Source: Streptomyces cavernicola
GTDB lineage: Bacteria > Actinomycetota > Actinomycetes > Streptomycetales > Streptomycetaceae
Reading direction: 5' to 3'
Assembly: GCF_029968035.1 (NCBI RefSeq)
Contig: NZ_JASCIQ010000015.1
Location: 62,001-126,000, forward strand
DNA length: 64,000 bases
Both the position numbers and the translations under genes were made by a program. Below, one piece after another: positions 1-64,000 of this stretch (position 1 is its first letter; each line of letters opens with the position of its first letter). The notes beneath the pieces were generated by a model. That model made no database searches and was not told the DNA's origin. It was given only the letters and a program-made list of their open reading frames with translations.

Positions 1-76
1 CGAGGAGCGAGCGCCACGCGTCGGGCAGGAACCCCGCGTGGGGTGCGTGGACGGCCGTGACGACATTCACCTGCAT
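1..76 (-). CDS. Glycosyltransferase family 2, N-terminal fragment (runs off window)
   Basis: The reverse complement from an ATG at 76 reads MQVNVVTAVHAPHAGFLPDA and on to WRSLL before the window edge. This is the usual opening of family 2 glycosyltransferases: a hydrophobic first beta strand, then the P-x-F/Y-L-x-x-A-W-x-S-L helix of the nucleotide-sugar-binding fold. An AGGAT ribosome site lies about 8 nt upstream of the ATG. Only 25 codons are present, so the acceptor and sugar cannot be inferred. It is divergent from the gene starting at 198. Confidence 0.6.
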   Translation of the reverse strand, partial: MQVNVVTAVHAPHAGFLPDAWRSLL

Positions 77-197
77 GTTCGAGATCCTATGATCCGGCTG
101 TCCCGGCCGTGATAGGCAGGTCGGGGACTGCGAGGGCAAGTCGGGGACTGCAAGCGCAGGTCAGCGACCGCGGGGAACGAACGGGGAGCAGGGAAGC

Positions 198-1544
198 ATG
201 GACTTGGCGGCCATTTCCGCGCGGCTGCAGCAGATTCCGGCGTCGGACTCGCGGGAGCTCGACCGGGTCTGCGAAGAGGTGGCCGAGGCGTTCCTGGAGG
301 CGGGGCGGGAGCCGTCGTTCGACGTCGGCTCGGCGGACTTCGCGGCGGACGCCTTCCTGATCTGCGCCGACCGGTACTGGCGGCGGCGGTTTCTGCGACT
401 CCCCAACGTCCGTACGGCCGCGGCCTGCGCGACCTGGCTGATGGCGCACGTCGCGCGGGACTCCCGTACGGAAGTCCTGGAGAAATGGAGTCTGGGGTAC
501 GCGTTCATCACCAGGGAGCACGGGGAGTCCAGCGGCGAACTGTCCGAGGCCACCGAGGAGATCGTGGCCGCCGACACCGCCTCGGGGGACGTCGCCTACT
601 TCGCGACGCTCTACCACGCGGGCAAGTTGCGGGCGAACTTCCAGCACGACGAGCTGCGCCAGTTCCTGGAGTCGTCGCTGCTCGCCCTGGCCGCCGGCGC
701 GCACCGGCGGACGCCGCTGTTCGTCGCGCTGCGCGCCTTCGCCGCGTTCGGCAGCGAGAGCATCACCACCGCGCACGCCGTGAGCCTCCTGGACGAGGCA
801 TGGAACTCCCCCGAGCGGACCCGCCATGTCGTCGACATCTGCCTCAACGGCATCCAGATGGGGCTGCCCTTCGACGACCAGGGCGAACTGCTGCGCAGCC
901 ACGCCCAGGAGGCGGTACGGGACCACCCCCTGGACCACATGTTCCGCTTCCGCCTCGCCAGCGCCCAGCACATGTGCTCCGACCACGACGAAGCGCTCGG
1001 CAGCATCACGACCGCGTTGAGGCTGCTCCCGGCGATCGGTACGCGCATCAGCCACGAGCTGCTGCAGCAGCAGTATCTGAAGAAGCGCGACGAGATCCTC
1101 GAAGGGCGGCTGCGCGCCCGCCTCGACGCCGAGCAGCGGCAGCGGATGGAGGAGCGGGAGGCCGAACACCAGCGCCGGACCGTCGAGTTGGAGCAGCGGC
1201 ACGAGCAGCGCTGGCAGGAGCTCGAGGCGGAGCTGCGGCGCGACCGGGATCGGCAGGAGCAGGCGCAGCGGGAGCTCGTGGAGAGCACGCGCGCCGCGAC
1301 CGTCCGGGCCATGGAGCTGGTCGCCCTGTTCGCGGCCGTCATCGCGTTCGCCGTCGGTTCGCTGCAGGTCACCCTGAACGGCGACATGTCTCTGCACGAC
1401 CGCGCCTGGCTCATCGCCGAACTGGGCGGCGGTCTCCTCGTCTTCGCCTTCGTCATCACGGGCGGCACGTGGTACGTCACCCGCACCCGCCCGGCACGGC
1501 GACCGGACCGGACCGGGACGGGGACCGGCCAGGACCAGCACTAG
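198..1544 (+). CDS. Unknown protein with coiled coil and two C-terminal membrane segments
   Basis: Encodes 448 aa of unrecognised family. Residues 1-290 look alpha-helical and soluble. Residues about 293-370 are an Arg/Glu/Gln-rich coiled coil with repeated EQRQR, LEQRHEQR and ELEAEL blocks. Two membrane helices follow, about 375-395 and 405-430, joined by a short loop, and the protein ends in a basic Arg/Thr tail. The predicted form is a large cytoplasmic domain on a stalk fixed to the membrane. The ATG at 198 has GGGAGCAGGGA before it. No catalytic motif was seen. It stands alone between divergent and codirectional neighbours, so context gives no function. Confidence 0.7.
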   Translation: MDLAAISARLQQIPASDSRELDRVCEEVAEAFLEAGREPSFDVGSADFAADAFLICADRYWRRRFLRLPNVRTAAACATWLMAHVARDSRTEVLEKWSLGYAFITREHGESSGELSEATEEIVAADTASGDVAYFATLYHAGKLRANFQHDELRQFLESSLLALAAGAHRRTPLFVALRAFAAFGSESITTAHAVSLLDEAWNSPERTRHVVDICLNGIQMGLPFDDQGELLRSHAQEAVRDHPLDHMFRFRLASAQHMCSDHDEALGSITTALRLLPAIGTRISHELLQQQYLKKRDEILEGRLRARLDAEQRQRMEEREAEHQRRTVELEQRHEQRWQELEAELRRDRDRQEQAQRELVESTRAATVRAMELVALFAAVIAFAVGSLQVTLNGDMSLHDRAWLIAELGGGLLVFAFVITGGTWYVTRTRPARRPDRTGTGTGQDQH

Positions 1545-1565
1545 TCCAGCACTAGTCCAGCACTT

Positions 1566-1612
1566 GCGATCGAAACGCTCAACTCCGTTGATTCCATTGA
1601 GCGTTCGATCGC
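1566..1612. promoter_or_regulatory. 17-bp imperfect inverted repeat upstream of lyase gene
   Basis: Arms GCGATCGAAACGCTCAA (1566-1582) and TTGAGCGTTCGATCGC (1597-1612) pair with one base missing in the second arm, around a 14-nt loop. It could end transcription of the upstream gene, but there is no T-run. The arms contain GATCGAAACG, the core of sites at 8592 and 9816 beside the sugar-transport genes, so an operator is the alternative reading. Confidence 0.5.
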
Positions 1613-1670
1613 CCGCTGCTACACAGGGAGCGCCCCGAGAACCCCGAGCCCCCTCCCCCGAGGAGCCCTC

Positions 1671-2381
1671 ATGCGTAAGGGACGTACCGGCGCGCTGCTC
1701 GCCGCCGCATGCTCACTCGCTCTCCTCTCAGCCGACCCCGCCCACGCCGCCGTCATCTGGGACGGGGACGCCGGGCAGGGCACCGGAGTGTTCTCGTCCG
1801 TGCTGTGCGAGTCGCCCGGCAGCGTCGTCGCGCAGGACAACGGGGACGGGCGCGGGCCGGTGTTCAAGTTCAACAAGCCGCTGGGCCTTGAGCGTTGCGA
1901 GGCGCACGGCATCCGGGTCGGCGGCTCCCGGTACACGTTCCGCAACGACAGCACGTACTGGATCGGCTGGGACACCTCCACCAACACCCCGGACGCCGGG
2001 ACGATCTTCCAGTGGAAGTCGTACGGCACCAACGACCAGCACCAGCAGAACTACCCGGTGCTGATGAAGGTCGAGGGCGGCGTGCTCAAGCTGTTCCACA
2101 TCGAGGTCGGCGAGAAGTGGACGCTCAAGTGGTCCACCCCGGTCGAGACCAGTACGTACAAGCGGATCGTGCTCGGCATCCACACCTCCGACGAGGCGTC
2201 GAGCGGCCGGGTGACGGCGTACTACAACGGCGCGAAGGTCGCCGAGTTCTCCGGCCGCACCTGGGACGACCTCGGCAACGACACCCGCTTCGGGACGTAC
2301 GGGGCCGAGGTGCAGGACAAGCGCGTCATCAACTGGATCGACGGGCTGAAGGTGGGCACGGAGTACACGGACGTGGACTAG
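1671..2381 (+). CDS. Secreted polysaccharide-lyase-like protein
   Basis: Encodes 236 aa. Residues 1-26 form a Sec signal peptide (basic start, Ala/Leu core, cleavage after ADPAHA). The mature part looks like the beta-jelly-roll of the heparin-lyase-I-like polysaccharide lyase family: WDGDAGQGTGVF near its start, IFQWKSYG in the middle, and VTAYYNGAKVAEF with FGTYGAEV and INWIDGLKVG near the end. The length fits a single-domain lyase. It would cut an acidic polysaccharide outside the cell; the substrate is unknown. The start is supported by GAGGAG 6-11 nt upstream. The inverted repeat at 1566-1612 lies in its promoter region. A non-catalytic carbohydrate-binding role is possible. Confidence 0.7.
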   Translation: MRKGRTGALLAAACSLALLSADPAHAAVIWDGDAGQGTGVFSSVLCESPGSVVAQDNGDGRGPVFKFNKPLGLERCEAHGIRVGGSRYTFRNDSTYWIGWDTSTNTPDAGTIFQWKSYGTNDQHQQNYPVLMKVEGGVLKLFHIEVGEKWTLKWSTPVETSTYKRIVLGIHTSDEASSGRVTAYYNGAKVAEFSGRTWDDLGNDTRFGTYGAEVQDKRVINWIDGLKVGTEYTDVD

Positions 2382-2460
2382 GCGATGACTCCCCGATCAC
2401 GGGTCATGACGGGGCACCCGCCGTGAGCTGGGAGATTGTGGAGTGGCAGGATGGAACTCC

Positions 2461-3168
2461 ATGAAGATCGCAGCAGGTCAGTTCACATGCGTTCCGGCTG
2501 ACGTGGCCGCCAACGTCCAGCAGATGACCGCCCTCGCAGGCCAGGCTCGCGCTCAAGGTGCAGAGCTCGTGGTGTTTCCCGAGCTGGCCGTGACCGGGTA
2601 CGAGCTTGAGGCAGTACTCGCTGATCCCGGTTTGTGGGTGACACCAGAAGATCCGCGCTTGGATGCGATCCGGGAGAGCGGCACCGCCACCGTCGTCAAT
2701 TGTGTAGCGGCCACCGACGGGCCCCGGCCTGCGATCGAGACGCTGGTCTTCGGGGCTGACGGCGAGCTGCTCACCACTTACCGCAAGCAGAACCTGTTCG
2801 AGCACGAGCAGGCGGTCTTCACCGCTGGGCAGCATGATGGGCGATTCGAGTTCGGAGGAGTCCGCTTCGCGCTCGCCACGTGCTACGACAACCACTTTCC
2901 CGACCTGACCGCGCGGGAGTCTGCTGACGGCTGCCAGGTGCACCTGGCCAGCTCGCTCTACGGAACCGGTGGCGGAGCTGAGGAGCTCGCGGCGATCTAT
3001 CCCGGCATCGCCAAAGACTTGAACATGCACGTCGTGCTAGCGAACCATGTCGGACCGGCCGGGCCATGGACTGGCTGCGGCCGTTCCTCCGTGTGGGCCC
3101 CGGGCGGCGACGTTCTGACAGAGGCCGACACGCAGACAGCCATGCTCGTCGTGGCCGATGTCGGGTGA
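2461..3168 (+). CDS. Carbon-nitrogen hydrolase (nitrilase superfamily)
   Basis: Encodes 235 aa with the family's Glu-Lys-Cys triad: E41 (VVFPELAVTGYE), K109 (YRKQNLFEHE) and C141 (ATCYDNHFPD). Such enzymes hydrolyse amides or nitriles in the cytoplasm; the substrate is not predictable. I prefer the ATG at 2461 (MKIAAGQF, AGGA 9 nt upstream) to the GTG at 2443. Third codon positions hold clearly more A/T than in neighbouring genes, which suggests recent acquisition. The stop lies 12 nt from the stop of the IS transposase remnant, so the last residues may be altered by insertion. Family members are usually 250-280 aa, so mild C-terminal truncation is likely. Confidence 0.8.
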   Translation: MKIAAGQFTCVPADVAANVQQMTALAGQARAQGAELVVFPELAVTGYELEAVLADPGLWVTPEDPRLDAIRESGTATVVNCVAATDGPRPAIETLVFGADGELLTTYRKQNLFEHEQAVFTAGQHDGRFEFGGVRFALATCYDNHFPDLTARESADGCQVHLASSLYGTGGGAEELAAIYPGIAKDLNMHVVLANHVGPAGPWTGCGRSSVWAPGGDVLTEADTQTAMLVVADVG

Positions 3169-4140
3169 GCTTCGCTCGGCTCATGCTCGGAACCAGATGA
3201 TGACCGCGGCAGCGGTGACAGTGCCCAGGTAGACATAGCCGCGCTTGTCATAGCGGGTGGCGACGGCCCGAAACTGCTTCAGCTTGTTGATCGCCCGCTC
3301 CACAGTGTTGCGCTTCTTGTACCGCGCGGGGGCGAAGCCCGGCGGCCGGCCGCCACGCGCACCTCGGTTCCGGCGTCCGGCTTGCTGGTCCTTCTTCTCC
3401 GGGATCACGTGCCGGATGCCGCGTCGACGCAGGTAGGAGCGGATGGCACGGTTGCTGTACGCCTCCGCACTCACGCTCTCGGGCGTGCGCCGCGGGCGGC
3501 CCGATCGGATACGCGGTACCCGGATCTTTTCCAGCACGGCCTGGAACTGGGTGCAATCCGCCCGCTGGCCTGGCGTGATGACCAACGACAGCGGACGGCA
3601 CTTGCCATCTGCGGCGAGGTGGACCTTGCTGGTCAAGCCACCACGGGAACGACCGATTCCTTCGCCTGCCGCACCGCCTCCGCCAACAGGCTGAGCAATT
3701 GCGCGCGCACGCGAACTGATCTTCCCCCAGCCCCCTTTGAGGCGGTGGACGGTGCCTTCTTAGGGGCGCCGGCGGCATGCTGGTGCGCACGCACCGAGGT
3801 CGAGTCGACATTGATGTCCCAGTCGATGTCGCCCTCAGCGCTGCACGAGCCTGGACATGCTGGAGCAGCCGTTCCCAAGTGCCATCGGCCGACCACAGCA
3901 CGTGCCGCTTATGGACCGTCTGCCACGGCCCGAACCGGTCGGGCAGCTTGCGCCACTGACAACCTGTACTGAGCCGGTAAATGATCCCGTTGGCCACCTG
4001 CCGGTGATCCCTCCACCGGCCACATCGATTGTTGCTCTCGGGCAACAACGGCTCCAGCACCGCCCACTCGCCATCCGTCAAATCCCCCCTGCTGAGCATG
4101 ACCAGAACAACAAGTCACTGATCGGAGAGACGCCCCCTAG
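3165..4140. mobile_element. IS5-family insertion sequence remnant (ends not defined)
   Basis: The broken transposase fills nearly the whole interval, as in IS5-group elements of about 0.9-1 kb. I compared the sequences beyond both ends and found no convincing terminal inverted repeats or target duplication, so the limits are approximate. It sits between the atypical nitrilase gene and the hydroxyacid-dehydrogenase/sugar-transport operon. Confidence 0.6.
3181..4099 (-). pseudogene. IS5-family transposase, broken by at least two frameshifts
   Basis: On the minus strand one transposase is spread over three frames. The first (from 4099) holds the N-terminal block MLSRGDLTDGEWAVLEPLLP to GPWQTVHKRHVLWSADGTWE. 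The second (about 3633-3870) holds DWDINVDSTSVRAHQHAAGA with the first catalytic Asp. The third (about 3660-3181) holds GRSRGGLTSKVHLAADGKC, LVITPGQRAD, the RRRGIRHVIPEKK block and NTVERAINKLKQ with the catalytic Glu. This is the DDE layout of IS5-group elements. The reading-frame breaks make it inactive unless two programmed shifts occur, which is unlikely. One codon also appears lost in SVSAEAYSNRA. Confidence 0.85.
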
Positions 4141-4155
4141 CGCACCGAAGGGGAT

Positions 4156-5184
4156 TCACGCCGAGCGCGAGAGCGTCTGCGGGTCGACCGCGTGCAGGAA
4201 CGGCAACCCTCGTGCGTACCGGGCGAGTTCGTCGATCGCCGAGTCCGCGAGGCGGTGCAGCTCGCCGCCGATGGAGCCGGCGAGGTGCGGGGTGAGGAGG
4301 ACGTTCGGCAGGTCGAAGAGCGGCGAGTCGGCTGGCAGCACCTCCGGCTCCGTGTGGTCGAGCACGGCGTGCAGCCGGCCGGTGCGCAGCTCCGCCGTGA
4401 GCGCCGCCGTGTCGACGAGCGAGCCGCGCGCCGTGTTGATGAGCGTGGCCCCGTCCGGCATGAGGGCGAGTCGCTTCGCGTCGAACAGGTGCCGTGTGGA
4501 GGGGAGTTGGGGTGCGTGCAGGGACACGATGTCGCTGCGCAGGGCGAGCGCGTCCAGGTCGTCGACGAGCTCCACGCCGAGCGCCGCCGCCTCCCCGGCG
4601 CCGACGTACGGGTCGTGCAGGAGGACCCGTACGTCGAAGGGCGCGAGGAGTTCGATGACGCGGCGGCCGATGCGGGAGGCGCCGACGAGGCCGACCGTGC
4701 GGCGGTAGTTGCCCACGTCGGGGAAGCGCTCGATGAGGTTCACGCGGCCGCGCGCGGCCCGGTAGGCGTGCGCGCCGGCGAGGACGCGTTTGTTGGCGAA
4801 GAGGATCGCGGCGAGCGTGTACTCGGCGACGGGCAGGGCGTTGGCCGCGGCCGCGGTGGTGACGGCGATGCCGCGCCGCCAGCACTCCTCGGTCACATGC
4901 CCCTTGACGCTTCCCGCGGCGTGCACGACGGCCTTGAGGCGCGGCAGGCGGCGCAGCGCGGCCCGGTCCAGGGGCGGGCAGCCCCAGCCGGTGAGCAGCA
5001 TCTCGGCCTCCGCCAACTCCCGTTCCAACAGGGTGTGTTGGGAGGTGAAGTCGGTGACGAGCAGGGCCGGTTCGACGCGGGCGACCTCGGTGAGGCGGCG
5101 CAGCGCGGCAGCGCCGAACACCGCGTCGCGGGTCTCCGGGCTCATGGCGAGCACGGTGCGGGGGCGGCGCAGGGCAGGGTTCAC
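4156..5184 (-). CDS. NAD-dependent D-2-hydroxyacid dehydrogenase
   Basis: Encodes 342 aa. A Rossmann nucleotide site (TVGLVGASRIGRRVIE) sits between the halves of the catalytic domain. The catalytic Arg, Glu and His are present: R253 in INTARGS, E279 in DHTEPE and H300 in LTPHLAGS. The enzyme interconverts a 2-oxo acid and a D-2-hydroxy acid; the exact substrate is unknown. The GTG at 5184 shares GTGA with the permease stop, so this is the last gene of the sugar-transport operon. That position suggests it acts on a sugar acid or a product of the imported sugar. The Rossmann loop reads GASRIG rather than strict GxGxxG. Confidence 0.85.
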   Translation of the reverse strand: MNPALRRPRTVLAMSPETRDAVFGAAALRRLTEVARVEPALLVTDFTSQHTLLERELAEAEMLLTGWGCPPLDRAALRRLPRLKAVVHAAGSVKGHVTEECWRRGIAVTTAAAANALPVAEYTLAAILFANKRVLAGAHAYRAARGRVNLIERFPDVGNYRRTVGLVGASRIGRRVIELLAPFDVRVLLHDPYVGAGEAAALGVELVDDLDALALRSDIVSLHAPQLPSTRHLFDAKRLALMPDGATLINTARGSLVDTAALTAELRTGRLHAVLDHTEPEVLPADSPLFDLPNVLLTPHLAGSIGGELHRLADSAIDELARYARGLPFLHAVDPQTLSRSA

Positions 5185-6104
5185 TTGACGGCTCCGGCGG
5201 TCAGCCCGGAGCGCCAGAAGCGCTGCAGGCACAGGAAGGCGACGATCAGCGGCAGTACGGCGACGAGTGCGCCGACGATGACCAGCGGATACAGCTCGGG
5301 CTGCTGGTAGACGTTCTTCTGCCAGGCGTACAGGCCCAGGTTGACCGGATAGAGCTCCTCGTCGTTGAGCATCATCAGCGCGCCGTAGAAGTTGTTCCAG
5401 GACGCGGTGAACGAGAACAGGAAGATCGTCATGAAGCCGGGCGCGAGCATCGGCAGGGAGACCGAGGCGAAGGTGCGCAGCTCCCCCGCCCCGTCAACCC
5501 GCGCGGCCTCCAGGACCTCGCCCGGCACGTACCCCTCGGAGAAGACCCGCGCCAGGTACACGCCGAACGGGTTGACCAGGCTCGGGATCAGCACCGCCCA
5601 GTACGTGTTGACCAGGCCGGCCTCGGACGCCAGCAGGTACAGCGGCAGTTGGACGACCGTGGCGGGCACGAGCACCCCGATGAGGACGAGCCCGAACAGC
5701 GACTCCTTGCCCTTGAACTCGTACTTGTCGAAGGCGTACCCGCAGGCCACCGAGACGAGCGTGGAGAGCAGCGAGCCGACGACGGTGTAGAGCACGCTGT
5801 TGGCCAGCCAGCGCAGGTAGATGCCGTCGTTGTACGCGAGGAGCTCGCCGAGGTTGTGCCACAGGTTGAAGTCGCCGAGGGCGAACGGGTTGGTGGCGAA
5901 CAGGTCCCGGTAGTTCTTCGTGGACGCGATGACCAGCCAGGTCAGTGGCATCAGGGTGTAGAGCGCGAAGACGAGCAGGACGGCGTGGACGGTGAACTTC
6001 GACGTCAACTGCCTCGGCGCGTAGGGCTGTTGACCACTCCGGCGCGAGGCCGTCGGCACGACCCCGTCCGTACGCACAGGTTCGGCGGTGCGGGTGATGC
6101 TCAT
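5181..6104 (-). CDS. Carbohydrate ABC transporter permease (second)
   Basis: Encodes 307 aa of the MalG type. A polar N-terminus of about 40 residues precedes six membrane segments. The inner-membrane loop EAARVDGAGELRTFASVSLP is the EAA motif that docks with the ATPase. The start is the ATG at 6104, sharing ATGA with the preceding permease. The C-terminus overlaps the dehydrogenase by 4 bp. No ATPase gene is nearby, so the importer probably uses a shared MsiK-type ATPase encoded elsewhere, as is usual for Streptomyces sugar importers (inference). Confidence 0.9.
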   Translation of the reverse strand: MSITRTAEPVRTDGVVPTASRRSGQQPYAPRQLTSKFTVHAVLLVFALYTLMPLTWLVIASTKNYRDLFATNPFALGDFNLWHNLGELLAYNDGIYLRWLANSVLYTVVGSLLSTLVSVACGYAFDKYEFKGKESLFGLVLIGVLVPATVVQLPLYLLASEAGLVNTYWAVLIPSLVNPFGVYLARVFSEGYVPGEVLEAARVDGAGELRTFASVSLPMLAPGFMTIFLFSFTASWNNFYGALMMLNDEELYPVNLGLYAWQKNVYQQPELYPLVIVGALVAVLPLIVAFLCLQRFWRSGLTAGAVK

Positions 6105-7063
6105 GCGGCCGCCTTCCACCGGTTGCCGAGCTTGGTGACGACGAACGAGAGCAGGCCCGCGACCAGGGCGAGCAGCAGGGACGCGGCGGCGGCGAGGCCG
6201 TAGTCGCGGCTCTCGAAGGCCTGCGCGTAGATGTACATGGTCGGGGACCACTCGGGGCCGAGTTCGGTGGCGCGCAGCTGGATCAGCTTGGGCGCGTCGA
6301 AGAGCTGGATCGCGCCGACGCAGGTGAACAGGAGGGTGAGGACGACCGTCGAGCGGATCATCGGGATCTTGACCTGCAGGGCGGTGCGGAACGCGCCCGC
6401 GCCGTCGACGGTCGCGGCCTCCAGGGTCTCGCGCGGGATCGCCTGCAGACCCGCGTAGAAAATGATCATGTTGTAGCCGATCCACTGCCAGGCGGAGACG
6501 TTGACGATGGAGTAGAGCGCCTCGTCCGCGCCGAAGAAGTTCCACTCCGCGCCGAGCCCCTGGACCACGTCGGTGATCGGGCTGAGGCCGGGGGTGTAGA
6601 GGTACAGCCAGATGATCGAGGCGACCAGGCCGGGCACGGCGTGCGGCAGGTAGTAGGCGATCTGGAAGAACCGCTTGGCGCGGGTGAGCGCCGAGTCGAC
6701 GAGCAGTGCGAGGGTGAGCGCGCCGCCGATCATCACGGGGATGTAGATCAGGCAGTAGACGGCGATGTGCCCGAAGGAGCCGAGGAACGCCGGGTCGGTG
6801 AGCGCCTCGGTGAAGTTGCCGAGCCCGGCGAAGACCCGCTCGGTGCCGCCGAAGCCGAGCCCCGACGACTCCTCGCGGAAGAGACTCATCCAGGCGGCGT
6901 AGCCGAGCGGGGCAAGGGTGACCGCCGCGAACAGCACGAAGAACGGGATCATGAACAGGGCTGCGGCGCCGCGCTGGTTGCGCCGCCGCGCGGACGAACT
7001 ACCGCCTGCAGGCCGTGACTTGACAGGCCGTGACTTGACGGGCCGGGCGAGGGGAACAGCCAC
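6101..7063 (-). CDS. Carbohydrate ABC transporter permease (first)
   Basis: Encodes 320 aa of the MalF type. After a basic Ser/Arg-rich N-terminus there are six membrane segments, with the EAA loop ETLEAATVDGAGAFRTALQV near residue 215. The GTG at 7063 is chosen because AAGGAG lies about 9 nt upstream. It pairs with the downstream permease to form the channel for the sugar bound by the lipoprotein at 7147-8460. It is separated from that gene by 83 nt that include short tandem repeats. Confidence 0.9.
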   Translation of the reverse strand: MAVPLARPVKSRPVKSRPAGGSSSARRRNQRGAAALFMIPFFVLFAAVTLAPLGYAAWMSLFREESSGLGFGGTERVFAGLGNFTEALTDPAFLGSFGHIAVYCLIYIPVMIGGALTLALLVDSALTRAKRFFQIAYYLPHAVPGLVASIIWLYLYTPGLSPITDVVQGLGAEWNFFGADEALYSIVNVSAWQWIGYNMIIFYAGLQAIPRETLEAATVDGAGAFRTALQVKIPMIRSTVVLTLLFTCVGAIQLFDAPKLIQLRATELGPEWSPTMYIYAQAFESRDYGLAAAASLLLALVAGLLSFVVTKLGNRWKAAA

Positions 7064-7105
7064 CGGTGGGCTCCTTCGGGTCCTGCGGTACAGGCGGCGG
7101 GACAC

Positions 7106-7150
7106 TTGACGGCGGGCTACGTGACGGCGGACTACGTGACGGCGGGCTAC
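7106..7150. repeat. Three 15-bp tandem repeats after the binding-protein gene
   Basis: The unit GTGACGGCGGGCTAC occurs at 7106-7120 (first base T), 7121-7135 (one change) and 7136-7150. The last copy contains the TAG stop (minus strand, 7149-7147) of the sugar-binding protein. It may be simple slippage, or it may form stem structures that tune expression of binding protein over permeases. Confidence 0.7.
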
Positions 7151-8460
7151 TTCGCGAGCTTCAGGCCGCGCTCGACGATCACCTTCTCGGCCGTCTTCTG
7201 GCCCTCGCGCAGCGCCTTGGTGTGGTCGGCGCCGGTGGCCAGCTGGGCGGAGGTGACCTTGGCGTGCACCGGGCCCCAGGTCCAGCCGGGCACGATCGAG
7301 TCGGCGGCCTCGCCTGCGATGCCGTACACGTCCTGGCCGGGGAAGTACGAGCCGTCGTACGCGTCGGCGGCGACCTTGCGCAGCTCCTCGTTGGCGGGCA
7401 GGGCGGTGCTCGGGGTCTTCTGCGAGGTGATGCGGGCCTTCATCGCGGCCGGCGAGGTGGCGGCCCACTCGATGAACTCGGCCGCGGCCTCGGTCTTCTC
7501 GCTGCCCTTGGGAACGATGAAGGAGGTGCCGCCGTACATGCCGGTGGCGGGCTTGCCGTCCCAGGTGGGGATGGGGGCGATGCCCCACTTGCCCTTGCTG
7601 TCGGGGTAGCCGGTCGGGAAGTTGCCCGCGCTCCAGGCGGCGCCGACGACCGTGGCGACCTTGCCGGTGGCGCGCTCCTTGGCCTCGCCCTCGCCCCACA
7701 GCGGAGTCTTCGAGGCGAGCCCGTCCTTGAGCAAGCCGTCCCAATAGGCCCCGACCTTACGGGAGTTGGGGTCGTCGATGTCGACCTTCCAGGCCTGGCC
7801 CTTCGTGCCGTACCAGCGGGCGCCCGCCTGCCAGGAGAGGCCGGCGAGCAGCGCCGGGTCGCCGCCTCCGAAGTTGGTGATGGTGACGTCGGGGTCGGCC
7901 TTGTGGATCTTCTCGGCGGCGGCGCGGTACTCGTCCCAGGTCTTCGGCACATCCACGTCGTGCTTCTTGAAGATGTCCTTGCGGTAGAACAGCTCGATCG
8001 GCGTGACGTCGAAGGGCACGGCCCAGGTGCGGCCGCCCAGGTTCACCAGGGACTTGATGTTGCCGGGGAACTTCTCGTCGACAGTGTCCCCCGCGACCTC
8101 CGTCAGATCCTCCAGGTTGCCCTCGCTCGCGTACTCGGGCAGCTGCGAGTAGTCCATCGTCGCGACGTCGGGCGCGTTACCGCCCTTGACGGCGTTGGAG
8201 AGCTTGGTGACGCCCTCGGGCCCGGACGGGACCAGCGAGAACTTCACCTTGATGCGGTCCTGGCTCTTGTTGAACGCCTCGACCGTCTCCTTGGCGCCGT
8301 TGGTCGCCGACCAGTAGGTGAGCGTGACGGGTTCCCCGTCGGACCCGGCCGCGCCGGAGCCCTCGCCGCCTCCGCAGGCGGTGGTCAGCAGCGCGAGCGA
8401 GGCGACGGCGGCGGTGAGTGCGGTTGCTGTTCGGGTTCGGGACGTACGTGACATCGGCAT
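7147..8460 (-). CDS. Extracellular sugar-binding lipoprotein of ABC importer
   Basis: Encodes 437 aa. The lipoprotein signal peptide ends in LALLTTAC, followed by a Gly/Ser-rich linker. The mature part begins VTLTYWSATNGAKETVEAFN, the usual opening of bacterial family 1 solute-binding proteins, and later has FYRKDIFKKHDVDVPKTWDE, typical of oligosaccharide binders. The ATG at 8460 has AGGAG 7 nt upstream. It is the first gene of an operon with two permeases and a hydroxyacid dehydrogenase. A 15-bp palindrome at 8592-8606 upstream probably binds the adjacent regulator. Confidence 0.9.
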   Translation of the reverse strand: MPMSRTSRTRTATALTAAVASLALLTTACGGGEGSGAAGSDGEPVTLTYWSATNGAKETVEAFNKSQDRIKVKFSLVPSGPEGVTKLSNAVKGGNAPDVATMDYSQLPEYASEGNLEDLTEVAGDTVDEKFPGNIKSLVNLGGRTWAVPFDVTPIELFYRKDIFKKHDVDVPKTWDEYRAAAEKIHKADPDVTITNFGGGDPALLAGLSWQAGARWYGTKGQAWKVDIDDPNSRKVGAYWDGLLKDGLASKTPLWGEGEAKERATGKVATVVGAAWSAGNFPTGYPDSKGKWGIAPIPTWDGKPATGMYGGTSFIVPKGSEKTEAAAEFIEWAATSPAAMKARITSQKTPSTALPANEELRKVAADAYDGSYFPGQDVYGIAGEAADSIVPGWTWGPVHAKVTSAQLATGADHTKALREGQKTAEKVIVERGLKLAK

Positions 8461-8591
8461 GGCACGGCTCCTACGGGACCTCGGACCGCCGCTCAGGACG
8501 GCCCCTGCGCACGGCAGTTGGGGAAGGACGAGGCGAACGGGAGCCATCCTTCGCGCACGAGTGATCGCCGGTCAAGACCGAACGAACAACT

Positions 8592-8606
8592 CGATCAAAA
8601 CGATCG
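8592..8606. promoter_or_regulatory. Palindromic operator upstream of sugar-binding protein gene
   Basis: CGATCAAAACGATCG is a near-palindrome differing at one base from the site at 9816-9830 (reverse complement CGATCGAAACGATCG). It lies about 130 nt upstream of the binding-protein start. Short direct repeats of the form TTGGTCGCC follow at about 8611-8640. Confidence 0.6.
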
Positions 8607-8643
8607 CTGCTTGGTCGCCGCTTGGTCGCCCCTCGGTCGCCGC

Positions 8644-9762
8644 TCAGGAGCGGACCTTCAACTCCGGCAGGACGTCGATGTGCTGCCGCGCCCCGGCCCT
8701 CCCGGTGAGGCGGGCGATCAGCAACTCCGCGGCCCGCGCGCCCACTTCGCGCTTCGCGGGGGCCACCGCGGTCAACGGCACGTCGGCGAGCGGGGCGACC
8801 TCGTCGTCGTACGCGATGACCGCCAGGTCCTCCGGTACGCGCACGCCGCGCGCCTGCAGGCGGGGGATCAGGACGATCGCGTCGGCGTCGCTGTGCACGA
8901 GGGCCGCCGTGACGCCGTGCCGCTCGACCGCCTCGCAGAGGTAGTCGAGGGTGCGGTCGAAGCGCTCGGCGCGGGAGACGGCCGGCTTGCCGTCGAGCGG
9001 GGAGACGGGGGCGGGTTCGAGGCCGAGGGCTTCGACGGCCGCCTCGTACCCGGCCTGCAGGCGGCCGCGGTGCGGGTTCTCCTGCGCGGCGATGGCGACC
9101 TTGCGGTGGCCGAGCCCCGCCAGGTGCTCGACCGCTCGGGCGGCGCCGTACGCGTGGTCCGTGCGGACCCGGTCGAGGGCGGCGGCGGGGTGGCCCAGCG
9201 GGGCCCAGCGCTCCACCAGGACGGTCGGCACGTCCAGCTCCGCCACCCACTCGCCGGTGCCCGGCTCCGGGGCGCTGCGCTCCCAACTCGGCGTCAGGAG
9301 CAGGCCGTTGGCACCGGTCGACAGCAGCCGCTTGACCTGCGGGGCGTCCTCGTCGGGCAGGTAGTGCGAGAGGCCTACGACCAGTCGCGCGCCGTGCGCC
9401 TCCGCGGCCTCGCGGGCGCCCTGGACGACGTCCGCGTAGTAGTAGCCGGTGGTCGGGACGACCATGCCCAGGACGAGGCCTTCGGCGTCGGGGCGGCGGG
9501 GTGCGGGTGACCGCTGTTGTGCCTCTCGCGCCTCTCGCGCCTCTCGCGCCTCTTCCAGTTGCGTCTCTTCCCGGTCGCCCGGCCAGACGACGGTGCCGTG
9601 CAGGCGGTGTACGCGGCCCTGGGCGGCGAGGGTCTCCACGTCGCGGCGCAGGGTCACTGCGGAGACGCCCAACTCCGTGGCGAGTTCGGCCACTCGGACG
9701 CTGCCGCGGGCTCTCACCAGTGCGAGGACTCGCTCGTGGCGCTGGTCGACATGCAGTCGCAT
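8644..9762 (-). CDS. Transcriptional regulator: DeoR-type HTH fused to LacI-type sugar domain
   Basis: Encodes 372 aa. Residues 1-60 form a DeoR-type winged HTH (RVAELATELGVSAVTLRRDV, then GRVHRLHG). From about residue 95 to the end there is a LacI/periplasmic-binding-type sugar-sensing domain (LVLGMVVPTTGYYYADVVQG, LVHSDADAIVLIPRLQARGV). The ATG at 9762 has GGAGGGGAG upstream. The gene precedes the sugar importer and has a matching palindrome in its own promoter, so it most likely represses both itself and the importer until a sugar binds. A run of Glu/Ala/Arg repeats links the two domains. Confidence 0.85.
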   Translation of the reverse strand: MRLHVDQRHERVLALVRARGSVRVAELATELGVSAVTLRRDVETLAAQGRVHRLHGTVVWPGDREETQLEEAREAREAREAQQRSPAPRRPDAEGLVLGMVVPTTGYYYADVVQGAREAAEAHGARLVVGLSHYLPDEDAPQVKRLLSTGANGLLLTPSWERSAPEPGTGEWVAELDVPTVLVERWAPLGHPAAALDRVRTDHAYGAARAVEHLAGLGHRKVAIAAQENPHRGRLQAGYEAAVEALGLEPAPVSPLDGKPAVSRAERFDRTLDYLCEAVERHGVTAALVHSDADAIVLIPRLQARGVRVPEDLAVIAYDDEVAPLADVPLTAVAPAKREVGARAAELLIARLTGRAGARQHIDVLPELKVRS

Positions 9763-9815
9763 GGCTCTCCCCTCCGTGCCGGTGAATCCGACGCGCCCAG
9801 CATAACGATCACTCC

Positions 9816-9830
9816 CGATCGTTTCGATCG
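9816..9830. promoter_or_regulatory. Palindromic operator upstream of DeoR/LacI-type regulator
   Basis: CGATCGTTTCGATCG is palindromic apart from its central TTT/AAA asymmetry. It matches the reverse complement of the site at 8592-8606 with one change. It lies 54 nt upstream of the regulator start, where autorepression would be expected. Confidence 0.6.
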
Positions 9831-9922
9831 ATCCTTCCCCCACCCCGCCCCTTCCCGAAAGCTTGCAGCAGCTTCGGGGCTCCGCCCCGGACCCCGGCCG
9901 CCCTTCGGCTGCCCGCTTCCTC

Positions 9923-10350
9923 GTGGCCGATCACGCAGTTCCCCGCGCCCCCGGGTCCCCGCCCGTCGTTCGACTGCCGCGCCGCCGTGGCCGATCGCGC
10001 GGTTCCCCGCGCCCCTGGATCCCCGGCCGTCGCTCGGCTGCCGCGCCGCCGTGGCCGATCGCGCGGTTCCCCGCGCCCCCGGGTCCCCGGCCGTCGCTCG
10101 GCTGCCGCGCCGCCGTGGCCGATCGCGCAGTTCCCCGCGCCCCTGGATCCCCGGCCGTCGCTCGGCTGCCGCGCCGCCGTGGCCGATCGCGCAGTTCCCC
10201 GCGCCCCTTGCGGGGCTTCGCCCCATCCCCGGCTTTTTTCGACTGCCGCCCCGCCGTGGTTGCTCGCGCAGTTCCCCGCGCCCCCGGGTCCCCGCCCGTC
10301 GCTCGGCTGCCGCGCCGCCGTGGGCACTCGCGCAGTTCCCCGCGCCCCTA
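9923..10350. repeat. Seven-copy tandem array of a 64-bp unit
   Basis: The marker GTGGCCGATC (last two copies GTGGTTGCTC and GTGGGCACTC) starts at 9923, 9987, 10051, 10115, 10179, 10256 and 10320. The spacing is 64 bp, except one interval of 77 bp. Each unit contains GCGCAGTTCCCCGCGCCCC or a close variant. Single copies of this unit occur in the other mosaic blocks on the opposite strand. There are no spacers between units, so it is not a CRISPR array. Confidence 0.9.
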
Positions 10351-10500
10351 AAGGACCAGCCCCTAGCTGGGCTAAATCCCGCCCCAGACTCGCAAAATTC
10401 AGCCCCCGCCCCCGGCGTCTGAGGGGCAGGGGCCAAATCCAGCCCCTCCGGCGTTTGAGGAGCGGGGGTCCGGGGGCTGGCCCCCGAAATCGGGGTCCGG

Positions 10501-10652
10501 GGCGCAGCCCCGAGCCGGGGGTCGGGGGCGCAGCCCCGAGGCGGGGTCCAGGGGCGGCAGCCCCGGGGAGCAGGGTCCAGGGGCGCAGCCCCGAGCCGGG
10601 GGTCGGGGGCGCAGCCCCGAGGCGGGGTCCAGGGGCGGCAGCCCCGGGGAGC
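10501..10652. repeat. 81-bp tandem duplication
   Basis: A segment beginning GGCGCAGCCCCGAGCCGGGG at 10501 is repeated from 10582 with almost no change. It is built from alternating GGGGCGCAGCCCC and GGGGCGGCAGCCCC hairpins, so it can form several short GC-rich stems. Confidence 0.8.
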
Positions 10653-10820
10653 GGGGGCCGGGGCGGAGCACCGTGGCGGGGGCCCGGGGGTGCAGCCGCC
10701 GGAGTTGTCCGCTGAGGACTTTGGGGAAGGGGCGGGGTGGGGGAGAACGCACGTGGCGCGTACGGCAGTTCGCCGTACGCGCCACGTCGAGAGAAAGAGC
10801 TGACCGCCCCCGGAGGGACT

Positions 10821-12290
10821 TCAGTGGGCCGGAGCCTCCTCCGAGCGCTTGTGGGGGATCGCGCCGGCGATGTCCTCGCCGCCCTCCATGGGGTGCGTGA
10901 CGTCGGACGCGTTCTTGCTCTTGCCGACGTGGTTGAACACCAGGTTCAGGATCACCGCCGTGACACAGCCGGTGGAGATACCCGAGTCCAGGATGATCAT
11001 CGCGGTCTCGGGGAACGCGTGGTAGAAGGTCGGCGCCGCGATCGGGATCAGGCCGACGGCGATGGAGACGGCCACGATGAGGACGTTGTTGTCCTTGTCG
11101 AGCCCGGCCTTCGCCAGCGTCTGGATGCCGCTCGCCGCGACCGAGCCGAAGAGCACGATGCCGGCGCCGCCGAGTACCGGGCGGGGCACCACGGCGATCA
11201 GCGAGGCGACGACGGGGAACAGGCCCATCAGGATCAGGAAGCCACCGCCGACGGCGACCACGAACCGGCTGCGGATCTTCGTCATCGCGACCAGGCCGAC
11301 GTTCTGCGCGAACGCACTGGCCAGGAAGCCGTTGAAGAGCGGCGAGAGGGCCGAGCCGAGGGTGTCGGCGCGCAGGCCGGCCGCGATGGTCTTCTCGTCC
11401 GCGGGCCGCTCGACGATCTCACCGAGGGCCAGCATGTCGGCGGTGGACTCGGTCATCGAGACGATCATGACGACGCACATCGAGACGATCGCGGCGAGCG
11501 CGAACTGCGGGGCGCCGAAGTGGAACGGCGTCGGGAATCCGACGATGTCCGCCTCGCCGAGCGCGCTGAAGTCGGTGACGCCGAACGGGATCGCGATGAC
11601 CGTGCCGAGGACCAGGCCGAGGAGTACGGCGATCTGCTTGACGAAGCCGCTGGTGAAGCGGCGGATCAGCAGCACGATCACCAGGGATATCGCGGCCAGG
11701 CCGAGGTACTTGAACGAGCCGTAGTCCTTGGCGCCCGGAACCGGCCCCTGCGCCCAGCCGAAGGCGACGGGCATCAGGGAGATGCCGATCAGCGTGATGA
11801 CGGTGCCGGTCACCACGGGCGGGAAGAACCGTACGAGCTTGGAGAAGTACGGGGCGGCGACGAAGCCGAGCAGGCCCGCGACGATGATCGCGCCGAAGAT
11901 GATCGGCAGCGCGTCCTTCTTGTCGGGGGTCTGGTTGACGATCGCCACCATGGGCGCGACGCCCGCGAAGGTGACGCCGTTGACGAACGGCAGCTTGGCG
12001 CCGATCTTCCAGACGCCGAGCGTCTGCAGGAGTGTGGCCAGGCCTGCGGCGAACAGGCTGGCTCCGGTGAGGAAGGTGAGCTCCTTCGGGGAGAGCCCGA
12101 CGGCGGCTCCCACGATGAGCGGCGGGGCGACCACGCCCGCGTACATCGCGGCCACGTGCTGGAGGCCGCTGGTCATCATCTTGAGAGGGGGCAACTTCTC
12201 GTCGACCGGGTGCTTTTCGGGCATCTGGTCGCGGACGTTGTCGTCCTCTGGCACGGCGACTGCTTCGTGAACCCTGGGCTTTGCTGCCAC
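10821..12290 (-). CDS. NCS2-family purine (urate/xanthine) permease
   Basis: Encodes 489 aa with about 12-14 membrane segments, as in nucleobase:cation symporter-2 proteins. The family signatures are present: AFAQNVGLVAMTKIRSRFVV and the substrate-site helix MTESTADMLALGE, whose Glu binds the purine in known members. The GTG at 12290 (VAAKPRVHE) is chosen for its GGAGGA upstream. It faces the same way as the 8-oxoguanine deaminase, a second NCS2 permease and the uricase operon, so uptake of urate, xanthine or oxidised guanine is likely. The exact purine cannot be told from sequence. Confidence 0.85.
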   Translation of the reverse strand: MAAKPRVHEAVAVPEDDNVRDQMPEKHPVDEKLPPLKMMTSGLQHVAAMYAGVVAPPLIVGAAVGLSPKELTFLTGASLFAAGLATLLQTLGVWKIGAKLPFVNGVTFAGVAPMVAIVNQTPDKKDALPIIFGAIIVAGLLGFVAAPYFSKLVRFFPPVVTGTVITLIGISLMPVAFGWAQGPVPGAKDYGSFKYLGLAAISLVIVLLIRRFTSGFVKQIAVLLGLVLGTVIAIPFGVTDFSALGEADIVGFPTPFHFGAPQFALAAIVSMCVVMIVSMTESTADMLALGEIVERPADEKTIAAGLRADTLGSALSPLFNGFLASAFAQNVGLVAMTKIRSRFVVAVGGGFLILMGLFPVVASLIAVVPRPVLGGAGIVLFGSVAASGIQTLAKAGLDKDNNVLIVAVSIAVGLIPIAAPTFYHAFPETAMIILDSGISTGCVTAVILNLVFNHVGKSKNASDVTHPMEGGEDIAGAIPHKRSEEAPAH

Positions 12291-12633
12291 GGCGGTTCCT
12301 CCGGTCTGGTTACGCGTCGCCAGCGACGCGGGGTCAAGGAGGTCGTACGGATGGTGCAAACGGTGGTGCTACGAGCTTGCTGAGCGGTATGCGGTTGTAC
12401 CGAGGGGTCGCGAGTGCGGTCGCTGTGCGGTTCGTACGGTTCGATTCGTACGGAGACGGGTCGTACGACTCGGCGTACAAGTCCGGACGTACATGGACGG
12501 GTTCACCGTCACCGGTGGGCGGGCGATGGCGCCGCGCCCACCGGCTCCGGCTGCCGTGGGCCCCGCTCGGGTCCACGGCGACCGGCCGAGGGCCGTCCCC
12601 CTCAGCCGGACTTCCTGGGTGGTGCCGTGCGGA
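12291..12633. other. 343-nt gap with clustered CGTACG motifs
   Basis: This is the promoter region of the NCS2 permease gene that starts at 12290. Four CGTAC(G/A)-containing words lie between 12433 and 12480, two as CGTACGG and one as CGTACGA. A similar cluster lies upstream of katA (33731-33798). No gene, RNA gene or terminator was recognised. Confidence 0.4.
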
Positions 12634-14022
12634 TCAGGCCGAGGCGGCGATCCGTGCGAGGCGCTGGGCCTCGGCACGGGTGTCGCGGGCGATGGCCTCT
12701 TCGTCGACCGTCAGGAGCCGGTTGGCCTCGACGATCTGCTTGCCGTTGACGAACGACGCGGTGACCGGGGCCGCCGCGCCGAAGACGATGGCGGTGACCG
12801 GGTCGGCGATCGACGAGTGGCCGATGCCGTCGATCTTCCACAGCACGAAGTCGGCGAGCTTGCCGGCCTCGAGCGAGCCGATCTGGCCGGCGCGGCCGAG
12901 CACTTGGGCACCGCCGTAGGTGCCCAGGCGCAGGGCCTGGCGGGCGTTGAGCGCGGCTTCCTTGTGGGCGCCGAGCCGGTTGATGAGGAGCGCGTTGCGG
13001 AGTTCGGTGTGGAGTTCACCCGACTCGTTGGACGCGGTGCCGTCCACGCCGAGGCCCACGGGGACGCCGGCCGCCAGCATGTCGGGCACGCGGGCGATGC
13101 CGGCGGCGAGCCGGGCGTTGGACGACGGGCAGTGCGCGACACCGGTCTTCGTACGGGCGAAGGCGGCGATGTCGGAGTCGTTCATGTGGACGCAGTGCGC
13201 CATCCACACGTCCTCGCCGAGGAATCCGGTGGACTCGAAGTAATCGGTCGGGCCCATGCCGAACAGCTCGTGGCAGAACTTCTCCTCCTCCACGGTCTCC
13301 GAGCCGTGGGTGTGCATCCGGACGCCGAGGCGGCGGCCCAACGCGGCGCCCTCACGCAGGAGTTCGGTGGAGATGGAGAACGGGGAGCAGGGGGCGACGG
13401 CGACCTGGGTCATCGCGTCGAAGGAGGCGTCGTGGTGCTTCTTGACGGTCTCCTCGGTCGCGGCGAGCGCGCCCTCGGTGGTCTCGACGGCGAAGTCCGG
13501 GGGCAGGCCGCCGTCCTTCTCCGAGCGGTCCATGGAGCCGCGGGCGAGCGTGAAGCGGACGCCCATGTCGCGGGCGGCGCCGATGATCGCCCCGGACAGG
13601 TCGCCGGAGCCCTGCGGGTAGACGTAGTGGTGGTCCATCGCGGTGGTGACACCGCCACGGGCCATCATCGCGAGGGAGCCCTGCGCGGCGGCGCGGACCA
13701 TCGGCTCGTCGATGCGCGCCCAGGTCGGGTAGAGCGCGACGAGCCAGTTGAACAGGTTGTGGTCCGTGGCCAGGCCGCGGGTGATCCACTGGTAAAAGTG
13801 GTGGTGGGTGTTGACCAGACCCGGCGTGATCAGGTGGCCGGTGGCGTCGATGCGCCGGACCACGTTCTCCAAGCCCTCGGGCGCGGGTCCCGCGCCGATG
13901 GACTCGATCCTGTTGTCTGCGACGACCAGGTGGCCCGAGGCGTACTCGGTGTCCTGGGCGTCGACGGTGGCGATCGCCGCGTTCTCGATGACGATGCGCT
14001 GAGGGGCTGCCGAAGGTGCCAT
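12634..14022 (-). CDS. Amidohydrolase, probable 8-oxoguanine deaminase
   Basis: Encodes 462 aa of the metal-dependent cytosine/guanine deaminase branch of amidohydrolases. Metal ligands are seen as HxH in NTHHHFYQW (H73, H75), as the His in RMHTHGSET, as AHCVHMND and as Asp in GLGVDGTASN. The set and the length match 8-oxoguanine deaminase/AtzB-like enzymes. 8-oxoguanine would be converted to urate with release of ammonia, feeding the adjacent uricase. It is flanked on both sides by NCS2 purine permeases, which supports a purine substrate. Guanine deaminase or a triazine-type hydrolase are alternatives. Confidence 0.8.
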   Translation of the reverse strand: MAPSAAPQRIVIENAAIATVDAQDTEYASGHLVVADNRIESIGAGPAPEGLENVVRRIDATGHLITPGLVNTHHHFYQWITRGLATDHNLFNWLVALYPTWARIDEPMVRAAAQGSLAMMARGGVTTAMDHHYVYPQGSGDLSGAIIGAARDMGVRFTLARGSMDRSEKDGGLPPDFAVETTEGALAATEETVKKHHDASFDAMTQVAVAPCSPFSISTELLREGAALGRRLGVRMHTHGSETVEEEKFCHELFGMGPTDYFESTGFLGEDVWMAHCVHMNDSDIAAFARTKTGVAHCPSSNARLAAGIARVPDMLAAGVPVGLGVDGTASNESGELHTELRNALLINRLGAHKEAALNARQALRLGTYGGAQVLGRAGQIGSLEAGKLADFVLWKIDGIGHSSIADPVTAIVFGAAAPVTASFVNGKQIVEANRLLTVDEEAIARDTRAEAQRLARIAASA

Positions 14023-14102
14023 GGTGCGCTTCCTTCTTGTGTGTGGCGGTGGAGTGTTCCCCTCCGCCCGGGGGCGGGCGGAGGAGAGGGCACGGCAGGA
14101 CC

Positions 14103-15518
14103 CTAGGAGGATTTGAGTGCCGCGGGCGCGGTGGCGCGTCCACGGGTGCCGAGATGGTGGAAGAACAGGTTCAGCGAGACGGCGACGAGTGCGCCGGCGC
14201 TGATTCCGGAGCCGAGCACGGTCTGCGCCCAGGCGGGGAAGTCGGCGTAGAACGTCGGTGCGGCGAGCGGGATGATGCCCGCGCCGAGCGAGACGGCCAC
14301 CAGGATGATGTTGGAGCTGTCGTCGAGCCCGGCCTCCGAGAGCGTACGGATGCCGCTGACCGCGATCGAGCCGAAGAGGACGATGCCCGCGCCGCCGAGG
14401 ACCGGCATCGGCACCAGGGAGACGACCGCGCCGAGCACCGGGAAGGCGCCGAGGATGATGAGCGCGCCGCCGGCGACGGCCACGACGTACCGGCTGCGCA
14501 CCCGGGTCAGCGAGACGACGCCGACGTTCTGCGCGAAGGCCGAGGTGGGGAAGCCGCCGAAGACGGGGCCGAGCAAGGTGGCGATGCCGTCGGTGCGCAG
14601 GCCGCGGGTGATGGTCTTCCCGTCGGTCTTGCGCTCGCAGATCTCGCCGACGGCGATCATGCCGGCCGCGGACTCGGTCATCAGGACGAGCATGACGATG
14701 CAGAGCGAGAGGATCGCCGCGGGCTGGAACGTCGGCATGCCGGCGTCGAACGGTGTGGGCAGGGCGGCGACGGGGGCCGCCTTGAGGGACGAGAAGTCCG
14801 CCATGCCGAGCGGGATCGCGACGACGGTGCCGATGAACAGGCCCATGAGCAGGGCGACTTGCTTGAGGAAGCCGCGCCCGAAGCGCTGGAAGAGCAGGAT
14901 CACGACGAGCGTGAAGGCGGCGAGCGCCAGGTACTTCATGTCGCCGTAGTCGGCGGCTTCCTTGTCGCCGCCCTGGGCCCAGCCGACGGGCACGGGCATC
15001 AGGGTCACGCCGATGAGCGTGATGACGACGCCGGTGACGAGCGGCGGGAAGAAGCGCAGGAGCCGTCCGAAGAACGGTCCGAGGACAAGGCAGAAGACGC
15101 CCGCGACCATCACCGCGCCGTAGATGGCGGGGAGTTGCTCGCCGTCGGCGTTGGTCTCCGCGATGGCGAGGATCGGTGCGATGCCCGCGGAGGAGGCGGC
15201 GTTGACGAACGGCAGCCGGTTGCCGACGAAGTTCTTGACGCCGAGGGTCTGCAGGACGGTGGTGAGTCCCGCGATGAGCAGTCCCGCGGCGATGAGCCGG
15301 GTCTGCGCGGCGGTGTCCAGGCCGACGGCCTGGCCGATGATCAGCGGAGGGGTGACGACGCCCGCGTACATGGCGGCGATGTGCTGAAGGGCGGCGGGGA
15401 TGAGCCGCGACGGGTGGAGCTTCTCATCTACCGGGTGGCAGTCGGAAGTTGACGTGCTGCCGGTCTCCGATGGGGTGGAACTCAGGCCTTCTGCAGGCCC
15501 TTTTGCAGGCTGTGCCAT
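14103..15518 (-). CDS. NCS2-family purine permease (second copy)
   Basis: Encodes 471 aa with the same layout as the permease at 10821-12290. It carries AFAQNVGVVSLTRVRSRYVV and the helix MTESAAGMIAVGE with the conserved Glu. The ATG at 15518 (MAQPAKG) has GGAGGG about 10 nt upstream. The two permeases are clearly paralogues (both share the HPVDEKL and LQHIAAMYAG/LQHVAAMYAG openings), but differ enough to suggest different purines. It lies 70 nt downstream of uricase, with a terminator-like hairpin between. Confidence 0.85.
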   Translation of the reverse strand: MAQPAKGPAEGLSSTPSETGSTSTSDCHPVDEKLHPSRLIPAALQHIAAMYAGVVTPPLIIGQAVGLDTAAQTRLIAAGLLIAGLTTVLQTLGVKNFVGNRLPFVNAASSAGIAPILAIAETNADGEQLPAIYGAVMVAGVFCLVLGPFFGRLLRFFPPLVTGVVITLIGVTLMPVPVGWAQGGDKEAADYGDMKYLALAAFTLVVILLFQRFGRGFLKQVALLMGLFIGTVVAIPLGMADFSSLKAAPVAALPTPFDAGMPTFQPAAILSLCIVMLVLMTESAAGMIAVGEICERKTDGKTITRGLRTDGIATLLGPVFGGFPTSAFAQNVGVVSLTRVRSRYVVAVAGGALIILGAFPVLGAVVSLVPMPVLGGAGIVLFGSIAVSGIRTLSEAGLDDSSNIILVAVSLGAGIIPLAAPTFYADFPAWAQTVLGSGISAGALVAVSLNLFFHHLGTRGRATAPAALKSS

Positions 15519-15543
15519 AGCTGTGCGTTCCCTCCGGTGAGGA

Positions 15544-15577
15544 GCGCCCCCGTCCGCTGCGGACGGTCGGGGGCGCA
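15544..15577 (-). terminator. Hairpin downstream of uricase gene
   Basis: GCGCCCCCGTCCG and CGGACGGTCGGGGGCGC pair with one bulge around a short loop. It lies just past the uricase stop (15589) and before the permease start (15518). There is no strong T-run, so it may attenuate rather than fully end transcription. Confidence 0.6.
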
Positions 15578-15588
15578 CTCATCCCGCG

Positions 15589-16512
15589 TCAGAGGTTGGT
15601 CATGTCGACCGGGATCTGGGGCTCGACGCCGTCCCGCAGGATCGTGGCCTCGATGAGGCCGTAGGGACGGTCGGCTGCGAAGTACACCTCGTTGTCGTTC
15701 TTCAGGCCGAACGGCTCGAGGTCGACGAGGAAGTGGTGCTTGTTCGGGAGCGAGAAGCGGACCTCGTCGATCTCCGAACGGCTGTTGATGATGCGCGAGC
15801 CCATTTGGTACAGGGTCTGCTGCAGCGACAGCGAGTAGGTCTCCGCGAAGGCCTGGAGCATGTGCTTCTTGACCTGCTCGTAGGACTTCTCCCAGTTGGG
15901 CATGCGCTGCTCGTCGTCGGTCCAGTTGAACCGCCAGCGGGCCGAGACCTGGGTGGCCAGGATGCGGTCGTACGCCTCCTGGAGCGTCGTGTACTTGTCC
16001 TTGACGTAGCCCCAGAACTCCGAGTTGGTGGAGTTCATGACGATGAGGTCCTTGAGGCCGGAGATGACCTGCCAGTTCTCACCGTCGTAGACGATCTCGC
16101 TGACGCGGGTCTCCTGGCCCTTGCGGACGAAGGAGTGCTTGACCTCGTCGGCGCCGATGAACTTCGAGTTGGCGTCGGAGGTCTCGATGCGCTCCCAGGC
16201 GTACTCCTCGATCCGGATGCGCGCCTGGTGGATCGGCTCCTGCGAGGTCACGAAGTGCCGGGCGAGGTGGATGCCGAACTGCTCGGCGGACTCGATGCCG
16301 TACTCCTTGGCGAACGCGTACACCGTGTTCTTGGTGGTGTCGGTCGGCAGGACGTTGGCGTTCGAGCCGGAGAGGTGCACGTCCTCCATGTCGCCGGAGA
16401 GGGCGACGGAGACGTTCAGGTCCTTGATGTGGTGGGTGTCGCCGTCCCGCGTGATCTTGACGACGCGGTTCTCTGCTTTGCCGTACTGGTTCTGGCCGAG
16501 AATCGTGGGCAT
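15589..16512 (-). CDS. Urate oxidase (uricase)
   Basis: Encodes 307 aa, the usual length. It oxidises urate with O2 to 5-hydroxyisourate and H2O2 without a cofactor. Catalytic residues known from fungal uricase are matched by K12 (YGKAENRVVK) and T57-D58 (VLPTDTTKNTVYAFAKEYG), with the His in NKHHFLVDLEPFG. Both T-fold halves are present. It lies 5 nt downstream of hydroxyisourate hydrolase and is the third gene of a minus-strand operon starting near 17450. The H2O2 produced links it to the catalase at 34 kb, whose promoter shares an operator with this operon. Confidence 0.97.
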   Translation of the reverse strand: MPTILGQNQYGKAENRVVKITRDGDTHHIKDLNVSVALSGDMEDVHLSGSNANVLPTDTTKNTVYAFAKEYGIESAEQFGIHLARHFVTSQEPIHQARIRIEEYAWERIETSDANSKFIGADEVKHSFVRKGQETRVSEIVYDGENWQVISGLKDLIVMNSTNSEFWGYVKDKYTTLQEAYDRILATQVSARWRFNWTDDEQRMPNWEKSYEQVKKHMLQAFAETYSLSLQQTLYQMGSRIINSRSEIDEVRFSLPNKHHFLVDLEPFGLKNDNEVYFAADRPYGLIEATILRDGVEPQIPVDMTNL

Positions 16513-16517
16513 GTCTG

Positions 16518-16916
16518 CTAGCTCCCTCGGTAAACGGAGTAGCCGAACGGGTTGAGCAGCAGCGGTACGTGGTAGTGCTCGCCCGGCTTGACGGCGAACG
16601 TGATCGCCACCTCCGGGAAGAACGCACCGCTGTCCCGATTCGCGGGGGCGTCCTGCTGCGCCTCGGCTTGCTGGTTCTGCTGGGTCAGGAAGTACGCCTC
16701 GGTCTCGAAGTCGAGACGTACGTGAGTGGTGCCTTCCGGCAGGGCCGGGAGGTCCTTGCAGCGCCCGTCGGCATCGGTCTTGGAGCCGCCGAGCGCGACG
16801 AACTCAGCGTTTCCGCCGCTGCGGGCGGAGAGCTGGATCGCGACGCCCTCTGCGGGGCGGCCCTTGCTGGTGTCCAGGATGTGCGTGGACACCGATGCCG
16901 TGGTGGCGGTGCTCAT
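16518..16916 (-). CDS. uraH: 5-hydroxyisourate hydrolase
   Basis: Encodes 132 aa of the transthyretin-like family. It opens 5-hydroxyisourate to OHCU. The family landmarks are seen: VSTHILDTSKGRPAEGVAI at the N-terminus, the strand RLDFETEAYF in the middle, and the C-terminal HYHVPLLLNPFGYSVYRGS, whose YRGS is diagnostic against true transthyretin. The ATG at 16916 shares ATGA with the upstream decarboxylase. A Gln/Ala-rich insert (about residues 80-95) is slightly longer than usual. Confidence 0.95.
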   Translation of the reverse strand: MSTATTASVSTHILDTSKGRPAEGVAIQLSARSGGNAEFVALGGSKTDADGRCKDLPALPEGTTHVRLDFETEAYFLTQQNQQAEAQQDAPANRDSGAFFPEVAITFAVKPGEHYHVPLLLNPFGYSVYRGS

Positions 16917-17449
16917 GCCTTGCTTCCTTCCTCTGCGGTTTCCGCCGGCTCCTCGACGAGTCGGGTGAGCCGGATGCGGTTGATCTTGCCCAGTTCGGTA
17001 CGGACGATCTCGCGCTCCTGCTCGGGCCCGTTCTCGATCCGGGTCCTGATCTGGTCGAGCATGAACTCGGCCGTGGCGCCGGTGGCGCAGATGAGGAAGA
17101 CGTGTCCGAACTTCTCCTGGTAGGCCAGGTTCAGTTCGAGCAGTTCGGCCTTGAGCTCCTCGGAGGCCCCGGCCATGCCCCGCTGTTCGCGGGCCGAGGT
17201 CGGGTCGCCCGGCTTCGGGCGGCCGATGGGCGGGTGCCCCGCCATGGCCTCCTCCAGGTCCGCGGTGTTCAGCTCGGCCATGGCGGCGTCGCTTGCGGCG
17301 AAGAGGAGGTCGGCCGTTGCGTAGGGCCGCTGGGCGAGCAGCTTGCTGCCCCAGGCCGAACTGCTGCACACCTCGTGGAGTTCTGCGGTGGCCGCAGCCT
17401 CCTCGAGAGTGTTGAACCGGGAGAGTCCCGGCGTGGTGCTCGAAGTCAC
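16913..17449 (-). CDS. uraD: OHCU decarboxylase
   Basis: Encodes 178 aa. The enzyme decarboxylates 2-oxo-4-hydroxy-4-carboxy-5-ureidoimidazoline to S-allantoin. The active-site segment GHPPIGRP with its catalytic His, SAREQ, and YQEKFGHVFLICATG are all present. It is the first gene of the urate operon: uraD, uraH and uricase overlap or abut, in reverse order of the reactions. The promoter and its palindromic site lie at 17487-17529. Confidence 0.95.
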   Translation of the reverse strand: MTSSTTPGLSRFNTLEEAAATAELHEVCSSSAWGSKLLAQRPYATADLLFAASDAAMAELNTADLEEAMAGHPPIGRPKPGDPTSAREQRGMAGASEELKAELLELNLAYQEKFGHVFLICATGATAEFMLDQIRTRIENGPEQEREIVRTELGKINRIRLTRLVEEPAETAEEGSKA

Positions 17450-17486
17450 GGGAAAGCCTCCGTGGCTGTGCTGGACGGGCTGCGAA

Positions 17487-17516
17487 TAGCTAAGACCCTC
17501 AACAACACCGCGTCAA
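17487..17516 (-). promoter_or_regulatory. Promoter of the urate operon
   Basis: On the minus strand -35 TTGACG (17516-17511) is followed after 17-18 nt by TTAGCT/TAGCTA (17493-17487) as -10. The ATG of uraD is about 38 nt further on. The -35 box forms the right end of the palindrome at 17511-17529. Confidence 0.6.
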
Positions 17517-17529
17517 CACTTTGTTGAAA
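17511..17529. promoter_or_regulatory. Palindromic operator over the -35 box of the urate operon
   Basis: The minus strand reads TTTCAACAAAGTGTTGACG, containing the perfect 6-3-6 palindrome TCAACA-N3-TGTTGA. The katA promoter has the same 19-mer with one change, in the same register with -35 TTGACG. A repressor bound here would block RNA polymerase. The bound protein is unknown; the HTH protein at 17609-17986 is a candidate. Confidence 0.7.
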
Positions 17530-17542
17530 TAACTTGAACAAA

Positions 17543-17576
17543 GAAGCCGCCGCCCGGGGCGTTGGGCGACGGCTTC
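17543..17576 (-). terminator. Terminator of the HTH-regulator operon
   Basis: GAAGCCGCCGCCC (17543-17555) and GGGCGACGGCTTC (17564-17576) form a 13-bp stem with one mismatch and an 8-nt loop. It sits about 30 nt past the stop of the regulator gene (minus strand). Confidence 0.7.
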
Positions 17577-17608
17577 TCCACTCCGCGTGACAACGCGGGG
17601 TACTACAA

Positions 17609-17986
17609 CTAGTCGGCTTTGGCGGCGTTTTCCCTGTTCAGGTAGTTGTAGACGGTGAACCGGGAGACCCCGAGCGCACCGGCCACGGTCTCCACCCCAT
17701 GCCGTACGGAGAACGCTCCGCGCCCTTCCAGTATCCGTACGACCTCCTGCTTCGCCTTGCGGTCGAGCTCGGAGAGGGGCCGGCCGTAACGGCGCTCCAG
17801 GGCGACGAGGATGTGGTCGAGGGAGTCGGCGAGCTGGGGCAGCCGCACGGCGAGGAGGTCCTCGCCCTCCCAGGCGAGCACGACGTCGTCGGCGCCGGCC
17901 TCGTCGGGTCTGAGCAGCTCTCCGCCCATGGCGTCTACCAGCGGCTTGACCGCGGTGACGAACGGGTGGTCTCGGGGCTCGGTCAC
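17609..17986 (-). CDS. Small HTH transcriptional regulator (YheO/DauR-like HTH)
   Basis: Encodes 125 aa. The C-terminal third, VETVAGALGVSRFTVYNYLN, is a clear helix-turn-helix like that of YheO-type regulators. Residues about 1-90 have no obvious sensor motif but include VLAWEGEDLLAVRLPQ, resembling a small ligand-binding or dimerising fold. The GTG start at 17986 shares GTGA with the gene upstream. It is transcribed with the urate genes but from its own unit ending in a terminator, and sits next to their promoter, so it is the best local candidate for the regulator of purine breakdown (inference). Confidence 0.7.
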   Translation of the reverse strand: MTEPRDHPFVTAVKPLVDAMGGELLRPDEAGADDVVLAWEGEDLLAVRLPQLADSLDHILVALERRYGRPLSELDRKAKQEVVRILEGRGAFSVRHGVETVAGALGVSRFTVYNYLNRENAAKAD

Positions 17987-18234
17987 CGCTCGTCCTCCCC
18001 GATCACGTTGACCTGCAGCGAGACGCGGGTGGCGCCGGCCGCGAGGGACTTGCGCAGCAGCGCGTCCACCGCGGTCAGGACCTCGTCGGCGGCGCCCTCG
18101 GCGGTGTTGCCGAAGGGGCCCACGTCGACGGCGTCGAGCTCGGCCGCCTGGATGACGTCCCTGGCCACCACCGCGTGGGCCGGGGCCTCGTCGAGGTCGA
18201 AGGGCTCGGTCGTGAACTCCACTCTCAATCGCAC
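17983..18234 (-). CDS. MTH1187/YkoF-like small protein (possible thiamine or HMP binder)
   Basis: Encodes 83 aa, the usual size of the MTH1187 (DUF77) family. The shared pattern is RLRVEFTTEPFDL, VGPFGNTAEGAADEVLTAVD, then GATRVSLQVNVIGED. Relatives form ferredoxin-like dimers that bind thiamine or related molecules. It overlaps the HTH regulator by 4 bp, so the two are translated together; it could sense a ligand or serve an unrelated role. The family call is from pattern only. Confidence 0.55.
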   Translation of the reverse strand: MRLRVEFTTEPFDLDEAPAHAVVARDVIQAAELDAVDVGPFGNTAEGAADEVLTAVDALLRKSLAAGATRVSLQVNVIGEDER

Positions 18235-18361
18235 CCCGTCAACCTACTGCGCCCCATCCGATTTGCGGCAGTCCCCCTCCCCAACTCCAATACCGGGCGG
18301 TAATCTCGCGTACCCGCCGATCAGCGAGACGAGACCCGGCCGGCGAGCACGGAGGAAGCCT

Positions 18362-19738
18362 GTGGCGACGGAGAGCAATCCTGGGCACCAGGCGGGCCCT
18401 GACGGGCCGGGTCGGTCAGCCGGGGCGGGGCGCGTGGATGGGGCGGGCCGGGCAGACGGTGCGGGCGAGGCGAACCTGGCGAACCGCCCGAACCGATCGA
18501 GTCGGGCGGACCGGCTGGGCCGGGCGGGTCAGGCGGGCCCGGCAGACCAGGCGGGGCCCACGGGGCCGGCGAGTCCGGAAGGCCCGGCAGGACCCGCGGG
18601 GCCGGAGGGCCGGGTGGGGCCGGAGGGCCGGGTGGGGCCGGGTGGCCGGACGGGGCCGGGTGGTCGGACGGGGCCGGGTGGTCGGACGGGGCCGGGTGGT
18701 CGGACGGGGCCGGGTGGGTCGGTGGATGTGGAGCGGTGGCTTCGGGTGTGGAGTCATCGGGAGCAGCTGCTCAGGGTGGCCCGACGCAGGTCCCTCAGTG
18801 CCGAGGACGCCGAGGACGCCGTGCACGAGGCGATGGTCCGCGCCGCCGAGCACCCGCACCTGGACGAGGACCGCCTGGGCGCCTGGCTGACGACAGTGAC
18901 GATCCGGCTGTGCGTGGACCGGTATCGGCAGGTCAGCCGCGAAGCGGAGGTACGCAGCAGCCCCCGCCTGACGACGCCGGGCCCGGTGCCCGTGGACGAG
19001 TCGGTGTGCGACCGGGCCGAGGCCCGCTGGCTGGCCGCGCGGAGCGGGGACCTGCCCGCGCGGCAGGCCGAGGCGATCTGGCTCAAGTCTGAGGATCTGG
19101 ACGTCGCGCAGGTCGCCAAGAAGATGGGCCTGAGCTACCGGACCGTCGAGTCGCTCCTGGCCAGGGCCCGCCGCACGCTCCGCAGCGCGCTCGCCGCGAC
19201 GCTCGGCCTGCTGCTCTGGCTGCTCGGCCGTGGGCGGCCGGCCACGGGCGGGAAGGTGCAGGCGGCTGCGGTCGCGGCGACGGCGGTGACGCTGGCCGTC
19301 GCCGGGTTCGTACTGCCGCACGTGTCCGGCGGGCCGCCGCCCGCCGCCCCGCAGCCGGGCGGTACGGCGGAATCCGGTGCGGTTGCGGAGGGGCCGGGGG
19401 CGGGGCGGGAGCGTTCCGCGGGCTCAGGGGGGCGGTCGTCCGCCCCGCCGGGTGGTCCCGGGCCGGCGTCGGCCCGGGGGCCGCTGCCGTTGGTGTCGGC
19501 GTTGCCGGCGGTGGATCTTCCTGAGGTTGCTCTGGCGGAGCTGGAGCGGTTGCCGGGGCGTGGCCTGCCCAGGTTGCCGGTGGGCACGCCGTCTGTTCCG
19601 GTTCCGTCTGTTCCGGTGCCGGCTCCTTCGGTTCCGGCCGTCCCGTCGCCCTCCGGCTCGGTGCCGACGGCGCCCGTGCCGTCCGACCCGTCGGTTGAAC
19701 TCGACCTGCCCGAGGTCGAGTTGACACCCAGCCCGTAG
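18362..19738 (+). CDS. ECF-like sigma factor with collagen-like N-terminus and membrane segment
   Basis: Encodes 458 aa from the GTG at 18362 (GGAGG about 7 nt upstream). Residues about 55-119 are Gly-x-y collagen-like repeats (GPTGPASPEGPAGPAGPEG, then four GPGGRT units). Residues 120-205 form sigma region 2 (VERWLRVWSHREQLLRVARR, AEDAEDAVHEAMVRA, WLTTVTIRLCVDRYR). Residues 230-278 form region 4 (LDVAQVAKKMGLSYRTVESL). A hydrophobic segment at about 303-321 precedes a Pro/Ser/Val-rich tail. A membrane-linked sigma factor able to sense surface state is implied. A GTG at 18722 would omit the collagen part. The gene precedes the mce operon but is 0.7 kb away. Confidence 0.75.
   Translation: MATESNPGHQAGPDGPGRSAGAGRVDGAGRADGAGEANLANRPNRSSRADRLGRAGQAGPADQAGPTGPASPEGPAGPAGPEGRVGPEGRVGPGGRTGPGGRTGPGGRTGPGGRTGPGGSVDVERWLRVWSHREQLLRVARRRSLSAEDAEDAVHEAMVRAAEHPHLDEDRLGAWLTTVTIRLCVDRYRQVSREAEVRSSPRLTTPGPVPVDESVCDRAEARWLAARSGDLPARQAEAIWLKSEDLDVAQVAKKMGLSYRTVESLLARARRTLRSALAATLGLLLWLLGRGRPATGGKVQAAAVAATAVTLAVAGFVLPHVSGGPPPAAPQPGGTAESGAVAEGPGAGRERSAGSGGRSSAPPGGPGPASARGPLPLVSALPAVDLPEVALAELERLPGRGLPRLPVGTPSVPVPSVPVPAPSVPAVPSPSGSVPTAPVPSDPSVELDLPEVELTPSP
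18637..18716 (+). repeat. 18-bp tandem repeats encoding GPGGRT units
   Basis: CCGGGTGGTCGGACGGGG is repeated three times, after one variant copy with GGCC in place of GGTC, in frame within the sigma-factor gene. Copy number probably varies between strains by slippage, changing the length of the collagen-like region without shifting frame. Confidence 0.8.
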
Positions 19739-19761
19739 CGCGGCGCCGCCGCCCCCATCGC

Positions 19762-20345
19762 CCTCCGGGCTCGTCCTCAAACGCCGGACGGGCTTCCTTT
19801 GCGCCCCTCCCCACCCCTTCCCGAAAGACTGCCGTCGGCACGGGGGCCAGCCCCCGGACCCCCGCTCCTCAAACGCCGGAGGGGCTGAATTTGGTGGGTG
19901 GGGCTGAGCCCGAGTGGCTGGACTTGGCGGGGTGGGGCGGGGTGGGGCTGGGGTGGGTGCCCCGACAGGGGCGCGGGGAACTGCGCGACCAGCCACGACG
20001 AAGCGGCAGCCAAACGACAGCCGGGGTCCGGGGCGGGGCCCCGAAGCGGGGGCTGGGGCGCAGCCCCGACAGGGGCGCGGGGAACCGCGCGACCAGCCAC
20101 AACGAAGCAGGCAGCCAAACGACAACCGGGGCACTGGGCACGGGGCGAAGCCCCGAAACGGGGTCCTGGGGCGAAGCCCGGAGCGAGGGCCCTGGGGCAA
20201 CAACCCCGAAACGCGGTCCAGGGGCGGCAGCCCCTGGCGGAGGTCCCCGGGGCCCCCGGAGCCGGTCGCAGGCCGCGCGGCGGCAGCCGCAAATCAGGTA
20301 CAGCCGGGAAGTGGCGGCGTGGGGAAAGAAAAAACTTCCGATCCC
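19762..20345. repeat. Mosaic intergenic repeat block 2
   Basis: The 676-nt gap between the sigma gene (stop 19738) and the mce ATPase (start 20415) holds no credible gene. It starts with CTCGTCCTCAAACGCCGGAC, the CTTCCCGAAAGACTGCCG arm and a second TCAAACGCCGGA module (19762-19890). These are nearly identical over about 125 bp to 39716-39845. Two copies of GGGGCGCGGGGAACTGCGCG (near 19971 and 20069) and several GGGGCGAAGCCCC hairpins follow. Confidence 0.8.
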
Positions 20346-20414
20346 CGCGACGGACCCCGCCCCCCTCCCCGTAGAGCAGATGAAAGCCCCGCTCACGGCC
20401 GAAGGGTGACCCGG

Positions 20415-21350
20415 ATGGGAGTCGAGATCTGCGTGGAAGGACTGACCAAGTCCTTCGGCGACCAGGTCATCTGGCAGAACGTCTCACTGACCCTGCCCGC
20501 CGGCGAGGTCTCCGTGCTCCTCGGCCCCTCCGGCACCGGCAAGTCCGTTTTCCTGAAGTCCCTCGTGGGCCTGCTCAAACCGGAGCAGGGCTCGATCCGG
20601 ATCGCCGGCACGGACATCACGAAACTCCGCGAGCACGACCTGTACGAGGTGCGGAAATCCTTCGGCGTGCTGTTCCAGGACGGCGCCCTCTTCGGCTCGA
20701 TGAACCTGTACGACAACATCGCCTTCCCTTTGCGTGAGCACACCCGTAAGTCGGAGAGCGAGATCAGGCGGGTCGTGCTGGAAAAGATGGAGATGGTGGG
20801 CCTCATCGGGGCCGAGGAGAAGCTGCCCGGCGAGATATCGGGTGGCATGCGCAAACGGGCCGGGCTCGCCCGCGCCCTGGTCCTCGACCCGGAGATCATC
20901 CTCTTCGACGAGCCGGACTCCGGCCTCGACCCGGTCCGCGTCGCCTACCTGAACCAGCTGATCGTCGACCTCAACGCCCAGATCGACGCGACCTTCCTGA
21001 TCGTCACGCACGACATCGCCTCCGCCCGCCAGGTCCCGGACAACATCGGGCTGCTCTTCCGCCGCGAGCTCGTCATGTTCGGGCCCCGCGAGAAGCTGCT
21101 GACCAGCCGGGAGCCCGTCGTACGGCAGTTTCTGAACGGGCGGATGCAGGGGCCGATCGGGATGGCCGAGGAGAAGGACGCCGCCACGATGGCGCGCGAG
21201 GCCGTGCACTTCGGGAACGCCCTGCAGAAGGAGCAGCCGAGCCCTCTCGACATGACCCCGCGACTGCTGCCCGGCCCCGGCATCGACCGCCCGCCCCGCT
21301 GGCAGGCGATCGCCGAGAGCGAGGCCCGACGGGAGGGGACCCGCTCATGA
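20415..21350 (+). CDS. Mce lipid-import ABC ATPase (Mkl/MlaF type)
   Basis: Encodes 311 aa. Walker A is GPSGTGKS (about residue 40), Q-loop FGVLFQDGALFGSMNLYDN, signature ISGGMRKRAGLARAL and Walker B EIILFDEPDSGLDP. The GMRKR signature and the ALFGSM Q-loop mark the Mkl/MlaF group that drives MCE importers. A C-terminal extension (about 250-311) is typical of actinobacterial Mkl. The ATG at 20415 has GAAGGG upstream; a GTG at 20406 is possible. It overlaps the first permease by ATGA and starts an 11-gene operon. Confidence 0.95.
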   Translation: MGVEICVEGLTKSFGDQVIWQNVSLTLPAGEVSVLLGPSGTGKSVFLKSLVGLLKPEQGSIRIAGTDITKLREHDLYEVRKSFGVLFQDGALFGSMNLYDNIAFPLREHTRKSESEIRRVVLEKMEMVGLIGAEEKLPGEISGGMRKRAGLARALVLDPEIILFDEPDSGLDPVRVAYLNQLIVDLNAQIDATFLIVTHDIASARQVPDNIGLLFRRELVMFGPREKLLTSREPVVRQFLNGRMQGPIGMAEEKDAATMAREAVHFGNALQKEQPSPLDMTPRLLPGPGIDRPPRWQAIAESEARREGTRS

Positions 21351-22129
21351 AGCACACGAAGCTCATGAAGCCCGTCAACGGTCTCCGCCACTCCGGCGAC
21401 CTCTTCGCGATGAGCCTCGACGTGCTGCGCACCATCCCCCGACGTCCCTTCCAGGTACGGGAGTTCGTCCAGCAGGCCTGGTTCGTCGCGAGCGTCACGA
21501 TCCTGCCGACGGCGCTCGTCTCCATCCCGTTCGGCGCGGTGATCGCGCTGCAGATCGGCGGTCTGACACGGCAGTTGGGCGCGCAGTCGTTCTCCGGTGC
21601 GGCGTCCGTGCTCGCCGTGCTGCGCGAGGCCTCGCCGATCGTGACGGCGCTGCTGATCGCGGGCGCGGGCGGCACCGCGATCTGCGCGGACCTCGGGGCG
21701 CGGAAGATCCGGGACGAGATCGACGCCATGCAGGTGCTCGGCATCGACCCGATCCACCGCCTGGTCGTGCCGCGTGTACTCGCGTCGATGGTGGTGGCGG
21801 TGCTGCTCAACGGCCTGGTCTCGGTGGTCGGGGTGGCCGGCGGCTACTTCTTCAACGTGGTGCTGCAGAACGGCACTCCGGGCGCCTACCTGGCCTCGTT
21901 CACGACGCTCGCCCAGCTGTCCGACCTGTGGGCGGCCGAGGTGAAGGCGCTGGTGTTCGGGGCGATCGCCGCGCTCGTCGCCTCGTACAAGGGGCTTACC
22001 GCGAAGGGCGGGCCCAAGGGCGTCGGGGACGCCGTGAACCAGTCCGTGGTGATCACGTTCATGTTGCTGTTCGTGACGAACTTCGTACTGACCGCCGTGT
22101 ACTTCCAGATCGTTCCGCAGAGAGGGTAG
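21347..22129 (+). CDS. Mce permease YrbE-A (MlaE family)
   Basis: Encodes 260 aa with five or six membrane helices. MlaE-family marks are present: the amphipathic N-terminal interface helix, REASPIVTALLIAGAGGTAICADLGARKI and the coupling segment EIDAMQVLGIDPIHRLVVPR. It forms the inner-membrane channel with the second permease, powered by the ATPase encoded just upstream. The start overlaps the ATPase stop (ATGA), and the next gene begins 3 nt after its stop. Confidence 0.95.
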   Translation: MKHTKLMKPVNGLRHSGDLFAMSLDVLRTIPRRPFQVREFVQQAWFVASVTILPTALVSIPFGAVIALQIGGLTRQLGAQSFSGAASVLAVLREASPIVTALLIAGAGGTAICADLGARKIRDEIDAMQVLGIDPIHRLVVPRVLASMVVAVLLNGLVSVVGVAGGYFFNVVLQNGTPGAYLASFTTLAQLSDLWAAEVKALVFGAIAALVASYKGLTAKGGPKGVGDAVNQSVVITFMLLFVTNFVLTAVYFQIVPQRG

Positions 22130-22132
22130 GCA

Positions 22133-22948
22133 ATGCGGCTCCTCGACCGACCGCTGCGCTCCCTGGAGGAGCTCGGCCGCCAACTCGCCTTCTACGGCCG
22201 CTCGTTGGCGTGGACCGGCCGCACCCTGCGTCGGTACCGCAAGGAGATCCTGCGGCTGCTCGCCGAGGTCAGCTTCGGGCGCGGCGCGCTCGCGGTGATC
22301 GGCGGGACCGTCGGCGTGATCGCGTTCCTGTCGTTCTTCACCGGCACCGAGGTCGGCCTGCAGGGCTATGCGGCGCTCAACCAGCTCGGCACGTCCAACT
22401 TCGTGGCGTTCCTGTCCGCGTACTTCAACACCCGCGAGATCGCACCCCTGGTGGCGGGGCTCGCGCTGTCCGCGACCGTGGGCGCCGGGTTCACCGCGCA
22501 GCTCGGGGCGATGCGGATCAGCGAGGAGACCGACGCGCTCGAAGTGATGGGCGTGCCCTCGCTGCCGTTCCTGGTGACGACGCGGATGATCGCCGGTTTC
22601 CTGGCGGTGATCCCGCTGTACGTGATCGGCCTGCTGTCCTCGTACTTCGCCGCCCGGACCATCACCACCGGCTACTACGGCCAGTCGACGGGCACGTACG
22701 ACCACTACTTCCAGCAGTATCTGCCGCCCGTCGACGTGCTCTGGTCCTTCGGCAAGGTGATCGTCTTCGCCGTCGTGATCATCCTGGTGCACTGCTACTA
22801 CGGCTACTACGCGAGCGGCGGGCCCGCCGGGGTGGGCGTCGCGGTCGGCCGGGCGGTGCGCACCTCGATCGTCGCGATCAACATCCTGGACTTCTTCCTC
22901 AGCCTCGCGATCTGGGGCGCCGTCACGACCGTGCGAATAGCGGGGTAG
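22133..22948 (+). CDS. Mce permease YrbE-B (MlaE family)
   Basis: Encodes 271 aa, paralogous to the preceding permease. It carries NTREIAPLVAGLALSATVGA, GFTAQLGAMRISEETDALEV and the matching MGVPSLPFLVTTR coupling segment. A longer basic N-terminal helix (RPLRSLEELGRQLAFYGRS) probably lies along the inner membrane face. Two unlike YrbE proteins per system are the rule in actinobacteria, in contrast to a single MlaE in Gram-negatives. Confidence 0.95.
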   Translation: MRLLDRPLRSLEELGRQLAFYGRSLAWTGRTLRRYRKEILRLLAEVSFGRGALAVIGGTVGVIAFLSFFTGTEVGLQGYAALNQLGTSNFVAFLSAYFNTREIAPLVAGLALSATVGAGFTAQLGAMRISEETDALEVMGVPSLPFLVTTRMIAGFLAVIPLYVIGLLSSYFAARTITTGYYGQSTGTYDHYFQQYLPPVDVLWSFGKVIVFAVVIILVHCYYGYYASGGPAGVGVAVGRAVRTSIVAINILDFFLSLAIWGAVTTVRIAG

Positions 22949-22954
22949 CCGCCC

Positions 22955-24232
22955 ATGACGCCCATGAGAACTGCGATGCCTGCCCTGTCCCGTACCGCCC
23001 GACTGCGGCTGTACGGCGTGGTGTTCCTCGCCGTGATCGGCCTGCTGCTCGGGCTCTCGGTGGCCGCGTACCAGCAGGTGTTCACGCCGGTCGTACGGAT
23101 CACTCTGCAGGCCGACGCGCTCGGCAACCAGCTGGAGCCGCGCGCCGACGTCAAGCTGCGCGGGCTGCTCGTCGGCGAGGTGCGCGAGGTGAGCGCCGAC
23201 GGCGAGAAGGCCACGCTCGGCCTCGCGCTCAAGCCGGAGCACGTCGACCGGATCCCGGCGGACGTGCACGCGCGGCTGCTGCCCAAGACGCTGTTCGGCG
23301 AGAAGTACGTGGAGCTGGTCGCCCCACGTACCCCCAAGGGGCGGGCCATCCGCGCGGGCGACGTGATCACGCAGGACCGCACCACCGTCGGCATCGAACT
23401 GCAGCAACTCCTCGACGATCTGCTGCCGTTGCTGCGTACGGTGCGGCCCGGCGAGCTGAACGCCACCCTCAATGCGTTCGCGACCGCGCTCGACGGGCGC
23501 GGCGAGCGGATCGGCGACAACCTGGCGCGCGTCGAGCGCTATCTGCGCCGCCTCAACCCGCATCTGCCGTCCCTGCGGGAGGACATCGCGCGGTTCGCGG
23601 ACGTGGCCGAGGTGTACGCGGACGCGGCCCCCGACCTGCTGCGCATCCTGGAGAACTCGATGACGACCAGCCGCACGATCGTGGAGAAGCAGGACCAGCT
23701 CGCGGCCGCGCTCACCGGCACGGCCCGCGCGGCCGGCACGGGCGAGGAGTTCCTCGACACGAACGGCGACCGCCTGATCGCCCTCGGCCGGGTGTCCCGC
23801 CCGACGCTCGCCCTCTTCGACCGCTACGCGCCGCAGTACCCGTGCCTGCTTGAGGGCCTGGTGCGGCAGGACAAGGCGTCCGACCCGACCTACCGAGGCG
23901 GCAAGATGCACATCACCCTGGAGTTCGTCCACCCGCAGGACGCGTACGAGCCGGGCGACGAACCGCAGTACGGGGAGCGGTCGGGGCCCAACTGCCGGGG
24001 CCTGCCGCACCCCCGCGTCCCGGCGCCGCACGACGACCTGAAGGACGGCACGGAGGGCAGCGGTACGGGTACGCGCCCCACGGAGCCCGCCGTGTCCGGC
24101 ACCGAGTCCGAGCAGCGGGCGGTGGGCTCGCTCCTCGCGCCGGTCCTGGGGACGTCCCCGGACCGGGTGCCGGCGGTGGCGACGCTGTTGTTCGGGCCGC
24201 TGGCGCGCGGGACGGCGGTGAGCGTCGCATGA
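22955..24232 (+). CDS. MCE-family lipid-binding protein A
   Basis: Encodes 425 aa. One N-terminal membrane helix (about 18-40) is followed by the MCE/MlaD beta-barrel domain (about 44-118, with LGNQLEPRADVKLRGLLVGE and LLPKTLFGEKYVEL). Then come long helices (about 130-280) that build the periplasm-spanning tunnel, and a polar Gly/Thr-rich tail. With the other five MCE proteins it should form a hetero-hexamer carrying lipids to the permeases. The substrate lipid is unknown. Confidence 0.9.
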   Translation: MTPMRTAMPALSRTARLRLYGVVFLAVIGLLLGLSVAAYQQVFTPVVRITLQADALGNQLEPRADVKLRGLLVGEVREVSADGEKATLGLALKPEHVDRIPADVHARLLPKTLFGEKYVELVAPRTPKGRAIRAGDVITQDRTTVGIELQQLLDDLLPLLRTVRPGELNATLNAFATALDGRGERIGDNLARVERYLRRLNPHLPSLREDIARFADVAEVYADAAPDLLRILENSMTTSRTIVEKQDQLAAALTGTARAAGTGEEFLDTNGDRLIALGRVSRPTLALFDRYAPQYPCLLEGLVRQDKASDPTYRGGKMHITLEFVHPQDAYEPGDEPQYGERSGPNCRGLPHPRVPAPHDDLKDGTEGSGTGTRPTEPAVSGTESEQRAVGSLLAPVLGTSPDRVPAVATLLFGPLARGTAVSVA

Positions 24233-25296
24233 AGGTCGGGAAGGCCACCGAAGTCGCCGCGCCACTGGTGAAGTTCCTGCTGTTCGCGCTGGTCACCGTC
24301 GTCGCCACCGCACTGCTCGCGGCGACGATCGTGAACGTCGACTTCACTCCCGAGCACTCGTACCGCGCGGTGTTCAGCGATGTGACGAGCCTGGAGGAGG
24401 GCGACGACATCAGGGTCGCCGGAGTGCGGGTCGGCGAGGTCGAGGAGATCCGGATCAAGGACCGCACCAAGGCCGAGGTGTCCTTCACGGTCACCGAGGA
24501 GCGGCCGCTGTTCACCGGCACCCGTGCCGTGATCCGCTACCGCAGCCTCGTCGGGCAGCGCTACATCGCCCTGACCGAGGGCGCGGGCGGGACCACGCCG
24601 CTGCCGCCCGGCGCGGAGATACCGCTGTCCCGTACGCAGCCCGCGCTCGACCTGAACGCGCTGCTCGCCGGGTTCAAGCCGCTGTTCGCCGCGCTCAGCC
24701 CGAAGGACATGAACCAGCTGGCGACCGAGATCATCAAGACCCTGCAGGGCGAGGGCGGCACCGTCGACAGCCTGCTCGCCCACACCGCATCCCTGACCAG
24801 CACCCTCGCCGACCGCGACCGCCTGATCGGGTCCGTGATCGACAACCTCAACGAGGTGCTCACGACGCTCGACAAGCGCGGTACCCGATTCTCCGCGCTG
24901 CTCAAGCAGTTGCAGCGCCTGGTGTCCGGGCTCGCCGCCGACCGCAAGCCGATCGGCGAGTCCCTGGTGAGCATCGGCGACCTCACCGAGGCCACGTCGG
25001 GCCTGATCGGCGAGGCCCGGCCGCCGCTGCGGGACGACCTCGCCGAGCTGACCGATCTCACCGGCACGCTGAACGAGCACGAGAAGACCGTGGAGGGCGT
25101 CCTGAAGCGGCTGCCGAACAAACTCAACAAGCTGAGCGGCACGGCGAGTTACGGCTCCTGGTTCAACTTCTACCTCTGCGACTTCGACGGCCGGATCGTG
25201 CTGCCGACCGGCGACGGCAAGGCCGGGAAGACCGCCGAGGCCGGGAAGGTCCTCACGCCCGAACTGCACGTGGCCCGAGCGAGGTGCGGCGCATGA
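24229..25296 (+). CDS. MCE-family lipid-binding protein B
   Basis: Encodes 355 aa. The membrane helix is at about 13-35 and the MCE domain at about 40-115 (FSDVTSLEEGDDIRVAGVRV, IRYRSLVGQRYIAL). A helical region follows, with the C-terminal motif ASYGSWFNFYLCDFDGRIVL seen in MceB-type proteins. It starts within the stop of the previous gene (ATGA). This compact form lacks the long tails of subunits E and F. Confidence 0.92.
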   Translation: MKVGKATEVAAPLVKFLLFALVTVVATALLAATIVNVDFTPEHSYRAVFSDVTSLEEGDDIRVAGVRVGEVEEIRIKDRTKAEVSFTVTEERPLFTGTRAVIRYRSLVGQRYIALTEGAGGTTPLPPGAEIPLSRTQPALDLNALLAGFKPLFAALSPKDMNQLATEIIKTLQGEGGTVDSLLAHTASLTSTLADRDRLIGSVIDNLNEVLTTLDKRGTRFSALLKQLQRLVSGLAADRKPIGESLVSIGDLTEATSGLIGEARPPLRDDLAELTDLTGTLNEHEKTVEGVLKRLPNKLNKLSGTASYGSWFNFYLCDFDGRIVLPTGDGKAGKTAEAGKVLTPELHVARARCGA

Positions 25297-26303
25297 CCGT
25301 ACGCATCCGGCTGCCCTGGCGGACGACTCCGTTCCGGGAGCGCAACCCCGTGACGGTCGGCGTCGTCGGCCTCACCACGCTCGCCCTGCTCACCGCCGCC
25401 GCGTTCAACGCCGACGACCTGCCGCTGATCGGCGCGGGCGACACGTACAGCGCGGCGTTCGCCGAGGCCGGCGGGCTGAAGCCGGGGGACGAGGTGCGGA
25501 TCGCCGGGGTGAAGGTCGGCAAGGTCGACGAGGTGGGCCTGGACGGCGACCACGTGAAGGTCACCTTCCGGGTGGACGGCGACCCGGCGTTCGGCACCCG
25601 GACCGGCGCCGCCATCCGCGTCAAGACGATCCTCGGCGCCAAGTACCTTTCCCTGGAGCCCGCAGGGCCTGGGCAGTTGGCGGCGGGCAGCGAGATTCCG
25701 ATCGGGCGGACGACACCCGCGTACGACGTGGTGACGGCGTTCAGCGATCTGACGACCACGACGGAGAAGGTGGACACGGCCCGGCTCGCGCAGGCCATGG
25801 ACACGCTCTCCGCCACGTTCGAGGACTCCCCCGCCGAGGTGAAGGCGTCCATCAAGGGCCTGTCGAGGATCTCCCGCACGGTCGCGTCCCGCGACGCGCA
25901 GCTCCGCGAACTCCTCGACCACGCCGACAGCGTCACGGACGTGCTCGCGGACCGCTCCGACGAATTCGGCCGCCTCGTCGAGGACGCCGACAAACTCCTC
26001 GCCGAGATCGCCAAGCGCCGGACCGCGATCCACGAGCTGCTCAAGAGCTCGGCCACGCTCGGCATCGAGCTCTCCGGTCTCGTACGGGACAACCGCGAGG
26101 AGATCGGCCCCGCGCTCAAGGGCCTCGACCGGGTCGTGTCGATGCTCGAACGCAACTACACCAGCCTGGAGCGCAGCGTCGCACTGCTCGCGCCGTTCGT
26201 GCGCCTCTTCTCCAACACCCTCGGCAACGGCCGCTGGTTCGACAGCTACATCCAGAACCTGGTCGCCGCTCCGGTGGTCCCGCGCAAGGGAGACTCCCGA
26301 TGA
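25293..26303 (+). CDS. MCE-family lipid-binding protein C
   Basis: Encodes 336 aa. A membrane helix (about 22-40) precedes the MCE domain (about 48-125, with EAGGLKPGDEVRIAGVKVGK and TILGAKYLSLEP). The helical part ends NGRWFDSYIQNLV, the conserved end of this subunit type. I chose the ATG at 25293, which shares ATGA with the previous stop, over one 9 nt upstream. Confidence 0.92.
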   Translation: MTVRIRLPWRTTPFRERNPVTVGVVGLTTLALLTAAAFNADDLPLIGAGDTYSAAFAEAGGLKPGDEVRIAGVKVGKVDEVGLDGDHVKVTFRVDGDPAFGTRTGAAIRVKTILGAKYLSLEPAGPGQLAAGSEIPIGRTTPAYDVVTAFSDLTTTTEKVDTARLAQAMDTLSATFEDSPAEVKASIKGLSRISRTVASRDAQLRELLDHADSVTDVLADRSDEFGRLVEDADKLLAEIAKRRTAIHELLKSSATLGIELSGLVRDNREEIGPALKGLDRVVSMLERNYTSLERSVALLAPFVRLFSNTLGNGRWFDSYIQNLVAAPVVPRKGDSR

Positions 26304-27463
26304 CACGACCGCCACGACCGCCACGACTGCCACGGCACGTACGACTGCTGCGGCGCACCGCGCTCGTGGCCGTCCTCGCCCTGGTCGCGACGCTGACCGT
26401 GGTGCTGTGGCCGCAGGCCGAACCGGTCCGGGTCACCGCGTACTTCCCGCGCACCGTCGGCATCCACCCCGGCTCGGACGTACGGGTCCTCGGCGTGCGG
26501 ATCGGCGAGGTGCAGGAGATCGCGCCGGAGGGCGAGCGGGTGCGGGTCGTCCTCACGTACGACGCCGAGCAGCGGGTGCCCGCCGGGGCGAAGGCCGCGA
26601 TCATCAACTCCTCGGTGGTGAGCGACCGTTACGTGCAGCTGCTCCCCGTGTACCGCAAGGGCCCGGCGCTGCGCAGCGGCGACGTCATCCCGCAGAGCCG
26701 CACCGCCGTGCCGGTCGAGCTGGACCGGGTCTTCGACAGCCTGCACACCACGGCGGAGGCGCTCGGCCCGCGCGGCGCGAACAAGGAGGGCTCGCTCGCC
26801 CGGCTGCTCGGCGTGAGCGCGGACAACCTCGAAGGGCAGGGCGAGGACCTGCACACCACCGTCGGCGACCTGTCGAAGGCGGTCACGACGCTGTCCGACG
26901 GCCGGGGCGACCTGTTCGGCACCGTGCGGAACCTGCAGGTCTTCACGGCCGTGCTCGCCAAGGACGACAAGAGCGTGCGGTCGTTCAACACCAGCCTCGC
27001 CAAGGTCGCCGACCAGCTCGCCGGCGAGCGCAAGGACCTCGCGGCGGCGCTCCGGCACCTGGGCGTCGCGCTCGCCGACGTCACCGAGTTCGTACGCGAC
27101 AACAAGAAGGCGCTCACCGAGGACGTGAAGGGCCTGAGCAAGGTCACCAAGGTCCTGGTCACACAGCAGGAAGCGCTCGCCGAGATCCTCGACACCGCGC
27201 CGACCGGCCTGGGCAACCTGCAGAACGCGTACAACGCGAGCTCCGGCACCCTCGACACCCGCAACAACGCATCGGAGACCGCCCAGGACCCGGCCGCGCT
27301 GCTCTGCTCCCTGCTCGGCACCACCGGCGAACGGCGGGACGCGGAGTGCAAGGACCTGAAGAAGCTCTTCGACTCACTGCCCAAGTTGCCGCAACAGCAA
27401 GGCAGTTCGGGCGACCAGGCGTCGACCGACAAGACCCTCGGCGGAATCCTGGAGGCGGCATGA
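26300..27463 (+). CDS. MCE-family lipid-binding protein D
   Basis: Encodes 387 aa. A basic Pro/Arg start and membrane helix (about 17-36) lead into the MCE domain (about 42-118: GIHPGSDVRVLGVRIGEVQE, SSVVSDRYVQLLPVY). Long helices with two late Cys residues (LLCSLLG and DAECKDLKK) follow. The start lies in ATGA shared with the previous gene. The Gln/Ser-rich C-terminus is unlike subunits A to C. Confidence 0.92.
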   Translation: MTRPPRPPRLPRHVRLLRRTALVAVLALVATLTVVLWPQAEPVRVTAYFPRTVGIHPGSDVRVLGVRIGEVQEIAPEGERVRVVLTYDAEQRVPAGAKAAIINSSVVSDRYVQLLPVYRKGPALRSGDVIPQSRTAVPVELDRVFDSLHTTAEALGPRGANKEGSLARLLGVSADNLEGQGEDLHTTVGDLSKAVTTLSDGRGDLFGTVRNLQVFTAVLAKDDKSVRSFNTSLAKVADQLAGERKDLAAALRHLGVALADVTEFVRDNKKALTEDVKGLSKVTKVLVTQQEALAEILDTAPTGLGNLQNAYNASSGTLDTRNNASETAQDPAALLCSLLGTTGERRDAECKDLKKLFDSLPKLPQQQGSSGDQASTDKTLGGILEAA

Positions 27464-28788
27464 GCACACGCCTGCGCGGGAGGGGCACGGCCGCCTGGGT
27501 CGCGCTCGGCTCGCTGTTCCTGGCGGGCTGCGACTTCCACGGCCTGTACGACGTGGACCTGCCGGGCGGCGCCGCGAACGACGCGGACGCCTACCGGGTG
27601 ACCGTCGACTTCCGGGACGTCCTCGACCTGGTGCCGCAGTCCGCGGTGAAGGTCGACGGCGTCACGGTGGGCGCGGTCGAGAAGGTCGAGCTGAACGGCT
27701 GGCACGCGCGCGTACGGCTGCGCGTCGACCGGAAGGTGAAGCTGCCCGGCAACGCGGTGGCCGACCTGCGCCAGACCAGCATGCTCGGCGAGAAGTACGT
27801 GCAGCTGTCCCCGCCCCCGCAGGGCGCGCCCGTGGGCCGGCTGCGCGACGGGGCCCGCATCCCGCTGTCCCGCAGCGGCCGCAACCCGGAGATCGAGGAG
27901 GTCCTCTCCGCCCTGTCGGCGCTGCTGAACGGCGGTGGCGTGGCCCAGTTGAAGACCATCACCGTCGAGCTGAACAAGGCCCTGGAAGGCCGGGAGAACC
28001 GGGTCAGGTCGCTGCTCAAGGAGCTGGACACGTTCGTCGGCGGCCTCGACGACCAGCGCGCGGACATCGTGCGGGCGCTCAAGGGCGTGGACCGGCTCGC
28101 GAAGCGGCTGAAGCGCGAGAAGAACACCGTCGGGCGGGCCGTGGACACCCTGCCCGGCGCCCTCGACGTGCTCGCGGACCAGCGCGAGGACCTGACGAAG
28201 ATGCTGACGTCGCTGTCGAAGCTCGGGAAGACCGGCACCAGGGTCGTCAACGCGTCCCGCGCCGATTTCGTCGCGAACCTGCGCCATCTGCGGCCGATCC
28301 TGGAGCAGTTGAACAAGGCGGGCGACAACCTGCCCAACTCCCTTGAGCTGCTCACCACTTACCCCTTCCCGCGCAGCGCCACGGACGCGATCAAGGGCGA
28401 CTACGTCAACCTCAAGATCACCGCAGACCTGGACCTGGCGAGCATCTACGGCAACCTCGCCGACGAGCCGGAGGGGCCGGGCGAACCCGGTGGCCCGGAC
28501 GCGCCCGACCTCCCGAGGCCGCCCCGGCTCCCGGACGTGCCGGACGTGCCCGAGGTGCCCGACGTACCGGACGCACCGGCCCTGCCCGGCGACCCGGACG
28601 TGCCGAAACCGCCCGGCGACGGCGGCGGGCAGGGCGACCTCTGCCCGCCCGTGTGCACCGGCATCGGCTACTCCGCGTACGACACGTACGGCGACGGCTC
28701 CGCGTACGGCCCCCACGGAGACGGGTCGGGGCGGCCGCGCGGGTTCGATCCCGACCTCGCCGAACTCCTGCTGAGGGGGCTGTTCTAG
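27460..28788 (+). CDS. MCE-family lipoprotein E
   Basis: Encodes 442 aa. A lipoprotein signal peptide ends LFLAGC with the lipidated Cys at position 24, as expected for the E-type (LprK-like) subunit. The MCE domain is at about 43-118 (VPQSAVKVDGVTVGAVEKVE, TSMLGEKYVQLS). Helices run to about 330, followed by a Pro/Asp-rich tail of PDVP-type repeats (about 345-390) and a Cys pair in CPPVCTG. The tail is a probable flexible reach into the cell wall. Confidence 0.93.
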   Translation: MSTRLRGRGTAAWVALGSLFLAGCDFHGLYDVDLPGGAANDADAYRVTVDFRDVLDLVPQSAVKVDGVTVGAVEKVELNGWHARVRLRVDRKVKLPGNAVADLRQTSMLGEKYVQLSPPPQGAPVGRLRDGARIPLSRSGRNPEIEEVLSALSALLNGGGVAQLKTITVELNKALEGRENRVRSLLKELDTFVGGLDDQRADIVRALKGVDRLAKRLKREKNTVGRAVDTLPGALDVLADQREDLTKMLTSLSKLGKTGTRVVNASRADFVANLRHLRPILEQLNKAGDNLPNSLELLTTYPFPRSATDAIKGDYVNLKITADLDLASIYGNLADEPEGPGEPGGPDAPDLPRPPRLPDVPDVPEVPDVPDAPALPGDPDVPKPPGDGGGQGDLCPPVCTGIGYSAYDTYGDGSAYGPHGDGSGRPRGFDPDLAELLLRGLF

Positions 28789-30074
28789 TGCTCACCCGCA
28801 TGGTCAAGGTCCAGCTGCTCGCCTTCGCGACGGTCACCGCCGTCGGCTGCGCCTACGTCGGCGCCACCTACACCGGCATCGGCGACGCCCTCTTCGACGA
28901 CCGCTACTCGGTGCGCGCCGACTTCGCCGAGTCGGGCGGCGTCTTCGAGGGCGCCGAGGTCACGTACCGCGGCGTGCCCGTGGGCCGGGTCGGGGAGCTG
29001 CGGCTCGACGGCGCGGACGGGGTGTCGGTGGAGCTCGACATCGAGGACGAGGCCCGCATCCCCGCGGACAGCCTGGCGGTGGTCGCGAACCGGTCGGCGG
29101 TCGGCGAGCAGTACGTCGACCTGCAGCCGCGCACCGACGGCGGGCCGCTCCTGCACGACGGCTCGACCATCGCCCGCGAGGACACCCGCGTGCCGCTCGC
29201 CACCACCGAACTGGTGCTCAGCCTCGACCGGCTCGTCGAGTCCGTCGGCAAGAAGGACCTCAAGGTCACGGTGGACGAGCTGGGCAAGGCCTTCGCGGGC
29301 ACCGGGCCGCACCTCGGACGGCTCGTGGACTCCGGCAACGACCTGGTCGAGTCGGCCTCGGACTCGCTGCCGCAGACCATCGCGCTGATCGAGGACTCGC
29401 GGACGGTCCTCAGGACCCAGTCGGAGCAGGGCTCGGCGATCAAGTCGTTCTCCGGCGATCTGGCCGCGCTGACCGAGGAGTTGAAGGCCCGCGACGGGGA
29501 CCTGCGCCGGCTGATCGCGGGCGGCGCGCCCGCCGCGCACGAACTCGACGCGCTCCTCAAGGCCAACCGCACCCGGCTGCCCGTACTCGTCGGCAACCTG
29601 ATCAGCGGCGGCCAGGTCACCGCGGCCCGGCTGCCCGGCGTCGAGCAGGCCCTGGTGACGTTCCCGCTGACCGTCGCCGGCAGCTACACCGTCGTCCCCG
29701 GCGACGGCACCACCCACTTCGGCCTGGTCGCGGGCAAGGACCAGCCGGCCCCCTGCCGCCGCGGCTACGGCGGCACCCAGCGGCGCGACCCCGCCGACAC
29801 CGGCGAGCGCCCCGCGAACACCGGCGCGCGCTGCACGGAGCCGCGCGGCAGCGACACCTCGGTGCGCGGCGCACAGAACGCCCCCGGCCCCTCCTCCCGT
29901 ACGTCCGGTACGGGCGCGGCGGGCGCAGCGGCCTTTGTATCCCCGTACGACCCGGACACCGGCACGTTCGCCGGGCCGGACGGAAGGCTCGTCGAGATCG
30001 GCTCGACGGGCGGTGAACAGCACACGTTCGGAAAGGACTCGTGGCAATGGCTGCTCGTAGGACCGATGACATGA
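28788..30074 (+). CDS. MCE-family lipid-binding protein F
   Basis: Encodes 428 aa. The start GTG at 28788 overlaps the previous TAG by one base (TAGTG). The membrane helix is at about 9-27 and the MCE domain at about 36-112 (GGVFEGAEVTYRGVPVGRVG, RSAVGEQYVDLQP). Helices carry the conserved VTFPLTVAGSY block near 290. The C-terminal 100 residues are Thr/Gly/Pro-rich with two Cys, likely disordered. It completes the A-F set. Confidence 0.93.
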   Translation: MLTRMVKVQLLAFATVTAVGCAYVGATYTGIGDALFDDRYSVRADFAESGGVFEGAEVTYRGVPVGRVGELRLDGADGVSVELDIEDEARIPADSLAVVANRSAVGEQYVDLQPRTDGGPLLHDGSTIAREDTRVPLATTELVLSLDRLVESVGKKDLKVTVDELGKAFAGTGPHLGRLVDSGNDLVESASDSLPQTIALIEDSRTVLRTQSEQGSAIKSFSGDLAALTEELKARDGDLRRLIAGGAPAAHELDALLKANRTRLPVLVGNLISGGQVTAARLPGVEQALVTFPLTVAGSYTVVPGDGTTHFGLVAGKDQPAPCRRGYGGTQRRDPADTGERPANTGARCTEPRGSDTSVRGAQNAPGPSSRTSGTGAAGAAAFVSPYDPDTGTFAGPDGRLVEIGSTGGEQHTFGKDSWQWLLVGPMT

Positions 30075-30646
30075 GCGGAGCCACGCAACCGCGCCCGCCC
30101 GCAGGCCGTTTCGCCCGTGCGCTGCGAGCCCCGCGCCGCCTGGGCGCGCGGCTCGCGCGCACGGCCCGCGACTCGCGCGTCGCGCCTGTCGCGCTGGCCG
30201 TCGCCACCGTCGCCGTGTCGGCGCTCGCGGTCTGGCTCGGCCTCCAGGTGCACGAGCAGCGCGCGGCCGAGCAGCGGAATCAGGACATCCTGGCGGCCGC
30301 CCGGCAGTCCGCCGTGAACTTCACCTCGCTCGACCACCGGCACTACGAGCGCGACAGCAGGAACGTCCTGAAGTCCGCGACCGGCGAGTTCAAGAAGCAG
30401 TTCGCGGCGCAGACCGGGCAGTTGACGGAGCTGGTCGAGAAGAACAAGTCGGTGTCGAAGGGCCAGGTCCTCGAAGCGGGCATCACGCGCGCCGACGAGC
30501 GCACCGCCCGCGTCCTGGTCGTCGCCGACAGCAAGGTCACCAACACCGCGGCCCCCGAGGGCCGGGCCCGCACCTACCGGCTGCAGCTGGACCTGCGCCT
30601 GGAGCACGGGCGCTGGCTGACGTCCGGCGTCGAGTTCGTCGGCTGA
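30071..30646 (+). CDS. Mce-associated membrane protein 1
   Basis: Encodes 191 aa. A basic cytoplasmic start precedes one membrane helix (about 42-64), a short coiled coil (HEQRAAEQRNQDILAAARQS) and a small exported domain with VNFTSLDHRHYERDSRNVL. That domain resembles the cystatin/NTF2-like fold of Mas proteins. Such proteins accompany mce operons and are thought to stabilise the importer. The ATG at 30071 shares ATGA with the MCE-F stop. Confidence 0.88.
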   Translation: MSGATQPRPPAGRFARALRAPRRLGARLARTARDSRVAPVALAVATVAVSALAVWLGLQVHEQRAAEQRNQDILAAARQSAVNFTSLDHRHYERDSRNVLKSATGEFKKQFAAQTGQLTELVEKNKSVSKGQVLEAGITRADERTARVLVVADSKVTNTAAPEGRARTYRLQLDLRLEHGRWLTSGVEFVG

Positions 30647-30710
30647 GTCAGCTGACCCAGCTGAGGCGAGCGATTTCAGCCACTCCGTGAGGCACGTAAG
30701 GAGAGACACC

Positions 30711-31583
30711 GTGGCGAACACCAGCACCCGAGGCCGCGGCACCGGCCCCGGCTCCCCCGGCCGGCGCACCCTGAACGCGGCGGCGCGGGCGGCGGCCAAA
30801 CGGTCCGGCGGCGGCCCGCGGACCCGGGACCCGCTGGCCGACCTGCCCGATGATGTGGTCAACGACCGGACGGGGCTGCCCGAGGTCGAGAAGGTCGTCG
30901 GCAAGGTCCTGAGCGCACCGGCGCGGGGACGGGAGACCGATGAGCCCTCGGATTCCCTGGAGGGCAGCCCGGATTCCCTGGAGAGCCCGGAGCCCCCGGC
31001 AGCCGGACCCGATCCTGAAGCCGACCGCAGCCCCGACCCCGCAGAGGACCGGGACGCCCCGCCCGCCGCGCGCCCCCGCCCCCGCCGTGCCCGCCTCACC
31101 GCGCTCCTCGCCGTCCTGACCCTGGCGGGGCTCGTCACGGCGCTCGTGCTCGGCCTGGAGTACCGCGAGGGCCGCCGGGTCCAGGAGGCGCGGACGGAGG
31201 CCTTGGAGGCGGCGCGTACGGCCGCGCCCGTGGTCCTGTCGTACGACCACCGCAGGCTCGGCAAGGACTTCGCGGCGGCCCGCGAGCACCTCACGGGCGA
31301 CTTCCGGGAGGAGTACGCGCGGACTACGAAGAAGGTCGTCGGGCCCACGGCCAAAAAGTACGAGGGCGTCGTGAAGGCCTCGGTGGTCGCGCCGCCCGAC
31401 GGGGGCGCGCCGGCGGCCTCGGTGGTGTCGGCGACGCCCGACCGCGCCGTCGTCCTGCTCTTCGTCAACCAGGTCACCCGGAGTACGCAGGTGTCCGACT
31501 CGCGGGTCGACCTGAACCGGGTCCGCATGACGCTCACGCGCACGCCGCAGGGCTGGAAGGTGAGCGCGGTGGACGCCCTCTGA
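30711..31583 (+). CDS. Mce-associated membrane protein 2
   Basis: Encodes 290 aa. It has the same plan as the previous protein but with a long polar, Pro/Glu/Asp-rich cytoplasmic region (about 1-122), then a membrane helix (about 125-147). The exported domain has VLSYDHRRLGKDFAAAREHL, matching the LDHRHYERD segment of its partner. The GTG at 30711 is supported by AAGGAG 8 nt upstream. It ends the mce operon, followed by a strong terminator. Confidence 0.87.
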   Translation: MANTSTRGRGTGPGSPGRRTLNAAARAAAKRSGGGPRTRDPLADLPDDVVNDRTGLPEVEKVVGKVLSAPARGRETDEPSDSLEGSPDSLESPEPPAAGPDPEADRSPDPAEDRDAPPAARPRPRRARLTALLAVLTLAGLVTALVLGLEYREGRRVQEARTEALEAARTAAPVVLSYDHRRLGKDFAAAREHLTGDFREEYARTTKKVVGPTAKKYEGVVKASVVAPPDGGAPAASVVSATPDRAVVLLFVNQVTRSTQVSDSRVDLNRVRMTLTRTPQGWKVSAVDAL

Positions 31584-31640
31584 CCGCCTCCCCGACCGCC
31601 GCGGCGGGCCGCCCGAACGGGCCCCGGCCGCCGATTTCCG

Positions 31641-31672
31641 GAGCGCCTCCCCGACCGGGGAGGCGCTCTTTT
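31641..31672 (+). terminator. Intrinsic terminator of the mce operon
   Basis: A perfect 12-bp stem GAGCGCCTCCCC / GGGGAGGCGCTC with a 4-nt loop is followed by TTTT, 58 nt after the last mce-operon gene. Confidence 0.93.
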
Positions 31673-31683
31673 CGCGGCCGCTC

Positions 31684-31713
31684 TTGACAGCCATCCCCAC
31701 CTGCAGGCAATCT
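31684..31713 (+). promoter_or_regulatory. Promoter of hyi-glxR
   Basis: A consensus -35 TTGACA (31684-31689) is followed after 18 nt by CAATCT (31708-31713) as the -10. An inverted repeat CTTTC/GAAAG spans 31712-31730, just downstream. Confidence 0.65.
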
Positions 31714-31733
31714 TTCCATCAAGTAGAAAGTAA

Positions 31734-31750
31734 CTTCCGCAATACGGAAG
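31734..31750. promoter_or_regulatory. Operator upstream of hyi (TTCCG-N5-CGGAA)
   Basis: CTTCCG-CAATA-CGGAAG is a perfect palindrome with a 5-nt centre, about 21 nt past the -10 box and overlapping the probable ribosome site GGAAGGAG. Two degenerate copies lie at the gcl promoter (38611 and 38632). Position and partners suggest an AllR-like IclR repressor responding to glyoxylate or allantoin metabolites (inference). Confidence 0.7.
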
Positions 31751-31765
31751 GAGCGCCTGCCCCTC

Positions 31766-32605
31766 ATGGGATTCACGGACCAGCGCTTCAACGTCAACCT
31801 GTCGATCCTCTTCACGGAACTCCCGCTCCTGGAGCGTCCCGCGGCCGCCGCCGCGGCGGGCTTCACCGCGGTCGAGCTGTGGTGGCCCTGGGTCGACGCC
31901 CCCACCCCTGAGCAGGCCGAGCTCGACGCCCTGAAGAAGGCCATCGAGGACGCAGGCGTTCAGCTCACGGGCCTGAACTTCTACGCCGGCCAGCTGCCGG
32001 GGCCGGACCGCGGTGCGCTGTCCATCCCCGGTGAGGAGTCGGAGAAGTTCCGCGCCAACCTCAAGGTGGCGGCGGACTTCGCCCAGTCCCTCGGCTGCAA
32101 GGCGCTCAACGCCCTGTACGGCAACCGCGTCGACGGCGTCGACCCGGCCGCGCAGGACGAGCTCGCCCTGGAGAACCTGAAGCTGGCCGCCGCCGAGGCG
32201 GACCGCATCGGCGCGATCCTGCTCATCGAGGCGCTCAACGCGCCCGAGTCCCCGAAGTGCCCGATCGTGAGCGCCCCCAAGGCGATCGAGGTCGTGGACG
32301 CGGTGAACGCCGCCACCGGGCTCGGCAACGCCAAGTTCCTCATGGACCTGTACCACCTGTCCATGAACGGCGAGGACCTCGACGAGATCATCGCGAAGTA
32401 CACCGAGAAGACCGGCCACGTGCAGATCGCCGACAACCCGGGCCGTGGCGCTCCGGGCACCGGCGACCTGCCCCTGGAGTCTCTCCTCGACCAGCTGAAG
32501 CAGGCCGGCTACGAGGGCTTCGTCGGCCTGGAGTACAAGCCCGGCGACAAGCCGAGCGCCGAGGCCTTCGACTGGCTGCCGGCCGAGGCCCGCGCCGCTC
32601 GCTGA
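31766..32605 (+). CDS. hyi: Hydroxypyruvate isomerase
   Basis: Encodes 279 aa, a TIM-barrel enzyme of the xylose-isomerase-like group. It interconverts hydroxypyruvate and tartronate semialdehyde. Seen are FNVNLSILFTELPLLERPAA at the start, VELWWPW, LLIEALNAPESPKCP with the metal-binding Glu, FLMDLYHLSMNGED and GFVGLEYKPGDKP with the second Glu. The unit hyi-glxR is codirectional with a 111-nt gap. It works with Gcl and GlxR to bring glyoxylate from allantoin into glycerate. Confidence 0.93.
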   Translation: MGFTDQRFNVNLSILFTELPLLERPAAAAAAGFTAVELWWPWVDAPTPEQAELDALKKAIEDAGVQLTGLNFYAGQLPGPDRGALSIPGEESEKFRANLKVAADFAQSLGCKALNALYGNRVDGVDPAAQDELALENLKLAAAEADRIGAILLIEALNAPESPKCPIVSAPKAIEVVDAVNAATGLGNAKFLMDLYHLSMNGEDLDEIIAKYTEKTGHVQIADNPGRGAPGTGDLPLESLLDQLKQAGYEGFVGLEYKPGDKPSAEAFDWLPAEARAAR

Positions 32606-32716
32606 CTCTCCCGAGGCTTCCCTCGTTGCGCCCCCTCGGCGCGCCAGAGTTGCCGCCCGACTGTGCGGCGGGCGGCAACTCACCCCCGTATCAAGCGTTT
32701 TGAAAGAGGCACCCTG

Positions 32717-33610
32717 ATGAGCAACCTTCCGAAGATTGCGTGGATCGGCCTCGGCATCATGGGCTCCCCCATGTCCGAGAACCTGATCAAGGCGGGCTAC
32801 GACGTCACCGGCTTCACCCTGGAGCAGGACAAGCTCGACCGCCTCGCCGCCGCCGGCGGCACCGCGGCCAAGTCGATCGCCGAGGCCGTCAAGGACGCCG
32901 ACGTCGTCATCACGATGGTGCCCGCGTCGCCGCAGGTCGAGGCCATCTCCTACGGCCCCGAGGGCATCCTGGAGAACGCCAAGTCGGGCGCGCTGATCAT
33001 CGACATGTCGTCGATCACCCCGCAGACCTCCGTCGACCTGGCCAAGAACGCCAAGGAGAAGGGCATCCGCGTCATCGACGCGCCCGTCTCCGGCGGCGAG
33101 GCCGGCGCCATCGAGGCCGTCCTGTCCATCATGGTCGGCGGCGAGCAGGCGGACTTCGAGACCGCCAAGCCGATCCTCGAGGCCCTCGGCAAGACCATCG
33201 TGCTCTGCGGCCCGCACGGCTCCGGCCAGACGGTGAAGGCCGCCAACCAGCTGATCGTCGCCGTCAACATCCAGGCGTGCGCCGAGGCCGTGGTCTTCCT
33301 GGAGAAGTCCGGCGTGGACCTGAAGGCCGCGCTCGACGTCCTCAACGGCGGCCTGGCCGGCTCGACCGTGCTGACCCGCAAGAAGGACAACTTCCTGAAC
33401 CGGGACTTCAAGCCGGGCTTCCGGATCGACCTGCACCACAAGGACATGGGCATCGTCACCGACGCCGCCCGCAACGTCGGCGCCTCGCTGCCGGTCGGCG
33501 GTGTGGTGGCCCAGCTGGTGGCCTCGCTGCGCGCCCAGGGTGACGGCGGCCTCGACCACTCGGCGCTGCTCCGCGCCGTCGAGCGCCTCTCGGGCAACCA
33601 GGTCGCCTGA
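32717..33610 (+). CDS. glxR: 2-hydroxy-3-oxopropionate (tartronate semialdehyde) reductase
   Basis: Encodes 297 aa of the 3-hydroxyisobutyrate dehydrogenase family. The Rossmann site is [20 protein letters not shown], the substrate loop is [11 protein letters not shown] and the catalytic Lys sits in [18 protein letters not shown]. It reduces tartronate semialdehyde to D-glycerate with NAD(P)H. The ATG at 32717 has GAAAGAGG upstream. Hairpin-like sequence follows the stop. Confidence 0.95.
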
Positions 33611-33626
33611 CCCGTACGCGCTGCAG

Positions 33627-33655
33627 GACCGGCGGGTCGTCCGACCTCGCCGGTC
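33627..33655 (+). terminator. Hairpin after glxR
   Basis: GACCGGCG and CGCCGGTC enclose an inner GGTCG/CGACC pairing, giving a long GC-rich stem 17 nt past the glxR stop. A C-run rather than a T-run follows, so termination is likely but not certain. Confidence 0.6.
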
Positions 33656-33730
33656 CCCCAGATCCCCGGGCGGCGCCCGCGCTGACACCTGTCCTGTCGC
33701 GCCCAGGCGCGGGCGTTGCCCGGAACATCT

Positions 33731-33798
33731 CGTACGGCCCTTTCGCGCGGTTCTCGTACGGCTCTCGTACGACTGTCCCGTACGGCCCTCTCGTACGG
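33731..33798. repeat. Cluster of five CGTACG motifs upstream of katA
   Basis: CGTACGG or CGTACGA occurs at 33731, 33755, 33766, 33779 and 33792, mostly preceded by TCT or CT. It fills part of the 406-nt gap between glxR and katA. CGTACG is itself a palindrome, so protein binding is possible; low-complexity drift is the plain alternative. Confidence 0.5.
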
Positions 33799-33890
33799 TC
33801 CGATCCGCTCGGGCCTGCTGCACCACCGGGTCCTGGCAGGTCGGCGCCAGGGCCCGGTCAGGCATGCCCCGAACCGCCCCGTTCACTGTT

Positions 33891-33909
33891 TTTCAACAAA
33901 CTGTTGACG
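33891..33909. promoter_or_regulatory. Palindromic operator over the -35 box of katA
   Basis: TTTCAACAAACTGTTGACG contains TCAACA-N3-TGTTGA and ends in the -35 TTGACG. It matches the urate-operon site at 18 of 19 positions and in the same orientation relative to transcription. Confidence 0.7.
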
Positions 33910-33933
33910 TTGGGTTCAGGGCGAACCTACGCT
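33904..33933 (+). promoter_or_regulatory. Promoter of katA
   Basis: A -35 TTGACG (33904-33909), 18-nt spacer and -10 TACGCT (33928-33933) fit the main Streptomyces sigma factor. The ATG is 84 nt further on. The leader contains an inverted repeat near TTTCCGCGGTATCGCGGAT. Confidence 0.65.
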
Positions 33934-34016
33934 CCACCCCACAGCGGAAAAGTCTTTCCGCGGTATCGCGGATTTTCTCCGCTCAGCAGCTCCCGCACGG
34001 AAGGTCACCCGACAAC

Positions 34017-35474
34017 ATGCCGCAGCGCGTGCTTACCACCGAGTCCGGCGCCCCGGTCGCCGACAACCAGAACTCCGCCACCGCCGGCGTCGGCGGCCCC
34101 ATCCTCCTGCAGGACCAGCACCTGCTGGAGAAGCTCGCCCGCTTCAACCGCGAGCGCATCCCGGAGCGCGTGGTGCACGCCCGTGGCTCGGGCGCCTACG
34201 GCTACTTCGAGGTGACCGACGACGTCACCGGCTTCACCTCCGCCGACTTCCTCTCCGAGGTCGGCAAGAAGACCGAGACGTTCCTGCGGTTCTCCACCGT
34301 GGCGGACAACCTCGGTGGCGCGGACGCCGTCCGCGACCCGCGCGGCTTCGCGCTGAAGTTCTACACCGAAGAGGGCAACTACGACCTCGTCGGCAACAAC
34401 ACCCCGGTGTTCTTCATCAAGGACCCGATCAAATTCCCCGACTTCATCCACTCCCAGAAGCGCGACCCCTTCACGGGCAAGCAGGAGCCGGACAACGTCT
34501 GGGACTTCTGGGCGCACGCCCCCGAGGCCACGCACCAGATCACCTGGCTCATGGGCGACCGCGGCATCCCCGCCTCGTACCGCCACATGAACGGCTACGG
34601 CTCCCACACCTACCAGTGGACCAACGCCAAGGGTGAGGCCTTCTTCGTCAAGTACCACTTCAAGACGAACCAGGGCATCCGCTCCCTCTCCGCCGAGCAG
34701 GGCGCCGAGCTCGCGGGCAAGGACCCCAACTCGCACCAGACGGACCTGCTTCAGGCCATCGAGCGCGGTGTGAACCCGTCCTGGACCCTGTACGTCCAGG
34801 TCATGCCGGCCGCCGAGGCCGCGGACTACCGCTTCAACCCGTTCGACCTCACCAAGGTGTGGCCGCACAAGGACTACCCGCTGCAGCGCGTCGGCCGCCT
34901 GGTCCTGGACCGCAACCCCGACAACGTCTTCGCCGAGGTCGAGCAGGCCGCGTTCTCCCCGAACAACTTCGTTCCGGGCATCGGCCCCTCCCCCGACAAG
35001 ATGCTGCAGGGCCGCCTGTTCGCCTACGCGGACGCGCACCGCTACCGCCTGGGCGTCAACCACACCCAGCTCGCGGTGAACGCCCCGAAGGCGACCGAGG
35101 CCAACAACTACGGCCGTGACGGCCTGATGGCCTCCAACTCGCAGGGTCGCGGCGCCAAGAACTACGAGCCCAACTCGTACGAGGGCCCCGTCGAGACCGG
35201 CCAGCCGCTGGCCGCCCCGCTGGCCGTCAACGGCCACACGGGCACCCACGAGGCCCCGGCCCACACCAAGGACGACGACTTCTTCCAGGCCGGTGAGCTG
35301 TACCGCCTGATGTCCGAGGACGAGAAGAAGCGTCTGGTGGCGAACATCGCCGGCGGCCTGTCCCAGGTCACCCGCGACGACGTCATCGAGAAGAACCTCG
35401 CCCACTTCCACGCCGCCGACGCCGACTACGGCAAGCGCGTCGAGGAGGCCGTCCGCGCCCTGCGCGAGGACTGA
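34017..35474 (+). CDS. katA: Catalase (monofunctional, heme)
   Basis: Encodes 485 aa, a small-subunit clade 3 type catalase. The active-site His lies in [16 protein letters not shown]. Other marks are [20 protein letters not shown], the catalytic Asn in [16 protein letters not shown], and the proximal heme Tyr in [14 protein letters not shown]. It converts H2O2 to water and O2 in the cytoplasm. It sits after hyi-glxR but has its own promoter, whose operator matches that of the uricase operon. Detoxifying uricase-derived H2O2 is therefore a likely job. Confidence 0.96.
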
Positions 35475-35569
35475 GCGAGCAGCAACACGAAGGCTCCGTA
35501 CGGTGTTTGACGGGAGGTCAGGCTCCGTACGGGAATGCCCTCGCCTGGGACCCGGATGAGGGGTGGTCC

Positions 35570-35848
35570 AGGGCAGGGCGGCCCGCTTCGGCGGGCAGCT
35601 GGGGCGAAAGCCCCCGGGATCGCGGCGGCGTGCGAGCCAGTGCGGTGGTAAAGGTGCGACGGGCCCTTCTCGACCTGAGGGAAGGGAGACCGGGCTCCAT
35701 CGCACCCGCCGCGATCCCAGCACCTCGACTCCGTCCGGCGGCGCGAACGACCAGTCGCGCCCGGCCTTGCGCCGCCGGACGGCAAGCAACACAACTCCAG
35801 AGCCAGAGCGCCGAGTTCACGGACGGTCCCGTGAACCCGGCGCTCTTT
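35570..35848 (+). ncRNA. Candidate structured RNA downstream of katA
   Basis: No gene is credible between katA and the terminator, but folding potential is high. Seen are GCCCGC-TTCG-GCGGGC (35581-35596, UUCG tetraloop) and GGGGC-GAAA-GCCCC (35601-35614, GNRA tetraloop). A long stem pairs GGGATCGCGGCGG (35616-35628) with CCGCCGCGATCCC (35706-35718), extended by TGCGA/TCGCA; inside it are GAGCC/GGCTC and CCCTTC/GAAGGG. Next is a 12-bp stem GTCCGGCGGCGC/GCGCCGCCGGAC (35733-35780), then the terminator. It matches no class I know. It could be a katA 3' UTR element or a separate small RNA. Confidence 0.5.
35805..35848 (+). terminator. Intrinsic terminator after katA/structured region
   Basis: AGAGCGCCG-A-GTTCACGG pairs with CCGTGAAC-CCGGCGCTCT, an imperfect stem of about 17 bp with a 6-nt loop, running into TTTT. 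It is 330 nt past the katA stop, so the transcript would carry the structured segment. Confidence 0.88.
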
Positions 35849-35861
35849 TGCGTCCGCCCCG

Positions 35862-35975
35862 TCAGGGGCGCGGGGAACTGCGCGACCAGCCACGACGGCG
35901 GGTCCGACGAAGAACAGGCAAGGGAGCCCGGGGGCGCAGCCCCGGAGGCTGGGGCCGGGGGGCTGCAGGCACCCA
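35862..35975. repeat. Mosaic intergenic repeat block 3 (short)
   Basis: One copy of GGGGCGCGGGGAACTGCGCG with CCAGCCACGACGGCG (35865-35900) is followed by a GGGGGCGCAGCCCC hairpin. It lies between the terminator and the start of the next gene, and lacks the outer arms seen in longer blocks. Confidence 0.8.
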
Positions 35976-36027
35976 ACTTCCCGGCCCCGCAGGCCCGTTA
36001 CCGTTGCCACCGCATCAACCGATCACG

Positions 36028-36678
36028 ATGGGACACGTCTTGCATTCCACCCTCATGAGGCAGCGCATCACCGACCGGTTCGGTGACGTTCCCGGGCTCC
36101 TCGGGCCCTTTCACGTCGAGCGGTTCGGGTTGATGAAGGAGAAGGAGCCGATCGCGCCGAAGGAGCTCAGGCCCGAGGTCTTCAGCGAGCAGCGGATGAC
36201 GGGAGGCGCGTTCGGGAAGCTGTGGGCGGCCGGCATGCAGATCTTCTGGAGCGAGAAGGGGAACCCCACAGGCCCTTCGGACTTCGGCGCCGATCCGGCG
36301 CGCCGGCCGGAGTTCCGGGAGAAGGGCAAGGCGTTCTTCGGCGGCTGGCAGAGCACCGCGGGGCAGCTCCTCGCCGCCGTGCAGCCGGTGTCCCGCTGGT
36401 GGTACGTGTGGAGCTTCCTTGCGCTCACCCCGCAGGGACTGCGGGTGTACTACGCCCCCAGCCACCAGGCCAGCGCGTTCCAGCTCGCCGAAGGCGTCCT
36501 CGCGGGCCCTGAGTTCCCGCGTGAGCGCCTCGCGTGGATCCGGCGGCACAAGGACGGCAAGCACCACGAGTTCGGCTTCACGGACGGCTCCTGGGTGACG
36601 CTGCACGTGGCCGACCACGAGGAGTTCGGCCGGCAGGTTCCGGGCGTGCTCGAACCGCAGGCGCCCGTACCGTTCTGA
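36028..36678 (+). CDS. Conserved-looking protein of unknown function
   Basis: Encodes 216 aa, mainly soluble. No motif was recognised. Trp-rich segments stand out (GKLWAAGMQIFWSEKG, SRWWYVWSFLALTPQGLRVY), as does FGFTDGSWVTLHVADHEEF near the end, which resembles small PH-like or lipid/wall-interaction folds. The ATG at 36028 is used; an ATG at 36055 is also possible, and neither has a strong ribosome site. It sits between katA and gcl and converges with gcl on a strong terminator, so membership in the glyoxylate set is doubtful. Confidence 0.75.
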   Translation: MGHVLHSTLMRQRITDRFGDVPGLLGPFHVERFGLMKEKEPIAPKELRPEVFSEQRMTGGAFGKLWAAGMQIFWSEKGNPTGPSDFGADPARRPEFREKGKAFFGGWQSTAGQLLAAVQPVSRWWYVWSFLALTPQGLRVYYAPSHQASAFQLAEGVLAGPEFPRERLAWIRRHKDGKHHEFGFTDGSWVTLHVADHEEFGRQVPGVLEPQAPVPF

Positions 36679-36703
36679 TCCCGGGCACACGGCCGGGCAC
36701 ACA

Positions 36704-36743
36704 GAAGGGGCGGTCCACCCCCCTCCGGGTGGACCGCCCCTTC
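36704..36743. terminator. Bidirectional terminator between unknown gene and gcl
   Basis: A perfect 17-bp stem GAAGGGGCGGTCCACCC / GGGTGGACCGCCCCTTC with a 6-nt loop lies between two convergent genes. It can serve both strands. Confidence 0.92.
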
Positions 36744-36759
36744 ACATGAGGCCGGGGCC

Positions 36760-38547
<1,788 letters not shown>

Positions 38548-38610
38548 CGAGTACTCCTGCGTCGACCTGTCGGGCACTTCCACCGACACCACCTGGTCGT
38601 TTCCGGTGGT

Positions 38611-38646
38611 TTTCGCTATGCGGAAGTTATGTTCTGCTATACGGAA
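38611..38646. promoter_or_regulatory. Two operators at the gcl promoter
   Basis: TTTCG-CTATG-CGGAA (38611-38625) and TTCTG-CTATA-CGGAA (38632-38646) are degenerate copies of the hyi site TTCCG-CAATA-CGGAA. Their starts are 21 bp apart, two DNA turns, so paired binding on one face is likely. They lie immediately downstream of the -10 box. Confidence 0.7.
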
Positions 38647-38648
38647 GC

Positions 38649-38678
38649 AATGTAGAAGCAGGTTGTTCAGGTCGTCAA
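38649..38678 (-). promoter_or_regulatory. Promoter of gcl
   Basis: On the minus strand -35 TTGACG (38678-38673) and -10 TACATT (38654-38649) are 18 nt apart. The 5' leader runs through both operators to the ATG at 38547. Confidence 0.7.
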
Positions 38679-38907
38679 GAGCCAAATCGCCACACCTCTC
38701 GACGAGCCCCCTCGCCAGCCCTCGCCAAGACCCCCGTGAAGACCCCCGTGCACGCGCCTCCGCACTCCCGCGCGCCCGCGAACCTGGCCAACTCCCTCCC
38801 CAGAAGCGCGTCCTTGGTGGACGATGGGGGCGCGGCATGGACACGGGGCGTCTGAGCGAAGGGGGCGACCATGGCGAAGGGGGCGACCACGGCGAGGGGC
38901 GGCGCTG

Positions 38908-39624
38908 ATGGCTGAGAGCGTGCCGGTGCGATGCCCGGCCTGTCGGCGCGAGCACGTGTACGCGGCGCCGGTGTTCCCCTGCGCCTGCGGGGCGCCGGTG
39001 TGCCCGCCCCTGGTGCGGGGCGCGGCACCCGTGCCCATCAGACATCGCACCTGGGCGGACGAGTGGGTGACCGTGCGCTGCCTGTCCTGCGGGCGTCAGG
39101 ACCAGTGGCCGCACCCGGAGCTCGGCTGCCCCTGCGGGACGATCCTGCGGATCATCGTGCGCTCGGTCGCCACGGCGCCCACGTCGAACGCCGCACCGCC
39201 GCTGCACATCCCGCTGCCGCCGACGGCGCCCGCGCCCCGGCCCGCGTTCCACCCGGTCACGATCCGCACCGCCCGGGACGCGGTGACGGCCGCCGCGCTG
39301 TACCTGAAGTGGCTCGGCTACCGGGACATCCGGCACGTCGAGCCGCACGGCGGGGCGGCGGTCGGGCTGCACGCGCCGGGACTGGTCGCGCGGGTCGAGC
39401 CGTCCACGCGGCGGACCGGGGTGCGGGACGTCGAGACCCTCTGGATGTCCGCGCTCGCCGAGTCCGCGGTGCCCGTGCACTTCTCCCTCGCCGGGTACGC
39501 GGAGGAGGCCCGCTTCCGCGCGGACACGCTCGCCGTGCCGCTGTTCGTACTCGACCTCACGGGCACGCCGTTGCCGGTCAACAGCCCTGCGGACGAGCTG
39601 GTGACCACGGGAAGCGCGGAGTAA
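38908..39624 (+). CDS. Zinc-ribbon protein with possible Mrr-like domain
   Basis: Encodes 238 aa. The first 85 residues hold four Cys pairs ([31 protein letters not shown]), suggesting two zinc ribbons. A Pro/Ala linker follows. The C-terminal part (about 120-230) has [27 protein letters not shown] and [20 protein letters not shown], a layout like the Mrr/restriction-endonuclease-like fold, but the catalytic D...(E/Q)xK is not clear. DNA or RNA binding is a guess. The ATG at 38908 has GAGGGG upstream. Confidence 0.65.
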
Positions 39625-39715
39625 CCCCCGCCCCGCCCGCCACCGTCGACTCGGCCCCACACATCACCCTCGGGACCACGCCCCACACCCTCGACTCGGC
39701 CCCCGCAGATCGCCC

Positions 39716-40060
39716 TCCGGGCTCGTCCTCAAACGCCGGACGGGCTTCCTTTGCTCCCCTCCCCGCCCCTTCCCGAAAGACTGCCGTCGGCACGGGGGCT
39801 CCGCCCCCGGACCCCCGCTCCTCAAACGCCGGAGGGGCTGTTTTTAAGGGGCGCGGGGAACTGCGCGAGCAACCACGACGGCGCAGCGAGCCGAAAGACA
39901 GCAGGAGGGGTCCGGGGCGAAGCCCCCGGAACAGGGGCGCGGGGAACTGCGCGACCAGCCACACCGGCGCGGCAGCCAAACAACGGCCGGGATCCGGGGC
40001 CCGGGGGCGGGCAGCCCCAGGCAGGGGGGCCCGGGGGCGGTAGCCCCGTAGCGGTGCCGT
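39716..40060. repeat. Mosaic intergenic repeat block 4
   Basis: Most of the 477-nt gap between two convergent genes. The first 130 bp nearly duplicate 19762-19890, with two TCAAACGCCGGA modules around a CTTCCCGAAAGACTGCCG arm. Then come two GGGGCGCGGGGAACTGCGCG units (39847 and 39936) and GGGGGCGGGCAGCCCC-type hairpins. No gene or T-run terminator is visible, so the block itself may end transcription from both sides. Confidence 0.85.
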
Positions 40061-40101
40061 CCGAGGTACGGGGCACGTTCGCCCCGTAAGCCGAACCGAA
40101 C

Positions 40102-41721
40102 TCACCCCGTGAACCCCTCCCGCAGCTCCACCTTCCGCACCTTCCCCGACACCGTCATCGGGAAGGAGTCCACGATCTGCAGCCGCGTCGGGATCTTGTA
40201 GTGGGCGAGCCGGTCCTGGCAGAAGGAACGCAGGTCGTCCAGGGTCAGCCCGGCCGACTCGTCGCGCAGGATCACGCAGGCCAGGACCTCCTCGCCGTAC
40301 TTCTCGTGCGGAACACCCACCACCTGTACGTCGGAGATCAGCGGGTGGCCGTACAGGAACTCCTCGATCTCGCGCGGGTAGATGTTCTCGCCCCCGCGGA
40401 TGATCATGTCCTTGATGCGGCCGACGATCTGGACGTACCCGTCCTCACGCATCACCGCCTGGTCCCCGGTGTGCATCCAGCGGCCCGCGTCGATGGCCTC
40501 GGAGGTCTTCTCCGGCTCGTCCCAGTAGCCGAGCATCACGCTGTAGCCGCGGGTGCACAGCTCGCCCGGCTCGCCGCGCGGCACCGTCACGCCCGTGGCC
40601 GGGTCGACGACCTTGACCTCCAGGTGCGGGTGGACGCTGCCGACAGTGCCGGTGCGCCGCTCCAGGTCGTCCGACATGCGGGTCTGCAGCGACACCGGGG
40701 ACGTCTCCGTCATGCCGTAGCAGATCGACACCTGCTCCATGTGCATCTCGGCGACGACCCGCTTCATGACCTCCACCGGGCACGGCGAGCCCGCCATGAT
40801 GCCGGTGCGCAGCGACGACAGGTCGTACGAGGCGAAGTCGGGCAGGCCCAGCTCGGCGATGAACATGGTCGGCACGCCGTACAGCGAAGTGCACCGCTCC
40901 TGCTCGACCGCCCGCAGCGTCGCCGCCGGCTCGAAGGACGGGCCGGGGATGACGATGCACGCGCCGTGCGCGGTCGCCGCGAGGTTGCCCATGACCATGC
41001 CGAAGCAGTGGTAGAAGGGCACGGGCAGACAGATCCGGTCCTGCTCGCTGTACCCGATCAACTGCCCCACGTTGTGGCCGTTGTTGAGGATGTTGTGGTG
41101 CGAGAGGGTGGCGCCCTTCGGGAAGCCGGTGGTGCCCGAGGTGTACTGGATGTTGACCGGGTCGTCACAGCTCAACTCCGCCTCGCGCGCGGCGAGTTGC
41201 TCCCGCGTGCCCGGCTCGGCGAGCAGCGCGGCCCAACTTGCCTCGTCCCCGATGTAGTACGTGCGCCGCAACCCGGGGCAGCGCGGGCGCACCTGCTCGA
41301 CCAGGGCCCGGTAGTCGCTGCTCTTGTGCCCGAGCGAGGCGACGAGCACGCCGATGCCGGCCTGGCCCAGGACGTACTCCAACTCGTGGGCGCGGTAAGC
41401 CGGGTTGATGTTCACCATGATCGCGCCGATACGGGCCGTGGCGTACTGGATCAGCACCCACTCCGGGCAGTTCACCGCCCAGATCCCGACCCGGTCCCCC
41501 TTGCCCACACCCTGCCCGAGCAACCCGAGGGCGACCTCCTCGACTGCGGCCCCGAACTCGGCATACGTCCACCGCCGCCCGGACGGCACATCCACGAGCG
41601 CCTCACGATCGGGGAACCGCGCCACGGCCCGCGCGAGGTTGGCTCCGATGGTGTCGCCGATCAACGGGGTGTCGCCGAGACCGTGCACGTACGACAGGGA
41701 CTCACGTTCGCTCTGCAGCAT
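40102..41721 (-). CDS. Acyl-CoA synthetase (AMP-forming)
   Basis: Encodes 539 aa of the ANL superfamily. Seen are the P-loop-like [18 protein letters not shown], the A5 motif [18 protein letters not shown], the hinge [20 protein letters not shown] and the C-terminal catalytic Lys in [11 protein letters not shown]. It activates a fatty or other carboxylic acid as acyl-AMP and then acyl-CoA. The pattern fits medium/long-chain fatty-acid ligases; substrate is otherwise open. It is a single gene converging on repeat block 4. Confidence 0.92.
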
Positions 41722-41796
41722 GGCGTCAGCATGCCTCGGGGGGCCGGGGCGCGCTAGATCTCTTCCCTAACGAGGTCCCCGCCCCCTCGCCCCGGC

Positions 41797-42003
41797 TCAC
41801 AGGCCCTGCAGAAACTCCGCCCAGGCGGATGGCTCGACGGTGAGCACCGGGCCGCCCTGCGCGAGGCGCTTCGAGTCGCGTACGTGGACGCTTGCCGCTC
41901 CCCGGGCGACCTCTACGCATTCGCCGCCGGCGCCGCTGCTGTGGCTGCTCGTGAACCAACCCAGTTCCGGCTCGGATGCATCGTGGGGCTCTTCGACGTT
42001 CAT
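41797..42003 (-). CDS. DUF397 small protein
   Basis: Encodes 68 aa with the DUF397 pattern GWFTSSHSSGAGGECVEVAR, VHVRDSK and a C-terminal SAWAEFLQGL. Such proteins are almost always encoded next to an XRE/DUF5753 regulator and probably partner it, as in BldB-like and AbaA-type systems. The ATG at 42003 overlaps the regulator stop (ATGA). Confidence 0.93.
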   Translation of the reverse strand: MNVEEPHDASEPELGWFTSSHSSGAGGECVEVARGAASVHVRDSKRLAQGGPVLTVEPSAWAEFLQGL

Positions 42004-42821
42004 GTGTCTCCCAGCAACTTCTCGACGAAGGACAGCGAATCCGAAGGCGTAAGCCCCTGGGCCCGGAGGATGCCATACCGCTCCTCGAAGCCTCGGACCA
42101 CTGGCCGCTCGGTGTAGAGGCGACTGTGTTCATTCACCTCCATGTAAGAGATCCTGCGCCCCTCACGGGTCTCGATCAAGGTGAACGGGCCACCGAGGCC
42201 AGCGTGCTCGCTCCGCTCGGTCGGCATGACCTGGATCTCGACGTTGCGCTGGTGTCCGTAGAGCAGGATCTGCTCCAACTGGCCTCGCGAGATTGCCCTG
42301 TTGCCGAGTGGACGACGCAAAGAGGACTCCTCGATCACGAAGCTGATCGTCGGATGGGGCTGGCGTGAGAAGAGCTGTTGCCGGGCCAGCCTGGCCGCCA
42401 CCCGTTGGCTCACGGTCTCCTCGCTCAGGAGCGGTCGCCACATCTCGAACACCGCCCGCGCATACTCCTCCGTCTGCAACAACCCCGGCACCGCCTGGTT
42501 CGCATACACATGCAACTCCACCGCCTCCCGCTCCAGCTTCGCCGCGTCGCGGAAGAACGCTGGGTACCGGGCCTTCGCCACCTCCTCCTTCATCACCTTC
42601 AGCATTCCGTCCGCGTCGAGGGCGTCATCCGCCGCGTCGATGAGTTCCGGCTTGGGAATGCGCCGCCCCAGCTCGACCGACGCGATCTGGTCCTCCCCGT
42701 ACCCGAGCAACGCCCCCAACTCGGCCCGGCTCAGTCCCTTCCGCGTACGGAGTAACCGCAGCTGCTGCCCGAAGCACTTCAGGAAGCCCGCGTCGCCCTC
42801 ACCCTCGCCCTGGCTGCCCAC
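42000..42821 (-). CDS. XRE-family regulator with DUF5753 domain
   Basis: Encodes 273 aa. The N-terminal HTH (about 14-70) has LRLLRTRKGLSRAELGALLG, then DQIASVELGRRIP. The C-terminal DUF5753 (about 95-260) has VPGLLQTEEYARAVF, FVIEESSLRRPLG and EIQVMPTERSEHAGL. The GTG at 42821 is chosen since GGAGGT lies 9 nt upstream. It forms an operon with DUF397 and is divergent from an anti-sigma-like ATPase gene, a set repeated at 55.6-57.2 kb. The ligand of the DUF5753 domain is unknown. Confidence 0.9.
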   Translation of the reverse strand: MGSQGEGEGDAGFLKCFGQQLRLLRTRKGLSRAELGALLGYGEDQIASVELGRRIPKPELIDAADDALDADGMLKVMKEEVAKARYPAFFRDAAKLEREAVELHVYANQAVPGLLQTEEYARAVFEMWRPLLSEETVSQRVAARLARQQLFSRQPHPTISFVIEESSLRRPLGNRAISRGQLEQILLYGHQRNVEIQVMPTERSEHAGLGGPFTLIETREGRRISYMEVNEHSRLYTERPVVRGFEERYGILRAQGLTPSDSLSFVEKLLGDT

Positions 42822-43197
42822 CAGCACGCCACCTCCACCCGTACGTACAGCTCGCGCCTGTACCACCCACCGGCCGTGACCGTGCGTCCACGATACGGAC
42901 AGCCCCCGCCGCCCCTCCCACGATTCCGCCGAAGTCCAGCCCATCGAGCCACAGTTGAGCGCCCCGCCTCACTCCAGCGGGCGGCCCCCCAGGACGCCTC
43001 CCGCAAGTGATGTCTCAGAGTGACATCGCCTCAACCACCTCGACCGGGGCCGGGTCCACCGCAGGGGTGACTCCGGCCCGTCGCCGTCTCGGCCCGGTCG
43101 AGCAGGCCCGTACGCGCGGCGAGCGCCGCCGTACAGAACCCCGCCGTACACACAGAACCCCTGGTCAGCCCACCCGCGCGCCCGCCACGCTCCCCCC
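42822..43197. other. 376-nt divergent region, nothing recognised
   Basis: Separates the XRE regulator (minus) from the ATP-binding protein gene (plus). GTACG words occur near 42840 and 43110. No clear promoter, palindrome or RNA gene was recognised. The plus-strand gene has no ribosome site just before its ATG. Confidence 0.4.
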
Positions 43198-43854
43198 ATG
43201 CACCAGACCAACCCTCAGCCTCAACCCACCACTGCCGTCCACGAGTTCGCCATGGCGTTCACGGCGACCCCGCGCGGCGCCCGCCTCGCCCGGCATCTCG
43301 TCTCGCACCGGCTGGACGCATGGGGACACCCCTACGACGACGACGTCAACGAAACCCTGACCCTTCTGGCCGGCGAGCTGTGCGCCAACGCCGTACGCCA
43401 TGGGCGCGTCCCCGGCCGGGACTTCCACGTACGCCTCACCGAGGAGCCCGGCCGGCTGTTCCGCCTGGAGGTCTCCGACACCCGCACGGAACGCCGGCCC
43501 GCACCGGTCGATCCCGCCTGCCCCGGCCCCGACGCCGAATCGGGCCGCGGCCTGCTCCTCGTCGCCGCCCTCGCCGACGCCTGGGGCATCACCGACCGCC
43601 GCCCCGCACCGGGCAAGACCGTATGGGCGACGCTCCGTTGCAGCCCGCCCGACGAAATCGGCATCAGCGAATCCGCGGCCACCGTCACCGCCGTAGAACG
43701 TCGCGTTCACCAGCATCACCTGCACCCTCGTCTGTTACCGCAGACTCGCCAGATGAGAATGCCCTCGATGGCCTTGTGGTGGGGGTTCATCGAGTGCCTT
43801 ACGGTGCTTCGATGTCCGCTTTCATGCAACAACTGCCTGCACTGCTCGGCGTAG
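43198..43854 (+). CDS. Anti-sigma-factor-like ATP-binding protein (RsbW/SpoIIAB type)
   Basis: Encodes 218 aa. Residues 1-148 match a GHKL ATPase: TPRGARLARHLVSHRLDAWG, the N-box ELCANAVRHGRVPGRDF, the G1 box RLEVSDTR and the G2 box ESGRGLLLVAALADAWGI. The last 60 residues (from about 160) are unlike the family, with many His/Cys, and overlap the next gene. Its own stop may therefore have been lost and readthrough sequence added. It is a kinase-like regulator without a known partner, paired with the XRE/DUF397 genes. Confidence 0.8.
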   Translation: MHQTNPQPQPTTAVHEFAMAFTATPRGARLARHLVSHRLDAWGHPYDDDVNETLTLLAGELCANAVRHGRVPGRDFHVRLTEEPGRLFRLEVSDTRTERRPAPVDPACPGPDAESGRGLLLVAALADAWGITDRRPAPGKTVWATLRCSPPDEIGISESAATVTAVERRVHQHHLHPRLLPQTRQMRMPSMALWWGFIECLTVLRCPLSCNNCLHCSA

Positions 43855-44351
43855 TGATCGGCGCTCTCGGTTCTTACCTGGTGGTAATGCGGGGCGACGA
43901 TGCTCGGTTCCGTCGTGAGCAAGCGGCGCGGCGCGAGGATCGTCGACTGGCGGCCTACTCAGAGTTCGCCAGGTCCCTGAGGGCGTCCGTCAGCACGATG
44001 TTCAGGGCTGCTGCCCAGCTGGGCAATGATCCGCACCCCCATCCGCTCCCCCTGGGAGAGGCGGCTGTGCGGCTGGGGGAGGCATCCGAAGCTCGTGATC
44101 TCGCGTGGGAGTCAGTGCTGCTGTTCGGGTCACCGGAGGTTGTGGATGCGGCCAGGGAATGGGCCGTGGCTGTCGCCGAGATGGAGCAGGCGGTGCGGGC
44201 TGAGGCGCGCGATCGGGAGGGATGGAAGACGCTGGCCGGGAAGCAACGCGTCGGACGTGAGGGGTTCTACGCTGCGGCCCGTAGCGATGTCGGACTCCCG
44301 GCGGGGCACTCGGGCCGGTGGCAGACTCGCCCGGGGCGTGAGGGAGCCTAA
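43812..44351 (+). CDS. Membrane-anchored protein of unknown function
   Basis: Encodes 179 aa. One N-terminal membrane helix (LPALLGVVIGALGSYLVVM, about 8-26) is followed by a soluble helical domain (RREQAARREDRRLAAYSEFA, WESVLLFGSPEVVDAAREWA). The pattern resembles many small actinobacterial proteins of unknown role. It overlaps the unusual tail of the previous gene by 43 nt. Codon use is less GC-biased than that of its neighbours. Confidence 0.7.
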   Translation: MSAFMQQLPALLGVVIGALGSYLVVMRGDDARFRREQAARREDRRLAAYSEFARSLRASVSTMFRAAAQLGNDPHPHPLPLGEAAVRLGEASEARDLAWESVLLFGSPEVVDAAREWAVAVAEMEQAVRAEARDREGWKTLAGKQRVGREGFYAAARSDVGLPAGHSGRWQTRPGREGA

Positions 44352-44471
44352 GCTCTCGCCCCTTCCCTGGCCTTCGCTCGCAGCACCCGCATCCTCGCCT
44401 GGAACTGCGGAGGAACTGAGTTCGCGACGCGGTCTTGCCCCGTGTGTCCCGGGCCACCAACACTGATCTTC

Positions 44472-45716
44472 ATGCCGATACCCATAGTTGTGCTGGTCGG
44501 GACGTTGGACACCAAGGGCGAGGAGTACTCCTGGGTCCGGGACCGGCTGCGGGAGCGAGGGGTCGAGACGCTGCTCGTCGACACCGGGATCGTCGGCCCG
44601 CCGCGTGTGCGGCCGGACGTCCCGCGGGACGTGGTGGCGCGGGCCGCCGGGAGTGAGGTCGAGCAGCTGGTACGGGACGGGGACCGGGGCGCGGCCGTGA
44701 CCGTGATGGCGCGCGGCGCGGCCCGGGTCGTGACCGAGTTGCACGCGTCCGGGCGGCTGCACGCGGTGCTCGCGGTGGGCGGCAGCGGCGGTACGTCGAT
44801 CGCGAGCCAGGCGATGCGTGAACTGCCGCTGGGCGTACCGAAGTTGATGGTGTCGTCGATGGCCGCCGGGGACGTGTCGCCGTACGTCGGGAGCACCGAC
44901 ATCGCCATGCTCTACAGCATCGTCGACATCGCGGGCGTGAACCGGGTGTCCCGGCCCGTCCTCGCCAACGCCGCCGACGCGGCGGCCGGGATGGCGCAGG
45001 GGTACGCGGCGGCGCGGCGCGCGGAGCGGTCGGTGGAGTTCGCGGCGGGCGAGCGTCCGCTGGTCGCGGCGTCCATGGCGGGGGTGACGACTCCGGGCGT
45101 CGACGCGGCCCGCGCGCGGCTCACCGAACTCGGCTACGAGGTCCTGGTGTTCCACGCCGTCGGTTCGGGCGGCCGGTCCCTGGAGGAGTTGGCGGGGCGG
45201 GGGCTGTTCGCGGGGGTGCTCGACCTGACGCTCTGCGAGATCGCCGACGAGGCGCTCGGCGGGGTCCTCTCGGCCGGCCCGGACCGGTTGAGATCCGCCG
45301 GGCGGATGGGGCTGCCGCAGGTGGTCGCGCCCGGCGCCCTCGACATGATCAAGTTCGGGCCGATGGACACTGTGCCGGAGGCGTTCCGGGGGCGGGGGCC
45401 GCGGGTGCACAACCCGTCGATCAGTGTCGTCCGCACGACGGCGGAGGAGTGCGTGCGGCTCGGCCACTCGGTCGCCGCGAAGCTGCGTGCGGCCACCGGG
45501 CCGACGACGCTGCTGCTGCCGCAGCGGGGCTTGTCGACGCTGGGCGCGCCGGGTGGGCCGTACCACGAACTCGCCCTGGACCAGGCGTTGTTCGCCGCGC
45601 TGCGGGAGGGGTTGCGGGGAAGTTCGGTGGAGGTGGTCGAGGTGGACACGCACCTCAACGATCCGTTGTTCGGGAGGGGGGCGGCGGAGCGGTTGCATGC
45701 GGCGATCGTGGGCTGA
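44472..45716 (+). CDS. Tm-1-like ATP-binding protein (UPF0261)
   Basis: Encodes 414 aa. The N-terminal domain has VLVGTLDTKGEEYSWVRDRL and the nucleotide-site loop AVGGSGGTSIASQAMRELPL. The C-terminal TIM-barrel-like part has VTTPGVDAARARLTELGYEV, VFHAVGSGGRSLEELA and DLTLCEIADEALGG. Plant Tm-1 blocks tobamovirus replication; the bacterial role is unclear, and some relatives act on small molecules in catabolic clusters. The ATG at 44472 (MPIPIVVLVG) is chosen because homology begins there. It is an isolated gene followed by repeat block 5. Confidence 0.88.
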   Translation: MPIPIVVLVGTLDTKGEEYSWVRDRLRERGVETLLVDTGIVGPPRVRPDVPRDVVARAAGSEVEQLVRDGDRGAAVTVMARGAARVVTELHASGRLHAVLAVGGSGGTSIASQAMRELPLGVPKLMVSSMAAGDVSPYVGSTDIAMLYSIVDIAGVNRVSRPVLANAADAAAGMAQGYAAARRAERSVEFAAGERPLVAASMAGVTTPGVDAARARLTELGYEVLVFHAVGSGGRSLEELAGRGLFAGVLDLTLCEIADEALGGVLSAGPDRLRSAGRMGLPQVVAPGALDMIKFGPMDTVPEAFRGRGPRVHNPSISVVRTTAEECVRLGHSVAAKLRAATGPTTLLLPQRGLSTLGAPGGPYHELALDQALFAALREGLRGSSVEVVEVDTHLNDPLFGRGAAERLHAAIVG

Positions 45717-45727
45717 GGCCCGGTTCC

Positions 45728-45912
45728 CTTTCCCCACCCCGCCCCTTCCCGAAAGACTGCCGTCGGCACCGGGGGCCAGCCCCCGGACCCCCGCTCCTCA
45801 AACGCCGGAGGGGCTGGTCTTTAGGGGCGCGGGGAACTGCGCGACCAGCCACGATGGCGGGAAAGCCGAACGACAAGCGCCGCAGGCTTTCGGGAAGGGG
45901 CGGAGTGGGGAA
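45728..45912. repeat. Mosaic intergenic repeat block 5
   Basis: The simplest full copy: arm CCACCCCGCCCCTTCCCGAA (about 45733-45755), the module CTCCTCAAACGCCGGAGGGG (45795-45815), the unit GGGGCGCGGGGAACTGCGCG (about 45825-45843) with CCAGCCACGATGGCGG, then the inverted arm TTTCGGGAAGGGGCGGAGTG (about 45888-45907). It fills the gap between two convergent genes, so the arms can close one large stem acting on both transcripts. Confidence 0.88.
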
Positions 45913-45915
45913 GGC

Positions 45916-46647
45916 TCACGCAGGCGGGGCCACCAGCTCTCCCGACCTCCCCGACCGCTCCAACGCCCGCCGCACGAACCCCGAACCCTTCAACTCCTCC
46001 ACCAGCCCCCGCAGGAACCCCACCGTCTCCGGCGCCCGGTCGCGCCGCGTGCCCACCGCCTGGCGGATCTGCATGAACCGGCCTTCGATCAGGCGGAGTT
46101 CGGGGTGCGCCGCCACGTACTCCGTCAGCGGCTGCCGGATCCCCGCGCCCACCTCGAGGCCCTCGGCCACGAACACGTCCACGCCCTCCTCGCCCCGTAC
46201 GACCGACGCCTCCCGCAGAGTCCGGGACAGGTACAGGTCGTACGCGGAGCCCCGCTTCACGCCGATGCGGACCCCCGCGCGGTCCACCTCCGCCACAGAC
46301 CTCAGCGGCGAGTCGGCACGCACCGCGTACACGCCCTCGATGACGACGTACGGCGCGGTGAAGGCGACGTCGGCCTCGCGGGCCGGCTCGACCGCCAGGA
46401 AGCAGAGGTCGGCACGGCCCGCGGCCATCTCCTCGTACGACTTGCGCGCCGCGTCGAAGCAGGCGAAGGAGACCGGCACGCCGAGCCGGGCGGCGACCTC
46501 GCGGGCGATGTCGACCGTGACCCCGGCCGGCGCCTCGGGCGTGCCCTGCGCGAGGACGGGGTTGCCGAGGTTGACGGCGACCCGCAGGACCCCGGTGGGG
46601 GCCAGGTCGCGGACGACCGCTTCAGTAGGGGTGAGCGGGGTGTTCAT
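45916..46647 (-). CDS. ABC-type amino-acid/solute-binding protein without signal peptide
   Basis: Encodes 243 aa from the ATG at 46647. It has the family 3 solute-binding fold: VLRVAVNLGNPVLAQGTPEA, GVTVDIAREVAARLGVPVSF, AAGRADLCFLAVEPAREADV and VRIGVKRGSAYDLYLSRTL. No signal peptide precedes it. A TTG start at 46779 would add a hydrophobic segment ending LVPGC, possibly a lipoprotein signal, but has no good ribosome site. No transporter genes adjoin. The start codon lies inside a 17-bp inverted repeat. Cytoplasmic sensing or enzyme activity is possible. Confidence 0.75.
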   Translation of the reverse strand: MNTPLTPTEAVVRDLAPTGVLRVAVNLGNPVLAQGTPEAPAGVTVDIAREVAARLGVPVSFACFDAARKSYEEMAAGRADLCFLAVEPAREADVAFTAPYVVIEGVYAVRADSPLRSVAEVDRAGVRIGVKRGSAYDLYLSRTLREASVVRGEEGVDVFVAEGLEVGAGIRQPLTEYVAAHPELRLIEGRFMQIRQAVGTRRDRAPETVGFLRGLVEELKGSGFVRRALERSGRSGELVAPPA

Positions 46648-46682
46648 GGGGCGGAGTTTAGGTCGGCCCCATGAACACCCCG
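46636..46682. promoter_or_regulatory. 17-bp perfect inverted repeat over a start codon
   Basis: CGGGGTGTTCATGGGGC (46636-46652) and GCCCCATGAACACCCCG (46666-46682) are exact complements around a 13-nt loop. The first arm contains the ATG of the binding-protein gene on the minus strand. If transcribed through, the start codon would be hidden in a hairpin. Confidence 0.85.
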
Positions 46683-46795
46683 GGACCAGGACGGTCCGGA
46701 TGAGCGTCGCGCCGACCAGGATCACCGCGGCGGCCGTGATGAGCGGGCCGCTGCGCTCCGGTCCCTTCCGCCACCCCAACTCCCCCCAAGAGGGG

Positions 46796-48337
46796 CTAGT
46801 TCACGCCCCGGTCCCGTCCCGTCCAGTACGGCTCCCGCAGCTTGAACTTCTGGATCTTGCCAGTGGCCGTACGCGGGATGGCCTCGCGGAACTCGACGCT
46901 CGTCGGGGCCTTGTAGCCGGCCATGCGGGACTTGCAGTGGGCGATGATGTCGGCCTCCTCGGCGGCTTCGCCCTCCGCGAGGACCACCAGGGCCTTGATG
47001 GTCTCGCCCCACTTCTCGTGCGGGACGCCGATCACGGCGACCTCGGCCACGGCGGGGTGGCTGAAGATGGCGTCCTCAACCTCGATGGACGAGACGTTCT
47101 CGCCGCCGGTGATGATCACGTCCTTCTTGCGGTCGGAGATCGTGAGGTGGCCGTCCGCCGCGTCGAGCGTGCCGCCGTCGCCGGTGTGGAACCAGCCGCC
47201 CTCCAGGGCCGCCTCGGTCTCCTCGGGCTTCTCCCAGTACCCGTCGAGCACGACGTTGGAGCGGGCGAGCACCTCACCGGCCTCCGACACCTTCAACTTC
47301 ACGCCGAGCGCGGGCAGTCCGGCACGGGACAGCTTGCGGGCGCGCTCCTCGGCGGGCAGTGCGGCGTCCTCGGGGCGGGTGCGGTTGAAGGTGAGGACCG
47401 GGGAGGTCTCCGTGAGGCCGTAGATCTGGGTGAACTCCCAGCCCAGCTCGTCGCCGACGCGCTGGATCAGCTTGGTCGGCGGGGGCGCGCCGGCGCAGAC
47501 GATGCGCACCTTGTCGCGGCCCGGGATCTCGCCGCGCCAGGTGGCGGCCGCGTCCAGGACCATGTTCCAGACGGCGGGCGCCCCGCACATCAGGGTGACG
47601 CCGTGCTCCTCGACACGGCGCAGGATCTCCGCGCCGTCCACCTTGCGCAGCACGACCTGCTTCACGCCGAGCCCGGCCATCACGTACGGCATGCCCCAGC
47701 CGTTGCAGTGGAACATCGGCAGGGTGTGCATGTAGACGTCCCGCTCCCAGGAGCGGGTGTGCAGGCCGAAGGTGAGGCCGTTGACCCAGATGTTGCGGTG
47801 GGTGAGCTGGACGCCCTTGGGGCGGGCGGTCGTGCCGGAGGTGTAGTTGATGGTGGCCGTGGCGTCCTCGTCCGGGTTGGACCAGGGGCGGGGTTCGACG
47901 CCGAAGCGCATCAGCTCCGTGTCGGTCTGCGCGCCGAGCACGAAGCGGTGCCGGGCCTTGACCCCGGCGAGCGCCTCGTCCAGCTCCGGGTCGACGAGCA
48001 GCACGGACGCGCCGCTCTGCCGCACCACGTACTCGATCTCCTCCGGCTTGAGCCGGAAGTTCACCGGCACACAGATCCGGCCGCTCATCGGCACCGCGAA
48101 GAGCAGTTCGAGGAGGCGGGTCGAGTTGTGGCTGACGACCGCGATGCGCTCGCCCTCGCCGACGCCGAGCGCGTCGAACCCGGCCTGCCAGGCCCGCACC
48201 CGCTCACCGAGCCCGCCGTACGTCAACTCCGGTACGGCAAGGGCCGGTTGGGAGGGTTCGTCGACGACGCCGGGGCTGGAGGCGAACCCCAGCTCGGCCC
48301 GGTCGAGGAAGTCCGCGACGGTCATCGGTGTCCGCAT
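46796..48337 (-). CDS. Acyl-CoA synthetase (AMP-forming), long-chain type
   Basis: Encodes 513 aa. ANL motifs are NYTSGTTARPKGVQLTHRN, MFHCNGWGMPY, QIYGLTETSPVLTFNR, WFHTGDGGTLDAADGHLTIS, DRKKDVIITGGENVSSIEVE and the C-terminal Lys in RTATGKIQKFKLRE. The GWGMPY type is common among medium/long-chain acyl-CoA ligases. The ATG at 48337 has AGGAG 7 nt upstream. It is divergent from the GAF-LuxR regulator at 48567, which probably controls it. Confidence 0.92.
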   Translation of the reverse strand: MRTPMTVADFLDRAELGFASSPGVVDEPSQPALAVPELTYGGLGERVRAWQAGFDALGVGEGERIAVVSHNSTRLLELLFAVPMSGRICVPVNFRLKPEEIEYVVRQSGASVLLVDPELDEALAGVKARHRFVLGAQTDTELMRFGVEPRPWSNPDEDATATINYTSGTTARPKGVQLTHRNIWVNGLTFGLHTRSWERDVYMHTLPMFHCNGWGMPYVMAGLGVKQVVLRKVDGAEILRRVEEHGVTLMCGAPAVWNMVLDAAATWRGEIPGRDKVRIVCAGAPPPTKLIQRVGDELGWEFTQIYGLTETSPVLTFNRTRPEDAALPAEERARKLSRAGLPALGVKLKVSEAGEVLARSNVVLDGYWEKPEETEAALEGGWFHTGDGGTLDAADGHLTISDRKKDVIITGGENVSSIEVEDAIFSHPAVAEVAVIGVPHEKWGETIKALVVLAEGEAAEEADIIAHCKSRMAGYKAPTSVEFREAIPRTATGKIQKFKLREPYWTGRDRGVN

Positions 48338-48462
48338 GCCTGTCTCCTGTCGTCCGGTGGTCCGGGCGCTGTGCCGCGCTGCGCCGAGCCGTGTCATGCC
48401 GTGTCGGCGTTGTCTCGTCCGGTGCCGGGGCGGGTTACCGCATGTGTACTCCCCCGCGCCGG

Positions 48463-48520
48463 ACCGCTCATTAACATCGTGTGAGCGGTGACCGGATCCT
48501 GCCACCCCCGAACGGGGGTG
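48463..48520. promoter_or_regulatory. Two inverted repeats between acyl-CoA ligase and regulator genes
   Basis: ACCGCTCA-N11-TGAGCGGT (48463-48489) and CACCCCCG-AA-CGGGGGTG (48503-48520) lie in the 229-nt divergent region. The first has the spacing of a LuxR-type site spread over two DNA turns. Either could control both genes. Confidence 0.5.
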
Positions 48521-48566
48521 TCAGCGGGCGCAACCGCGCGGAAGAGTCAACGGGCAGGGAGGCACG

Positions 48567-49391
48567 GTGACGGCGGACGCCGGGGCGACGGCAGAGGTGC
48601 GGGCGGCACTCGTGCGGCTGCGCCGCGCCACGGGCCTGCCGGTCGCCTTCGGCGGACTGGTCGAGGAGGGGCGCGGCCTGCGCATCGGCGAGCTCAGCGG
48701 CGCCGCCACCGCCTCGCTCCAGGGCCTGGCGGTCGCGCCGGGCAGCGGCCTCGGCGGCAAGGCGCACGCCCTGGCCCGCGCCGTCGCCGTCACCGACTAC
48801 AGCACATCGCGGCACATCAGCCACGAGTACGACGTCGCCGTCGCCGCCGAGGGCCTGCGCTCGGTCCTCGCCGTGCCGGTCGTGGTGCGGCGCCGGGTCC
48901 GCGGCGTCCTGTACGGCGCGCTGCGCACGGCCCAGCCGCTCGGCGACCGCACCCTGAACGCGGCGGTGGCCGCCGCCCGCGACGTGGAGCAGACGCTCGT
49001 CGTACGGGACGAGGCGCGGGCCCTCCTCACGGCGGCCCGCGCGCCCGGGGACGATGGGGCGTGGGAGCGCGTACGCGAGGCGCACTCGGCGCTGCGGGCT
49101 CTTGCTCCGCGCATCGCCGACCCGCTGCTGCGGTGCGAACTCCTCGACGCGCTGGGCAAGTTGATGCCCACTGGCACCGCTGTGCCGGAGCCTGCGGTGC
49201 GGCTCGCGCCGCGTGAGGTGGATGTGCTGTCCTGTGTGGCGTCCGGCGCGACGAACGCGGCGACCGCCGAGCGTCTGAGCCTCCGCCCGGAGACGGTCAA
49301 GGGCTATCTCCGGTCGGCCATGCGGAAGTTGGGGGCGCACACGCGGTTGGAGGCGGTGGTGGCGGCCCGCCGGACGGGGGTTCTGCCGTAG
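48567..49391 (+). CDS. LuxR-family regulator with GAF domain
   Basis: Encodes 274 aa. Residues about 10-145 form a GAF-like sensor (TGLPVAFGGLVEEGRGLRIG, GLGGKAHALARAVAVTDYS, SVLAVPVVVRRRVRGVLYGA). Residues about 205-270 form the LuxR HTH (LAPREVDVLSCVASGATNAA, SLRPETVKGYLRSAMRKLGA). The GTG at 48567 has GGGAGG upstream. The layout is common among Streptomyces regulators of fatty-acid activation genes lying opposite an acyl-CoA ligase, as here. Confidence 0.88.
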   Translation: MTADAGATAEVRAALVRLRRATGLPVAFGGLVEEGRGLRIGELSGAATASLQGLAVAPGSGLGGKAHALARAVAVTDYSTSRHISHEYDVAVAAEGLRSVLAVPVVVRRRVRGVLYGALRTAQPLGDRTLNAAVAAARDVEQTLVVRDEARALLTAARAPGDDGAWERVREAHSALRALAPRIADPLLRCELLDALGKLMPTGTAVPEPAVRLAPREVDVLSCVASGATNAATAERLSLRPETVKGYLRSAMRKLGAHTRLEAVVAARRTGVLP

Positions 49392-49404
49392 GGGGCGTTT
49401 TTTC

Positions 49405-49630
49405 CTTTCCCCACCCCGCCCCTTCCCGAGAGTCCTCGCCGGACGGGCCTCCTCAAACGCCGGAGGGGCTGGGTTTGGCGGGATGGGGCTGCGATGAGTG
49501 CCCCTATAGGGGCGCGGGGAACTGCGCGACGAGCCACGACGGCGCGGCAGCCGAAAGACAGCCCCGGGGCCCGGGGCGAAGCCCCGAAGCCGACCGCAGG
49601 TCTTTCGGGAAAGGGGCGGGGTGGGGAAGA
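49405..49630. repeat. Mosaic intergenic repeat block 6
   Basis: The arm CCCCACCCCGCCCCTTCCCG (about 49411-49430), module CCTCAAACGCCGGAGGGGCT (49451-49470), unit GGGGCGCGGGGAACTGCGCG (49508-49527) with CGAAAGACAGCCCCGG and the inverted arm CTTTCGGGAAAGGGGCGGGG (about 49602-49621) follow in the same order as block 5. It lies between two codirectional genes. Confidence 0.88.
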
Positions 49631-49682
49631 GTCAGAGCCGCGCCCGCAACCGGGGCGCGACAAGCAAGGGTTGGAGCAACAC

Positions 49683-50330
49683 ATGGTGCCCCTCGACCGA
49701 TTCCTCGCGTTCGCGGTGATGTCGCTGATCGTCATCGTCGTGCCGGGCCCGAGCGTCCTGTTCGTGATCGGCCGCGCCCTCGCGCACGGCCGGCGCACGG
49801 CCATGGCGACGGTGTTCGGCAACGTGGCCGGCTCGTACCTGCTGGTCGTGGCCGTCGCGTTCGGGGTCGGTGCGCTGGTGGGACAGTCGGCCACAGCGTT
49901 TCTCGCGGTGAAGCTGGCGGGGGCCGCGTACCTCGTGTACCTGGGCGTGCAGGCCTTCCGGCACCGCAAGGACATGCGGGTCGACTCGCTGCGCACGGCG
50001 ACGCCCGAACCCGCGCGGAGTGATCTGCGGACGGTTCTCGACGGCATCCTGGTCGGCGTGACCAACCCGAAGGGCATCGTGTTCTTCGCGGCGGTGCTGC
50101 CGCAGACCGTGGACCACTCGGCCGGTCAACTGCCCCTGCAGATGCTCTTGTTGGGCCTCGTCCCGATCGGCATCGGCCTCGTCACGGACACGCTCTGGGG
50201 GCTCGGCGCGGCCGCCGCCCGCAACTGGTTCGCGCGCTCCGACCGCCGGCTCTCGATGATCGGCGGCGCGGGCGGCTTCGCGATGATCGGCCTCGGCGTG
50301 ACGGTCGCGGCGACGGGCCGCGCGGACTGA
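49683..50330 (+). CDS. LysE-family amino-acid exporter
   Basis: Encodes 215 aa with about six membrane helices. The family signature is near the N-terminus: VIVVPGPSVLFVIGRALAHG, then GNVAGSYLLVVAVAFGVGAL. The loop GVTNPKGIVFFAAVLPQ is also typical. It exports an amino acid or a derivative (homoserine lactone, threonine and others are known in the family); the substrate is not predictable. A GGAG site lies 6 nt before the ATG. The stop codon begins a 12-bp tandem repeat. Confidence 0.92.
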   Translation: MVPLDRFLAFAVMSLIVIVVPGPSVLFVIGRALAHGRRTAMATVFGNVAGSYLLVVAVAFGVGALVGQSATAFLAVKLAGAAYLVYLGVQAFRHRKDMRVDSLRTATPEPARSDLRTVLDGILVGVTNPKGIVFFAAVLPQTVDHSAGQLPLQMLLLGLVPIGIGLVTDTLWGLGAAAARNWFARSDRRLSMIGGAGGFAMIGLGVTVAATGRAD

Positions 50331-50376
50331 TACCAGTACGGATACCCGTACGGATACCAATACGGATACCCGTACG
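50329..50376. repeat. Four 12-bp tandem repeats at convergent gene ends
   Basis: Units GATACCAGTACG, GATACCCGTACG, GATACCAATACG and GATACCCGTACG follow directly from within the lysE-type stop codon. The opposing gene ends at 50383. There is no hairpin with T-run, so this short spacer may be the only separator of two convergent transcripts. Confidence 0.85.
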
Positions 50377-50382
50377 GCGCGG

Positions 50383-51510
50383 TCAGGCGCCGACGACCTT
50401 CCCGTACCGCACCTCGTACCCGGCCGCCCCCGTTCCCATCGGCCCCGCCAGCAACCGCTCCGCCTCCGCCTCGACCTCCCTGCGCTGCGGCTTCGTGAGC
50501 GCGTCGAAGGGTTCGACGGTGATCACGGCGGGCCCGTCCGCCGGTTCGTCGAGGCGCCAGGCGCCCGCGAGGAAACCGTCGGCGAGGAAGACGCTGAAGC
50601 TGCGGTTGCCGACCCAGGTGCGGCCCCGGTACGCGGTCGGCATGACGCGGCTGCGGTCGGCGTGCGAGAGGAGCAGGTTGTCGTACTCGGGCAGCAGCCG
50701 CACCGGCGCCGGGACGTCCGGGCCGGGTCGCGGCGCGTCGGGCAGGTCGAACAGCTCGACGCCGTGCTCGTCCCGGAACGCGACCAGTTCGGGCCGCAGC
50801 CGCTCGAAGACCGGGCGAAGGCGGGTGACGCCGGCCCAGGTCTGCATGTCCTTGACGGAGGCGGGCCCGAACGCGCGGAGGTAGCGCAGCACGACCTCGT
50901 CGGGCGCGGGCGCGGGGCCCGTGGGGCGGCCGAGCCAGTGCTCGACGGTGGTGAGGGCGACCTGGCCGCTCTGCCGCCACAGTCCGCGCGGCGTGACCTG
51001 GACGAGGGCGAGGGTGTTGCGTGCGGCGATGCCGAGTGCCTGCGGGTCGGCGTCCGGCCAGGTCGCGCCGAGCGCCTCGCGCAGCTGCTTGAGGGTACGG
51101 GGTTCCTCCTCCACCAACTCCCTTGCCTGTACGGAGAGTTCGCCGAGGTCGACGCCTTCGAGCCCCTTGCGGAACATGTGCAGTTCGCGGTCGCGGGCGG
51201 GTTGGGCGAGGTGGCGCAGCGTCAGGGCGTCGGAGGCGGTGTGGGTGTGGAGGGTGGAGCGCATGGTGACGGTGCGGACGACGGCGCGGTCGGCCATGAG
51301 CGTGGAGAGCTCTTCCGGGTCGAAGTCCTTCAGCCTGGCGGCGAGGGCGTAGTACGGCGGCTTCACGTTCTGCGCCTGCAGGCCGAGCAGGTGCGCGACG
51401 GCGCTCTCTGCGGGCCTGGCCGCCCGCTCAAGCAGGAACTGTCGGGCGAGGGTGGCTCGGTTGAGGGCACGGGGGTCGAGCGTGGGGGGCGTCGTCGTCT
51501 GCGTCGTCAT
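50383..51510 (-). CDS. Winged-helix DNA-binding protein (HTH_42 / YcaQ-AlkX-like)
   Basis: Encodes 375 aa. It carries the family motif LLGLQAQNVKPPYYALAARL at about 42-61. The later parts have RAVVRTVTMRSTLHTHTASD, AFGPASVKDMQTWAGVTRLR, and LPEYDNLLLSHADRSRVMP with RTWVGNRSFSVFLADGFLAG. Related proteins such as E. coli YcaQ are DNA glycosylases for interstrand crosslinks, so DNA repair is a fair guess for this one. The characteristic QxQ of the active site is present (QAQ). It is a single gene. Confidence 0.8.
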   Translation of the reverse strand: MTTQTTTPPTLDPRALNRATLARQFLLERAARPAESAVAHLLGLQAQNVKPPYYALAARLKDFDPEELSTLMADRAVVRTVTMRSTLHTHTASDALTLRHLAQPARDRELHMFRKGLEGVDLGELSVQARELVEEEPRTLKQLREALGATWPDADPQALGIAARNTLALVQVTPRGLWRQSGQVALTTVEHWLGRPTGPAPAPDEVVLRYLRAFGPASVKDMQTWAGVTRLRPVFERLRPELVAFRDEHGVELFDLPDAPRPGPDVPAPVRLLPEYDNLLLSHADRSRVMPTAYRGRTWVGNRSFSVFLADGFLAGAWRLDEPADGPAVITVEPFDALTKPQRREVEAEAERLLAGPMGTGAAGYEVRYGKVVGA

Positions 51511-51559
51511 GGCGGCACGCTAGCTGCGCTTGCGGACGGTGGCTGTCCGCGACGCCGTT

Positions 51560-51840
51560 GCTTTTCCCCTCCCCGCCCCTTCCCGAAAGTCCTGGCGGAC
51601 GGCTTCGGGGGCCAGCCCCCGGACCCCCTCCCCCAAGCTCTCGGCTTCGTTCGAGCAGGGGGGACCCCCATCTCAAACGCCGGAGGGGCTGAATTTGGGC
51701 CACGGTGGGGGCTGCCCCTTTAGGTGCGCGGGGAACTGCGCGACCGGCCACGACGGCGCAGCAGCCGAAGGACAGCAGGGTCCGGGGCGCAGCCCCGAAG
51801 CTGCTGCAAGCTTTCGGGAAGGGGCGGGGCGGGGAAACAC
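51560..51840. repeat. Mosaic intergenic repeat block 7
   Basis: The 379-nt gap between two minus-strand genes. The arm CTCCCCGCCCCTTCCCGAAA (about 51568-51588), module TCTCAAACGCCGGAGGGGCT (about 51671-51690), a variant unit AGGTGCGCGGGGAACTGCGC (about 51721) with CCGGCCACGACGGCG, a GGGGCGCAGCCCC hairpin and the inverted arm CTTTCGGGAAGGGGCGGGGC (about 51813-51832) follow in order. An extra 60-bp insert (CCCAAGCTCTCGGCTTCG and on) sits before the TCAAACGCCGGA module. Confidence 0.85.
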
Positions 51841-51889
51841 ACGCCCGAAGGGCGAGCGGCCCGCTCCGAGTCGACCTGGCGGGGGCCGA

Positions 51890-52672
51890 CTACCCCTCCT
51901 TGCGGACCTCCACCGGCTCCGGCGCCGCCGCCGGGTCGAGGACCCGCGCAAGGAACGTACGCGTCCGCTCATGCCGCGGAGCACCCACCACCCGCTCCGC
52001 AGGCCCCTCCTCCACGATCACCCCGCCGTCCATGAACACCACCCGATCCGCGACCTCCCGCGCGAAACTCATCTCGTGGGTGACGACCAGCATCGTCATC
52101 CCCTCCTGCGCGAGCGACCGCATGACGGCAAGGACGTCCCCGACCAGCTCCGGGTCGAGCGCGGACGTCGGCTCGTCGAAGAGCATCAGCTCCGGGTCCA
52201 TGGAGAGGGCCCGCGCGATCGCGACCCGCTGCTGCTGCCCGCCGGACAGCTGCGCGGGATACGAACCGGACTTGTCGGCGAGGCCGACCCGCTCCAGGTT
52301 GGCGCGGCCCACCCGCGCCGCCTCCGCCTTGTCGCGGCGCAGCACCCTCCGCTGGGCGAGCGTCAGGTTCTCCAGGACGGTGAGGTGCGGGAACAGGTTG
52401 AACGACTGGAAGACCATGCCGATCCGCTGCCGCACCCGGTCGATGTCCACATCAGGGTCGGTGACTTCCGTGCCGGCGACGGAGACCGTCCCGGACGTCG
52501 GTTCCTCAAGGAGGTTCACGCAGCGGAGCAGCGTGGACTTCCCGGATCCGGAGGGCCCGATGACGCAGACGACCTCGCCGCGCTCGACGGTGATGTCGAT
52601 GCCGCGCAGCACCTCGAGGTCACCGAACGCCTTGCGCAGCCCGCGTACGTCGATCTGTGCACTGGTAGACAT
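51890..52672 (-). CDS. Polar amino-acid ABC transporter ATPase (GlnQ type)
   Basis: Encodes 260 aa. Walker [22 protein letters not shown]-loop [18 protein letters not shown], signature [15 protein letters not shown] and Walker [21 protein letters not shown] are typical of polar amino-acid importers. The ATG at 52672 has GGGAG 7 nt upstream. An ATG at 52687 shares ATGA with the permease stop and is also possible. It is the last gene of the set binding protein, permease, ATPase. Confidence 0.93.
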
Positions 52673-52683
52673 GGCTTGCTCCC

Positions 52684-53472
52684 TCATCTCGCCTTCGCCG
52701 TACGGGATTCGAGGCGCCGCACGAGATGCCCGAGCGGCAGCGTGATCATGAGGTAGAGCAGACCGGCGATCAGGATCGGGGTGAGGCTCTTGTGCTCGTT
52801 GAGGGCGTCCCGGCCGAAGTTGGAGAGCTCGTACTGGCTGAGGGAGAGCCCCAGGAGATAGACCAGGGACGAGTCCTTCGTCAGCAGGATCAGCTCGTTC
52901 GTCAGGGGCGGGAGGACGATCCGGAACGCCTGCGGGATGATCACCGAGGCCATGGCGCGGCCGTGCGACATTCCGAGCGAACGGGCCGCCTCCATCTGCC
53001 CCTTGGGCACGGCCCGGATGCCGGCCCGGATGGTCTCCGCCATGTACGCGGCGCCGACGAGACCGAGGGCGAGCATCACCGTCACGTACTTGTCGATCGC
53101 CACCTCGAAGGCGAGCGGCACGCCGAAGCCGAGCGCGATGAACACGAGCAGCGCGGGCACGCCGCGGAAGAACTCGATGTACGTGACGGCGATCCAGCGG
53201 TACGGCGGCACCGACGAGAGCCGCATCAGGGCGAGCACGAGCCCGAGGACGAGCCCGAAGCCGAAGCCGAGGAGCGTGTAGACGCCGGTGTTGAGGAGGG
53301 CTATCGCCAGGATGTCGGGGAACTGCGCCTTCGCCACTTCGACGTCGAAGAACGCCTGCCGCAGCCGCTCCCAGTCCGCGAGCAGCACCACGGCGAGCAG
53401 GGCGACGGCGAGCAGCCCGTACTGGGCGCCCCGGAAGGCGCGGGCCCGCTGCCTGCGGGTGAGGGCGGCCAT
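52684..53472 (-). CDS. Polar amino-acid ABC transporter permease
   Basis: Encodes 262 aa with about five membrane helices. It carries the HisM/GlnP pattern: [40 protein letters not shown] with the EAA-type [12 protein letters not shown], and [20 protein letters not shown]. Only one permease is encoded, so it probably works as a homodimer. The ATG overlaps the binding-protein stop by one base (TGATG). Confidence 0.93.
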
Positions 53473-54290
53473 CACTTGCTCTCGGGGGCCGTGCCGAACC
53501 ACTTCTTGTAGATCTCGTCGTAGCGCCCGTCCTTCTTGGCCGCTTCGATGACCTCGTCGATCTTCGCGCGCAGGGCGTCGTTTCCGGTGCGTACGGCGAT
53601 GCCGTACTGCTCGCCGGTGTCGAACTCGGCGGCGACCTCGGTGTCGGGGTTCTGCTTCACGTAGTCGTAGAGCACGCCGTTGTCGTTGATGCCGGCGGCG
53701 ATCTGCCCGGACTTCACGGCGGCGAGCAGCAGTCCGAGGTCCTCGAACTCGACGAGCTCCGCGCTCTTCGGTGCGTTCTTCTTGGCGTACTCGCCGCCGG
53801 TGGTGGCCTTCTGGTAGCCGAACTTCTGGCCCTTCAGGTCGGCAAGTTCCTTGTACGGCTTGCCTTTTCGGGTGATGAGGGCCTGTGTGGCGTCGAAGTA
53901 CGGGACGGAGAAGTCCATGACCTTGTCGCGCTCGGGCGTGATGGTCAGGCCGGAGGCGGCGAGGTCGCACTTGTTGGTGCTGAAGTCCTGGCCGGTCTCG
54001 ATGCCTTCGAAGGGGGTGTTGACGATCTCCTGCTTGACCTTGAGTTCCTCGGCTATGAGGTCCACGAGGTCCACGTCGAAGCCGACGACCTCGCCGCCCT
54101 TCTTCGTCTGGAACGGCGGATACGGCAGGTGTGTGCAGGTCTTCAGCACACCCTCGGTCACGAACTGCACCCCACCGCCCTTGTCGCCCTTGCCGCCTTC
54201 CGACTTGGTGCTGGTACAGCCCGTGAGCAGCAGTGCGACGGCGGCGGCCGCGGCGGTCACGGGAAGGGCGGTACGAACGGACACGGACAC
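53472..54290 (-). CDS. Amino-acid-binding lipoprotein of ABC transporter
   Basis: Encodes 272 aa. A lipoprotein signal ends ALLLTGC, followed by a Lys/Gly-rich linker. The family 3 solute-binding domain has [37 protein letters not shown] and [20 protein letters not shown]. The GTG at 54290 follows GGAGG; a second GTG 6 nt later has better spacing. The bound amino acid may be glutamate, glutamine or cystine; sequence does not decide. Confidence 0.92.
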
Positions 54291-54343
54291 AGTGCCTCCA
54301 AGGCGGCAGCCGAACAACCGAGCAGTGCTGGTGCGGGGGGTTC

Positions 54344-54382
54344 GTGGTGCGTCGTCGTGGTGCGTCGTCGTGGTGCGTGGTG
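54344..54382. repeat. Three 13-bp tandem repeats upstream of amino-acid transporter
   Basis: GTGGTGCGTCGTC occurs at 54344-54356 and 54357-54369, with a variant at 54370-54382. It lies 54 nt upstream of the binding-protein start, in the promoter region. Confidence 0.75.
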
Positions 54383-54529
54383 GTACGCGAATCGGCTCGC
54401 GCCGCACGCGGCGGGCGAGTTGCTGCATCCTAGGACGCGGCGCTGGCTGGCGACAGGGGTGATCGCCTGGCCGATTCCGGTTCCCGCCGAACCCACCCAC
54501 CGCCCGCCCCCGAACGGAGCGAAGCCCGG

Positions 54530-54769
54530 ATGAACAGCAAGGCGACCCTGCTGAACGAACTCACCCAGGGGACAAGGGAGTTGGAGCGGGGGCTGAAATG
54601 GTTCGCGAACCTGTCCGAGCAGGAGCGGTCAGCAGCCTGCGAACCCTACGGCTCCGAAGTCTCCGACTCGACCGCCTCGCGGGTCTGGGGGCCGTACACG
54701 CCCGACTGTTCGGGAATGTCGCGGGCGCTCTGGAAGCGGGCCACGGCATCCTCGACGTCCGGGCTGTAG
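54530..54769 (+). pseudogene. Remnant of a DUF5958-type gene
   Basis: The first 35 codons (ATG at 54530, GGAG upstream) read LLNELTQGTRELERGLKWFA followed by NLSEQERSA, the N-terminus of a common Streptomyces family (DUF5958-like, normally about 115-130 aa). After about 54640 the frame runs antisense through the end of the peptidoglycan-binding gene and loses all resemblance. A deletion has joined the fragment to the neighbouring gene's 3' end. Confidence 0.6.
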
Positions 54770-55524
54770 TTGCCGTTCACCGGGCCCACGTACAACTGCA
54801 GCTGGCGTAGGCGCTGTTGGAGTTCGACGACCTGCTCGCCGTGGTCGCCGCGGCGCAGCGTGGTCGGGGCGTCGTCCGAGGTCGGCGAGGAGCTCGTACG
54901 GCTCGGCTTCGGGGACTTCGACTCGCTGGACGGGGACGCGGACGGGATGGCCGAGGCGCCGGCCTCCGGGTCCTCGGCCTCCTGCTCGCTCGCCGTCTCC
55001 GTCGGGGTGGGGCTCGGCCGCGCGTCGCGGTCTGCGCGTTCGCGCTGCCGCTCGGTGGACGAGGTCTCCGGCGTCTCGGGGTCGCTGACCGTCACGCGCT
55101 CGGCCGCGCCCGAGGGCCCCGCCTGGGGGTCCGGCCCGCCGGAGAAGAACCCGCCCGCCACGCCCACGGTCACCGCGACGACGACCGCGGCCCCGGCGAT
55201 CAGCCCGTACCGCCAGCCGCGCCCCGCCGCCCCGGCCGACTCGGAGCGGCTGAACTCCGGGGCCCCACCGGCCCCACCGGCCTCGGGGGCCTCGTCGAAG
55301 AGCTGCAGCACTTCCTGCGTGAGCGTGGACTCGGCCGCGTCCGGCGGCGCGACGTGCCCGAACACCGGGTCGGGCCCAGTGGCGACCGGAGGCACGGCCG
55401 TTGCCTCCTCGACCGGCGCCTGCTGGGCCGCGGCGGCCTCGCGCGCCCGCAACGCACAGTCGCAGGCAGGCCTGAAGTCCGGCAGGAACGCCGTTCCGCA
55501 CCCCGGGCAGTGCTGTCCACTCAC
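54646..55524 (-). CDS. Membrane protein with zinc-ribbon start and peptidoglycan-binding domain
   Basis: Encodes 292 aa. It begins with a likely zinc knuckle (QHCPGCGTAFLPDFRPACDC). A cytoplasmic linker leads to a membrane helix (GLIAGAAVVVAVTVGVAGGF, about 107-127). A long Ser/Thr/Pro/Glu linker and a C-terminal peptidoglycan-binding domain (TLRRGDHGEQVVELQQRLRQ, YSPDVEDAVARFQSARDIPE) are extracytoplasmic. The GTG at 55524 has GGAGGGG 12 nt upstream; an ATG at 55545 is an alternative. It may link wall state to a cytoplasmic partner. Confidence 0.85.
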   Translation of the reverse strand: MSGQHCPGCGTAFLPDFRPACDCALRAREAAAAQQAPVEEATAVPPVATGPDPVFGHVAPPDAAESTLTQEVLQLFDEAPEAGGAGGAPEFSRSESAGAAGRGWRYGLIAGAAVVVAVTVGVAGGFFSGGPDPQAGPSGAAERVTVSDPETPETSSTERQRERADRDARPSPTPTETASEQEAEDPEAGASAIPSASPSSESKSPKPSRTSSSPTSDDAPTTLRRGDHGEQVVELQQRLRQLQLYVGPVNGNYSPDVEDAVARFQSARDIPEQSGVYGPQTREAVESETSEP

Positions 55525-55631
55525 AGTTTGTTCACACCCCTCCATGAAGCAGCCACAGATTATGCAGGTGATCCATTCGAATGCACAGCGCATACCGGGA
55601 GGACCCACACCCCGTGTGGGATACGCCACGC

Positions 55632-56081
55632 TCAACAGACCCGAGGGCCTCGCCCCTCCCCGTACGAGATGTCCGCCCATACGGCCTTGCCGACGACTCT
55701 GTCCCGTACGCCCCACGCGTCCGCGAGTTCAGCGACGATCCACAGCCCGCGCCCGCTCTCCAACTCAGCTGATTCCTCCCGCAGTTGGAGCTTGCGCTCC
55801 CCGCGCGCGTCCGCGACCTCGATCCGCAGCACACCCTTCTCCGTGCCTTCGCACTCCACCCGGACCTCGAAGTCCCGTCCGGGTACGAGTCCGTGCGTCA
55901 CAGCGTTCGCCGCCAGCTCGGCCACGACCGACGCGACGGCCTCCGAGACGGCACCGCCGTGCGGGAAGCCCCACGCGTCGAGCTGATGCAGGACGAGCCG
56001 CCGCGCGAGCCGCGCACCACGCGGGGTCGCACTGAACCGCTGCGCGAACTGAACGGCAGGGAGGGGGATTTGAGCTTTCAT
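55632..56081 (-). CDS. Anti-sigma-factor-like ATP-binding protein (RsbW type)
   Basis: Encodes 149 aa, a normal-length GHKL ATPase: FSATPRGARLARRLVLHQLD, the N-box VAELAANAVTHGLVPGRDFE, RIEVADARGE and ELESGRGLWIVAELADAWGV. It closely parallels the protein at 43198, which has 60 extra residues. It is divergent from an XRE/DUF397 pair, giving a second copy of the same three-gene set. Confidence 0.9.
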   Translation of the reverse strand: MKAQIPLPAVQFAQRFSATPRGARLARRLVLHQLDAWGFPHGGAVSEAVASVVAELAANAVTHGLVPGRDFEVRVECEGTEKGVLRIEVADARGERKLQLREESAELESGRGLWIVAELADAWGVRDRVVGKAVWADISYGEGRGPRVC

Positions 56082-56184
56082 GTCACCGAGCGTGGCCGTT
56101 TGCCCGTACGCTGACCAGTGACTGCGAGGCGACGGAGTGTAGCCGTACGGGTCCGCTCCGCTGGATGTACGGGGTGGTACGGAC

Positions 56185-57042
56185 ATGCGCGAAGAACGGC
56201 CCGAGCGGCCGGCGGAAGCGGACGGCACAGCGCACCTTTTCGCTGCGCTCGGCAAGCAGATCAAGGTGTTGCGCGAGGCATGCGGCATGGGCCAGCGGGA
56301 ATTGGCCACGGCCACGCACGTGAGCCTGGACCTGATCTCGGCGATCGAGCGGAATGTACGTATTCCGCAGCCGAGGTTCCTGGAGTTGGCAGAGGTGGCT
56401 CTGGATGCGCGGGGGGTTTTGACGGCGGCGATCCCCGACGTGAAGGCAGCGCTTTCGCGGGCGCGGACGAGGCATCCGGAGTGGTACCGGGGGTACGCGA
56501 AACTGGAGTCCGAGGCAGTGGAGTTGCACTTCTACGCGGACCAAGGGGTGCCGGGGTTGCTGCAGACCGCCGAGCATGCCGAGTGCGTATTCCGCAACCA
56601 CCGCCCGCTGCTGGACGAGGAGACCATCGAGAAGCGGATCGCCGACCGTCTGCACCGCCAGAAGGTCTTCGAGCGCAGCCCTGCCCCAGTGATCAGCTAC
56701 GTCCTGGAAGAAGCCGTGCTGGATCGGCCTCTCGGCGGTTGGACCGTGCACGAGGCCCAACTGCGGCACATCCTGCAGGCGAGCCGCATGCGCAACGTGG
56801 AACTTCAGGTAATGCCGACCGAGGTGAACGAACACCCCAACTTGCAGGGCGCGTTCAATCTGTTGACTCCCAAGGGCCAGCATCACCACGTCGGTTACAC
56901 CGAGGTTCAGGAGCACCCGCGCCTGATCACTGCCCCTGCACAGGTCCGGATCTTGGCGGAACGATATGGGATCATGCGTGCGGTGGCGTTGCCCCCACGC
57001 AGGCCCATGGAGCTGATCGAGAAGAAGCTGGAGCGGCGATGA
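56185..57042 (+). CDS. XRE-family regulator with DUF5753 domain
   Basis: Encodes 285 aa. The HTH (about 22-80) has LREACGMGQRELATATHVSL, then DLISAIERNVRIP. The DUF5753 domain has YADQGVPGLLQTAEHAECVF, YVLEEAVLDRPLG and NVELQVMPTEVNEHPNLQGA. It overlaps its DUF397 partner by ATGA. It has the same domain plan and gene order as 42000-42821 but with clear divergence, so the two sets probably answer different signals. Confidence 0.92.
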   Translation: MREERPERPAEADGTAHLFAALGKQIKVLREACGMGQRELATATHVSLDLISAIERNVRIPQPRFLELAEVALDARGVLTAAIPDVKAALSRARTRHPEWYRGYAKLESEAVELHFYADQGVPGLLQTAEHAECVFRNHRPLLDEETIEKRIADRLHRQKVFERSPAPVISYVLEEAVLDRPLGGWTVHEAQLRHILQASRMRNVELQVMPTEVNEHPNLQGAFNLLTPKGQHHHVGYTEVQEHPRLITAPAQVRILAERYGIMRAVALPPRRPMELIEKKLERR

Positions 57043-57233
57043 ACTCCCCCGAAAACCTTGCCTGGTTCAAGTCGAGCTACAGCGGCGGAGGCGGCGGCGA
57101 ATGCCTCGAAGTCGCCCAGGATCAGCGTGAGTTGACCCTCCACATCCGCGACTCCAAGAACCCCTCCCTCCCCCACCTCACCGCAACCCCCGCCGCCTGG
57201 GCGGCATTTCTGAACGCGTACGCGAGACGCTGA
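57039..57233 (+). CDS. DUF397 small protein
   Basis: Encodes 64 aa with LAWFKSSYSGGGGGECLEVA, LHIRDSK and AAWAAFLNAYARR. It is the partner of the XRE regulator and is translated from the overlapping ATG at 57039. Its 3' end is covered on the other strand by an open frame of doubtful status. Confidence 0.93.
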   Translation: MNSPENLAWFKSSYSGGGGGECLEVAQDQRELTLHIRDSKNPSLPHLTATPAAWAAFLNAYARR

Positions 57234-57481
57234 AGGGCCCCCGAGTCGACGGTGTGCGGCCCCGTGCCTGCCGCGAGGGACTCGTTCACCTCTGCGGCGG
57301 TGAGGACGATGCCGAACTCCGCGCGGGCCACGGCGATGACGTCGTCGACAGTCGGGCGGCTGCCCTCCGGGGCGCGGTGCGCGGCGAGGGTCGTCGCGGC
57401 TCGGGTGAGGACGGCGGTTCTCGTGGTGTGGTCGAGGGATTCGTCCTTGAGCACGATGAGGACCTGCCGCCACAGGGTCAA
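57122..57481 (-). CDS. Small protein of unknown function (doubtful)
   Basis: Encodes 119 aa from a TTG at 57481 that shares TTGA with the stop of the gene upstream. Residues 1-85 look protein-like (VLIVLKDESLDHTTRTAVLT, VDDVIAVARAEFGIVLTAAE). The last 35 lie antisense to the DUF397 gene, where coding is unlikely. It may be a shortened or decaying gene. Confidence 0.4.
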   Translation of the reverse strand: MTLWRQVLIVLKDESLDHTTRTAVLTRAATTLAAHRAPEGSRPTVDDVIAVARAEFGIVLTAAEVNESLAAGTGPHTVDSGALQRLAYAFRNAAQAAGVAVRWGREGFLESRMWRVNSR

Positions 57482-57957
57482 CGTCGGCCTCCGGCGCAGA
57501 GTTCGTGGGCGGGGGCGTCCCGGCCCGTTTCCGCCGCCGCTGCCCGCTCGCGGAGTTCGCCGTGGGTGAGGTAGGGGCCCGCAGGGCCCATGCGTACGGC
57601 CGGGTCGTCGTCCGCACGAGGGGCCACGTCCGAGCGCAGCGGCCAGTGGCGCAGCTGGTCGAGGAAGTCCGGGCCTACCTGGATCAGGGTGGTGTCGTCC
57701 CCCGCCTCGTGCAGCAGAGGGGGCGCGGTGAAGACCAGGCGCGCCCTCGACCGTCGGCCCGGTGCCAGGCCCTGCGCCGGCACCACGATCGCCCCCAGCC
57801 GGAGCACCCCGAAGTACAGGGCGGGGTAGGCAGGCACGTCGGGCACCCGCAGCCCCACCGGATCGCCGGGGCGCACGCCATGCGCGTACAGGCCGCCCGC
57901 CACCCGGGCGCTGAACTCGTCCAGTTCTTCGAGGAGGGCTGTGGCGAGGTTGGTCAC
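57478..57957 (-). pseudogene. Shrunken acyl-CoA-ligase-like gene
   Basis: The frame from the GTG at 57957 (159 aa) contains FSARVAGGLYAHGVRPGDPV and PALYFGVLRLGAIVVPAQGL, the N-terminal part of AMP-forming ligases. All adenylation motifs (SGTTG, TGD, GR.KD and the catalytic Lys) are missing, and the segment before the match is shortened. It keeps an AAGGTG ribosome site, so a small protein may still be made. Most likely it is a decayed ligase. Confidence 0.6.
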
Positions 57958-58128
57958 GTCAGTTCACCTTCATGCGCGCGGTTCTCTTCGACGTGAAGAT
58001 CCTCGTGACCCGCCCCCACGAAGCACCATGTCGACGCCCACAGGAACCTCTGTCCCGTACGACAACGACCCCAGGTCATTTCATGCGTTGAGTCCCTTTC
58101 GGGGCCCTGCCTGGCCTAGTCTCGGCCC

Positions 58129-59364
58129 GTGCATGCGACGACATCGACGACATCCCGGACCCTGGTGGCCGACCTGGCGGGCACGCTGATGGAGCGGATC
58201 GACGCCATCGCGTCCGACATGGCCCAACTGACGTACGACAACATCGAGTTCTACCGGACGATGGTCGTCGACCCGAAGGACCTGCACGCCTCGATGGTGC
58301 ACAACGTGCAGGGGATCATCGCCCATCTGGTCAGCGCCGAGCCGAGCGCGATCGACCTGTCGGGGCCCACCGAGACCGGGCGGCGGCGGGCCGAGCAGAA
58401 CGCGCCGCTGCCCGAGGTGCTGCGCGCGTACCGCATCAGCTTCCAGTTCTTCTGGGAGCAACTCCTCGCCGAGGCACGGAAGTCGGGCGGTGACGCGCCC
58501 GGCGCGCTGCTCGACCAGGCCGCGCACATCTGGGAGATCGCCGACGCGTTCTCCTCCGCGCTCACCGACTCGTACCGCGAGACCTGCGCGGAGCGGATGG
58601 TGGAGACCGACCGGCGGCGCTCCGCCCTCGTCGGGGAGCTCATCGACGGGCCGTCCACGGCGACGGAGACCGTGTGGGAGGTCGCGCGGATGCTCGACTT
58701 CCCGTTCCAGGGCTCGTTCCTGGTGGTGACCGCCGACGCCCTGACCTCGCAGGAACCGCCCCTGCCCAGCCTCGACCGACGCCTTCGCACCCTCGGCGTC
58801 GCCTCCGCCTGGCGGGCCCAACGGGGTTCGGAGACCGGGGTGTTGTCCTGCCCGCAGCGCCGGCCGCTGGAGGAGATCCTCGACGCCGTACGCGCGTCCG
58901 CGACCAGCCGGGTCGGGGTGAGCCCGCTGTACGACCGGCTCGACCGGACCGGCCGCGCGCTGCGGTACGCGCAGGTCGCCGCGGAGTCGCTGCCGCCGGG
59001 TGCGCCCGCGGTGCGGCAGCTCGACGACACCCCGTTGACCGAGCTGGTGATGAACAACCTGGAGACCACCCAGCGCGCCGTCCAGCGCATCCTCGGCGGC
59101 GTGCTGTCCCTGCCCGAGGAGGACCGTACGACCCTCCTCGCCACCGCCCGTGCGTGGTTGGAGGCGCACGGCTCAGCGGCCGAGGCGGGCCGGATGCTGT
59201 ACTGCCACCAGAACACGGTCCGTTACCGCATGCACCGCCTGGAGGAGTTCCTCCGCGGGCCGCTCGACGACCCGAAGATCGTCGCCGAACTCTCCATGGC
59301 CCTCGACGCGGTCGGCACGTTCCCGATGCTGCTTGAACGCCACCGGGCGGTGGGGGACGGCTGA
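58129..59364 (+). CDS. PucR/CdaR-type transcriptional regulator
   Basis: Encodes 411 aa. The N-terminal two thirds have VLRAYRISFQFFWEQLLAEA and SALTDSYRETCAERMVETD, typical of the RsbT-like/GGDEF-related sensor regions of this group. The C-terminal PucR HTH is AAEAGRMLYCHQNTVRYRMH with RLEEFLRGPLDD. The GTG at 58129 is used; no strong ribosome site is visible. PucR proteins control purine or sugar-acid breakdown in some bacteria, but this gene is 40 kb from the urate operon, so the link is weak. Confidence 0.85.
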   Translation: MHATTSTTSRTLVADLAGTLMERIDAIASDMAQLTYDNIEFYRTMVVDPKDLHASMVHNVQGIIAHLVSAEPSAIDLSGPTETGRRRAEQNAPLPEVLRAYRISFQFFWEQLLAEARKSGGDAPGALLDQAAHIWEIADAFSSALTDSYRETCAERMVETDRRRSALVGELIDGPSTATETVWEVARMLDFPFQGSFLVVTADALTSQEPPLPSLDRRLRTLGVASAWRAQRGSETGVLSCPQRRPLEEILDAVRASATSRVGVSPLYDRLDRTGRALRYAQVAAESLPPGAPAVRQLDDTPLTELVMNNLETTQRAVQRILGGVLSLPEEDRTTLLATARAWLEAHGSAAEAGRMLYCHQNTVRYRMHRLEEFLRGPLDDPKIVAELSMALDAVGTFPMLLERHRAVGDG

Positions 59365-59373
59365 CGCCGACTG

Positions 59374-59407
59374 CTGAGGCCCCCACCGCCGTCGGGCGTC
59401 GCCTCAG
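59374..59407. terminator. Hairpin between convergent regulator and carboxypeptidase genes
   Basis: CTGAGGC (59374-59380) and GCCTCAG (59401-59407) can pair around a 20-nt loop, overlapping the carboxypeptidase stop codon. It is weak and lacks a T-run. Confidence 0.4.
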
Positions 59408-60633
59408 TCCCCCGTCGTCTCCCAGCCGTAGTCCGGCAGGTCGAAGAAGCTGTCGCCGTCGACCGTGTCCGCGGTGCCCGTGGCGAGGCCCGTCAGAAGG
59501 GACTCGACGCCCGTGCGGACGGTCTCCACGAACATGCCGCGCTGGGTCTGGCCCAGGTCGTCCTGCTGGCCGCGGACCTCGAAGAGGACCGTGCCCGTGC
59601 CGTTGAGGGCGAAGGCGGAGCGGCTCTGGCCCGCGTACTCGCGCTCGTCCGGGTGCAGGTAGCGGCCGGTGGCGGCGAGCCTGGACTGGTCGCCGTAGGC
59701 CTCGGCGATGCCGTTGGCCACTGTCGTGGCATACCGGCGGGACTTGTCCTGGTCCAGCTTCGGCCACTCCGCCTTGTACTTCGCGCCGTCGTTCACGCCG
59801 AGCGGCGGGTAGTCGAGGGAGACCGTGATCAGCTTGCCGTCCTGCTCACCGCCGGTGACCCGCAGGCACGGGCCCATGTGGTGCAGGTCGATCATGGCGT
59901 CGACCGAGCCCTTCTCGGCGCGCATCTGCACGTACGTGTCGCGGATCGCGCGGGACTCCGGCGACAGGAAGAACCCGGCGCCGGCCTGGGTGCCCGGCAG
60001 GTCGGAGGCCTTCGGGACGTAGTTCAGGTCGGGGTTGAAGTCGCGGTTCAGGTCGTACCCGGGCTGCTTGATGCCGTCGCCTTCCAGGCTGTGGTACCAG
60101 GCTCTGGGCGCACCCGCCAACTGCGGGAATTTCTCCAGGGTTTGATCCCAGGAGTGGACGTTGATGCGGCGGTTCAGCTCCCCGCCGTCGGGGTTGACCA
60201 TCGGCATCGCGACGAGGGTGACCTCGCTGAGGATCTTCTTGGTCTTCGCGTCGTCGCTGGAGCCCAGCTGCTTCAGGATGCCGAGCAGCGCCTCCGTGCC
60301 GGTGCGCTCGTTGCCGTGGATGGCGCTGGTCACCATCAGGACGCGCTTGCCGGTGCCGGCGCGGGCCGTCCACAGCTCGCGCCCCTGGGCGGTGCGGCCC
60401 GCGACGTCCACGGTCACGCGGCCCCGGCTGGTCTTCTCGATCTCCCGGAGTTCCGCGCCGAGTTGGGCGTGGTCCGTCCAGCCGTCCCACTGGGGGTCTT
60501 CGGCGATCTTGCACTGGCCCGGCCCCTCCTCCGCGGAGGCGGGAGCGGAAGCGGCGGCGGGGGCAGCCGAGGCCGGGCCGACCATCAAGGTGGCGGTCAG
60601 GGCGGCGGCCAGTGCTGAGGCGGAAAGGCGCAT
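59404..60633 (-). CDS. Secreted M14-family zinc carboxypeptidase
   Basis: Encodes 409 aa with a signal peptide (about 1-25, LAAALTATLMVGPASAA). The zinc ligands are in SAIHGNERTGTEAL (His, Glu) and DLHHMGPCLRV (His). The catalytic Glu is probably in TVLFEVRGQQDDLGQ. MVNPDGGELNRRINVHSWDQ and YDLNRDFNPD are typical of M14 enzymes. It would remove C-terminal residues from peptides or wall fragments outside the cell. The ATG at 60633 has GAGGAG 9 nt upstream. Confidence 0.9.
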   Translation of the reverse strand: MRLSASALAAALTATLMVGPASAAPAAASAPASAEEGPGQCKIAEDPQWDGWTDHAQLGAELREIEKTSRGRVTVDVAGRTAQGRELWTARAGTGKRVLMVTSAIHGNERTGTEALLGILKQLGSSDDAKTKKILSEVTLVAMPMVNPDGGELNRRINVHSWDQTLEKFPQLAGAPRAWYHSLEGDGIKQPGYDLNRDFNPDLNYVPKASDLPGTQAGAGFFLSPESRAIRDTYVQMRAEKGSVDAMIDLHHMGPCLRVTGGEQDGKLITVSLDYPPLGVNDGAKYKAEWPKLDQDKSRRYATTVANGIAEAYGDQSRLAATGRYLHPDEREYAGQSRSAFALNGTGTVLFEVRGQQDDLGQTQRGMFVETVRTGVESLLTGLATGTADTVDGDSFFDLPDYGWETTGD

Positions 60634-60768
60634 GCGTGCGGACTCCTCACGTCGGTACACACAAAGGCACACAAGTGACAGGCGTGGGGGGTGAGTTGAA
60701 TGATGCACGCTGCAAGCAGATTTGTATACCAACAACCCGTGCGCCGAAGCCCCGTACCGACCGCAGGA

Positions 60769-61662
60769 TCAGCGGCCCGGCACCACCGCGACCGCACAAT
60801 GTGCGTGCAACAGCACCGCGTTGGCGACCGAGCCCATGATCAGCGTGTCCGTGGTGAGACGGCGGCGATGGCGGCCGACTACCAGGAGGTCGGCCGTACG
60901 GGACGCGGTGACGAGGCGGCCCGCCGGGTCGGCGGGGGCGACCACCGGGTCGACCGCGACCTTCGGATAGCGCTCCGCGAACGCGGTGAGGCGTTCCCGC
61001 TGGCCCGCCGTCAGGGCGAGCCCCGCCCTGCGCGCGTCCGCCGCGTCGCCGGGGACCAGGTCGCCCATCGTCGTCAGGGCCCGCAGCGGCACCCGGTACG
61101 TGGAGACGACCTGGAGCTCCACGCCCCGCCGGGCCGCCCCCGCGAAGGCGAAGTCGATGACCTCGTCGGCGGTCTCCTCCGGGTCGAGGCCGAGGACCAC
61201 ACGGCCGGGCGGCCCGCCCTGCGCGGCATGGGCGGCGCGGGACTCGTGCGGTACGACGACCACCGGGCACGGGGCCTGCGCCGCGCACTTGCGGCCGTTG
61301 GAGCCGAGCAGCAGCGCCGCGAATCCGCCGAGGCCGCGCGAGCCGAGGACGAGGAGCGCGGCCTCGTCGGCGAGCTCGCAGAGTGCGCTCGCGGGCGCGC
61401 CGTCGACCGCCACGTACCGCACGGGCGGCGTCCGCTCCCCGTACGCGGCGACGGTCTCCTCGATCCTGGCCCGTACGAGATCGGGGGCGGAGGAGTCGCG
61501 GCCGGTGCGGACATGTGCCGCGACGACCTCCCTGCCGTGGCCGAGAGCCGCGTCGACCGCCCAGGTCAGGGCCTTGAGGCTGGGTTCGGAACCGTCGACG
61601 GCGGCCAGGATCGGGCCGCCGTTCGCTCTCGGGGCGCTCGGCGTGGAGGCGCTCGTACTCAT
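60769..61662 (-). CDS. Universal stress protein with two UspA domains
   Basis: Encodes 297 aa, two tandem UspA folds. The first (about 16-138) has ILAAVDGSEPSLKALTWAVD and the ATP-site segment GSRGLGGFAALLLGSNGRKC. The second (about 152-297) has VVLGLDPEETADEVIDFA and GRHRRRLTTDTLIMGSVANA. Dimer-like ATP-binding proteins of this kind are linked to dormancy and redox stress in actinobacteria. It is a single gene; the 135 nt after its stop, before the carboxypeptidase start, hold nothing clear. Confidence 0.9.
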   Translation of the reverse strand: MSTSASTPSAPRANGGPILAAVDGSEPSLKALTWAVDAALGHGREVVAAHVRTGRDSSAPDLVRARIEETVAAYGERTPPVRYVAVDGAPASALCELADEAALLVLGSRGLGGFAALLLGSNGRKCAAQAPCPVVVVPHESRAAHAAQGGPPGRVVLGLDPEETADEVIDFAFAGAARRGVELQVVSTYRVPLRALTTMGDLVPGDAADARRAGLALTAGQRERLTAFAERYPKVAVDPVVAPADPAGRLVTASRTADLLVVGRHRRRLTTDTLIMGSVANAVLLHAHCAVAVVPGR

Positions 61663-61701
61663 GCCCCCAGCGTGCGGGCGGACGGCCGCCTTCGGCAGGG
61701 C

Positions 61702-62637
61702 CTAAGGTCCCGTCGTCGGAGAGCCGGTCGGGCCGGCCGGGCCCTCTCCGACCGCCCGCAGACAGCTCCGGACGAAGTCCCTGACCACCGGGTTCTCGTC
61801 GTCCGCGGGGGCCCAGGCGACGCCGACCGAGGTGGGTGCGACGCCGTCGACCGGGACGTAGCTCACACCCGGCCTGGCGTAGAAGCGGGCCGCCGACGCC
61901 GGGGCGAGCGCGACCCCGTAGCCGTTGGCGATGGCGCTCAGCCATTCGTCGGGCTGGTCGGTGACCGCGCCGATCTTCACCGGGCGGTCGGCGGGCCGGG
62001 CCTCGACCGCGAGCCAGTAGTCGCAGAACGGCCCCGTCGTGGGCGGGGCGGCGATGAACGGCTCGTCCCACAGCTCCCGGAAGTCGAGCCGGGCGCGCCC
62101 GGCGAGCGCATGCGTGGACGGCAGTACGGCGACCCGCTCCTCGGTGAGCAGCACCTCCACGCGGTACGTGTCCTGGCCCGGGAACGGCAGCCGGAGCAGG
62201 GCCGCGTCCACCTCGCCGTCGGCGAGCCCCGCCGTCGGGTTGGACCAGGCGGCCTGGCGCAGCTCGACCCGCAGTCCGGGCCGGCGGCGGCCGAAGTCGG
62301 CGACGATGTCCTGCGTGGCCTCGTTGGCGGCGCTGGCGAGGAACCCGACGCGCAGCACCCGCGCCTCGGCCCGCCCGGCGCTGCGGGTCTCGCGTACGGC
62401 GGTGTCGACGGCGGCGAGGACGTCCGGGGTGCGGGCGGCGAGGGCGCGGCCCGGTCCGGTGAGGGCCATGCCGGCGCGGGAGCGGGTGAAGAGCCGCACG
62501 CCGAGGAGCTGCTCAAGTTGCTTGATCTGCTTGGTCAGAGCGGGCTGGGAGACGTAGAGGCGCTCGGCGGCGCGGGTCAGGTTGCCCTCCTCGGCCACGG
62601 CGGCGAAGGAGCGCAGCAGACGCGAGTCGACATCCAT
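61702..62637 (-). CDS. LysR-family transcriptional regulator
   Basis: Encodes 311 aa. The N-terminal HTH is LRSFAAVAEEGNLTRAAERL, then YVSQPALTKQIKQLEQLLGV. The effector domain (about 95-295) has VLRVGFLASAANEATQDIVA, WSNPTAGLADGEVDAALLRL and YGVALAPASAARFYA. It is divergent from a DoxX-like gene 107 nt away, the usual arrangement of a LysR regulator and its target. Confidence 0.92.
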   Translation of the reverse strand: MDVDSRLLRSFAAVAEEGNLTRAAERLYVSQPALTKQIKQLEQLLGVRLFTRSRAGMALTGPGRALAARTPDVLAAVDTAVRETRSAGRAEARVLRVGFLASAANEATQDIVADFGRRRPGLRVELRQAAWSNPTAGLADGEVDAALLRLPFPGQDTYRVEVLLTEERVAVLPSTHALAGRARLDFRELWDEPFIAAPPTTGPFCDYWLAVEARPADRPVKIGAVTDQPDEWLSAIANGYGVALAPASAARFYARPGVSYVPVDGVAPTSVGVAWAPADDENPVVRDFVRSCLRAVGEGPAGPTGSPTTGP

Positions 62638-62743
62638 GCCGTCAGGTTATGGATGCAGGTATTGGACGGCCAGACGGGGGTGGGGCGAGGGTCGAGACAC
62701 GGGGCCGCCGCTGTGGTCCGCGCAGAGCCGGAAGGGCTGAGCC

Positions 62744-63097
62744 ATGTTTCTCGCGTACGTCGTCGTCACCGTCTTCACCGCCCTCGTCGTCGGAGCGATC
62801 GGGGTGCTCGATCTGCGTCGCGCTCCTGCCGTCCTCGAAACCTCGGCGGCGGTGAACGTGCCCGTCTCGTGGGTCGCGCCGCTCGGGGTGCCGAAGGTCG
62901 CGGCCACGGGCGGGCTGCTCCTGGGGCTCGCGGGCTGGCGCTGGCTGGGCGTCGCTGCGGGGGTGGGGCTTGTGCTGCTCTTCGTCGGCGCGGTGCTGAC
63001 GCATGTCCGGGCCCGCGTGTACTCCACGATGTGGGCCCCTGCCGTGCTCCTGGCGCTCTCGGCGGTGACGCTGTGGCTGGGCGTCGGGGCCTCGTAG
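62744..63097 (+). CDS. DoxX-like membrane protein
   Basis: Encodes 117 aa with four membrane helices. The DoxX-family pattern is VLETSAAVNVPVSWVAPLGV, PKVAATGGLLLGLAGWR and LTHVRARVYSTMWAPAVLLA. Members are small quinone- or redox-linked membrane proteins of unclear role. It is probably controlled by the divergent LysR regulator. Confidence 0.85.
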   Translation: MFLAYVVVTVFTALVVGAIGVLDLRRAPAVLETSAAVNVPVSWVAPLGVPKVAATGGLLLGLAGWRWLGVAAGVGLVLLFVGAVLTHVRARVYSTMWAPAVLLALSAVTLWLGVGAS

Positions 63098-63107
63098 CGC
63101 GGACGCG

Positions 63108-64000
63108 TCAGGCGACCGATCCGATGCGTCCCGTGGGCGGCTCCTGGCCGTCGTGGTGGATCGGGGTGTGCGCGCCGGTGAGGGAGACGCCGCTGCCGCC
63201 GCGCCGGTTCGCCACGATCTCCGAGGCGATGGACAGGGCCGTCTCCTCGGGCGTACGGGCGCCGAGGTCGAGGCCGATCGGGGAGCGCAGGCGGGTCAAC
63301 TCCAGCTCGGAGACGCCGACTTCGCGCAGCCGGCGGTTGCGGTCCTCGTGGGTGCGGCGCGAGCCCATCGCGCCGACGTACGCCACGGGTAGGCGCAGGG
63401 CGAGTTCGAGCAGGGGGACGTCGAACTTGGCGTCGTGGGTGAGGACGCAGAGGACGGTGCGGGCGTCGATGCCGCCGGCCTCGTGCTCGCGCTGCAGGAA
63501 CTTGTGCGGCCACTCGACGACGAGGTCGTCGGCCTCGGGGAAGCGGGTGCGGGTCGCGAAGATCGGGCGGGCGTCGCAGACGGTGACGTGGTAGCCGAGG
63601 AACTTGCCCATGCGGACGAGTGCGGAGGCGAAGTCGATGGCGCCGAAGACGATCATCCGGGGTGCGGGCACGGAGGACTCGACGAGCAGGGTGAGGGGGC
63701 GGCCGCAGCGGGAGCCGTCCTCGCCTATCCCGACGGTGCCGGTGCGGCCCGCGTCAAGGAGGGCCCCGGCCTCGGCGGCCGCGGTGCGGTCGAGCTCGGG
63801 GTGGCCGCCGAAGCCGCCCTCGTACGTCCCGTCGGGGCGTACGAGGAGGGCTCGGCCGAGCAGTTCGGACGGGCCGTCGGTGATCCGCGCGACCGCCGCC
63901 GCCTCACCAGAGGCGGCGGCGGCCAGCGCGGCCGCGAACACTCCCCGTCCCGGAGCGTCCGCGGGTACCGGGGTGACGAGGATGTCGATGATTCCGCCGC
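63108..64000 (-). CDS. XdhC-family protein, start beyond the window
   Basis: The visible part is about 297 aa and continues past 64000 (first codons seen read GGIIDILVTPVPADAPGRG). The N-terminal half is XdhC/CoxI-like; the C-terminal half is its Rossmann domain (PRMIVFGAIDFASALVRMGK, CVLTHDAKFDVPLLELALRL, YVGAMGSRRTHEDRNRRLRE). XdhC delivers sulfurated molybdenum cofactor to xanthine dehydrogenase, which would feed urate to the uricase; whether dehydrogenase genes lie beyond the window is unknown. Confidence 0.88.
   Translation of the reverse strand, partial: GGIIDILVTPVPADAPGRGVFAAALAAAASGEAAAVARITDGPSELLGRALLVRPDGTYEGGFGGHPELDRTAAAEAGALLDAGRTGTVGIGEDGSRCGRPLTLLVESSVPAPRMIVFGAIDFASALVRMGKFLGYHVTVCDARPIFATRTRFPEADDLVVEWPHKFLQREHEAGGIDARTVLCVLTHDAKFDVPLLELALRLPVAYVGAMGSRRTHEDRNRRLREVGVSELELTRLRSPIGLDLGARTPEETALSIASEIVANRRGGSGVSLTGAHTPIHHDGQEPPTGRIGSVA

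Follow-up and report, generated by a model that had tools for sequence, protein, structure and literature searches.

A conserved, structured non-coding RNA in Streptomyces, about 350 nt long, behind the hyi-tsr(-katA) genes

In the 64,000-nt stretch of Streptomyces cavernicola DNA analysed here (the window), the interval at 35570-35848, downstream of the catalase gene katA, is packed with potential hairpins, which raises the question of whether it encodes an RNA in its own right and to which genes such an RNA would belong. A preliminary description had taken it for a possibly new structured RNA, either a 3'-UTR regulator of katA or a stand-alone molecule. All the folds named there are present in the interval and are unlikely to have formed by chance, as none of 200 shuffles reached the fold energy of -169.1 kcal/mol (shuffle mean -135.7, sd 5.4). 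The opposite strand folds equally well (z -6.86), and thus fold energy cannot name the coding strand of the RNA. The long-range stem, given as 18 bp with two smaller stems inside, measures 13 + 6 bp flanking a bulge (35616-35635/35700-35718) and does enclose two hairpins (35636-35649 and 35664-35686), while a stem reported as 12 bp has 14 (35731-35744/35769-35782). The terminator named there is a hairpin with 18-nt arms (35805-35846) whose T-run has just four T (35846-35849), and the terminator scan does not flag it. Two points have to be corrected. The UUCG and GAAA hairpins (35581-35596 and 35601-35614, both on the + strand) exist as well, but their segment (35580-35615) lies outside the conserved core and occurs in the window's row only, among 197 distinct element sequences, so that they are no evidence for the RNA. 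Moreover, the conserved unit begins upstream of the interval, at about 35496, and extends to 35849.

This unit, read on the + strand, is a row of hairpins, A to E, with fixed loops on stems most of which are free to change. Hairpin A (35496-35532) has a variable stem with closing GAC/GUC pairs and a GGGAG loop (35512-35516), and hairpin B (35537-35579) carries the loop CGGAUGAGGGGU (35553-35564) on a stem that is likewise variable. Domain C (35616-35718) is composed of the stems P1 (35616-35628/35706-35718) and P2 (35630-35635/35700-35705), the P4 hairpin (35664-35686) and a near-invariant segment (35636-35654, GCCAGUGCGGUGGURAAGG). Hairpin D (35731-35782) has a 24-nt loop (35745-35768) on its 14-bp stem, and the terminator-like hairpin E (35805-35849) shows ACGGUC at the loop and a short T-run. 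A twin of D, hairpin T, is located between tsr and katA (33668-33721, + strand); its variable 15-bp stem bears a 24-nt loop, usually UGACANCUGUCCUGUCGCGCCCAG, which has 16 nt in common with the usual D loop (GUCCUGUCGCGCCCAG), of which the window's D copy is a variant. Hairpin T is also found in operons where the remainder of the RNA went unrecognised, and it has no Rfam match.

A DNA search of 150 relatives found 80 that matched at E <= 1e-3, the strong matches falling within the genus and many of them beginning at the long-range stem. Thirty loci were aligned and a covariance model of domain C (model R1) was built from 29 of them; the remaining one (L030) was left out because of a hairpin inserted in its P1 strand. 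A similar palindromic insert in the 5' strand of P1 was observed in L218 and L231, at the place where L030 has its own. At E <= 0.01 the model, which describes domain C alone, detected the RNA in 256 of 392 Streptomyces genomes, nearly always in one copy. In an order-wide draw 133 of 197 genomes were positive at E <= 0.1, within one of six genera, and 59 genomes from the class outside Streptomyces yielded a single match (E 0.4), which is at chance level. In addition, the core pattern was found in at least 118 stretches of named genomes, and the 80 among the matches listed are all titled Streptomyces. The model under-counts, since one genome (G468) is model-negative yet has A, B, C and D recognisable by eye, and another (G029) has B and C. 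Hairpin A was recognised in 94 (strict pattern) to 99 (loose pattern, a few of them false) of 197 elements, hairpin D in 98 of 191 and an E-type hairpin in 97 of 191, and in three loci (L277, L278 and L280) hairpins resembling A, B and D can be seen by eye although no C is recognisable. This recognition of A, D and E each in about half of the elements, together with the occurrence of B and D without C in some operons, shows that the RNA is modular.

It is nearly certain that the folds belong to a genuine conserved structured RNA family, and compensatory changes are plentiful in the stems and clear in A, B and C. Hairpin arms were compared in a fixed register from the loops, with identical arm pairs counted once, and set against 300 permutations; these leave kinship uncorrected, and more weight can be placed on the slid controls and on how many pair types occur. 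For hairpin B (156 distinct), 76.3% of the cells are paired versus 24-45% with slid partners, and several pairs lie far above the 300 permutations (one reaches 135, where the permutation maximum is 102). Its loop is exact in 149 of the 167 elements that the pattern picked up. Hairpin A (91 distinct) reaches 73.6% versus 30-52%, several of its stem pairs exceeding all 300 permutations, and hairpin T (148 sequences, 122 distinct) 88.4% versus 29-68%. Across the inner seven pairs of P4 (152 distinct), 134-151 are paired, and six of the seven exceed all permutations. In the 29-row alignment of domain C, 95.5% of the cells are paired versus 44-61% when slid, and both-side changes occur in 13 pairs versus 3.3 in shuffles; support for the outer P2 pairs is weak. 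The stem of hairpin D hardly varies and therefore shows little covariation. The balance of GU over AC favours the + strand in A (47/29), P4 (220/91), T (116/20) and D (20/7), is neutral in P2 (36/32) and points to the other strand in B (31/60). On balance, this measure together with the gene direction appears to favour the + strand, leaving B unexplained. Rfam 15 gave no match at or above the gathering score, either in the window or at the loci of seven relatives, and weaker matches close to the element, below that score, all have E >= 1. With abundant compensatory changes and no known family at that score, the suggestion of a possibly new structured RNA is supported.

To which genes does it belong? 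In the window hyi, tsr and katA follow each other on the + strand and gcl lies on the - strand. The first gene (31766-32605) is hydroxypyruvate-isomerase-like and is named hyi with the reserve that its TIGR03234 score, 315.5 bits, is below the cut-off of 353.45 (it also matches PF01261). The second, tsr (32711-33610), encodes tartronate semialdehyde (2-hydroxy-3-oxopropionate) reductase (TIGR01505, 491 bits, above the cut-off), and katA (34017-35474) a catalase (PF00199, 5e-189). The gene for glyoxylate carboligase, gcl (36760-38550, start at about 38550 approximate; TIGR01504, 1165 bits, above the cut-off), is convergent with the RNA. A predicted protein of 207 residues downstream of the RNA (36055-36678) has no Pfam match. 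The gene context was read at 152 loci, which represent 146 distinct C sequences and several of which share a genome. At 149 of them tsr or katA precedes the element on the same strand at a distance of no more than 700 nt; two of the three exceptions (L137 and L174) have too little upstream DNA to judge, and the third (L074) is a second copy located elsewhere in its genome (G229). That displaced copy (C domain at 2975-3082, - strand; B, C and E by eye, D absent) adjoins a transposase fragment (PF01609) and a gene for an iron-containing redox enzyme, away from the glyoxylate genes.

The element follows tsr without an intervening katA in 7 of the 30 and 32 of the 152 loci, and in six further loci of the 152, representing five distinct places (L056 and L113 being the same), katA is reduced to fragments. 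The adjoining RNA is still recognisable beside a fragmentary katA in L056/L113, L058, L083, L110 and L148, and in L018. In a sample of 60 genomes, hyi is present in all 20 that are positive with the model; 25 of the 40 model-negative genomes have hyi (one of them partial) and 15 do not, so that every hyi-less genome is RNA-negative. The co-occurrence with hyi and the katA-less loci indicate that the RNA is associated with the glyoxylate genes rather than with katA. The link to katA in the earlier proposal of a katA 3'-UTR regulator or stand-alone RNA thus needs amending: the RNA, which may or may not be a separate transcript, is a feature of the end of the whole hyi-tsr(-katA) row. A scan that covers part of the Streptomyces promoter types found no sigma-70-like promoter at 35300-36060, and the locus accordingly resembles the s-SodF type in having a same-strand gene upstream (149 of 152 loci) and no such site of its own. 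Furthermore, in L076, L082, L084 and L087 the match to the convergent gcl starts 311-344 nt after the start of C, which leaves little room for a downstream gene on the + strand, and the RNA is therefore hardly a 5' leader, which speaks against a riboswitch controlling a downstream gene.

As to its action, we consider a 3'-UTR-borne regulatory RNA working through its loops to be the best mechanism, with a probability of about 50%. Fixed loops on freely changing stems suggest that the contacts are made by the loops. The RNA would be transcribed with the hyi-tsr(-katA) operon and probably released from the operon transcript by processing, and its loops would then act in trans, for which, judged from sequence, the chances are about even. 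The likeliest contact would be pairing of loop B, CGGAUGAGGGGU, with ACCCCUCAUCCG in the leader of a malic enzyme gene, some 140-185 nt before the start codon, by which expression of the glyoxylate genes might adjust malic enzyme.

This candidate came from a search for complements of three loops (B, the C motif and D/T) in 22 RNA-positive genomes. The exact sequence ACCCCTCATCCG occurs at 54 places in these genomes, compared with 3 for the reversed control; 22 of the places are in the malic enzyme leader and 16 in the RNA itself, the remaining 16 being scattered. The leader site is found once per genome (21 by script, G044 by eye), and the gene matches PF00390/PF03949. In 16 of the 20 genomes compared (G231 and G044 left out) the complement between B and the leader is 15-16 nt long, versus at most 13 nt in composition shuffles of the leaders (30 each). 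Because the B loop itself was the query that led to this site, the match does not count as independent evidence. Of 21 leaders folded by prediction, 15 place the site in a local CCCC-UCAUCC-GGGG hairpin and 5 pair it with an AGGGGU Shine-Dalgarno sequence. If the leader motif sequesters its own Shine-Dalgarno sequence in those five, B might free it there and activate translation; a destabilising action, like that of s-SodF on sodN, would be equally possible. In favour of the pairing, two RNA-less genomes (G047 and G486) keep the leader hairpin with a different loop (AAAUCC and UCACCC in these two leaders); against it, G486 still carries ACCCCUCA. In G468 the B loop is CGUUGAGGGGU, yet the leader is unchanged (ACCCCUCAUCCG), and the longest match between B and the leader drops to 12, 10, 10 and 11 nt in G062, G080, G522 and G420, respectively; in none of these five genomes does the leader co-vary with the changed B. 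We put malic enzyme mRNA as the target of loop B at about one chance in three, and regard the predicted pairing as a serious lead, not proof. Within the leader itself, about 65 nt are highly conserved and comprise a near-palindrome, GTAAGAAGGTTCTTTAC, followed by two hairpins (at about 1450-1650 of L327, and in 21 other genomes), for which no Rfam match was found.

The other loops gave no comparable partner. For the C motif ACCACCGCACTGGC, searched with at most one mismatch in the 22 genomes, the element is the sole exact match among the matches listed (nine genomes), and these contain no conserved partner; the counts with mismatch are higher than the control in 18 of 22 genomes (27 versus 10 in G049), equal in two and lower in two. 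The motif TCCTGTCGCGCCCAG is not enriched in its own genome (33 matches at up to two mismatches versus 68 for the control). Exact complements of the D/T loop lie, by their coordinates, in or near the operon, and no conserved partner was seen in the 22 genomes. The C-rich 6C RNA, considered as a partner, is present in the genome. A wider role as a hub, in which every loop would address its own partner, with B freeing or blocking translation of malic enzyme and both C and the loop common to T and D binding others, and by which the transcript end of one operon would co-ordinate central carbon flow across the genus, seems to us unlikely.

Among the explanations without a target in trans, the RNA could be a cis-acting 3'-UTR element whose hairpins end and protect the operon mRNA, a reading supported by its fixed position at the end of the gene row, by the terminator-like hairpin that closes 97 of 191 elements and by its never being detected by the model without hyi in the 60-genome sample; we find this doubtful, because protection or termination needs stable stems, whereas here the stems vary while the loops stay, and because modules come and go, as seen by eye in L277, L278 and L280. 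Rather improbable is a ligand- or protein-binding RNA, with the loops docking an RNA-binding protein or C forming a metabolite pocket on the operon mRNA. The almost invariant segment of C fits such a role, and the 16-nt loop that D and T have in common, flanking katA, suggests one shared binder, but several genomes leave little room for a controlled downstream gene, and CsrA, a known binder of GGA loops, has no match in the genome. A DNA-level palindrome or mobile repeat, suggested by the second copy near a transposase fragment in G229, is very improbable, given the single copy in nearly all positive genomes, the one place shared by 149 of 152 loci and the predominance of GU over AC seen for A, P4, T and D, which fits an RNA strand. 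A short coding sequence (ATGAGGGG... to ...CGGTGGTRA), open in the window and some relatives and ending in CEPVRW-stop, can practically be dismissed and was rejected as a general explanation, as the stems change in a compensatory manner and the distance from the B-loop ATG to the C motif falls in all three phases (51/40/74 in the 165 of 194 rows with the ATG motif, a few of the rows being chance matches outside the element), so that no conserved reading frame exists and the peptide is not kept in phase.

The closest known system to the favoured reading, a loop-acting regulator borne on a 3' UTR, is s-SodF of Streptomyces coelicolor, which is reported to be processed from the sodF 3' UTR and to act on sodN mRNA through a complementarity of 16-19 nt that joins the 3' UTR to another gene's leader; the paper also recommends searches for such complementarity (PMC3919588). 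The two RNAs are alike in their 3'-UTR position with no promoter found nearby, in a stretch complementary to sequence upstream of a remote gene (15-16 nt here) and present in many species, and in retention of the RNA in a case of decayed neighbouring coding sequence. They differ in that s-SodF has about 90 nt and one antisense stretch, whereas the present RNA, known from sequence alone, has about 350 nt and several hairpins with different fixed loops, one of which holds the complementarity. The 6C RNA (RF01066) is likewise an actinobacterial family matched in this genome, but its 75-position model with C-rich stretches matches elsewhere in the genome and not in the window. Sponge RNAs of the CsrB/RsmZ type also have several hairpins with GGA-containing loops, but they act on CsrA; a CsrA sponge was rejected, as PF02599 has no match in this genome and is detected in 3 of 14 control genomes. 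A literature search gave no title or abstract opening on this locus, and no passage on it was found in the available main texts of PMC2422843, PMC3765725, PMC11077062, PMC4681348, PMC5775266, PMC8388888, PMC8079986, PMC2864571 and PMC8780764, whose supplementary tables may still list it among sRNAs. Conserved 3'-UTR RNAs are a known kind; within the reach of these searches, the present family, its construction as an array of hairpins and the twin hairpins T and D are new.

To our knowledge, few Streptomyces RNAs have a known target. The RNA described here is widespread in the genus, strongly structured and linked to a particular set of metabolic genes, and it has a specific candidate partner in malic enzyme. 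If the pairing is true, it would add a further circuit from a 3' UTR to a leader in Streptomyces alongside s-SodF, and if the regulator reading is true, the RNA may link two parts of carbon metabolism, glyoxylate use and malic enzyme. Should the target prove wrong, the RNA, unmatched in Rfam and represented by 197 distinct sequences, would still be a useful annotation.
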